A stretch of 34,845 nt of DNA from Candidatus Raymondbacteria bacterium RIFOXYA2_FULL_49_16 (GTDB taxonomy: Bacteria > Fibrobacterota > OXYB2-FULL-49-7 > XYB2-FULL-49-35), in the NCBI GenBank assembly GCA_001789205.1, contig MFYT01000009.1:1-34845 (forward strand), read 5' to 3'. Within the stretch, counting starts at the first letter, position 1. Every line of letters starts with the position of its first letter. The translations under genes and the position numbers were made by a program. This document shows, piece after piece, positions 1 to 34,845 of this stretch. Under the pieces are notes generated by a model. That model worked only from the letters and a program-made list of their open reading frames with translations, ran no database searches and was not told the origin of the DNA.

Positions 1-15
1 TTAGCCTTTGACCGG

Positions 16-30
16 GTTGAATTATTCAAC
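16..30. repeat. 15-bp perfect palindrome downstream of the esterase gene
   Basis: The sequence GTTGAAT-T-ATTCAAC forms two perfect 7-base arms around a single central base. It lies about 45 bases past the stop codon of the minus-strand esterase gene. As RNA it would have almost no loop, and no T-run follows on either strand, so a protein-binding site or chance is as likely as a terminator. Confidence 0.3.
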
Positions 31-74
31 TTGCACAGGACAGTTTATTCTTGACGCACTCATTTATAGACCCC

Positions 75-2249
75 TTATCTCAACAAGAAGACATTCTTTG
101 TAAAAACCGTTTTTTCTATCTTGATTTTTACAATATATACTCCGCTGGGCTTGTCAGCAGCATTCCATTGAATGCCGGCCGACAGTTGCAGGCCCGTAAC
201 AGAAAAACGGTCCATAAGTTTTCCTTTTATATTATAAATCCCAATTTCATACCTTTGATCGACATCTGAAAGGTTGTTGCCGCTTACGGTGATTTTAATA
301 TCGGGATTAAAAGGATTGGGCGAACAGGTAATGTGCGTGCCAGCTTCCTTCCTTGAATTCCCTGTTATTTTCGATCCCGGGCAATCCTTGCAGGGAACCA
401 TGATAAAACGGCTGCCGCCGGTGTTCTGATCGCCTGCCTTAATAATGAAACCTTCAAAAGTCACCAAACCATCTGTGTCCGCAGCAACAGTATCCATCTG
501 ATACAAAACATTCGTATCATTTGGGGCGGTGTTTTTTATAATGTATTGCGCGCCGGGTTCAACAATGAATCTTTGCAGGCGCCGAGGCGTCACATCAGCA
601 GTGTCATCCGGCATGCGTACCGTGCCGCCAAGTATTTTATATGACGCGACAACAATCTCGTACCGATTTGTGCTGTCCACCTGGTTCTGGTATCCGCCGA
701 CCCTGTAATGGGGTGTGCTCCAGATAAAGTGACAGTGAAAAGAATAATCGGTCGCCACATCCGGATCTTCGGGCAAAGGCAATGCTGCGCTGCTTTTTGT
801 ATTGGAGAACGCCAAGAATGACTCATTTTTTCTTAATTGAGAAACTTGATTGTTTTCATACATCCATGTTTGCGTGCCATGCCCGCAACTGCCGCAAACG
901 CCGCCGCTGAATCCGTGTTTGGTATCCAGGAGTGCGGGGTAATAATTTTTGCCGTGCGTAGGGTAATTCACCGAATTATCCTGGCCTCCGTGGCCCACAC
1001 ATACCCAGGGCATCTCCAATTTCCTGTTCTCCCTGAGAAAGGACTCCATATTCAGCCATTTATGAACCGTGACACCGGCGTATTTTTCATTCAACTTTTC
1101 GCTGCGCCAGCCGGTAAAGCCTACTTTCATGTTGTCATTGTTGCCAAGGCCCCAAATAGGCGTAATCCATCCGGTATATTGCCAATCGCCATTCTCAAAA
1201 TAATTCGTGGGCGGAACGCCGGCACGGCCATATGCGAAAAAATCCGGATAACTCTGAAGGAACATAAGGGTTCCCCCGCCTCCCATTGAGCCGCCCAAAA
1301 CATGGATGGCGTTTGTGTCTATGCGGCTGGAATAATAAGGCTCCCTGAGAATCATCCATTTAAGCATATTCATGATTCGCGCCTGTGTGAAATTAATTAC
1401 AGGCCCACTGGTCGCAACAGGACCACCCGCAAAATACAAATATGACGTATCGTATGGGAAAGTTTGGCTGTAGCCATACCACCACGTACGGTTATCCTGG
1501 ATCTTCAGATTGATGCCCTCGCAATAATATCTGCAGTCATCGCCCACTGCCGGCATATTTCCCGGAGAACCATCTAAAAAAAGCTCCAATGGCAATGTTC
1601 CGGAAGTCGTATTATAATTCGAAGGTACGCCTACCCAATAGGTAAAAGCGTAGGTATTGCACATGGTAGGATTAAAAGAATCAACATCCGTGTATTGAAG
1701 ATATATGCGTGCGAGCATGATGTTTGACCGCCATATTAGAACCGGAACAGGTTCTTCAACAACTTCGTTGACTGGGCCAACCGAATTGCCGGCATCGCAA
1801 CTTTTATCCTCCACGCCACCCGTAAATGCCGTAACAGCATAATAAAAACCGCCTGCCTGGTGCGAAGTCAAAACTATCATGCCTGTGCCTGAGTCGACTG
1901 CACTTGCCATTCCCGACTGCCCATCTGCCAATGGGGTAATAACATTACGTGTAAATGTGCAGGGCGGGTTAAGAGTTGAAAATGAAGCTCCACCCAGATA
2001 ATTCAGCATCTTATTTCCTGCAGATCCCTGCGCTCTTTCAATCCTTTTTACAGCGGAAGCGATATTTTCCGTTGTTATAGGAGCAGTGCTGCTGTAAACA
2101 ACATATTTCTGACCGTTTGCAACTTCGTCCCAAGTGATGAAAACCTGGCCTGAACGGAAAAAAGCGTTCATGTTTGAAGGCCGGATGGCGAAAATTGAAA
2201 CGGTTGCTGCCAAAACAACAATAATGGTCAATGCTGCTGATCTGCTCAT
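75..2249 (-). CDS. Secreted alpha/beta-hydrolase (esterase-like) with N-terminal beta domain and C-terminal sorting tail
   Basis: 724 residues. Residues 1-21 form a signal peptide (MSRSAAL, then a hydrophobic core). Residues about 30-150 look like a fibronectin-III-type beta domain, with short motifs such as ITWDEV and GGFYYAVTAF. The central part reads as an alpha/beta hydrolase: the nucleophile elbow is GGSMGGGG with Ser about 321, and a GQDNSVNYPTHG segment and a CGHGTQTW segment follow that could supply the acid and the histidine. The last ~85 residues are the sorting-type tail (CSPNPFNP, NAADKPSGVYIV, ending FLLR), also seen on neighbouring proteins. It is likely exported and surface-attached or released. 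The substrate is unknown; the fold suits a carboxylesterase or peptidase. The start is supported by AGAAGGAGA just upstream. It is the last gene of a co-directional run, 31 bp after the amidohydrolase gene. Confidence 0.8.
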   Translation of the reverse strand: MSRSAALTIIVVLAATVSIFAIRPSNMNAFFRSGQVFITWDEVANGQKYVVYSSTAPITTENIASAVKRIERAQGSAGNKMLNYLGGASFSTLNPPCTFTRNVITPLADGQSGMASAVDSGTGMIVLTSHQAGGFYYAVTAFTGGVEDKSCDAGNSVGPVNEVVEEPVPVLIWRSNIMLARIYLQYTDVDSFNPTMCNTYAFTYWVGVPSNYNTTSGTLPLELFLDGSPGNMPAVGDDCRYYCEGINLKIQDNRTWWYGYSQTFPYDTSYLYFAGGPVATSGPVINFTQARIMNMLKWMILREPYYSSRIDTNAIHVLGGSMGGGGTLMFLQSYPDFFAYGRAGVPPTNYFENGDWQYTGWITPIWGLGNNDNMKVGFTGWRSEKLNEKYAGVTVHKWLNMESFLRENRKLEMPWVCVGHGGQDNSVNYPTHGKNYYPALLDTKHGFSGGVCGSCGHGTQTWMYENNQVSQLRKNESFLAFSNTKSSAALPLPEDPDVATDYSFHCHFIWSTPHYRVGGYQNQVDSTNRYEIVVASYKILGGTVRMPDDTADVTPRRLQRFIVEPGAQYIIKNTAPNDTNVLYQMDTVAADTDGLVTFEGFIIKAGDQNTGGSRFIMVPCKDCPGSKITGNSRKEAGTHITCSPNPFNPDIKITVSGNNLSDVDQRYEIGIYNIKGKLMDRFSVTGLQLSAGIQWNAADKPSGVYIVKIKIEKTVFTKNVFLLR

Positions 2250-2280
2250 GAAATCTCCTTCTGTTTATTAGAGTTAATTG

Positions 2281-3087
2281 TCATATCCCCATTATTCTCC
2301 TGGAATTTTCACCAAAGATCATCTCTTTTTCGGCTTTTGTTATTTTTGCAAAGGCAACCCTTCCCAGTTGCATTGTTCCCGAGAGCGCAGCCATATCAGA
2401 ACCGTAGAGCACTTTCCTTGCACCAGCAACTTCCACAAAGTATTCAATAAGCCCTTTTCTGGGGATTGCAAGGCATATTTCCAGATACACGTTTCCCATT
2501 TCTTTTGCCAGTTGCGCATACTCTTCTTCATCAATGCATCCCGCATGAGCCGCGATCCACTTAATATTTGTGTATTCAGAAGCAAGGGTACGCAATGGTA
2601 TTAAATCATCCATGCCCCAGGTATGAACAAGTACCGGGTATCCTTTGGCATTTGCATATTCATAGGCCGGTCTGTATTCTTTCGCGTCATAAGGCTTTAT
2701 CGTGGTTTTATTGATTATTTTGTATGCTCTAAGGCCTGCCTTTTCACATCTTTTTATCTCCCCGATAATATCGCTGTTATTGTAAGGATCTACCGTTATA
2801 TATCCAAAAAACCGGCCAGAAAACCGGTTTACCGCATCGATGCATGTATCATTCCCAAACCGCACATCCCCGCCTATTACCGCTGCAATCCCTGATATTG
2901 CCGCCATATCTATGCCCGTGCGATCCATTGCTTTAATCATCGCATCCGCATTTGAATCGGGCATAGCGTACTTATTTAAAGAGCCTATATGCGCATGCGC
3001 GTCAAAAACATAGACAGAATCCAATCTTTTCCCGGCCAGGAAATTTCCCGCTATCTCATCAAGCATGGTTTTCTTGCCCCCCGCCAT
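2281..3087 (-). CDS. Amidohydrolase-family metal-dependent hydrolase (intact metal site)
   Basis: 268 residues without a signal peptide, so probably cytoplasmic. It matches the amidohydrolase-2 TIM-barrel family. Visible metal-site residues are His31 and His33 in FDAHAHIG, Lys123 in YKII, His155 in VLVHTWG, His181 in AAHAG and Asp231 in LYGSD, so the site appears complete. The family hydrolyses or decarboxylates a range of small substrates; the sequence does not show which. The start ATG lies one base after the TAA of the upstream paralogue, so the two are probably translationally coupled. An alternative start at Met8 exists. The esterase gene follows 31 bp downstream. Confidence 0.82.
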   Translation of the reverse strand: MAGGKKTMLDEIAGNFLAGKRLDSVYVFDAHAHIGSLNKYAMPDSNADAMIKAMDRTGIDMAAISGIAAVIGGDVRFGNDTCIDAVNRFSGRFFGYITVDPYNNSDIIGEIKRCEKAGLRAYKIINKTTIKPYDAKEYRPAYEYANAKGYPVLVHTWGMDDLIPLRTLASEYTNIKWIAAHAGCIDEEEYAQLAKEMGNVYLEICLAIPRKGLIEYFVEVAGARKVLYGSDMAALSGTMQLGRVAFAKITKAEKEMIFGENSRRIMGI

Positions 3088-3088
3088 T

Positions 3089-3835
3089 TTATGCCTTCCT
3101 GTTGTTCAAAAGATTGGACATATTTTCAAAACCGATCAATGTTTTTTCTTCTTCAGTGATATCAGCATACATCAGGGAACCTACGCTCGCCCCCATCACC
3201 GCTTCAGGATAGAATGACCCGAATAACAGCCGATTGGCCCCTATTTCCTTACACAAGCGTTCTATGCCATTAAACACGGAATAGGGCGGGCTTATATCGA
3301 TGTGTAAATTGCCGTGCAGAGTAAGCAAAGAAATAAGCTTTCTCTCAGCTTCGTACGGAATGTGCGTTAAAACAGCAACAAGTTCCGGATGGTTGTTCAG
3401 CGCGCCGTGCAGGTCATTTAATTCAATTTCATCATATGGCAGGAACAGGGGGAGGTGTCTTTGCTCCATTGCCGCAAGCAAAGGCCCAAGACACCATTCA
3501 GCAACTGATATATTCATGCTCGCAGGATAGATTATTCCAGCCGAAGCGCTGTCTCCGATAATCTCGTCAAGATAGGAAAAAGCCGTCTTTGGGTTCCTGC
3601 ATCTGTCCGGTTCTAAAGAAAAACAGTTATATAAACAGGGGTTTGCGGCTGTCTCGCTGATCAACTTCTTATTTCCAAGGCCAGGCAGGTTATATTGTCC
3701 GGAATAATGGCGCACAAGAGCGCATTCGACACCCGCTTCATCCATCTCTTTTACAAGATCATCAATGGTTTCCGGGGTGCCCGGAAAACCAAGTGTTTTT
3801 TTACCAATATTGACATTGCAATCAAAAAACATCAT
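3089..3835 (-). CDS. Amidohydrolase-fold protein lacking most metal ligands (probable pseudoenzyme)
   Basis: 248 residues from the ATG at 3835. I prefer this start because GGAG lies 9 bases upstream; the longer reading from a TTG at 3859 nearly reaches the upstream stop. It aligns along its length with the next gene, but the His-x-His pair is replaced by Asn7 and Asn9 (FDCNVNIG), the third His by Pro133 (LFLPYDE) and the final Asp by Phe208 (LFGSFYPE). Only His158 (LTHIPY) remains. In this family that loss normally abolishes metal catalysis. One base separates it from the intact paralogue, so a heteromeric partner or a binding/regulatory role is plausible. No signal peptide is seen. A different metal-free chemistry cannot be excluded. 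Confidence 0.75.
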   Translation of the reverse strand: MMFFDCNVNIGKKTLGFPGTPETIDDLVKEMDEAGVECALVRHYSGQYNLPGLGNKKLISETAANPCLYNCFSLEPDRCRNPKTAFSYLDEIIGDSASAGIIYPASMNISVAEWCLGPLLAAMEQRHLPLFLPYDEIELNDLHGALNNHPELVAVLTHIPYEAERKLISLLTLHGNLHIDISPPYSVFNGIERLCKEIGANRLLFGSFYPEAVMGASVGSLMYADITEEEKTLIGFENMSNLLNNRKA

Positions 3836-3861
3836 TGCGGACAACTCCTGATACGGCAAAA

Positions 3862-4944
3862 CTATTTCACCAACAACAGTCTTGCACTCAACACTCTACC
3901 GCCAACTGAAACTCGCGCAATATAAATACCCGAAGGATGGTCTGCCGCATTCCAGACATACACAGCGTTTGCAGGACTCTCAGCATTCACTATTTCCATT
4001 AATCTGCCGTTCCCATCATATATTTCCAGGACAGGGTTGATTGCCGCCTGCTGATGGCTTAGCGTTATTGTTATCCGCGGATTAAACGGGTTCGGAGAAC
4101 AGCGTATGGCCGCCTCTCCACCCTTTAATCGGGCTTTTTTATCCACCATGCTATTGCTATCATATTCAAGCACCACCCGCATACCATGGTCTCCGCCCGA
4201 TAAATTAAGATCATAGGCCCGGGCAGCGCTACGGCACCAATCCCCGCCCATTCGCCATGCTCCGCCTTTGAGGGCTTGCCCGTGCCAATCCTTTGTTACC
4301 GGTCCTTGCGGGTCTATCACCGGGCTTGATAAATTCTGATAATAAGTTTCTGAGAAATAATCACTGCAATATTCCCATACATTCCCGCATATATCATAAA
4401 GGCCCCATGGATTAGGAAGAAGCTGACCTACTGGATGCGTTGTGCCTCCGCTGTTGGCTCCCCAGGCATATAAATCCAGATTATTTATTTCATTACCAAA
4501 GAAAAACCTTGTCCTTGTCCCGGCACGGCAGGCGAACTCCCATTCCGCTTCAGTAGGCATCCGGACAGTCCTGCCGGTTGTCATCGATAACCTGGAACAA
4601 AAATCCTGCACGCGCGTCCAATCAAGCCTTTCAACCGGGTTCTTGGGCCCTGGAAAAAGATATTCATGGCCATGGACTTGAACAGCTTCATATTGCTCCT
4701 GGGTCACCTCATAAACACCCATCCAGAAGGGTTTGCTTATGGTAACCTGATGCATGGGAGTTTCCCATATCTTATAATAATCGCTGTTCGGAGAACCCAT
4801 ATAAAAAGTCCCGGAAGGAATCAATACAAGTTCAAGGTTGATTCCACTTCCCAAATTCAGCGTATCATACGTACGTTGCGCATGTACCTTCAGTGTAAAT
4901 AAAATTATCGCTAATAGTATCGGCAATCCCAATAATCGTGACAT
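3862..4944 (-). CDS. Secreted FGE-sulfatase (SUMF1)-domain protein with sorting tail (paralogue 4)
   Basis: 360 residues. Residues 1-22 are a signal peptide ending VHA-Q. The mature protein starts with the block shared by all four paralogues (YDTLNLGSG, LVLIPSGTFYMGS). A formylglycine-generating-enzyme-like domain follows to about 265: MGVYEVTQEQYEAV, RLDWTRVQDFC, RMPTEAEWEFACRAGT, NPWGLYDICGNVWEY and LKGGAWRMGG..CRSAAR, then HGMRVV. The last ~80 residues are the sorting tail (CSPNPFNP ... NAADHPSGIYIARV ... LLLVK). True FGE uses a Cys pair four residues apart after the GGS[WY] motif; here only the common single Cys of CRSAAR is present, so oxidase activity is doubtful. It is preceded by a 158-bp gap and followed by the amidohydrolase pair. 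Confidence 0.85.
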   Translation of the reverse strand: MSRLLGLPILLAIILFTLKVHAQRTYDTLNLGSGINLELVLIPSGTFYMGSPNSDYYKIWETPMHQVTISKPFWMGVYEVTQEQYEAVQVHGHEYLFPGPKNPVERLDWTRVQDFCSRLSMTTGRTVRMPTEAEWEFACRAGTRTRFFFGNEINNLDLYAWGANSGGTTHPVGQLLPNPWGLYDICGNVWEYCSDYFSETYYQNLSSPVIDPQGPVTKDWHGQALKGGAWRMGGDWCRSAARAYDLNLSGGDHGMRVVLEYDSNSMVDKKARLKGGEAAIRCSPNPFNPRITITLSHQQAAINPVLEIYDGNGRLMEIVNAESPANAVYVWNAADHPSGIYIARVSVGGRVLSARLLLVK

Positions 4945-5102
4945 AGGTAACCGCCTTTTTTTGCAAAACGTACGTATCTTCTAAGATAAAAAGCGAGGCC
5001 AGTACCGTGTTTAGGGGGGAGAACAAGAAACAGTACAGACCCCGCAATTTTTTATGTGTTTTATTTTGATATATCCATACTATTTTTGCTCCTGCACGGA
5101 TA
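4945..5102. other. 158-bp gap inside the exported-protein run, with small dyads
   Basis: This is the largest gap in the minus-strand run 75-10741 and could hold a separate promoter for the downstream genes. It contains TATCTT-CT-AAGATA at 4975-4988, partly overlapping the self-complementary ACGTACGT at 4968-4975, both just upstream of the ribosome-binding region of the next gene. No convincing -35/-10 pair and no hairpin followed by a T-run is seen, so promoter and terminator are both unproven. Confidence 0.3.
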
Positions 5103-6230
5103 CTATTTTATCAATAGCAGCCGAGCACTCACCATGCGACCCCCAACCACGGTTTTCGCAAAATATATTCCTGAAGGACAGTCTGCCGCATTCCAGGTAT
5201 AAACAGCGTTTCGGGAACCCATAGCGTTCAATGTTTCGATTAATCTGCCGTTCTCATTATATATTTTTACAACCGGGTTGACTGCTGCCCCGCCTCGACT
5301 CGCGCTCGGCGAGGCGGGTTGCTGATTACTGATTGCTATTGTTGTACTCGGATTAAACGGATTTGGAAAACAGCTTATGCTATTTGTTTCGTCTTTATGT
5401 AATCCAATCTTTTTATCTTGTATTCCAGTACCGTCATAATTAACAACAACACGGAAACCATGGTCATATCCAGCCACGCTTTGGATGGTGATTCGTGAAT
5501 AGCTGGTCTGCCATGTTTCATAATCCGGGATACCACCGCCGCGAACAATAGATGTAATACCGCCATCATAAAAATACGGGTCAATTTGAGAATCCGCGGT
5601 ATATGAATACGCATTATCAGCGCTATATTCCCACACATTCCCATTTATATCGAATAAACCCCATGGGTTGGCGGGTTTTGTCCCTACTTTCTGAAAGGTG
5701 CCGTTCCTTGGACAAGCTCTGGCCCAAGTATAAGTGCAATACTGGTTTGATTGGTCGCCCCAAAAATGCCTGGTTGTAGTTCCGGCTCTGCACGCATGTT
5801 CCCATTCAGCATCCGTGGGTAGACGGACCGCCCTTCCGACCTGTCGTGATAATTTCCTGCAAAACCCTGAAGCTTGGGCTGGTGATATCTGATATGCCGG
5901 ATAATCCGGGCCAATTTCTTCACTGTAAGAGGGAACGCTTGTTGGCATCATCGCCGCATACTGCGCCTGCGTTACTTCATAGACGCCCATCCAATATGGC
6001 TTGGTAAGCGTAACCTGGTGCTGAGGGCATTGGAAGCCCCGCTGCCATGCGTCCATAGCTGCACAATCCTCCGCGCTTGCTCCCATGGGAAAAGTCCCTG
6101 CGGGAATCAATACGAGTTCCAAACTAACCCCGTTCCCCAAATCCAAGGTGTCGTATGTCAATTCCGCATTTACCTGAAAAGGAATGATAATTATAGCCGA
6201 TAGTACGGCCAATACCGGGAATCGCAACAT
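5103..6230 (-). CDS. Secreted FGE-sulfatase (SUMF1)-domain protein with sorting tail (paralogue 3)
   Basis: 375 residues from the ATG at 6230. GGGGGAG five bases upstream and the signal peptide that begins there (MLRFPVLAVLS...VNA) fix this start; the reading frame is open further upstream, but that part runs into the neighbouring gene and has no signal-peptide character. The FGE-like domain carries TYDTLDLGNG, LVLIPAGTFPMG, RLPTDAEWEHACRAGTTT, NPWGLFDINGNVWEY, RGGGIPDYETW and HGFRVV. The CRSAR-type Cys is replaced (TSYSR), so no FGE catalytic cysteine is visible and a binding or structural role is likely. The tail is CFPNPFNP ... SGIYFAKTV ... LLLIK. Unlike its paralogues, the tail has a ~10-residue insert (PASPSASRGG) encoded by a palindromic DNA segment. 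Confidence 0.85.
   Translation of the reverse strand: MLRFPVLAVLSAIIIIPFQVNAELTYDTLDLGNGVSLELVLIPAGTFPMGASAEDCAAMDAWQRGFQCPQHQVTLTKPYWMGVYEVTQAQYAAMMPTSVPSYSEEIGPDYPAYQISPAQASGFCRKLSRQVGRAVRLPTDAEWEHACRAGTTTRHFWGDQSNQYCTYTWARACPRNGTFQKVGTKPANPWGLFDINGNVWEYSADNAYSYTADSQIDPYFYDGGITSIVRGGGIPDYETWQTSYSRITIQSVAGYDHGFRVVVNYDGTGIQDKKIGLHKDETNSISCFPNPFNPSTTIAISNQQPASPSASRGGAAVNPVVKIYNENGRLIETLNAMGSRNAVYTWNAADCPSGIYFAKTVVGGRMVSARLLLIK
5289..5318. repeat. Palindromic insert within the sorting-tail coding sequence
   Basis: CCCGCCTCG (5289-5297) and CGAGGCGGG (5310-5318) are perfect 9-base arms around a 12-base G+C-rich loop. Read on the gene strand this encodes most of the extra PASPSASRGG peptide, which the three sister proteins lack at this point (compare SHQQAAINP in paralogue 4). 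The segment is much richer in G+C than its surroundings. It looks like an in-frame insertion of a short palindromic element. Confidence 0.5.
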
Positions 6231-6250
6231 GTTTCTCCCCCTTTTCTCGA

Positions 6251-7120
6251 TTATTTCTGTATAATAAACTTTTTTACCGCTATATGATGGCCTTGTTTGA
6301 CCAGAACCAAGTAATGGCCCGCGGAGACGGGCCTGCGGGCATAGGTGAGACCGTTCCAAAATCCCGAGAACAAGGCGTCTAAAAGCCGCAGATCAACCGG
6401 GCATATGTACCTGCCAGCGCAGTCATATATCAAGCATTCAACCTTGTCTGTTGCTTGTTGCGCGCGGTAAGTTATCCAAAGTATTCCTGTAGACGGTTCA
6501 GGATTTGCCATAATAGGAGACGCTGTGGAAATGACAGCAGGTTTCCCGCCTTTTTCAACAGCAATAACGCCCGTGGCAACATGAGAAGCAAGCTGTTTGC
6601 CAGCTTCAATTAAAGCGCTGTCAATAGCCCACATCACCACACGGACAAAAAATTTATCGCTGATAAATAAAAGCTCGCTGGTAAACAACTGTATTTCAAG
6701 GCGGGCGCTGTCGCCAAGCGTGTCTATCCGCTCATAAGAGACCATGTTGTCATAAAAAAGCTGGTACACGCCCAACGCATTTGCGGCAGTTCCCTGGTCG
6801 TATATTTGAATGCAAACATCCGTTGTTCCATTGCCATATCCTTCGAAAGCACTGGAAACATATCCCAGATTGCAATAGACCACTGCCCCGCCGTCTATAT
6901 AATTAGAAAGCTCATCACAGGTATGCGCTGTTCCAACCTGGCAGGCAAAACGGGGGTTGGATTTTGTCCACCCCGGGACCGTATTATTCTCAGGAAGCAA
7001 GGCCGCGGGGTCCTGGGCAAAGATAAGAGACGCAAAAAAAACACCTGACCATAAAAAAATCAAAGGCAAAGATCGTGGAACGCAATGCAGGCGAAACAAC
7101 GGAACATGTCTCTTTTTCAT
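6251..7120 (-). CDS. Secreted DUF6599-like protein with degenerate sorting tail
   Basis: 289 residues. The N-terminus is basic and a hydrophobic stretch at about residues 17-35 ends FA-Q, which suits a signal peptide. The body contains ELSNYIDGGAVVYCNLGY, EGYGNG and QIYDQGTAANALGVYQLF. From memory this matches the DUF6599 pattern (Y-I-[ND]-G-G-A, then [IV]-Y-D-[MQ]-G and A-x-G-[VIL]-Y). DUF6599 has no assigned activity. The last ~85 residues look like a worn sorting tail: NPEPSTG replaces PNPFNP, then IYDCAGR, FWNGL and SAGHYLVLV, ending IIQK. A GGGGGA tract lies about 11 bases before the ATG, a rather long spacing. It ends 20 bp before paralogue 3 and starts 57 bp after the DUF362 gene, so it is probably in the same transcript. 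Confidence 0.65.
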   Translation of the reverse strand: MKKRHVPLFRLHCVPRSLPLIFLWSGVFFASLIFAQDPAALLPENNTVPGWTKSNPRFACQVGTAHTCDELSNYIDGGAVVYCNLGYVSSAFEGYGNGTTDVCIQIYDQGTAANALGVYQLFYDNMVSYERIDTLGDSARLEIQLFTSELLFISDKFFVRVVMWAIDSALIEAGKQLASHVATGVIAVEKGGKPAVISTASPIMANPEPSTGILWITYRAQQATDKVECLIYDCAGRYICPVDLRLLDALFSGFWNGLTYARRPVSAGHYLVLVKQGHHIAVKKFIIQK

Positions 7121-7177
7121 ACCCGTACTCTTCCCCCAAATAATTTAGATTCGAAATACGCGCCATGTCTAAATGGC

Positions 7178-8461
7178 TTATTTCATGAATATTTTCCCCT
7201 GTACGGAATGTGGTCCGGTCTTAATCTTAAAGATATAGATGCCTTTGGGCACAGGTCTCCCATTCATACTCCTGCCCCCCCAGTGTATGGCAGAGCCGGA
7301 AATACCCTTTTTTTCCCACACCATACGCCCATTAACATCAACGATAGATATTTCCTTAATGCTGCTATTGGCATTGGACAACTCAAAATGCACTTGTCCA
7401 TTTGAGGGATTGGGCGACAGGGACACCTGAAGACCCGAGTCCTCCGTTGCGCGGCCCGAAGTCTCTATTAGCGTTGCCCAGGGAGGGCTTATGTTGACAA
7501 CTTCCATGTTTGCAGGATCGTTAGTGCCAATACTATAAGGTTCTTGCGCTGCAAGAGTAAAAATACCGCGGGAGGTAGTTTCCAAGCTCGATCCAAAGGA
7601 ATAATATTGTTTAAACAAAAGCATGCCCTGATAATCATTGGCAACACTGTCACGTGTGGCAACAACCGAATATGCCGCCATATTCGGCGTTCCACCAGGG
7701 GACGACCCAGACCTACCTGAAATGGCATCCATGAGAACAAGCACCTGTTTATTTTTGAATGTCGGCTGGCTGTTAAGTACGGAAAGCCATGGCTGGGTGG
7801 GATCAAGAAACTTATCATGCACTTCCCAAAAACGCGGTCCAGTAACCGCGCTCATCAAATTCTTCAATGCCATGCTGACTCCGCTTACTCCCTGGCTCCA
7901 TAGAGACGGGCAATTAATAATCCAGTCAGCGTTGGCAAAGGTGTCTTTTATCCGATGCGTGACCCCGGCAAAGACAAAGGAAGGATTGGATGCGTTTGCA
8001 GTATCGTCCTGGGTCCATGCGGCATTTTTTCCCGTGGCAATAGTAACATTAGCTTCCGGAAAAGTCCCACCCAGCATGGAGGTAAGGCCGCTTTTTACCG
8101 CCTGAATGACGTACGTGGTAGTTGGATTGGAGGGCAAAACACCGCTTACACCGTTCTGTTTAATGGCAATCTTGGTCGCCGTTGTCACTGTTCCGGGAAA
8201 AATCGCCTCATATGCCTGCCCTTTATCAGATATTCCGGTAAGGATCATAATTGCATGATCCACCATGTCCTGTATTTTTGCCGTGTCAACAGTCCCCGCT
8301 GTTTTATCGTAACAGGATGTGTCCGTGGCAATAACGATTTTGGAGGCATCGGCCAACGTACGGGCCCTGCCTTTGGTCAAAGCCCCTGTTCCCAGGACCA
8401 TTGCCGTGGCAGCCGCCCCTCTTCCGATAAAGCTTCTTCTCGAAATTGTTTTCTTTATCAT
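7178..8461 (-). CDS. Tat-exported DUF362-domain protein with sorting tail
   Basis: 427 residues. The N-terminus ISRRSFIGRGAAATAMVLG carries a twin-arginine motif at Arg8-Arg9, followed by a mildly hydrophobic stretch, as in Tat signal peptides. The body fits DUF362: IAIKQNG near residue 100, a DWIINCPSLWSQG segment, MALKNLMS, VLVLMDAISGR and SLETTSRG. Some DUF362 proteins carry ferredoxin-type clusters, but no Cys-rich cluster motif is seen here. The tail begins LSPNPSNG and ends with GIYIFKIKTG...IFMK. The Tat signal implies folding or cofactor loading before crossing the inner membrane. The start is supported by AAGGAGA six bases upstream. It lies between FGE-like paralogues 2 and 3 in the same run. 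Confidence 0.8.
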   Translation of the reverse strand: MIKKTISRRSFIGRGAAATAMVLGTGALTKGRARTLADASKIVIATDTSCYDKTAGTVDTAKIQDMVDHAIMILTGISDKGQAYEAIFPGTVTTATKIAIKQNGVSGVLPSNPTTTYVIQAVKSGLTSMLGGTFPEANVTIATGKNAAWTQDDTANASNPSFVFAGVTHRIKDTFANADWIINCPSLWSQGVSGVSMALKNLMSAVTGPRFWEVHDKFLDPTQPWLSVLNSQPTFKNKQVLVLMDAISGRSGSSPGGTPNMAAYSVVATRDSVANDYQGMLLFKQYYSFGSSLETTSRGIFTLAAQEPYSIGTNDPANMEVVNISPPWATLIETSGRATEDSGLQVSLSPNPSNGQVHFELSNANSSIKEISIVDVNGRMVWEKKGISGSAIHWGGRSMNGRPVPKGIYIFKIKTGPHSVQGKIFMK

Positions 8462-8499
8462 ACCATCTCCTTTTCACATAAAAATCTTACAGTAATATC

Positions 8500-9612
8500 T
8501 TATTTTATCAACAGCAAACGTGCGCTCATTATTCTGCTCCCTGCCGCAGCCCGTGCGAAATATACCCCCGAAAGACAGCCTGAGGCATTCCAGGCATATG
8601 TGTACAACGCACGCATGCCTGAATATGAATTGGGAACAATTGACGATGATACTACAAGAGAACCCTTTGCGTTATATATCTGTAAAAGCGCGCGCGCGTT
8701 TTTATTCCCCTGTTCCAGATCAAATACAATCATTGTCTGCGGATTAAATGGATTTGGAGAACAATGGATGGATGGTCCCTTACTTTTCAATCCGGTCTTC
8801 TTTTCCAACATAGCGGTACCTGTATCATCGACAACCACCCGCATTCCATGATTTCTGCCTGAAGTAGAGATCGGTCCCCAGCACCGGGCCACTGAACTGC
8901 ACCAGGTATTACCCATATCAAAAGCGCCCCCGCGAAGCACTTTTTTCGGCTCAGTGCTGTCTGTACCTGTAGGGTCGATTACAGGTTCGCTTGGATACCT
9001 CCAAGCGTCCGCATAAAAATCACTGCAAAATTCAAAATTGTTCCCATATATATCATAGAGCCCCCATGGATTGGGCTGCAACTGACCCACCGGATGGGTG
9101 GTCCCCCCGGCATTACTTGGATTCCAAGCATATAGATTAAGATTCGTGTACGTGGTCCCAAAAAAGAAGGGGGTTGTGGTACCAGCGCGCGCAGCATACT
9201 CCCACTCTGCTTCTGTGGGCAACCGAACATTCCGGCCTGTCCTGATAGAAGCTTGCGTGCAAAAGGCTGCGGTACGTGCCACATTCATATATTCAACAGT
9301 ATGTGTCGGGTCTTGATACTGAACGGGTGTAGGATTGGTCCCTGTTACCTCTAGATATTGCTCCTGGGTTACCTGATAAACTCCCATCCAATAATTTTTG
9401 CTTATGGTAACCTGATGTTGCGGGCATTCATCATCCTTCCTTAAATACGCCCCCGTTGGCGAGCCCATAAGAAATGTCCCTGCGTGAATTAATACCAGTT
9501 CAAGTTTGACCCCATTCCCAAGATCCAATGTATCGTATATAGGGTCTGCCGATACTGTGCATAAAAAAAGCATTCCACCTAAAAGAGCGGCTGTCGCTAA
9601 AAATTTTTGCAT
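8500..9612 (-). CDS. Secreted FGE-sulfatase (SUMF1)-domain protein with sorting tail (paralogue 2)
   Basis: 370 residues from the ATG at 9612. GGGGGA lies just upstream of it and the signal peptide starts there (MQKFLATAALLGG...VSA); the frame also has an ATG at 9639 without these supports. The FGE-like domain carries IYDTLDLGNGVKL, LVLIHAGTFLMGS, MGVYQVTQEQY, RLPTEAEWEYAARAGTT, NPWGLYDIYGNNFEF, LRGGAFDMGNTWCSSVAR and HGMRVV. The single Cys of CSSVAR matches the usual FGE-like position, but the catalytic Cys pair is not there. The sorting tail runs from CSPNPFNP to SGVYFARAA and LLLIK. It starts 27 bp after paralogue 1 and ends 38 bp before the DUF362 gene. Confidence 0.85.
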   Translation of the reverse strand: MQKFLATAALLGGMLFLCTVSADPIYDTLDLGNGVKLELVLIHAGTFLMGSPTGAYLRKDDECPQHQVTISKNYWMGVYQVTQEQYLEVTGTNPTPVQYQDPTHTVEYMNVARTAAFCTQASIRTGRNVRLPTEAEWEYAARAGTTTPFFFGTTYTNLNLYAWNPSNAGGTTHPVGQLQPNPWGLYDIYGNNFEFCSDFYADAWRYPSEPVIDPTGTDSTEPKKVLRGGAFDMGNTWCSSVARCWGPISTSGRNHGMRVVVDDTGTAMLEKKTGLKSKGPSIHCSPNPFNPQTMIVFDLEQGNKNARALLQIYNAKGSLVVSSSIVPNSYSGMRALYTYAWNASGCLSGVYFARAAAGSRIMSARLLLIK

Positions 9613-9640
9613 GTGATCCCCCAATCTGTTTGTTTTCATG

Positions 9641-10741
9641 TTATTTTAACAATAACGCGCGCGTCCTGAGAACTTTGCTTCCTACGACTGCCCGTATATA
9701 ATACATTCCTGAAGGAAGGTTTGCCGCATTCCAAAAAATAACGGCATGTTCACTGCTGCCCGTATTCAATGTTGTAACCAATGAGCCTTCCCCATTATAT
9801 ATTTTAACAACTGACCGAACCTGTGGCTGAAGACCATTTATTGTTATTGTTGTGCTCGGATTAAACGGGTTCGGAGAACAATGAATAGACCGTTCGTTTC
9901 TTTTTTGTCCGGTCTTATTGTTGATTATGTTGGTGCCCGTGTAATCAGCAGCTACACGGATCGTATGGTCTGCCCCTGATCCACAAACTTGAGCCAGCCG
10001 TGATGCGCTCCAATACCAGTTATCCAAAATTCCGCCGCCGCGAAGAATTGCGCAATTATATGCCCCGTTGTAATGATTGGGATCGGTCTCCGGGACTGTT
10101 GGAGTGGTATAATTATTATCGCCGACATACTCCCACACATTACCAGCTATATCATATAAGCCCCATGGATTTGGCTGTCTTGAACCTACTTGGCTAAAAT
10201 CTCCAGACGGGGCAACATATAAACTCTGCTGGACCGTAGTTTCTCCCCAGAAATATTTTGTTGTGGTTCCGGCCCTGCACGCATACTCCCATTCGGCATC
10301 TGTTGGCAGACGAACTGGTTTTCCGGTTAATTCAGCCACATGGCTGCAAAAATCGCGCGCTCTTGTTGGAGATACATTCAAATAAGCCGGATAGTTTGGT
10401 CCTCTCGAATTACGGCTGGTACTATAGGTAATAATAGAATCTCCCATAATCGCCGCAAATTGCGCTTGTGTTACTTCTGTAACCCCCAGCCAATAAGGCT
10501 TGGTAATGGTTACCTGATGCTGAGGACATTGGACTTGGTTAAGATACCAACTGCCCTGTGCAGCTATTTGGGTACAGTGCAAGGAATCCGGACCCATCAT
10601 AAAGGTCCCTGGAGGAATCAAGACCATTGGTATGCTGATTCCATTCCCCAAGTCCAACGTATCATACGTAAGCTGGGCGTTGAGCGTGAACGGAAGTGTC
10701 AGGATAATGAGAATAATGACCGATTTCAGGTATCTTTGCAT
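9641..10741 (-). CDS. Secreted FGE-sulfatase (SUMF1)-domain protein with sorting tail (paralogue 1)
   Basis: 366 residues from the ATG at 10741; GGGGG stands five bases upstream and the signal peptide starts there (MQRYLKSVIILIILTLPFTLNA). The frame stays open upstream to 10861, but that part has no signal-like character. The FGE-like domain has TYDTLDLGNGISI, MVLIPPGTFMMG, LGVTEVTQAQFAAIMG, RLPTDAEWEYACRAGTTT, NPWGLYDIAGNVWEY, LRGGGILDNWYWSASR and HTIRVA. No FGE catalytic Cys pair is visible. The tail is CSPNPFNPSTTITI ... NLPSGMYYIRAV ... ALLLK. It is the first gene of the minus-strand run, so any shared promoter should lie in 10742-10924. Confidence 0.85.
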   Translation of the reverse strand: MQRYLKSVIILIILTLPFTLNAQLTYDTLDLGNGISIPMVLIPPGTFMMGPDSLHCTQIAAQGSWYLNQVQCPQHQVTITKPYWLGVTEVTQAQFAAIMGDSIITYSTSRNSRGPNYPAYLNVSPTRARDFCSHVAELTGKPVRLPTDAEWEYACRAGTTTKYFWGETTVQQSLYVAPSGDFSQVGSRQPNPWGLYDIAGNVWEYVGDNNYTTPTVPETDPNHYNGAYNCAILRGGGILDNWYWSASRLAQVCGSGADHTIRVAADYTGTNIINNKTGQKRNERSIHCSPNPFNPSTTITINGLQPQVRSVVKIYNGEGSLVTTLNTGSSEHAVIFWNAANLPSGMYYIRAVVGSKVLRTRALLLK

Positions 10742-10791
10742 TTTAACCCCCTTAAAACCGAACCTCTGTCCAGTGTCTATATGCTTTCTAT

Positions 10792-10822
10792 GATAAATAT
10801 ATACCCAAGGTTCGCATTGCAA
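10792..10822 (-). promoter_or_regulatory. Candidate promoter for the exported-protein run
   Basis: On the minus strand a TTGCAA hexamer (10817-10822) is followed by the A+T-rich stretch TATATATTTATCA, which offers TATTTA at about 17-base spacing. This lies some 50-80 bases upstream of the first gene of the run, in the gap to the divergent hydrolase gene. The match is by eye and moderate. Confidence 0.3.
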
Positions 10823-10924
10823 CATCGTACTTGTTCCAATTGTCCTTGGTAAAAGTTCCAAAACGAGTTTGTGTTACATTCGCGGGGCTTCTTAGAGCGT
10901 TTTTTATGTATATTTATCAGCATA

Positions 10925-11938
10925 ATGCCCTGTAGACACAGTTCCATTCCTGGAATATTTTTACTGTTGATCGCTGTGTGTGGAATTGGCGACTATACCA
11001 TGGGAGGCCCTGTTATGAAACAAACGCCAAGTCCAATAAAATACGACGACACAAGCATAGTCGCGTGGAACAGCGACTTTTCCATTGTGGAAATCCCTTC
11101 AAGCATGGACAGCGCTGTTCAAAAAGCTTATTTCCGCAAGAGCAACGCTCAAGATCGTAAACCGCTTTTGATAAGTCTCCATACCTGGAGCGGAGACTAT
11201 GCCCAAACCGACGAACTGACGCGTTACGCCAGCGCAAAAGACTGGAATTATATACACCCTGATTTCCGGGGGCCAAACTGGACAAAAAAAGCCTGCTGCA
11301 GCAAATACGTCATTGCGGACATTGACGATGCTATTACGTACGCCCTGCAAAACGCTCTAGTCGACACAGACAGGATTTACGTTGTTGGGGCAAGTGGCGG
11401 CGGTTATGCCACTCTGAGCATGTTCATGAAATCACGGCACTCCATATCGCGGTTCTCGTCATGGGTCCCTATTTCAGATCTTGTTGCGTGGTACCATGAA
11501 ACCGTGCAAAGAAAAAGCGAATTTCCCTATGCCCAGCAGATAGCGGATTGCGTGGGCTCAACAGCCAGCGGCCTGAATGAGACTGAGGCGCGGGAGCGTT
11601 CCCCGCTCTACTGGGAAACGCCGAGGAAAAAACTTGAACGCACAAAACTCAATATTTTTACTGGAATTTATGACGGCGTCAAGGGATCTGTCCCCATCAC
11701 GCACTCAATCCGTTTCTACAATAAAGTGCTCAAAGACCTCGGTGTGGCTGACAGCGCGTATTATGTGACAAATCAGGAAACCGCGCTCTTACTTGAAACC
11801 AGGAAGCCATTGAGGAATTTCGGAAAAATCGGCGACAGGTACATTTGCCTGAAAAAAGAGTATAAGAACATCTCCCTGGTCATTTTCACGGGAGAACATG
11901 AAATGCTGCCTGCATACGCCTTTGAAAGCCTGCGCTGA
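10925..11938 (+). CDS. Alpha/beta hydrolase (prolyl-oligopeptidase/esterase-like)
   Basis: 337 residues from the ATG at 10925, in a frame open from a GTG at 10871. The body is an alpha/beta hydrolase: LLISLHTWSGD near the oxyanion region, a VVGASGGGYATLS nucleophile elbow, GIYDGVKGSVP as a likely acid loop, and a GEHEM near the C-terminus for the histidine. Start choice matters. From 10925 the protein begins with a short basic stretch and a hydrophobic run (PGIFLLLIAVCGIG) resembling a signal peptide, but no Shine-Dalgarno is seen. An in-frame ATG at 11015 has GGGAGG seven bases upstream and would give a 307-residue cytoplasmic protein. It is divergent from the exported run and its substrate is unknown. 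Confidence 0.72.
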   Translation: MPCRHSSIPGIFLLLIAVCGIGDYTMGGPVMKQTPSPIKYDDTSIVAWNSDFSIVEIPSSMDSAVQKAYFRKSNAQDRKPLLISLHTWSGDYAQTDELTRYASAKDWNYIHPDFRGPNWTKKACCSKYVIADIDDAITYALQNALVDTDRIYVVGASGGGYATLSMFMKSRHSISRFSSWVPISDLVAWYHETVQRKSEFPYAQQIADCVGSTASGLNETEARERSPLYWETPRKKLERTKLNIFTGIYDGVKGSVPITHSIRFYNKVLKDLGVADSAYYVTNQETALLLETRKPLRNFGKIGDRYICLKKEYKNISLVIFTGEHEMLPAYAFESLR

Positions 11939-12030
11939 TTTCAATTTCACCGTAAAAGCCCTGCTACCAAGAAATATTTCAACAACAAAACCAATCCGAG
12001 CAGAAATGCATGGTTTTTACCCGCAAAGGG

Positions 12031-12060
12031 TTGATATTTTTTAATACACAGTTGTATTTT
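12031..12060 (+). promoter_or_regulatory. Candidate promoter of the DUF4258/YgiT-like pair
   Basis: TTGATA (12031-12036), an 18-base spacer, then TATTTT (12055-12060). The first ATG of the toxin-like gene begins only five bases later, with no ribosome-binding site, so transcription from here would give a nearly leaderless message. The rest of the 127-bp gap after the hydrolase gene shows no gene. Confidence 0.35.
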
Positions 12061-12065
12061 CTATT

Positions 12066-12398
12066 ATGGTACTTATAGAAGAAATCCGAACGAAAATACG
12101 GCGGAGACATTATGAGTTATCCAAACACGCTGTTGATGTAAGTATTATACGAAACATAAGCATGCGTGAGTTGGAGGAGGCCGTCGCATCCAAAAGCGAA
12201 ATCATAGAGGATTATCCTGACGATAAATATGGTCCGAGTTGTTTAATACTCGGTTTTACCGGAAGTGGGCGGCCCCTTCACCTGCACTGCAGTTACCCAA
12301 CCCGGCCAATTATCAAAGTCATTACCCTTTATGAACCAGATACTAGTATCTGGATAGAATTCAGGAAACGCAAACCGATTGTGAAAAGGAAATACTGA
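12066..12398 (+). CDS. DUF4258 protein, probable RelE-fold toxin of a type II toxin-antitoxin pair
   Basis: 110 residues. The pattern (RRHYELSKHAVD, then MRELEEAVASKSEIIEDYPDDKYGPSCLILGF, GRPLHLHCSY, IIKVITLYEPD) fits DUF4258, a family commonly found as the toxin partner of small antitoxins and related in fold to RelE-like RNases. The conserved SKHA histidine and the C-terminal ITxYEPD motif are present. The next gene starts on the last base of this stop codon (TGATG), the usual layout for such pairs. No good ribosome-binding site precedes the ATG; a -10-like box lies five bases upstream. The toxin role is by family and context only. Confidence 0.75.
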   Translation: MVLIEEIRTKIRRRHYELSKHAVDVSIIRNISMRELEEAVASKSEIIEDYPDDKYGPSCLILGFTGSGRPLHLHCSYPTRPIIKVITLYEPDTSIWIEFRKRKPIVKRKY

Positions 12399-12607
12399 TG
12401 AAAGAAACAATGATTAATTCAAAGGTCTCTTACCCGTTAACACACAGAGGCAAATTCTTCATCATCGAGCATGTGCCAGCGCGCATTTGCTTGGAAACCG
12501 GTGAACAATATTTCTCCCCAAAGACTGTGGAACATCTCCAAAAGCTCATCACGGGCAAAAGAAAGCCGACCAGGACTGTTGTGACACCTGTTTTCGAATA
12601 CGCATAA
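12398..12607 (+). CDS. YgiT/MqsA-like small antitoxin without its zinc finger
   Basis: 69 residues. The segment FFIIEHVPARICLETGEQYFSPKTVEHLQKLI matches, in shorter pieces, the YgiT-type pattern (VPAxxCxxCGExYxSPxxxxxL). The usual N-terminal CxxC is absent and the second Cys of the C-terminal knuckle is Thr (ICLETGEQYF), so zinc binding is unlikely. It overlaps the DUF4258 gene by one base, with AAAAGGA about seven bases before the ATG, which supports coupled translation. It is expected to neutralise the DUF4258 partner. No separate helix-turn-helix is seen, so autoregulation is uncertain. It ends 11 bp from the convergent glycosidase gene. Confidence 0.65.
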   Translation: MKETMINSKVSYPLTHRGKFFIIEHVPARICLETGEQYFSPKTVEHLQKLITGKRKPTRTVVTPVFEYA

Positions 12608-12618
12608 CACCATTCTAT

Positions 12619-13947
12619 CTACGCTGTAATACTCTTGAATTGCGGCAGCCACTTCTGGTTTTTCGCGAACATTTCTTTGACCATTTTCTTTATTTCAGCA
12701 AGCGAAAGCACTGACGCTGTGAGCGGATCAAAATAAATCGCTTTATACACAAGCTCTGGGTCGCCGGAAAGCGCGCCTTCAACAGCCATTTCCTCGACCG
12801 AAACGCTCAGATTGTTCAACGCGGCAAGCTGGAGCGGCAGCGCGCCAACATGGATGGCGTTGAATCCGCGCTTGTTTGCCACAACCGGCACTTCCACGCA
12901 TATATTTTCCGGCAGGTTTGAAATAATGCCTGTATTGGGAACATTGCCATTGAATTCAAATGCCTCTCCCCCCATATATGCGTTAATGATATAGGCGGCG
13001 TATTCGTGTCCGCGCGCAAGGTCAAGTGGCGCACCCTTCTTGAACCAGGCCTGTATCTCTTTTTTCCAGAAATGCTCGCGGTGCAGATAGTCTTTGAGGA
13101 TAAACGCATGCGCGCCCGGGTTCCAGCCTGTGCCGCTGGTGCAGTATTTTTTAATCAGGTCCTTGCGTTTGCGGAACCACCAGTTGTATTCGGAATTGTG
13201 GCCGCTTGATTCAGTAACATAGTATCCCAGGTGCAGGAACATCTCATTGCGCACCTGCTCTTCATTATAAACTTCTTGCCTGGTGGTAATCGCCTTTACA
13301 ATGGCTGGATATGCGTCTTTGCCATTGACCTGGAATTTGAGATAATGGGCCTGATGGTTGATGCCAGCGCACACATAGGTGACCTTATCCATGGGCGCTT
13401 TGATCCACTTTGCCAGCATTCCGGCCGTGCCCTGCACGCTGTGGCACAGGCCCGTTACTTTGACGAATGTGGAACGCTGCATTGCCCTGCAAAGCATTGC
13501 CATGGGATTGGTATAGTTGAGAAGAATGGCATTGGGACATAACTTCTCCATGTCCTTGACAATGCTCAGCATGACCGGAATGGTGCGCAGGGCGCGGAAA
13601 ATACCCGAAGGTCCGCGGGTATCGCCCACGTTGATGTCAATGCCGTATTTAAAGGGGATCTCGATATCATGGCGCCACACCTGCACATTGCCGGCAAGAA
13701 TAGTGCAAATGACCGCGTCAGCGCCTTTGAGCGCCTCTTTACGGTCCATGGTAGCGACAATTTTTGCCGGATAATTGCCCCGGTCAATAATACTTTGGAC
13801 AGCCCGCCTTGAAAAATCGAGCCGCTCTTTGTCAACATCCATGAGCACTAACGTAGCATCTTTCAGCAAAGGAAAGGTAAGAATATCACGGATTAGTGCG
13901 CGTGTGAAGCCAAGCGACCCTGCGCCAATGAATGCTATACGTGCCAT
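12619..13947 (-). CDS. Glycoside hydrolase family 4 (NAD-dependent alpha-galactosidase/alpha-glucosidase-like)
   Basis: 442 residues from the ATG at 13947. That ATG has GGAG seven bases upstream, whereas the ATG at 13953 would have GGAG only one base away. The N-terminus is a Rossmann NAD site ([13 protein letters not shown]). The GH4 signature follows: [33 protein letters not shown] with Cys168 and [11 protein letters not shown] with His198; in characterised GH4 enzymes the equivalent Cys and His bind Mn2+. GH4 enzymes cleave glycosides by an oxidation-elimination mechanism with NAD+ and a divalent metal, in the cytoplasm. The sequence suits the alpha-galactosidase/alpha-glucosidase branch better than the 6-phospho branch, but the substrate is not settled. 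An AraC regulator is divergent from it. Confidence 0.88.
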
Positions 13948-14034
13948 TGCCATCTCCTTTTGTATTTAATTATACTTTTGTTGTTTGCTGGTAATAATAT
14001 AACTCTTTTATTTTCAATGTAAATATGCAGTTTG

Positions 14035-14044
14035 TGACATGTCA
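14035..14044. promoter_or_regulatory. Palindrome in the GH4/AraC divergent gap (candidate operator)
   Basis: TGACATGTCA is a perfect 10-base palindrome placed about 90 bases from the GH4 start and 16 bases before the AraC start, in an A+T-rich gap. Position and symmetry suit an autoregulatory operator. AraC proteins often use direct repeats instead, so this is tentative. Confidence 0.35.
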
Positions 14045-14059
14045 TAGCATTTATGTGAT

Positions 14060-14908
14060 ATGATTTTTGCCAAAATCCGCGCCCAGGATTTCAGAGAGGC
14101 AGATACTGCTGTAGCCCGTTTTATTTCAATTGGTTATGAACACATCACATCAACAGATTATCGCTGGAACAATGAACGCATGGGGCCAACCTTTGGTCAT
14201 TGTATCATACAATATACCCTCTCTGGCCATGGCTATCACGAAGCCAATGGCAAAATCACCAAGCTCGAAAAGCACACGGCCTTTCTCGCCTCGGAAGAAA
14301 GCCCTTTTTTATACTATTACAAACCTGATGCGCCGCATTGGGAATTTTTCTGGATTAACATCACCGGCTCAACGGGAAAAGGCCTTTTCCATGGGATCAA
14401 AAAAGAATTCGGGCCAGTCATAACACTTCCAGACAACAATCTTACGGTCCAACTTTTTTTTGAAATATTCAGGAAAACGCAAAACCGCGAATGGAAAAAC
14501 CTATACGCACTTTCAGCCGCGACCTATGGTTTTCTCATGAGTCTGATACAAAACCTCCGGGCGGGAACAGCGGCATTCGACGCCACAATCGACCAAGCGG
14601 CCCAGTACATGGAGCAGCACATGGCTGACAACATTGACGTAAAGGTCATTGCTCCGCGCTTTGGCTATACGCGCGAACACTTCACCAGGCTTTTCAGGCA
14701 GACCACGGGCGCAAGCCCGGGAAACTACCTGATCTCTTTGCGACTGGAAAAGGCAAAACAGCTTCTGCGGCTGTCGGATGAAAAACTGGAAAGCGTGGCC
14801 GCCTCATGTGGATTCGCCAACGCGAACTACCTGTGCAGGCTCTTTAAACAACGTTTTGGACTGACCCCTGTGGAATATAAAAAGACTTTTGACGCGACCA
14901 TAAAATGA
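14060..14908 (+). CDS. AraC-family transcriptional regulator
   Basis: 282 residues. The N-terminal ~170 residues fit a cupin-type AraC ligand-binding domain (YTLSGHGYHEANGK, FLYYYKPDAPHWEFFWINITG). The C-terminal ~100 residues carry the double helix-turn-helix: VKVIAPRFGYTREHFTRLFR followed by GASPGNYL, then LESVAASCGFANANYLCRLFK and GLTPVEYKK. The gene is divergent from the GH4 glycosidase with about 110 bp between, so it likely controls that gene in response to a sugar. No clear Shine-Dalgarno precedes the ATG at 14060, so the exact start is less certain than the identity. Confidence 0.88.
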   Translation: MIFAKIRAQDFREADTAVARFISIGYEHITSTDYRWNNERMGPTFGHCIIQYTLSGHGYHEANGKITKLEKHTAFLASEESPFLYYYKPDAPHWEFFWINITGSTGKGLFHGIKKEFGPVITLPDNNLTVQLFFEIFRKTQNREWKNLYALSAATYGFLMSLIQNLRAGTAAFDATIDQAAQYMEQHMADNIDVKVIAPRFGYTREHFTRLFRQTTGASPGNYLISLRLEKAKQLLRLSDEKLESVAASCGFANANYLCRLFKQRFGLTPVEYKKTFDATIK

Positions 14909-14937
14909 TCATAAATGCATGAAATGCTTTTCTGATG

Positions 14938-14956
14938 ATATACAAGGATTGTATAT
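14938..14956. promoter_or_regulatory. Inverted repeat before the RHH/PIN pair (candidate antitoxin operator)
   Basis: ATATACAA (14938-14945) and TTGTATAT (14949-14956) are perfect 8-base arms with a 3-base spacer, and outer TGAT...ATCA segments extend the dyad. It lies 18 bases before the ATG of the ribbon-helix-helix antitoxin, directly next to its AGGAGGG site. RHH antitoxins usually bind such dyads to repress their own operon. Confidence 0.55.
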
Positions 14957-14974
14957 TATTATCAGGAGGGTTTT

Positions 14975-15217
14975 ATGGCAGCCTATACTGTTAATATATC
15001 CTTTGGAAATACTCTAATACGGCAAATTGATTCTGTTGCGAAAGAGGAGTCGCGGTCGCGTTCGGAACTGATCCGCGAGGCAGCCCGCCTCTATATAGAC
15101 AGAAAAACAAGGTGGAAGACCATATTCAAATATGGATCAGCCGCTGGCCGGGCATCCGGTGTTACCGAATCAGATATCATCACTGAGATACGCCGCGTCC
15201 GGACATCTGGAAAATGA
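14975..15217 (+). CDS. Ribbon-helix-helix antitoxin (CopG-like)
   Basis: 80 residues. The N-terminus has the RHH pattern: a short beta strand (YTVNISFG), then helix A (TLIRQIDSVAKEE) and helix B after SRSRSELIREAARLYI. The C-terminal part (about residues 45-80) would wrap the toxin. AGGAGGG stands just before the ATG. The stop overlaps the start of the PIN-domain gene in an ATGA, so the two are translated together. It likely binds the inverted repeat at 14938-14956 and neutralises the PIN RNase. Confidence 0.85.
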   Translation: MAAYTVNISFGNTLIRQIDSVAKEESRSRSELIREAARLYIDRKTRWKTIFKYGSAAGRASGVTESDIITEIRRVRTSGK

Positions 15218-15612
15218 ACGCTGTCTTCGACACCAATGTGTTCGTTTCCGCACTGCTCTTCGGCGGGCGGCCCCGTCTGGCCCTTGAAAAGGTCATTGAG
15301 GGTGCGGTGCGATTGCATATTTCTCCTGATCTGATTGGCGAGCTGCGCACAACCCTTTCCAGGCAAAAATTTAAACTCTCACCAGAACAAACAGCCTTTT
15401 TTATTGAGGAAATCGAGGCCTTGTGCACCCCTGTTTTACCCCGTGAAAAGATAAAAAAAGCATGCAGGGACCAGAAAGACCATATAGTGCTCGAATGCGC
15501 GGTCGCAAGCGCCTGCGATGCGCTGGTCACCGGGGACGAGGATCTTCTTGTTCTCAAAACCTATCGAGGCGTTCCTATTATCAGCGTTGCCGGGTTCCTC
15601 GACCGTTTCTAA
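15214..15612 (+). CDS. PIN-domain toxin (VapC-like, putative TA toxin PIN family)
   Basis: 132 residues. It fits the group of PIN proteins annotated as putative toxin components. Likely metal-binding acids are Asp6 (VFDTNVFVSALL), Glu43 (LIGELRTTLS), Asp89 (DQKDHIVLECA) and Asp108 (LVTGDEDLL), so the nuclease site appears intact. The family are Mg2+-dependent RNases; characterised VapC toxins cut tRNA or rRNA. It overlaps the RHH antitoxin gene by four bases. The RNA ligase gene rtcB starts 34 bp after its stop in the same direction, a suggestive but unproven link. Confidence 0.87.
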   Translation: MNAVFDTNVFVSALLFGGRPRLALEKVIEGAVRLHISPDLIGELRTTLSRQKFKLSPEQTAFFIEEIEALCTPVLPREKIKKACRDQKDHIVLECAVASACDALVTGDEDLLVLKTYRGVPIISVAGFLDRF

Positions 15613-15646
15613 CCGGTCTTGCAATAGTGGATGACCAATTTTATTT

Positions 15647-16792
15647 ATGCAGATAAAGCAATTTTCCAAAGATGCGGCGCCGCTCCATATCTGGGGAAGC
15701 GCGTTTGACCAGGGAACGCTTGACCAGCTTGAGGCGTTGACGCGCATGCCCTATATCTTTGACCACGTTGCGGCCATGCCCGATGCGCACGTTGGCATAG
15801 GCGCTACTATTGGCTCAGTGTTTGCCACGCGAAACGCGGTTGTGCCATCGGCAGTGGGTGTGGATATTGGCTGCGGCATGCGGGCTGTGCGTACAAGCCT
15901 TCCAGCCGAAGCAGGGACCCAGCATCTGCTCCAGCGTTTCGTTGATCTGGTGTATTCGCGCATACCCCTGGGGTTTGAAAGCCATAGCAATAGCCGCGAC
16001 TGGAACGGTCTAAAACATTTCCCCCTGGCCGATAAAGAGTTGCGAAAAAAAGCGGCCATGCAGCTTGGGACCTTGGGTGGCGGCAACCATTTTGTTGAGG
16101 TCCAGTCTGATGGCCAATGTCTCTGGCTCATGATCCATACTGGATCGCGCCACATTGGACTGCAGATAGCAGAGCGCTCCATCAGGGAGGCGAAAAAGTA
16201 TAACACACATTATAAAATGGGCCTGCCGCCCGACCTCAGCTGTTTACCACTCGACTCTTCTGAAGGACAGGAATACATGGAGGCAATGAACTGGGCACTC
16301 GACTATGCGCGCGAAAACCGGCGCCAGCTCATGGAAGAACTGCTGGATATTTTCCGTGAAGCAATCGCTCCTTCGTTTGATGAGCTTGAGGACATTGAGA
16401 TTAACCATAATTTCGCTGCGTTTGAAGAGCATTTTAGCAAACGCGTTCTGGTGCACCGCAAAGGTGCGACCCGCGCCTATACGGGCGAATATGGAATTAT
16501 CCCCGGATCAATGGGGGCCGTGTCCTATATCACCAGGGGAAAGGGGAATCCAGACTCGTTCATGTCCTCGTCGCATGGCGCTGGCAGGGCAATGGGCAGG
16601 CGCGAGGCGCAAAAGCGTTTTGGTATGGACGATTTCAAACGCTCTATGAAAGGTGTTGTCGCGAACCTGCGTAAGAACATGATAGACGAGATACCCTTGG
16701 CCTATAAAAACATCGATGAGGTCATGAAAGCGCAGGAAGACTTGGTGGAGATTGTATATATGCTGCACCCTCTAGCCAGTGTTAAGGGATGA
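15647..16792 (+). CDS. rtcB: RNA-splicing ligase RtcB
   Basis: 381 residues, slightly shorter than the ~408 of the E. coli enzyme. Signature blocks are in order: MPDAHVGIGATIGSVFA, VGVDIGCGM with Asp73 and Cys76 (metal), LGTLGGGNHFVEVQ with His148, IHTGSRHIG with His169, INHNFAAFEEHF, then HRKGATRAYTGEYGIIPGSM and SSHGAGRAMGR, which carries the histidine that accepts GMP. RtcB joins 2',3'-cyclic-phosphate (or 3'-phosphate) and 5'-OH RNA ends using GTP and Mn2+. It follows the PIN toxin gene by 34 bp without a clear terminator, so partial co-transcription is possible. No Rtc-type regulator (RtcR) or cyclase (RtcA) is visible nearby. The ATG has no strong ribosome-binding site. Confidence 0.93.
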   Translation: MQIKQFSKDAAPLHIWGSAFDQGTLDQLEALTRMPYIFDHVAAMPDAHVGIGATIGSVFATRNAVVPSAVGVDIGCGMRAVRTSLPAEAGTQHLLQRFVDLVYSRIPLGFESHSNSRDWNGLKHFPLADKELRKKAAMQLGTLGGGNHFVEVQSDGQCLWLMIHTGSRHIGLQIAERSIREAKKYNTHYKMGLPPDLSCLPLDSSEGQEYMEAMNWALDYARENRRQLMEELLDIFREAIAPSFDELEDIEINHNFAAFEEHFSKRVLVHRKGATRAYTGEYGIIPGSMGAVSYITRGKGNPDSFMSSSHGAGRAMGRREAQKRFGMDDFKRSMKGVVANLRKNMIDEIPLAYKNIDEVMKAQEDLVEIVYMLHPLASVKG

Positions 16793-16852
16793 TTTTTAAA
16801 CACAGGATGGTGCTTGTGAGTAAGATACGGATAAATAGTATATTTTTAATAA

Positions 16853-17593
16853 ATGAACAAATTATCTGAATTATTGAAGTCCTTTTCTCAAAAAAACCGC
16901 GAATTTCGTTCAAGGTTTCAAGATTTCAGCCTTCTAGCAAAAAATGAATCACGCCAATTTGAGTTATCATGGAAAGACCGGCTACCGTGCTTAAAAGACA
17001 ATCTAACCAAATCGCCGTTTGACCCACATTATATATATCACACTGCCTGGGCCATCCAACGAGTGAGGGAAATAGCCCCTAAGGAACATATTGACATCGG
17101 GTCTTTTCTCTATTTCGCAACATTGCTGTCCGCTAGTATTCCCACCGCGTTTTATGACTACCGCCCGGTGGACATCAAATTAAACAATTACCGAACCGGC
17201 AAGGCCGACCTGCTGAACCTTCCCTTTCCGTCCGATTCCATCATGTCCCTCTCCTGCTTGCATGTTATCGAGCACATAGGGCTGGGACGTTATGGCGATC
17301 CTTTGGATTATAATGGAGATGATAAAGCAATGACCGAACTTGAGCGTGTTCTTTCTCCTGGCGGAAATTTACTCTTTGTGGTACCTCTTGGAAGGCCCAG
17401 AATCCAATTCAATGCTCATCGAATATACTCATTCGATCAAATTAAAGAATCGTTTTGCGCCCTTATTTTAAAGGAATTCTCCTTGATTCCCGATAATGCA
17501 ATAGAGACCGGGATACTATCGCCGGGCGATCCTGCCATGGCGAACCAGCAGCACTATGCCTGTGGTTGTTTCTGGTTTCAAAAATCCCAATAA
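16853..17593 (+). CDS. DUF268-like protein (methyltransferase-like fold) in glycan cluster
   Basis: 246 residues. From about residue 80 it follows the DUF268 pattern: HIDIGSFLYFATLLS, FYDYRPVDIKL, ADLLNLPFPSDSIMSLSCLHVIEHIGLGRYGDPLD in pieces, ELERVLSPGGNLLFVVPLG and RIQFNAHRIYSFDQI. The layout resembles a class I SAM methyltransferase, but the activity of DUF268 is not established. It is the first gene of the plus-strand glycan block and precedes another methyltransferase by 21 bp. The region is visibly A+T-rich. TATATT lies eight bases before the ATG and no Shine-Dalgarno is seen. Confidence 0.72.
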   Translation: MNKLSELLKSFSQKNREFRSRFQDFSLLAKNESRQFELSWKDRLPCLKDNLTKSPFDPHYIYHTAWAIQRVREIAPKEHIDIGSFLYFATLLSASIPTAFYDYRPVDIKLNNYRTGKADLLNLPFPSDSIMSLSCLHVIEHIGLGRYGDPLDYNGDDKAMTELERVLSPGGNLLFVVPLGRPRIQFNAHRIYSFDQIKESFCALILKEFSLIPDNAIETGILSPGDPAMANQQHYACGCFWFQKSQ

Positions 17594-17614
17594 TAATTGT
17601 AACAAAGAAACAGA

Positions 17615-18361
17615 ATGAATGTTTTCCGCCAAGCTTTTACCCGCCTTCGGAAAACCAAAGCGAATTCCGTAGTTGACTTTTCGACGATTAACCAAACGAG
17701 TCGCGATATCTGGCTTAATAAAGTATTGTCCGCCCTTCCTGCACAAGCCCGCATTTTGGATGCGGGTGCGGGACAACTCAAGAACAAACCGCTCTGTTCG
17801 CATCTGGCATATGTTTCACAGGATTTTTGTGAGTATTCTGGAACTGGAAACCATCAAGGTCTTCAAACAGAAAGCTGGGACACATCACACATTGATATTG
17901 TTTCAGACATAACGTCAATACCCGAACCGGCCGGATCGTTTGACGCCATTCTTTGCGTCGAGGTTTTGGAACATCTTCCCGATCCCATTGCCGCTCTTCA
18001 GGAATTCGCCAGATTATTACGACCTGGCGGCACTCTCATTTTAACGGCGCCGTTCTGTAGCTTGACCCATTTTGCACCATACCACTATGTTACCGGCTTC
18101 AACAAATACTACTACGAGACCCATCTCCCCCGTTTGGGATTCCTCATACATGAAATTGTACCGAATGGAAATTATTTCCAGTATCTTGGCCAGGAACTTG
18201 CCCTTCGCATTCCTAATAAATACACGCGCGCCAGATTAAAAAAGATCGATTACCGAACAATTCGGAAAACACTGGAGATATTGCATCGTCTGTCGCAACT
18301 GGAGTGCGATTCGTCAGAACTACTCTGTTTTGGGTATCATGTCCAGGGAATAAAAAAATGA
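17615..18361 (+). CDS. Class I SAM-dependent methyltransferase
   Basis: 248 residues. It has the Methyltransf_11-type core: ILDAGAGQLKN near residue 47 (motif I, SAM binding), DIVSDITSIPEPAGSFDAILCVEVLEHLPDP (acidic motif II region and post-II), and LLRPGGTLILTAPF (motif III). It probably methylates a sugar or glycan precursor in the cytoplasm, judging by its neighbours. Its stop overlaps the start of the fucosyltransferase-like gene (ATGA), pointing to one transcript. The acceptor is unknown. Confidence 0.82.
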   Translation: MNVFRQAFTRLRKTKANSVVDFSTINQTSRDIWLNKVLSALPAQARILDAGAGQLKNKPLCSHLAYVSQDFCEYSGTGNHQGLQTESWDTSHIDIVSDITSIPEPAGSFDAILCVEVLEHLPDPIAALQEFARLLRPGGTLILTAPFCSLTHFAPYHYVTGFNKYYYETHLPRLGFLIHEIVPNGNYFQYLGQELALRIPNKYTRARLKKIDYRTIRKTLEILHRLSQLECDSSELLCFGYHVQGIKK

Positions 18362-19221
18362 TCGTTGTAACATTGATGGGGGGCTTGGGAAATCAATTGT
18401 TCCAGTATGCGTGCGCCCATGCTGTAGCCTCCCATCATCGTACATGCTTGCGCATGGATCTTTCCTTTCTTGAAGATATCGAGTTGCGAAAAAATCATGC
18501 ATCGCGCGATTATGCCTTAGGCGCCTTCTTGTTACCTCAAGCCTTTGCCACTCCATCAGACATGGCCCTCTTCCGTAAAACTAGCGGTATCCGGCGTTTC
18601 TTTCAGAAGCCGTATATCATACGCGAATCAGATCGAGGTTTTGATCCGAATCTTCAAAAAAATACTTACAAAAACACTCTTCTTGTTGGTTATTGGCAGA
18701 GTGATAAATACTTTTCGGACATGGAACATGATATCAGAAAATTATTTACTCTCAATTTGCCTTTGTCGAATGACGCCAAGGCCAATGCAGCCACCATTCT
18801 CGATTGCACGGCTGTCAGCATTCACGTACGACGCGTAGACTACGTTACCAATCCTCAAATCACCAATCATCTTGGCCCCTTAAGTCCCGAGTATTATGAA
18901 CGGGCATGCGACCGTATCCGGAAAAGTGTATCGAATCCGATCTTTTTTATTTTTTCAGATGATCCACAATGGTGTATGGCAAACATCCGACCAGCAGCAA
19001 ATACCAGATACCTATCCCCATCTCTGCAATCTTATGAAGATTTAATACTCATGAGTCTATGCAAACACCATATTATTGCCAACAGCAGCTATAGCTGGTG
19101 GGGCGCTTGGTTGAATCCCCACACTTCTAAAATTGTAATCGCGCCCACTCCTTGGTATGCAGATGGAACTCAAGAGGGACGCTTTCAAATTCCCGTCCGC
19201 TGGCAACGGCTTCAAAGGTAA
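18358..19221 (+). CDS. Family 11 glycosyltransferase (alpha-1,2-fucosyltransferase-like)
   Basis: 287 residues from the ATG at 18358, which overlaps the previous stop; the frame is open upstream to 18304, but family homology starts at 18358 with IVVTLMGGLGNQLFQYA. Other GT11 marks are VSIHVRRVDYV, FFIFSDDPQWC, LSPSLQSYEDLILMSLCKHHIIANSS and YSWWGAWLN. Bacterial GT11 enzymes move L-fucose from GDP-fucose to galactose in O-antigens and capsules. The usual HxRRGDY motif has Val in place of Gly here, which may or may not affect the donor site. No GDP-fucose synthesis gene is in the window. Confidence 0.87.
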   Translation: MIVVTLMGGLGNQLFQYACAHAVASHHRTCLRMDLSFLEDIELRKNHASRDYALGAFLLPQAFATPSDMALFRKTSGIRRFFQKPYIIRESDRGFDPNLQKNTYKNTLLVGYWQSDKYFSDMEHDIRKLFTLNLPLSNDAKANAATILDCTAVSIHVRRVDYVTNPQITNHLGPLSPEYYERACDRIRKSVSNPIFFIFSDDPQWCMANIRPAANTRYLSPSLQSYEDLILMSLCKHHIIANSSYSWWGAWLNPHTSKIVIAPTPWYADGTQEGRFQIPVRWQRLQR

Positions 19222-19224
19222 CAA

Positions 19225-20244
19225 ATGCCGAAACTATCCGTTGTAATGTCTGTGTATAACAGTAGTACGTTTCTTGAAGAAACCATGCAGAGCGTTTTAT
19301 CTCAGACATACAAGGATTTCGAATTCCTGATTGTGAATGACGCTTCGACGGATAACAGCCAGGACATTTTATCGAAGGTGCACGATCCGAGAATTCGTAT
19401 CATTACTAACCCAAACAATATGGGATTAGCCCGATCTTTGAATATTGGGATTCGCGCTTCACAAGGGATATATATCGCAAGAATTGATGGAGACGATATA
19501 ATGGCACCGACCCGTTTGGAGAAGCAGGTTCGTTTTCTCGATGAGCATCATGATATCTGTCTTGTTGGTTCATCCAGTATGTTTATGGATATGGTTTCGG
19601 GGATAACCAGACCTTACCGCCTACCCACGGATCATGTTACCATCTTCTATCATTTTCTGACTGGCCGCAACGCTCTGGGGCATCCTTTCGTAATGTATAG
19701 AAAAGAAGCAGTTGTCGAAGCAGGTCTATATAATGAGGCATTAACGTGCGCAAGCGATTATGAACTTTGGCTTAAAATGGTGCGAAAGGGTTTTAAATTC
19801 AGAAATCTCCCGGAACCGTTGACTATGTATCGAACCCACAACCAGCAGATGACTTATCATAGTAATACCATACAGATTCAGAATCACTATAATGCCTTCT
19901 TTAGTTTTACCACTTCGGTCCTGACACCCCCGGCGAAGAAGTCAGAAACCGATGCTTATTTAAATCTACTAATCCAAAAAATGACAAGACCCACGCTAGA
20001 AAAACTGAAGCCAGCGTACGTGATATTTAAATCACTACTTTCAATTTTGGACGACAAACACATGCGGGCGCAAATATATTTCCTGTTTTTCAAAGAATAT
20101 ATCAGGCCTTGTATTTTACACTCCCGTCCAGTAGATGCCTTTCGTGCCATACGTAACGAATTTAAGGATGCCTTTTCCTTTTGGAGGCGTCTTGGATTAC
20201 TGCGTAAATATATCAGCCGATGGCTTCGAGATAAAAATAACTGA
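19225..20244 (+). CDS. Family 2 glycosyltransferase
   Basis: 339 residues. It opens with the GT-A start of family 2 (LSVVMSVYNSSTFLEETMQSVLSQT), then FLIVNDASTDNS and the DxD-type metal site in ARIDGDDIMAP at about residue 87. GHPFVMYRKEAV and CASDYELWLKM, near residues 155-185, are typical of acceptor-side motifs. The C-terminal ~100 residues are helical and basic. It starts three bases after the fucosyltransferase-like gene with AAAGG just ahead. It is likely to add one sugar to the lipid-linked glycan on the cytoplasmic side. Confidence 0.87.
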   Translation: MPKLSVVMSVYNSSTFLEETMQSVLSQTYKDFEFLIVNDASTDNSQDILSKVHDPRIRIITNPNNMGLARSLNIGIRASQGIYIARIDGDDIMAPTRLEKQVRFLDEHHDICLVGSSSMFMDMVSGITRPYRLPTDHVTIFYHFLTGRNALGHPFVMYRKEAVVEAGLYNEALTCASDYELWLKMVRKGFKFRNLPEPLTMYRTHNQQMTYHSNTIQIQNHYNAFFSFTTSVLTPPAKKSETDAYLNLLIQKMTRPTLEKLKPAYVIFKSLLSILDDKHMRAQIYFLFFKEYIRPCILHSRPVDAFRAIRNEFKDAFSFWRRLGLLRKYISRWLRDKNN

Positions 20245-20289
20245 CACCGCAGATAAATCCACGCACGGTACGCTTCTTAAGTATCAACT

Positions 20290-20318
20290 TTTAACAGTTT
20301 CTCCAATAAAATGTTAAA
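20290..20318. repeat. Inverted repeat in the gap between the two GT2 genes
   Basis: TTTAACA (20290-20296) and TGTTAAA (20312-20318) are 7-base arms with a 15-base spacer. They lie in a 128-bp gap, the largest within the plus-strand part of the glycan locus, at the point where base composition seems to change. No T-run follows, so the role is unclear. Confidence 0.25.
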
Positions 20319-20372
20319 TCTCTTCCATTAATACATTTGAAGCTCTGTTCCCCGGAAAAGTATTTTTACCTC

Positions 20373-21272
20373 ATGCTCGCCTTTTCAGTCATTGTTCCCA
20401 CCTTTCGCCGTCCCGACATTCTCCCCGAAACGCTCCGGGCGCTTGCAAGCCAAACCATAGGACCAAAAACCCTTGAAGTCATTGTCATTGACGATGATGA
20501 CTCTCCCCTGACTAAAGAAACCGCCGTGTCGGTCCGTCCCTTGTTTCACTCGCTCGTATATCTTTCACAGAAAAATGAGGGCCAGTCTCGCGCCAGAAAC
20601 CGCGCAATCAGGTGCGCGTCAGCGGACCTCCTTTTTTTCATGGGCGACGACATTCTCTTGGCACCCGATGCATTGCAGCGTCATGCTGATTTTCACCGGA
20701 CCTGTGCCTACACCAATGTGGCTGTTTTTGGTAAAATCAGCACAGATCATCGATTCACAAAAGACCCTTTTGTCTACTGGCTGAGCAATGGCGGCCCCCA
20801 GAACCATCTTTCCAGTCTGCGCGCGAGCGGATACATCGGCCATGAAATTATCGAAACAGCCCATCTTTCCATCCGAAGACATCATGCCACCGCCATCCTG
20901 TTTGACGAACGCATCCGGTACTATGAAAATTCAATCTGGGCACGCGCCCTGTTCGATTCCGGGTTCCTCTTTTATTTTCTGGCAGAGGCCGCTTCGTATC
21001 ATTTTCATCCGGCAACCCTTGAGTCATACGGGCAGAGAATGCGGAACATGGGAAAAGCCATCGCACTCATGGAACAGGAAGGTCTCGAACGATTTAAGGC
21101 CCTTGCTGTCCGTATCCGTCGAATCGGGAAAGCAAGAATGCTCCGGTACAAAATTATGCATGTATTACGGAACAACCCAAAAACCACTCAAAAGTATTGG
21201 GCGCTCTACCTCGATCAATGCCTCTATCGGGGGTATACTGAGGCACGGGACGTACTGCAGCATGAAACCTGA
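20373..21272 (+). CDS. Family 2 glycosyltransferase
   Basis: 299 residues from the ATG at 20373. The frame also opens at a TTG at 20337, but the family homology begins immediately at LAFSVIVPTFRRPDILPETL. Further marks are EVIVIDDDDSP, the QSRARNRAI donor-site motif and LFFMGDDILLAPDAL, with its acidic metal site at about residue 100. The C-terminal part contains ENSIWARALFDSGF and a basic tail. It overlaps the next gene by 11 bases. Donor and acceptor sugars are unknown. Confidence 0.85.
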   Translation: MLAFSVIVPTFRRPDILPETLRALASQTIGPKTLEVIVIDDDDSPLTKETAVSVRPLFHSLVYLSQKNEGQSRARNRAIRCASADLLFFMGDDILLAPDALQRHADFHRTCAYTNVAVFGKISTDHRFTKDPFVYWLSNGGPQNHLSSLRASGYIGHEIIETAHLSIRRHHATAILFDERIRYYENSIWARALFDSGFLFYFLAEAASYHFHPATLESYGQRMRNMGKAIALMEQEGLERFKALAVRIRRIGKARMLRYKIMHVLRNNPKTTQKYWALYLDQCLYRGYTEARDVLQHET

Positions 21273-22401
21273 GCCATTACGCATTTTCTGGTTTACAGAG
21301 GGCCGCCTCAATCACGCGCCAACCCGTCATCGCGCCCTTATTTACGAATCCAGTCTTGTTACCCTCCTCGGAGACCGGATACACCTGCATCGACCGTATG
21401 AATATGGGAAAATAAGGGCCGACTGCAGAGAGGTGGTCATATCTCTGACACATTCCCCGATCGTTGCGCGAATCGTTTCATCATTGTACGCTGAGGTTGG
21501 AAGAATACGATTTATACTGAAATATTTTCTTTCCATGATTCACCTTGCGGCGTCTTTTACCCATGTCATCTACCTCCGCTGTTTTCCCAGCCTGTTCCAG
21601 CGTTTCATGTTCACCCTGACCCGGAAAAAAATCTATTTCGACTTCGACGATCCGCTCTATCTGAAGCGTCCAGCGCGCGAGCAGGGATCATGCGAGCCTG
21701 AAGGTGTGGAAGAACCGGTCATGGCCCGAAAAATGGCCGCTTTCCTGAAACGATGCACAGCTGCAATAGTCTCGAACGACTATTTAGCTGCATGGGCACG
21801 TCAATACGCCAGAACGGTTCATATCATACCCACGTCAGTCGAAATCCCCGAACGCCTTCTCTGTTCCTATGCGATAACCACGACATTTATAATAGGGTGG
21901 ATTGGCGCACCGGAAAACCAAAAATATCTTATGACTATTTTCCCTGGCATACGCCGAATTCTTGATGAATTTCCCGCGTGCCGGCTCCATATTATCACAA
22001 GTACCCCTTGGGACTTCGGCCACCCGGCCGTTGTATTCATTCCCTGGCATATTGACACCTGGCAGAGGGAGGTCCAGCGGTTCTCCGTGGGTCTTGCACC
22101 TCTGGATGATTCCCCATGGACGCGCGGGAAAATGCAATTTAAGGCGGTGCAGTGCGCTGCCCAGGGAGTGCCGGTGGTAGGGTCAACCGTTGGGTTTGAC
22201 CTAGAACGCTGGAAACATGATAAAAATATCCTTTTTGCCCATACACCGGACGAATATTACTCATGTCTCAAAACGCTGATTACCAACCAGTCAACACGCG
22301 AAGCCATTGGGAAAAACGGATTGGCGCTGGTCCGGGAGCACTATGCCGCTGAGGTCAATGCCCGCAGGATCGCGGACATATTGTCCGGGAGCACTGCATG
22401 A
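21262..22401 (+). CDS. GT4-like (GT-B fold) glycosyltransferase
   Basis: 379 residues from the ATG at 21262. The frame is open from 20788, but everything before 21262 overlaps the previous gene in another frame and is not protein-like. Visible motifs are RIFWFTEGRLNHAPTRHRA at the start, KIYFDFDDPLYL in the middle, IIGWIGAPENQKYL, and GLAPLDDSPWTRGKMQFKAVQ followed by QGVPVVGSTVG near the C-terminus. The same DFDD and RGKxxxK elements recur in the gene at 23444, so these two belong to one subfamily lacking the classical EGFPxxxxE motif. Its start and stop overlap both neighbours, as in an operon. Confidence 0.82.
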   Translation: MKPEPLRIFWFTEGRLNHAPTRHRALIYESSLVTLLGDRIHLHRPYEYGKIRADCREVVISLTHSPIVARIVSSLYAEVGRIRFILKYFLSMIHLAASFTHVIYLRCFPSLFQRFMFTLTRKKIYFDFDDPLYLKRPAREQGSCEPEGVEEPVMARKMAAFLKRCTAAIVSNDYLAAWARQYARTVHIIPTSVEIPERLLCSYAITTTFIIGWIGAPENQKYLMTIFPGIRRILDEFPACRLHIITSTPWDFGHPAVVFIPWHIDTWQREVQRFSVGLAPLDDSPWTRGKMQFKAVQCAAQGVPVVGSTVGFDLERWKHDKNILFAHTPDEYYSCLKTLITNQSTREAIGKNGLALVREHYAAEVNARRIADILSGSTA

Positions 22402-23447
22402 AAATCCTCTTTGCCAACGCAACCCGTACCTGGGGAGGAGTAAAGACCTGGACCCTCAACCTGGTCCGCGCCTTTGCGGAAAGCGGCATCAGCTCCATTG
22501 TCTGCTGCCGGCGCACAGATCCCCTGCTTGCCCGCTGCGCCGAGGCGGGCGCACTTGTCGAACCATTTACCTTTGGCATGGACTACAACCCGCTTGCCAT
22601 GATTCGCGCCTACAGGATCCTGAAAAAGCACCGGCCTAGTTGCATTGTGACAAACATCTCAAAGGAACTCCGTATTTTTGGCCCAATCGCCCGCGCACTG
22701 GGCATTCCCGTGGTGGCCCGGTTGGGACTCAGCACTGACTTGAGAAACAACACACGCACCCGCCTGGAATACCGGAACCTTGTACGTGCAATCCTGGTAC
22801 CCTCGCACGCAATAGCCCGGGACTTGCCCAGGGAAATCATCGGCGCCACGCCCATTCAGGTCGTACACAACGGCGTCGTGGTGTCAAACCGGACCTCCTG
22901 GGATTCAGACGCACGGCCCGTCAGGACCGTCTTTTTAGGAAAATTGATTGAGCGCAAAGGCATTGCCGCTATTCTCGAAGCGGTTTCCATCCTTATTCGT
23001 GAGGGCGAGCCCGTGGAGGCTGAGATTATCGGTGATGGCGCGCAGGCCGATGAGCTGCACAAACGCTATGGTGCAGTGTCTGGAATCACATTCTCAGGAT
23101 ATTGCCCTATGCCACGGCCAAACCTGCTGCAGGCCCATATTGGCGTGTGTAATTCTTCGCACGAGGGGTTTCCCAACACCCTGCTCGAATACATGGCCGC
23201 TGGCCTTGCCATTGTAACAACCGAGGTCGACGGCATTTCCGAGATGCTCGTCAATGGACGCGAGGCCCTCTTTGTTTCCTGCAACAATGTCCCGGCAATA
23301 ACCGAAGCTCTTAGAAATCTGGTCCGTAATCCTGCGTTAAGGACAACATTGGCGCAAGCGGCGCACGCCCGGGCAATCCGTGAATTTTCGATCAATGGCC
23401 AGGCCGCGAAAATAGCCTCCTTTTTCAGGAGCATTGCCAAACCATGA
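22398..23447 (+). CDS. Family 4 glycosyltransferase
   Basis: 349 residues. The N-terminal Rossmann half begins ILFANATRTWGGVKTWTLNL, where the GG binds donor phosphate. The C-terminal half has VVHNGVVV, VFLGKLIERKGIAAILEA, IIGDGAQADEL and the classical NSSHEGFPNTLLEYMAAGLA in pieces, with the two conserved glutamates, then TEVDGISEML. This is a typical GT4 of LPS or O-antigen assembly. It overlaps the genes on both sides by four bases (ATGA). The sugar specificity cannot be told. Confidence 0.88.
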   Translation: MKILFANATRTWGGVKTWTLNLVRAFAESGISSIVCCRRTDPLLARCAEAGALVEPFTFGMDYNPLAMIRAYRILKKHRPSCIVTNISKELRIFGPIARALGIPVVARLGLSTDLRNNTRTRLEYRNLVRAILVPSHAIARDLPREIIGATPIQVVHNGVVVSNRTSWDSDARPVRTVFLGKLIERKGIAAILEAVSILIREGEPVEAEIIGDGAQADELHKRYGAVSGITFSGYCPMPRPNLLQAHIGVCNSSHEGFPNTLLEYMAAGLAIVTTEVDGISEMLVNGREALFVSCNNVPAITEALRNLVRNPALRTTLAQAAHARAIREFSINGQAAKIASFFRSIAKP

Positions 23448-24397
23448 TAGACCTGCTTATCCTCACCTTCACGGATCCCAACACCGCGAGCAGGCGTTTC
23501 AGGGTCGAGGCCTTCCTGCCTTTGCTGGCTGAAAAAGGCATGTCGTACGTTGTACGCGGCCTCTCGGACGGCATGGTGCCGCGCCTTGCCACATTGGCCT
23601 CCCTTCCCCGCTGCAAGACCGCGCTGCTGCAGAAAAAGCTGCTGCGGCCCTTCGAACTTGCGCTGTTGAAAAAAAAATGCTCGCGCCTTATCTACGATTT
23701 CGACGATGCCGTATATCTGGGCAACGAGAAAAACCGGAAACGGTTTGAGACTGCGGTCCGTGCCGCGGACACGGTCTTTGCCGGCAACAAAACCCTGGCC
23801 GATGCGGCCGCGGTCCTGCATGGCGATGTGGTCGTGGTCCCCACCGGACTTGACGTGCACCGCTACCGTCCACAGGAAAAGGAGCGCGCGCCAACACGGA
23901 TCGGGTGGATCGGAACGCGCTATAATACCCGCGAACTTCACTCAGTAATGGAGGCCCTTGCTGGGCCAGCGCGCGAACTCAGCCTTGGACTGGTGTACGT
24001 GTCCGACCGGAACGACCCTGCGCTCGACACTGCCGGATGGGCGTATGAACCATGGTCGGAAACAACCGAGATAGCGCGCCTCGCCTCGTTCGACATTGGC
24101 TTGATGCCGCTCCAGGACACGCCGTATGCGCGCGGTAAATGCGGTTTTAAAATCCTGCAGTATATGGCCATGGGCGTTGTGCCCATAGCGTCGCCCATTG
24201 GTGTAAACAAGTCAATAATAACCCACGGTTTCAACGGGTATCTTGCCAAGGGCCCTGAAGAATGGACGCGCGCGCTGCGCGCGCTTGTGACAAACCAGAA
24301 GCTCTATCGTGACATGGCACTGAAGGCGCGCGAACGCGCCCTTGATTTCTCACTGGAACGCGTCTTTTCCCTCTTTGCCGCCCGCCTGTTCCCCTGA
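23444..24397 (+). CDS. GT4-like glycosyltransferase
   Basis: 317 residues. It resembles the gene at 21262: LLILTFTDPNTASRRFRVE at the start, RLIYDFDDAVYLGNE, VVPTGLDVHRY, IGWIGTRYNTREL and GLMPLQDTPYARGKCGFKILQ followed by MGVVPIASPIG. It begins in an ATGA overlap with the previous gene. Its last 48 bases overlap, antisense, the last 48 of the minus-strand GT9 gene, so both C-termini are constrained by the same DNA. It is the final plus-strand gene of the block; no terminator is visible in the shared end. Confidence 0.83.
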   Translation: MIDLLILTFTDPNTASRRFRVEAFLPLLAEKGMSYVVRGLSDGMVPRLATLASLPRCKTALLQKKLLRPFELALLKKKCSRLIYDFDDAVYLGNEKNRKRFETAVRAADTVFAGNKTLADAAAVLHGDVVVVPTGLDVHRYRPQEKERAPTRIGWIGTRYNTRELHSVMEALAGPARELSLGLVYVSDRNDPALDTAGWAYEPWSETTEIARLASFDIGLMPLQDTPYARGKCGFKILQYMAMGVVPIASPIGVNKSIITHGFNGYLAKGPEEWTRALRALVTNQKLYRDMALKARERALDFSLERVFSLFAARLFP

Positions 24398-25420
24398 GCC
24401 CTTCTCACTGCGCGCGGCCTCAAGCACAGCCACCGCTATCTGGTCCGCGGACTGCGCGCCGGAAAGTGCGCGATGGTTCTGTCCTTGCGGCGCATAGCGT
24501 TCGGATGACGATGCAATCCATAGTGAAACCGTCGCAATATCCGCGCCCGCTGCCATGTGCAAAGGGCCGGTGTCGCCTGAAACAAACACAACGCCATGCC
24601 GGAGATACCCGCCAAACTCATTGACATCTGCTGGCTGGACGCAAGCGAACCCTTCTTTCTCTATGATTAGTTTGTCTTCTTTCTCGTCAGGTCCGGTAAA
24701 AAAGAGAGTGCCAAACCCATGCGACACGCACGTGCGGGCGACAGCAGCAAACAAACGCGGATCAATTTTTTTTTGTCCTCTGCCTCCAGTATGGAAAAGA
24801 ACAAGCGGTGCATTGTGGAGGCCAAGGTCTGCAATAACGCGGGCAGCGCGCGACACGTCGCTCTCGCGGGGCAAATACCTGAGCTGCGGGATCACCTTCA
24901 CGGCCATGAACGGACCCAGCAGCGCGCACAAATACGCTGCCTCATACGTCCGGGCGCTGGGATGGTCCACTGACACGTTGAAATAGGCGTGGCTGACAGG
25001 GTTTTTAAACCCCACCCTGAAGCGCGTGGCCGACAGCACGGTCATCATCATGTTGTTAAAGGAAAAAACCGGCTTCAGGTCGAACACCAGGTCGTACCGC
25101 TCCGCGCGCAGGTGCAGCATGAACAGGACAAACCGCGCCGGGTTCCGGATGAACGCAAGCTGGTCGTATACCTTGACAGCATGTATGTCAGGATTGTTCT
25201 GGAGCAGGGTGCTGAAAAACCCGCCAGCGACAACATCGCGCCTGCTCCCGGGAAAACGCTCCGCGCATAACCGCAGGAAAGGAGTGATGAACATCAGGTT
25301 GCCGATGCGGTTGTCCTGGCGAATAATCAGTATTTTTAACGGCTGTACCGGCGCCAAGGCCCCGTTGCGCGCGCGAAACCGGAAAAAGAGCATGTTGAAA
25401 AGCGTGTGTTTCAGGGCCAT
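24350..25420 (-). CDS. GT9 heptosyltransferase-like protein
   Basis: 356 residues. GT9 marks are LKILIIRQDNRIGNLMFITP (N-terminal phosphate-binding region, with GN where heptosyltransferases often have GD), YDLVFDLKPVF, FHTGGRGQKKIDP, LFFTGPDEKED and VFVSGDTGPLHMAAG (donor-site Asp and His). The family transfers ADP-heptose to the LPS inner core, though many GT9 members use other donors. It is the last of three tandem GT9 genes, starting three bases after the previous one. The last residues (EKGSGEQAGGKEG) are low complexity and lie in the overlap with the convergent GT4 gene. Confidence 0.87.
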   Translation of the reverse strand: MALKHTLFNMLFFRFRARNGALAPVQPLKILIIRQDNRIGNLMFITPFLRLCAERFPGSRRDVVAGGFFSTLLQNNPDIHAVKVYDQLAFIRNPARFVLFMLHLRAERYDLVFDLKPVFSFNNMMMTVLSATRFRVGFKNPVSHAYFNVSVDHPSARTYEAAYLCALLGPFMAVKVIPQLRYLPRESDVSRAARVIADLGLHNAPLVLFHTGGRGQKKIDPRLFAAVARTCVSHGFGTLFFTGPDEKEDKLIIEKEGFACVQPADVNEFGGYLRHGVVFVSGDTGPLHMAAGADIATVSLWIASSSERYAPQGQNHRALSGAQSADQIAVAVLEAARSEKGSGEQAGGKEGKDAFQ

Positions 25421-25423
25421 GTG

Positions 25424-26455
25424 TTATCCCGTGGTAAGCGCGCGGTTTGACGCCGCTTCGACCTCTCTGACGAATATGTCAGGCGCAATCCCGTTCCGGT
25501 GTACCACGGTTGCGCACCGCTTCTGCCAGGGGCGCCACTTGGCAATATGCCGCTCAATGTCCTCCTGTTCGCGGTACAGCACTACCTCAGGCAAACCCGC
25601 CATTGCGGCAAGGTGTGCGTGCGCCGAATCGCTGCCTATAAAAAGCCGCGCATGGCGCATGATTTCCGCGATCATGCGGATGGAGTGTGAACGGTAGTCG
25701 CATACCCGGTAGTCCGCGGGACTGTCCATAAGGCACAGCACATCGCCGACCGGCCGTTCATCGCCCGGCCCCAGGATAAATACAGGCATGAAGGAAAGTT
25801 CGCGCCGGACAAACTGGGCAACGTCCCGGAACGAGGCGGCCGGGATCTTGCGGGCCGAGCTGGTGTCCCCCCCGCAATGCACCAGGACATACTGCTGCTC
25901 CTCGAGCTGCTGCTCTTTCATGAACTGGCGCGCGCGCAGTACATCGTCATAGTGCGCGTAAAACGCGTACTCGGTCTGCTCCGCGGCCGGCGCGCCCGCA
26001 AGCGTCAGCAGGGAAAGGTTTTGCTCCACAATATTGCGGTCTTCGTAATAGGGCAGGCTTTTGGTAAGAAAGGGCGCGTCACCATTGACAGAAAAGCCGA
26101 TACGCTGCGGAATGCCCGCGCACCAGGCCAAAAAGCCATTCCGGAAAAAACGTTTAAGATGGAAGGAATGGGTAAAATAGCGTTGCCGCAGACCAACGAT
26201 GAGCCGGACATGAGCGAAAAGCGAACGGTGCTGCCGCTGTTTTTCGTATACAATCAACTCGTCGATCTCCGGAAACGAACTGAGCAAGTCCCGTCCCAAT
26301 TCCTCGACAATGACCGCGATATAACTTTCGGGAAACTGACGGCGCAGGAACAGGATAAAGGGAACGGCCACAATGGTGTTCCCCAGCTTTCCATTACGCC
26401 AGACTAAAAAACGGTGGGCGCCGTTGGAATCGCGCTGCGCGTTAAAAGCATTCAT
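25424..26455 (-). CDS. GT9 heptosyltransferase-like protein
   Basis: 343 residues from the ATG at 26455, which overlaps the previous stop in an ATGA; the frame continues upstream only inside the neighbour. Marks are FLVWRNGKLGNTIVAVPFILF, ELIVYEKQ, YVLVHCGGDTSSARKIP, VFILGPGDERP and LFIGSDSAHAHLAAMAGLP. Compared with the usual GxDxGxxHxA motif, the Gly before the His region is Ala. It is the middle gene of a three-gene GT9 set, perhaps adding successive core sugars. Confidence 0.86.
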   Translation of the reverse strand: MNAFNAQRDSNGAHRFLVWRNGKLGNTIVAVPFILFLRRQFPESYIAVIVEELGRDLLSSFPEIDELIVYEKQRQHRSLFAHVRLIVGLRQRYFTHSFHLKRFFRNGFLAWCAGIPQRIGFSVNGDAPFLTKSLPYYEDRNIVEQNLSLLTLAGAPAAEQTEYAFYAHYDDVLRARQFMKEQQLEEQQYVLVHCGGDTSSARKIPAASFRDVAQFVRRELSFMPVFILGPGDERPVGDVLCLMDSPADYRVCDYRSHSIRMIAEIMRHARLFIGSDSAHAHLAAMAGLPEVVLYREQEDIERHIAKWRPWQKRCATVVHRNGIAPDIFVREVEAASNRALTTG

Positions 26456-27426
26456 GACCGCGCTCCCGTATGCGCGCACGCGTGGGCAAGGGTGCGCACG
26501 GCCATGTCCGTGACCGCATCATCGGGCAGCGATTCAATGTCCTCCCTGCCCCAGACAAAGGTATGGAGCGCGCTGCCAGACGGCGTCCAGCACAAGGGAT
26601 CAGGCCTGCCAAACACCGTGGCTGTTGGCAGCCCGCAAAGAATGGCCGCATGACGAATGCCGTTGTCGTTGCCAAAATACATGCAACAGAAGGGAAGCAA
26701 ATGGACCAGCCCTGTGAATGAGACCAGGGGATAGGGATACATGAACGCCTCTTTGTGCCTGCACGCGGCAATCACCTGTTCCACGGCCGGTTCCTCGCCA
26801 GGGCCGCACACGGGCAGAAAGTCGCAGCCAAAACGTTCGCGCAAACGGTCGCACACCAGCGCATAGCGTTCAGCGGGCCACCGCTTGTACGCCCGCCGCG
26901 ACACTGGCGAAAAAGCTATGGTCCGTGTGCGCTGGTCAAGACCAAGGCGCGTAGCAAGCGCATGTATTGCAACAGCCTCACCAGGGCCGGAAAAAAGTTC
27001 CAGATTCCAATCATCAACAGGTATTGAAAGCGGCGCAAGCAGCCGGGCCTTTTCCATTGCCGCGTAGCACCGGGCGCCGGAATGGGCCACTGGGTGCGAA
27101 TACAGGAAACCACGCACGCCCCGCGCAAACCCGCTCCGTATCCCTGCTTTGGAAAATAGGGAGACCAGCGCTGTCTTGGGTATGCTCATGAAATCGACCA
27201 CTGCGTCATACCCCCCCCTGCGCACACGTGCGGCAACCGCGGCAAAAGATCCGTCAGCGGACACCACAGCGCTGATATACGGGTTGTACTGTATGGCGGC
27301 CGCGCAGGCATCGCTGACCATGTAATCCAGAACAGCGTCAGGATGCGCTTTTTTAAAAGCGCGGACCGATGGCGTGGTCATAAGCACATCGCCGAGCCGC
27401 CGGGGCTGAATAAAAAGCGCCTTCAT
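26452..27426 (-). CDS. GT9 heptosyltransferase-like protein
   Basis: 324 residues. It has the most canonical start of the three GT9 genes (ALFIQPRRLGDVLMTTPSVRAF). YDAVVDFMSIP, FSPVSRRAYKRWP, LPVCGPGEEPAVE, SFTGLVHLLPFCCMYFGNDNG in pieces and GLPTATVFG follow. These suit ADP-heptose or similar transferases of the LPS core. It is the first gene of the minus-strand GT9 set and divergent from waaA, with 99 bp between the two starts, so both directions are likely driven from that gap. Confidence 0.87.
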   Translation of the reverse strand: MKALFIQPRRLGDVLMTTPSVRAFKKAHPDAVLDYMVSDACAAAIQYNPYISAVVSADGSFAAVAARVRRGGYDAVVDFMSIPKTALVSLFSKAGIRSGFARGVRGFLYSHPVAHSGARCYAAMEKARLLAPLSIPVDDWNLELFSGPGEAVAIHALATRLGLDQRTRTIAFSPVSRRAYKRWPAERYALVCDRLRERFGCDFLPVCGPGEEPAVEQVIAACRHKEAFMYPYPLVSFTGLVHLLPFCCMYFGNDNGIRHAAILCGLPTATVFGRPDPLCWTPSGSALHTFVWGREDIESLPDDAVTDMAVRTLAHACAHTGARS

Positions 27427-27482
27427 GCTTTCATAAAATACAATATTGTTCCGCGCTCCCCCAAATGGCGCGGCCGCGCGCC

Positions 27483-27510
27483 TTGATACGCATGCAACCG
27501 CGAATATATC
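27483..27510 (+). promoter_or_regulatory. Candidate waaA promoter
   Basis: TTGATA (27483-27488) and TATATC (27505-27510) are separated by 16 bases, in the 99-bp divergent gap between the GT9 gene and waaA. The waaA ATG follows 15 bases after the -10-like box. The match is by eye. Confidence 0.4.
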
Positions 27511-27525
27511 TTATATGAACACCCC

Positions 27526-28779
27526 ATGATGCTCGCGTACAACATGCTCGTCTGGCTCCTTTTCGCCCTGGCCTCGCCCTTTCTCTGCGTCTGCGCACTA
27601 TGCGACTTTTTCCAAGTGCGACGCAGGCTCTTTCTTGTCGAACCCAATGCCATTGATTCTCGCAAATCGCTCTGGCTCCATGGCGCCTCGCTGGGAGAAA
27701 CCGGCGTCATCCAAAAACTGCTGCCAGGACTAAGAAAAAAATACCCGGGCATGCCTATAGTGGTCTCGTCAACCACCGCTACGGCGAACGCCTATATTGA
27801 AAAAGAGATGGTCGCCGGTATCTCCCACTCTGTCTATCTCCCCTTCGAACTCCCCTTGTCAGTGCGCCGCGCCTTTGACGCTATCAACCCGTCCATAGTG
27901 GTCATTGTGGAGACCGAGCTGTGGCCCAACTTCATTGTCCACGCAAAAAAAAGGGGCGCGCGCGTGGTGCTCGTGAACGGACGCCTTTCGGACCGCTCCT
28001 TCCCCACCTACCGGTTTTTCAGATTTTTCTTCAGGCGCGTGCTCGCGTCAATTGACGCCATTGCGGTCCAGAACAACGACTATTATAAAAAATTCCTGGC
28101 CCTTGGCGTGCCAAAAGAACGCCTCTCCATCACGGGCAATATCAAGCAATCCATGGTCCTTGAAACCACGGACAGCGCGCAAAAGGAATCGCGCAAAGCC
28201 TCCCTGGGAATTCCCCTTGTCAACCGCGTGATAATCGCGGCATCCACCAGGCCCGGGGAGGAGGACTTTGTACTTGCGGCATTCGCGGCAGCGCAAAAAC
28301 AGCTTCCTCAGGCGTCTCTGATACTCGCTCCCCGCCATCTCAAGCGGATACACGAGGTTGAAAAGGCCTGCCAGGCTGCGGGCATGCCCTTTATAAAAAA
28401 ATCAGCGCTTGACCCCGCGGTTCCGGCCGCTTCAGTGATCGTACTTGACACCTTGGGCGAACTGTCGCGGCTTTTCGCCATAGCTGATGTCGCTTTTGTG
28501 GGTGGCTCTTTGGCCCCCTTTGGCGGTCATAACCTGCTCGAACCCCTTCCCTTCTGTGTGCCGGTCTGTTTTGGCCCCCACTGCGAAAGCCAACGGGAAA
28601 GCGCGCGCCTCATACTCGAAAACCAGTGCGGCGCGCAAGTAAACACCTGGGAAGAGCTGACCGCGTTCATCGTGCGCATGGCCTCCGGCAATGAAGAACG
28701 GGAACAGACAACCAGGAATATCAGGACATTGCTCGCTCGCACCGGCCTGTCGTTAAAAAGCTCCCTGGACTTGATTTGA
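27526..28779 (+). CDS. waaA: 3-deoxy-D-manno-octulosonic acid (Kdo) transferase
   Basis: 417 residues. A membrane segment at about residues 5-27 anchors the enzyme to the cytoplasmic face of the inner membrane. Family 30 marks follow: LWLHGASLGETG with the general-base Glu58, SSTTATANAY, YLPFELPLSVRRAF, VIVETELWPNFI, RVVLVNGRLSDRSF, SITGNIKQ and VGGSLAPFGGHNLLEPL. WaaA transfers Kdo from CMP-Kdo to lipid A precursor, the first core step, and implies an LPS-bearing diderm. The neighbouring GT9 genes would then extend the core. Its end carries a -35-like element for the next gene. Confidence 0.94.
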   Translation: MMLAYNMLVWLLFALASPFLCVCALCDFFQVRRRLFLVEPNAIDSRKSLWLHGASLGETGVIQKLLPGLRKKYPGMPIVVSSTTATANAYIEKEMVAGISHSVYLPFELPLSVRRAFDAINPSIVVIVETELWPNFIVHAKKRGARVVLVNGRLSDRSFPTYRFFRFFFRRVLASIDAIAVQNNDYYKKFLALGVPKERLSITGNIKQSMVLETTDSAQKESRKASLGIPLVNRVIIAASTRPGEEDFVLAAFAAAQKQLPQASLILAPRHLKRIHEVEKACQAAGMPFIKKSALDPAVPAASVIVLDTLGELSRLFAIADVAFVGGSLAPFGGHNLLEPLPFCVPVCFGPHCESQRESARLILENQCGAQVNTWEELTAFIVRMASGNEEREQTTRNIRTLLARTGLSLKSSLDLI

Positions 28780-28800
28780 CCAAGGCTGTATTACTATAAT
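28771..28800 (+). promoter_or_regulatory. Promoter of the DUF2225 gene
   Basis: TTGATT (28771-28776), an 18-base spacer and a perfect TATAAT (28795-28800). The -35 box overlaps the end of waaA. The DUF2225 ATG begins 11 bases after the -10, leaving a leader of only a few bases and no room for a ribosome-binding site. Confidence 0.6.
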
Positions 28801-28811
28801 ATTTAAGTTTT

Positions 28812-29792
28812 ATGCCAATCGATGTCAAAGAAGTGAAAAAACGGCTCGTCTTTCTGCTCAAAGACGAGAACCTTGTCGCCGAGTATATCCGCCGCTTCGG
28901 TCCTGTCATTGATATCAAAAATATCAGAACCATGAAGATCGGCGCAGGGGGTGATACTGCCGAAAGCGAAGGCGAAGACACAGGCAAAGGTGAAGACCCG
29001 GTCTACGAAATCACCCTCAACTGCCCGGTCTGCGACCGGCAAAACATTATTTCCTACGAGCTCAAGGCAAAATCACTGCAGCAGATCGAAAACCGCCTGC
29101 TGCAAGTCACCTATGCGGGCGCCATGGGCCACCGCACCCTCGACTACGATAAACTCGCGGTCACGGTCTGCCCTCGCTGCCTCTTTGCCTCGCCCGATAA
29201 AAAAGACTTCATCACTATAAATAAAGTCATCAATAAGCCGGTACCCTCCCAAATCCCGCCCAATCCCATCCTTACGCTGCAAGAGAAAATAGGCGAGCGG
29301 CGCGCCATCATGGGAAGCGTGGTCGACTTTGAGAAGTTCTTCAAGCGCCCGCGTAACGACGAGGCAGCGCTCTTCAGTTACCGGCTGGCCACGCTGCGCG
29401 CCAAGGTCGAGGCCTTTTACGAAATGCCAAACTCGCTGTATAAGCTGGGCGCCTATTCGCTCAAAATGGCGAAGATACTCAAGAACCGGAAAGAGGACGA
29501 TTCCCAGACCTTGCGCGACGCCATTGAATACTTCAAGGAATGCTTCAAGAATTCCAACGCATCGAGCAACTCGATCGAATACCGGATTGTATACAGCATC
29601 GTTGCCCTGCACCTTAAGCTCAAGGAGCCGCAAAAAGCCCACCCCTATATTGGGGCCTTTGAACGCATACGCACGGACCTCAAGGCCAAGCAGGCCACAG
29701 ACCCCTCGATAAACATCACCGAGATCGAAACCTGGATTAACAAAGCGAAGTACCTCTGGGAAGACCGGGAACGCGAAGACCTGTTCGACTGA
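28812..29792 (+). CDS. DUF2225 protein (zinc-ribbon-like)
   Basis: 326 residues, no signal peptide. It fits DUF2225, a family without assigned function. Two Cys pairs, Cys71/Cys74 (NCPVCDRQN) and Cys120/Cys123 (TVCPRCLFAS), probably share one zinc. Residues about 44-62 are an acidic, flexible stretch (GGDTAESEGEDTG). The C-terminal half (about 190-320) is helical and TPR-like, with repeated YKLGAYSLKMAKIL-, AIEYFKECFKNS- and IVALHLKLKEPQKA-type pieces. It has its own promoter-like sequence and appears to be a single-gene unit, convergent with coaX. I cannot give its role. Confidence 0.78.
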   Translation: MPIDVKEVKKRLVFLLKDENLVAEYIRRFGPVIDIKNIRTMKIGAGGDTAESEGEDTGKGEDPVYEITLNCPVCDRQNIISYELKAKSLQQIENRLLQVTYAGAMGHRTLDYDKLAVTVCPRCLFASPDKKDFITINKVINKPVPSQIPPNPILTLQEKIGERRAIMGSVVDFEKFFKRPRNDEAALFSYRLATLRAKVEAFYEMPNSLYKLGAYSLKMAKILKNRKEDDSQTLRDAIEYFKECFKNSNASSNSIEYRIVYSIVALHLKLKEPQKAHPYIGAFERIRTDLKAKQATDPSINITEIETWINKAKYLWEDREREDLFD

Positions 29793-29820
29793 TCCCCCCG
29801 ATAGCATATATTTTTCAGAG

Positions 29821-29840
29821 CCCCCCCTTGTTAAGGGGGG
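29821..29840. terminator. C7/G6 hairpin at the coaX and DUF2225 convergent ends
   Basis: Seven C (29821-29827) and six G (29835-29840) form a strong stem with the 7-base loop TTGTTAA, which contains the coaX stop codon. It lies 28 bases after the DUF2225 stop, so it could serve both directions. No T-run follows on either strand, so intrinsic termination is uncertain; it may instead be a short dispersed repeat. Confidence 0.4.
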
Positions 29841-30613
29841 CATTCCCGCACATGCGACCGGCGGGGGGATGATGCCAGCAGCGCAATTCCCCTGCACGTA
29901 AGATACGGATCAACGCGCACCGAGACCCCGAGGTTTTTGACCAGGTGCGCACCGCCACCCGTAACAACCACAGAGAACGGCTTCTTCCTTTGCGTTCTAA
30001 TAAATGAAAGGATCTCGCGCACGCCCCCCTGGAACTGCAATGCGCACCCGCTGCGGATGGCTTCATGGGTCGTAGCGCCAATGATTGGCTGTCTTTGCGA
30101 AACCATGACGCGGGGCAGCGCATCGGTCCGGTCGTAGAGCGCATCGAGGAGGGTCTGGCCGCCGGGAACAATGAAGCCGCCTATATGATCGTTCTTTTCG
30201 ATAATATCAACAGTAAGCGCTGTTCCGCAATCAAGTACGATCAGGTTTTTTTCGCGATACGCGTGCCGGACACCAATGATGTTCGCATATCTGTCCATGC
30301 CAATGGCCGCACAACAATACCGGCTCGCAATGGCTCCCCGGTTTTTCTTTGAGGCGCGGACAATTGCGATCCTCTTTTTCTTCACCTGGGAAACCAGGGC
30401 CTGGCTAGCGCGCCTGTTCACCGAACCCATGGCAACACATGCGGCCCCTTTTTTTGCGAGCAACAACGCCGCGCGAGCGGCCGCGTTCGCGCTGTTCCCG
30501 GCATAATAGAACCTCTCAAGAAACAACGGTCTGCTGCCTGAAAAACAGGCTATTTTAATGCAGGAATTGCCGATATCTGCGATAAAGGCGCGTGCGGTCA
30601 CTGGTTTGGCCAT
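29831..30613 (-). CDS. coaX: Type III pantothenate kinase
   Basis: 260 residues. CoaX (ASKHA fold) marks: FIADIGNSCIKIACF (phosphate-1 loop), IGMDRYANIIGV, IVLDCGTALTVDII (catalytic Asp region), GGFIVPGGQTLLDALYDRTDALP and VVVTGGGAHLV (phosphate-2). It phosphorylates pantothenate, the first step of coenzyme A synthesis, in the cytoplasm. Its start overlaps the end of birA by 16 bases, a common birA-coaX arrangement. The last residues (RECPP) are encoded inside the hairpin described at 29821-29840, so the C-terminus may have been reshaped by it. Confidence 0.93.
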   Translation of the reverse strand: MAKPVTARAFIADIGNSCIKIACFSGSRPLFLERFYYAGNSANAAARAALLLAKKGAACVAMGSVNRRASQALVSQVKKKRIAIVRASKKNRGAIASRYCCAAIGMDRYANIIGVRHAYREKNLIVLDCGTALTVDIIEKNDHIGGFIVPGGQTLLDALYDRTDALPRVMVSQRQPIIGATTHEAIRSGCALQFQGGVREILSFIRTQRKKPFSVVVTGGGAHLVKNLGVSVRVDPYLTCRGIALLASSPRRSHVRECPP

Positions 30614-31290
30614 GAAAGCGATCCTGAATAAAAGAGACCCTCTCTGCCCTGCCCGTCCTGTACGGCCAGCGCGCCGTCAGGCATGACCCCCAAAACGCGC
30701 ACACGGCCGCCTTCGAACAGCATCTCCTGCCCTTTTATTGAAAGCATGCCATCGTACAGTTTGGCCAGGGGCTCGGGCAGCGCATTGGCTGAAAAATGGT
30801 CCAGAAACAGCTCAAGAAAGCGGCCATTGGCCACAGTCTCCTGAGTCTCAATAAACGCCGAGGTGGCGCGTTCACGAATATCGGCGGGAAAATCATTGGC
30901 GCTGTGGCGCAGGTTGACGCCAAACCCCGCGGCCACGCCCTGTGCGCACGTCTCGGCAAGCACCCCGCAGATCTTGCGCTTTTTCGCCTCAACATCGTTA
31001 GGCCATTTTATTGCCGCGTCAACGCCCAGGTCCCTGAGCGCGAGGCAGGCGGCCACGGAGACGCGCCTGACTAGGAAAAACGGGGGGCCCGAAAGGCCCG
31101 CGAAATAGACCGTGGCCCACAACCCGAGGGTATTGTCAGAATACCACTCCTTGTTGTTCCTGCCCTTGCCCGCGGTCTGCCTGTCCGCGACCACCACGCC
31201 CGCGCCAATGAGCGCGCCCGCACGGAGCTGTTCCATGACGTAGGTATTGGTGGAGGGGATGGACGCGAGCCGGGTGATCTCGTAGTTCAT
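30598..31290 (-). CDS. birA: Biotin--[acetyl-CoA-carboxylase] ligase, catalytic type
   Basis: 230 residues from the ATG at 31290. The frame is open to 31512, but that extension lies antiphase within the FecR-domain gene and has no family similarity, whereas the protein proper starts MNYEITRL..IPSTNTYV. Ligase marks are VVADRQTAGKGRNNKEW (biotinyl-AMP loop, a GKGR variant of GRGR), LGLWATVYF, AIKWPNDV and KICGVLAE. There is no N-terminal helix-turn-helix, so it is a monofunctional ligase that cannot repress biotin genes as E. coli BirA does. It starts seven bases after the FecR-domain gene and overlaps coaX. No clear Shine-Dalgarno is seen. Confidence 0.92.
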   Translation of the reverse strand: MNYEITRLASIPSTNTYVMEQLRAGALIGAGVVVADRQTAGKGRNNKEWYSDNTLGLWATVYFAGLSGPPFFLVRRVSVAACLALRDLGVDAAIKWPNDVEAKKRKICGVLAETCAQGVAAGFGVNLRHSANDFPADIRERATSAFIETQETVANGRFLELFLDHFSANALPEPLAKLYDGMLSIKGQEMLFEGGRVRVLGVMPDGALAVQDGQGREGLFYSGSLSWPNQ

Positions 31291-31297
31291 GGCCGCT

Positions 31298-33481
31298 TCA
31301 AAACCCAGCGGCGAGTCCGCCGGAAAAGCCCCATATCCGCTCTGCCGCGGTGATCCGCATGTCAGCGTTACGGTCGCAGAAGAATTTCTCCCAGGCGCCA
31401 AAAAGTTCGAGGTTGCTGATGACCCGAACATGCACCCGCGCGCCCATGGCAGTGAATGAATTGGGCGCAAACGGCTTAAAGGGCGCGTTACCGAAATAGC
31501 CGATATGGTCAATAGAATAAAACACCTCGGCCCAGGTGAGCCTGCTCAGGACAAAACCCTCACCCATCGCCAGCTTTACAAGCAACGATCCGTCCCTGCG
31601 GCCAGCCACCTTGGTGGAAACGTCAGAGGTGTCCTTACCATAGCGCGCAAGCACCTTTTCCATCTCCGCTGAAAACGCGACCCCGGCCAGGGGGCTGAAC
31701 TTAAAGGCGCCCGCAAGCCCCACCCCGCTGTTCTCGTCCAAAAGCATCTGCGCCATAGTGGCAGTGCCGGTGACAGGGCCACCCGGCGTTGTCCGGCGCG
31801 CGAGCAGCCGGTTGTCCTCGTAAAGGTTGCCAAAGAGCCCGCGCACATAGTGGCCCCGGTTGAAAAAAAGCTCCATCTTGACATAGCTCTTTCCCTGGAC
31901 AATGGCCACGCCCGGCATCGATAGGCCAAAACTTCGCGCCGAGAACGAATCATTGCGCATAAGGCTGGCCGCGGACAGGTACAGGTCCACAAGGATGGGC
32001 CTGCGATAAAAGACGTTGGTTGAGAAGTCAACCTCAATGCCAGTGAGTGACGCGGGGCCCGCGAGCGAATCAGGGGACGCGGAAGCGGCCGCGCCCGGCC
32101 ACACGCCATAATACCCGTTGTCAGAGCCGTTCGGGTACAGCTGCTGCCCCCGGTCGCGTACAGCCGCCACCCCGAAATATCCAAAGGTGTCCTTTACGAA
32201 AAAAGTAAGGCCCATGAGCCTGAAGTCAGCCATGCTCGAGATAAAAAACTCCAGGTTATTCTCATAGTTCTGGAGGTGCAGGAGCAGACCCAGGTCGCGC
32301 ACATTATCGCCGTAGACCCGGTTGGTGTACCGCCGTACCAGGTTCCCGAACCCTATGCTATAATCGTCGAGTTCGCCCAGATGGAGAAAGCTTCTCCCCA
32401 CCCTCACATCAACGGCGTCAATCTTGTCGAGGAGTTCGCGCGTATTTCCCGCGTAGACCGTGCCCAGAGCTCCCGTGGTGTCGGCCACATAGGGGATATT
32501 GAGACTGCCCGAAACATACCGGGAATAAAAACCCGGCCGCACAAACACCGCAGGATAGGGCGTGTTGTTCGTTGTGTGGCTCTGGTAGAGCGCGGAGAAT
32601 TTGAAGCGCTTGCCCTTCAGGGGCTCCTTTTTCTCAGCTTCAGAATACATGCGATTATGGGTCACCTCGTACCGCTCCAGCTTGCGGACAATTTCATCGC
32701 GGTTGAAGAGCTTGATGGGCGCCGTTGCCCTGGCCTCGCGCCGCGCGCCACCGCTTTTTTTTGCGCGGGTGTCCTCGTTTATGAGAATGGGGTTGTAGCT
32801 CTCACCCGCGTCGTCGGAAACGATTTCAATGCCCGACCGCTCTATTTCCTGGTTGATAAAGTCAGTCCCATAGAAACGGGTGAGCACCGACATCTGGCGG
32901 GCCGATATTTTGCGCGCTGGCGACGGCAATGCGTCGGGACTAATGGTTGAGGTCTGGCCAGCGCCCAGCACGAGTTCGCCCTGGAGCGTTATGTTGCTCA
33001 AGGTGATGGCGCCCGTGAACACGTGGTAGCCGCTGATGCCGGTCATTTCGTCGACCGTGCAGTTGAAGATGGCGGTCTTTGCCGTGGTGACCGACGACCC
33101 TGTGTACACGGAATAATCCACGCCGCGGATGACCTTGGAATAGACCGACCCAGTGAACACGGTCACCGCCACCTCGTCATTGAAGCCCTCTTCCTGCGGC
33201 ACAATGTTGATGAGCAGCCTGCTGCTGGTGCCAAGGAAAATGATGTTTTCCTGGCCATAGGTGATTTCGACATTAGACTTGTACGTGGTGCGTATAAGGT
33301 CATTGTCGCTGATGGCCTGGTCCTGTTGCAACACCTCCCACCTCCTGCTCCCTTCGCTTTTGATTTCAGCCTGGCCGGTGATAGAGGTGACCTTCATGGA
33401 GAATTCTTTTGCGGACACGCCAAGGCCGCAAAGGCAGAGAAAGACAATGGCGGATCGTATAAGTCCAGATATATAGTTCAT
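31298..33481 (-). CDS. Exported FecR-domain protein with long beta-rich C-terminal region
   Basis: 727 residues from the ATG at 33481. The frame is open to 33649, but the signal peptide (MNYISGLIRSAIVFLCLCGLGVSA-KEF) starts at 33481. Residues about 25-150 fit a FecR domain: VTSITGQAEIKSEGSRRWEVL, DLIRTTYKSNVEITYG, LGTSSRLLINI and GSVYSKVIRGVDYSVYTGSSV. A linker rich in Arg/Ala follows near 290. Residues about 330-727 have many short alternating segments and aromatic ends (for example YFGVAAVRDRG, FSTNVFYRRPILVDLYLSAAS), which suggests a beta-barrel or beta-propeller, perhaps in the outer membrane. No FecI sigma factor or TonB receptor adjoins it. It leads the unit with birA and coaX. Confidence 0.72.
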   Translation of the reverse strand: MNYISGLIRSAIVFLCLCGLGVSAKEFSMKVTSITGQAEIKSEGSRRWEVLQQDQAISDNDLIRTTYKSNVEITYGQENIIFLGTSSRLLINIVPQEEGFNDEVAVTVFTGSVYSKVIRGVDYSVYTGSSVTTAKTAIFNCTVDEMTGISGYHVFTGAITLSNITLQGELVLGAGQTSTISPDALPSPARKISARQMSVLTRFYGTDFINQEIERSGIEIVSDDAGESYNPILINEDTRAKKSGGARREARATAPIKLFNRDEIVRKLERYEVTHNRMYSEAEKKEPLKGKRFKFSALYQSHTTNNTPYPAVFVRPGFYSRYVSGSLNIPYVADTTGALGTVYAGNTRELLDKIDAVDVRVGRSFLHLGELDDYSIGFGNLVRRYTNRVYGDNVRDLGLLLHLQNYENNLEFFISSMADFRLMGLTFFVKDTFGYFGVAAVRDRGQQLYPNGSDNGYYGVWPGAAASASPDSLAGPASLTGIEVDFSTNVFYRRPILVDLYLSAASLMRNDSFSARSFGLSMPGVAIVQGKSYVKMELFFNRGHYVRGLFGNLYEDNRLLARRTTPGGPVTGTATMAQMLLDENSGVGLAGAFKFSPLAGVAFSAEMEKVLARYGKDTSDVSTKVAGRRDGSLLVKLAMGEGFVLSRLTWAEVFYSIDHIGYFGNAPFKPFAPNSFTAMGARVHVRVISNLELFGAWEKFFCDRNADMRITAAERIWGFSGGLAAGF

Positions 33482-33613
33482 CAGCAGAATTAAAATAATA
33501 AAGAAATCAAAGGGAGCAACACATAAAAATCGTTTTTTTGCCCTGCCGGGCCAGCCAGGGACGCTGATGGATGCAGGACAGGGTTTGCAGCCGTAGAAAC
33601 CTCTACAGCATGT

Positions 33614-33635
33614 CCGGCGGCGCGGAGGCCGCCGG
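33614..33635. repeat. Hairpin in copy 1 of the palindrome
   Basis: CCGGCGGC and GCCGCCGG form a perfect 8-bp stem with a 6-base loop (GCGGAG). The matching hairpin in copy 2 has A:T where this one has G:C at one stem position, so pairing is kept while sequence changes. T-rich sequence follows 14 bases after the stem on the plus strand. Confidence 0.6.
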
Positions 33636-33713
33636 TTAATCATACGCATGTTTTTTTCTTCTGATTATACGGCCGGAGGCCCAACTGGCCTCAACTGGGG
33701 AAAAACGGGCCTC

Positions 33714-33781
33714 CCCGCCCAAAGGGATGTCATTTCTAACATTCCAGACATGGTTGCATTAATGACATCCCTTTGAGCGGG
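33714..33781. repeat. Central stem of the palindrome (21-bp arms, 26-base loop)
   Basis: Arms at 33714-33734 and 33761-33781 match at 20 of 21 positions around CAAAGGGATGTCATT. The single mismatch becomes a G.U wobble in RNA read from the minus strand. A second smaller stem, CCCGCTT/AAGCGGG, lies directly beside it at 33782-33819. Confidence 0.65.
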
Positions 33782-33856
33782 CCCGCTTCATAAAGCTTCT
33801 AAAAAATTGCTAAAGCGGGCGGCCGTGTGCCATGAACACGAAAAGAAAACTGACTA

Positions 33857-33880
33857 ACCGGCAGCCTCTGCGCTGCCGGT
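33857..33880. repeat. Hairpin in copy 2 of the palindrome
   Basis: ACCGGCAGC and GCTGCCGGT form a perfect 9-bp stem with a 6-base loop (CTCTGC). On the minus strand it corresponds to the copy-1 hairpin, with 25 of 29 bases the same across stem, loop and GGTTARTCA tail. Two of the four differences compensate each other in the stem. Confidence 0.6.
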
Positions 33881-33973
33881 CCAACGGATTGAACATGCAA
33901 ACCCTGTCCGCCTGCACCCGAAACCGATGGAATTATAGTATTGGCAAGCCGCATTAATTTATTTTGAGAAACT

Positions 33974-34699
33974 ATGGGCGTTTTTATCAACAACAAGCCT
34001 GATATAACGGCTGGCATGTATGGCGTTCTCATCATGGATGATGACGCACCGGTCGCGTCCCTTTTTGCCGAAAACATTACCAGAAACATCCAGAACGCGG
34101 TTGTTGTTATCTGTAGCGGGTCGCGGGAATGCCTGGCCTTGTGCAGGCTCTTCTTTTTCCATGTTATTCTATGCGATATCCGTTTGCCCAAAGATCCAAT
34201 TGACGGCGACCAAGTCATTCAACAGGTCAAAGAGGATGTTTCCAAGGTTCCCTTTATCATCAGCATGACCGCTGATAGACGGGAAACCGTTGTCCGCGCG
34301 AACAACTGCAACGCTGATGATTTCTTTGATAAATGCGATGAGGACAAAAAGACCGACTTAGCGCTCCTCACTGAGAAGGTTAAAAAAGGATTTACTGTTG
34401 CCAATGCCAAACTCAACCAGCTTCAGGAAAAATACGGCATTCCCCAGATGACCTTTGCCGCGATTCAGGCTGCGCAAAGGAAGAAAAGGGGCCTCTTTTC
34501 AAAAAACGCGGGATATCCGCCTACCACTGTGGCCAAGACGTTCATGTTCTACAAGGCGCTTGCTGATAAATGGGCAAACCCGCGAACAGACCTGGAAACA
34601 ATCGCGTTAAACGCCGGGTTTGGGTCAGAAAAAAGCTTCATGAGATTGCGTAACAAGTTAAAGGCCATTATTAACCTGCCCGCGTTTTTTATTGGTTAA
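33974..34699 (+). CDS. Response regulator with receiver domain and AraC-like C-terminus
   Basis: 241 residues. The receiver domain occupies about residues 15-135: acidic pocket Asp22-Asp24 (VLIMDDD), phospho-acceptor Asp68 (ILCDIRLP), Thr99 (ISMTAD) and probably Lys120 (FFDKCD), although the usual Lys-Pro is Lys-Cys here. Residues about 186-238 (TVAKTFMFYKALADKW, then LETIALNAGFGSEKSFMRLRNKL, INLPAFF) resemble the second helix-turn-helix half of AraC proteins, so DNA binding is likely. No sensor kinase is nearby. It is divergent from the FecR-domain gene across the palindrome and could act there. No Shine-Dalgarno is seen; Met15 (34016) is an alternative start. Confidence 0.78.
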   Translation: MGVFINNKPDITAGMYGVLIMDDDAPVASLFAENITRNIQNAVVVICSGSRECLALCRLFFFHVILCDIRLPKDPIDGDQVIQQVKEDVSKVPFIISMTADRRETVVRANNCNADDFFDKCDEDKKTDLALLTEKVKKGFTVANAKLNQLQEKYGIPQMTFAAIQAAQRKKRGLFSKNAGYPPTTVAKTFMFYKALADKWANPRTDLETIALNAGFGSEKSFMRLRNKLKAIINLPAFFIG

Positions 34700-34713
34700 T
34701 TCTATTTAATTTA

Positions 34714-34749
34714 CTTAACGGAATGGGCCGCCATTATTCTCCTGTTAAG
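34714..34749. other. Imperfect hairpin after the response regulator gene
   Basis: CTTAAC and GTTAAG enclose an inner imperfect stem (AATGG-GCCG-CCATT). It lies 15 bases past the stop codon and is the only candidate transcript end here, but no T-run follows. The rest of 34700-34845 shows no gene. Confidence 0.35.
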
Positions 34750-34831
34750 CAATCCAGCAAGCTATTGTATCTAATCAAAATAGAGGTTGCGTATGCGCTA
34801 TTAATGGTTTGATAAATCAGCATATTGTCTA

Positions 34832-34845
34832 CCCCCCCCCCCCCC
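34832..34845. other. Terminal run of 14 C
   Basis: The window ends in an uninterrupted run of C directly after TATTGTCTA. A homopolymer at the very end of a sequence often marks a sequencing or assembly artefact, though a real poly-C tract that broke the assembly is possible. Confidence 0.5.

Follow-up and report, generated by a model that had tools for sequence, protein, structure and literature searches.

Paired REP-type hairpins within the terminal inverted repeats of a probable miniature transposon in a Candidatus Raymondbacteria genome

The window analyzed here, that is, the whole 34,845-nucleotide stretch of contig MFYT01000009.1 from Candidatus Raymondbacteria bacterium RIFOXYA2_FULL_49_16, carries an inverted, structured block in the gap between two divergent genes (Table 1). 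The best delimitation of this block is 33569 to 33919, so that a response-regulator gene (PF00072) follows 55 bp downstream of it and the start of the divergent gene lies on its other side. Both neighbors had been named in the initial annotation; its response regulator was confirmed, whereas the FecR domain that it assigned to the left gene was not, as Pfam gave no FecR match there at E ≤ 0.001. Toward the end of the window, the poly-C run at 34832 to 34845 continues into N and more C on contig C9 and represents a scaffold gap, not a biological repeat.

All of the mirrored parts recorded in the initial annotation were present: the end blocks GGACAGGGTTTGCA (33576 to 33589, with the complement at 33896 to 33909; 100% identity), the two hairpins, the ACGGCCG and CGGCCGT boxes, and the 21-nt inner arms (95% identity). 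The outer repeats run slightly past the limits first noted, and their perfect portion measures 14 nt in the window and 21 nt in a copy on contig C100. Each hairpin has an 8-bp stem and a six-base loop and lies inside the outer inverted repeats; the spacer between the two, about 210 nt long, is itself structured, with further hairpins. Folded as a single strand, the block reached −177.7 kcal/mol, compared to −104 (SD, 5) for shuffled sequences (z = −14.7), and its two halves resembled each other in blocks only, not over their whole length.

Table 1. Parts of the element in the window (window coordinates)
Feature	Position	Strand	Sequence or remark
Left terminal inverted repeat	33569-33589	+	GGATGCAGGACAGGGTTTGCA; C100 copy has GGGTGCAGGACAGGGTTTGCA
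Left REP	33614-33642	+	8-bp hairpin, then tag TTAATCA (33636-33642)
Left REP hairpin	33614-33635	+	CCGGCGGC-GCGGAG-GCCGCCGG
Box ACGGCCG	33669-33675	+	Also in C26 (GCACGGCCG); altered to ACAGCCG in other copies
Left subterminal hairpin	33676-33713	+	GAGGCC...GGCCTC; homologous hairpins in C26 and C11 copies
Left central arm	33714-33734	+	CCCGCCCAAAGGGATGTCATT; homologous arm CCCGCCCATAAGAG(G/T)TGTCATT in C11:13.7k copy
Right central arm	33761-33781	-	Inverted, 95% to left arm, 21 nt
Right subterminal hairpin	33782-33819	+	CCCGCTT...AAGCGGG
Inverted box CGGCCGT	33820-33826	-	Counterpart of ACGGCCG
Right REP	33851-33879	-	Tag TGACTAA (33851-33857), then hairpin
Right REP hairpin	33858-33879	-	CCGGCAGC-CTCTGC-GCTGCCGG
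Right terminal inverted repeat	33896-33919	-	GGGTGCAGGCGGACAGGGTTTGCA (- strand); C100 counterpart 3 bases shorter

The initial annotation had proposed searching for a second copy and for dispersed copies with covarying stems, and both were found in the organism's own genome (5.43 Mb, 112 contigs). A second complete copy lies at C100:18097-18447, 98% identical and with unrelated flanks, and contig C59 carries a partial third copy; hairpin matches are scattered elsewhere. Such dispersal is in keeping with a palindromic mobile element, which was one of the options initially listed. The compensatory exchange between the two hairpins is real (GCGGC/GCCGC on the left, GCAGC/GCTGC on the right), and the C100 copy keeps the same G:C versus A:T difference between left and right; the exchange is therefore old, and the block is neither a fresh inverted duplication nor an artefactual fold-back. 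An open reading frame of 100 aa or more spanning the copy was absent in 16 of the 18 other copies or fragments checked. Beyond this genome, covariance model R1 of the hairpin (see below) had no match in 167 other genomes of the phylum, and the single 24-bp match to the block among 60 relatives was judged to be due to chance.

Thirteen hairpins from the same genome align almost without gaps, and covariation across them bears out the early suggestion that structure is under selection. Their stem cells are paired in 98.1% of cases (18 to 59% in slid registers), changes on both sides occur in five of the eight stem pairs, and 14 cells are doubly changed, compared to 3.3 in shuffles. The loop follows the consensus (G/A/T)C(A/G)GAG, and the seven bases 3' of the stem read TTAATCA or nearly so, which on the other strand places a tag, GATTAR, 5' of the palindrome. 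With a threshold of E < 0.02, model R1 recovered 30 matches in the genome; 12 inverted pairs account for 24 of these, and some 30 copies is a low number for a REP family. The left hairpin of the window scored 50.6 bits (E = 2.9e-9) and the right one 45.1 bits (E = 8.7e-8). Left and right units differ in five of the six pairs compared, and the local pairing is kept (15 to 16 of 16) while the left-with-right pairing falls (12 to 15 of 16), which suggests that the small local hairpin, rather than a long cruciform, is the maintained structure. Such a left/right "heterodimer" arrangement has already been described for REPs (PMC3733652).

These short, imperfect palindromes are multi-copy and extragenic and stand in inverted doublets able to form a hairpin. 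They are REPs, because the same hairpins bracket two of the genome's own RAYT genes and hairpins of this type form arrays around another RAYT in an unrelated bacterium; as a doublet they make up a REPIN-like heterodimer. The conserved tag GATTAR excludes them from the canonical GTAG super-family, with its 5' GT[AG]G guide tetranucleotide; published atypical subclasses likewise lack GTAG (PMC6006769).

Two Y1/HUH genes lie inside inverted REP pairs, both on the minus strand of contig C18 (29438 to 29896 and 57296 to 57709). Their products, 137 and 153 aa long and 51% identical to each other, score above the Pfam cut-off for Y1_Tnp (PF01797) and carry an HUH-type motif (NHLH/DHLH) together with one tyrosine at the catalytic position in YVL.N (YVLWNP/YVLFNS), the second form being without the usual NP. 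A profile of the two had a sole PDB match, the E. coli TnpA-REP (RAYT) 4er8, at an E value of 4.2e-6. No REP of the GATTAR family was found near the other Y1 genes of the genome, on contigs C31 and C107. A pattern scan located the same REP type in the MAG of an unrelated bacterium (contig L081), whose genome has five Y1 genes, one of which (L102) sits amid 11 model matches in alternating orientation with GATTAG/CTAATC tags. With RAYT genes flanked by the same REPs both on C18 and at L102, the link between this REP type and RAYTs has been seen twice independently. Other pattern matches in the contig collection, on Verrucomicrobiaceae and Ewingella contigs, were single and inside or near coding sequence, and a peptide-pattern scan for RAYT relatives across the genome contig collection confirmed none. 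As a separate observation, locus L025 (G000:C107:14797-17964) holds a second kind of Y1 gene, with a 250-aa frame surrounded by canonical double-foot GTAG REPs (GTAGGGGCGGGTTTnAAACCCGCCCCTAC); one of these apparently lies within the reading frame, resembling TnpA-Y1 subclass 2.4, and none occurs in the window.

The GATTAR REP pair occurs in four settings, three of which have outer ends of different types. REP-only elements (the two RAYT elements, C9:77.4k, C49, and C6) have neither inverted ends nor a target duplication. Type A (the window and C100) ends in GGGTGCAGGACAGGGTTTGCA, type B (C26, C48, and C11:13.7k, with truncated or minimal copies on C98, C101, and C97) in CAGTAGTGTCCGGTTAA, and type D (C11:2.2k, C78, and a partial copy on C71) in CTATCTATTACCCA. 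Target duplications of exactly 9 or 10 bp, directly abutting the ends, were found in five of the seven testable insertions: C100 (AACAACACA, 9/9), C26 (ATTCGTTTT, 9/9), C48 (AAAACTAAT, 9/9), C11:2.2k (CCCTCAGAAC, 10/10), and C78:15.5k (CATTGCCACC, 10/10). Wrongly paired flanks, used as a control, matched at 6 of the 9 or 10 positions at most. At C100, the duplicated bases themselves form part of a short tandem repeat. For the window copy, a candidate duplication (GACGCTGAT/GAAACCGAT) was rejected, as its agreement of 6/9 is equalled by mismatched flanks, and the C11:13.7k copy has no supported duplication. The window copy does possess terminal inverted repeats as in MITEs of the DDE type, and bodies of types A and B resemble one another in their central arms and hairpins (local alignments, 43 score units).

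An IS4-like transposon (DDE_Tnp_1, PF01609, plus DUF4372, PF14294) found in viral contigs L106/L107 has the same end as type B, and its L107 copy is bordered by a 9-bp duplication of its own (GTATGGGTT). The window's outer end was not found in the viral contigs, nor was an autonomous partner with window-type ends. Within the organism's own genome, a search of limited power detected no DUF4372-type transposase, and none of three PF01609 transposases has type B or window-type ends (GTGTCCGGTTAA or TGCAGGACAGGG). The trans-acting enzyme may be missing from the genome or lost, which may leave elements of types A and B immobile today.

Several further observations concern these elements. Frames reading ...LTGHY across the type B end at L071 1243 to 1632 (C39) and L070 1497 to 1574 (C27, at the contig end) are possibly transposase relics; the C39 frame matched no Pfam family. 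The type B element at L056 1461 to 1556 (C101) is minimal, with both ends around a single REP hairpin in about 95 bp. Short and long versions of one type B interior, apparently in opposite orientation (L051 1549 to 1597 on C98 and L057 1555 to 1642 on C48), suggest that the palindrome has undergone internal deletions. A second AACAACACA-GGGTGCACCC unit, immediately to the left of the C100 copy (L002, near 1475 to 1500), may be the footprint that a previous, almost complete excision of a type A element left behind. The idea that the core had flipped between the REPs with respect to the outer arms was dropped, as these arms are too short and symmetrical to decide it.

We consider the block most probably a non-autonomous, palindromic mobile element of the REP/REPIN type, enclosed on both sides by the terminal inverted repeats of a MITE (miniature transposon). 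It is best read as a single element bearing the marks of two unrelated transposition systems, one based on a single-strand-DNA transposase and the other on a DDE transposase. Now or formerly, a RAYT (Y1/HUH transposase) would nick and join the REP hairpins as single-stranded DNA. The outer unit would have been spread in trans by a DDE transposase, putatively IS4-like for the CAGTAGTGTCCGGTTAA-ended relatives, with the REP pair either as cargo of the DDE-moved unit or as an older core within it. What points to DDE transposition in trans is the presence of 9- to 10-bp duplications, given that IS200/IS605-type enzymes produce no larger target duplications and work without terminal inverted repeats (PMC2817692).

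It is unlikely that this is a plain REPIN, in which a RAYT alone moves the whole block and the outer repeats and duplications are incidental. REP pairs without outer repeats do exist (C9:77.4k, C49, and C6) and resemble the RAYT-bearing elements, but no REP-only element of this genome shows a duplication, whereas the exact duplications abut three different types of outer repeat and Y1 transposases of the IS200/IS605 group make none (PMC2817692). Less probable still is a miniature DDE transposon whose inner hairpins are REP-like by chance, for example as transcription terminators, with no RAYT involved. The relatives' outer inverted repeats and target duplications would suit it, as would a terminator-like match on the right REP (minus strand); yet terminator matches in the block are no commoner than in shuffles (2 versus 1.1; SD, 1.3), and this hairpin, together with its tag, is found on both sides of two RAYT genes in the present genome and of a third in an unrelated one. 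Also entertained in the initial annotation were two small RNAs, or else a large regulatory site acting on both sides. The position in a divergent gap, 55 bp before a response-regulator gene, and the strong folding speak for either, but both proposals failed and are now very improbable: a scan of the block against Rfam gave no covariance-model match at the gathering score, its one promoter-like site is as many as shuffles contain, the 98% copy, like many relatives, adjoins unrelated genes (seen for 18 other copies or fragments), and the block was found in just one genome of the phylum. Since those copies have such varied neighbors, a specific role at the window site is unlikely; the element inserted in a divergent gap, and any effects on the genes would be secondary. 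An assembly fold-back chimera, to which the inverted symmetry and the scaffold gap terminating the window might lend themselves, has a negligible probability, as left and right half disagree over most of their extent and the same asymmetry recurs in an independent copy located on a different contig.

Among known systems, REPs and REPINs with their RAYTs (groups GI to GIII of P. fluorescens, BIMEs of E. coli; PMC3116915, PMC2817692) share with our element the inverted, extragenic REP doublet, the covarying hairpins, and a Y1/HUH gene in the genome flanked by the same hairpin. They differ in having GTAG/GTGG in place of GATTAR, and our element differs from them in its low copy number, its long structured spacer, its outer inverted repeats, and the target duplications of several copies. 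REPtrons and TIRtrons (Di Nocera et al. 2013, PMC3733652), with a RAYT bracketed by REPs and REP heterodimers with spacer stem-loops, show that REP units can be combined with stem-loops and inverted repeats unrelated to them. There, however, the inverted repeats flank the tyrosine-transposase gene (PMC3733652), whereas here they enclose gene-less elements and come with DDE-type target duplications, and the RAYT elements are without inverted repeats. TnpA-Y1 subclasses 2.6 and class 3, with atypical secondary structures, likewise have Y1 genes flanked by GTAG-less hairpins (PMC6006769), but class 3 has a CnGA foot, and the proteins here carry YVLWNP/YVLFNS with N/DHLH. MITEs of the IS4 family (DUF4372 plus DDE_Tnp_1) resemble the type B relatives, which have the same end CAGTAGTGTCCGGTTAA as the L107 transposon and, like it, a 9-bp target duplication; the window end (GGGTGCAGGACAGGGTTTGCA) differs, and what lies between the ends is a REP pair, not a deleted transposase gene.

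The initial description of the block as an undescribed family thus stands in part: the sequence family is absent from Rfam and its tag GATTAR is not the published GTAG/CGTC, but a REP pair with a RAYT is already known. Earlier papers already describe REPs and RAYTs, heterodimeric REP pairs whose spacers are structured, and fusions of REPs with other inverted repeats (PMC3116915, PMC3733652, PMC6006769). In the open literature examined, no GATTAR-tagged REP class was found, and no REP pairs housed in several kinds of miniature transposon that duplicate their target.

Tentatively, the GATTAR REP module may have been taken up repeatedly by miniature transposons, with at least three end types, such that RAYT and DDE transposases act on one nested element and REPs hitch-hike in MITEs instead of spreading via RAYT alone. 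The way in which REPs spread is still a matter of debate, since RAYT genes are seldom seen to move anything. The copies with clean target duplications and transposon ends point to a second, testable route for REPs, via DDE miniature transposons. The findings also add a class of REPs in which the guide tag is another one, GATTAR; a RAYT accompanies this class in two unrelated bacteria, which would test the model of guide-sequence recognition by Y1 enzymes.
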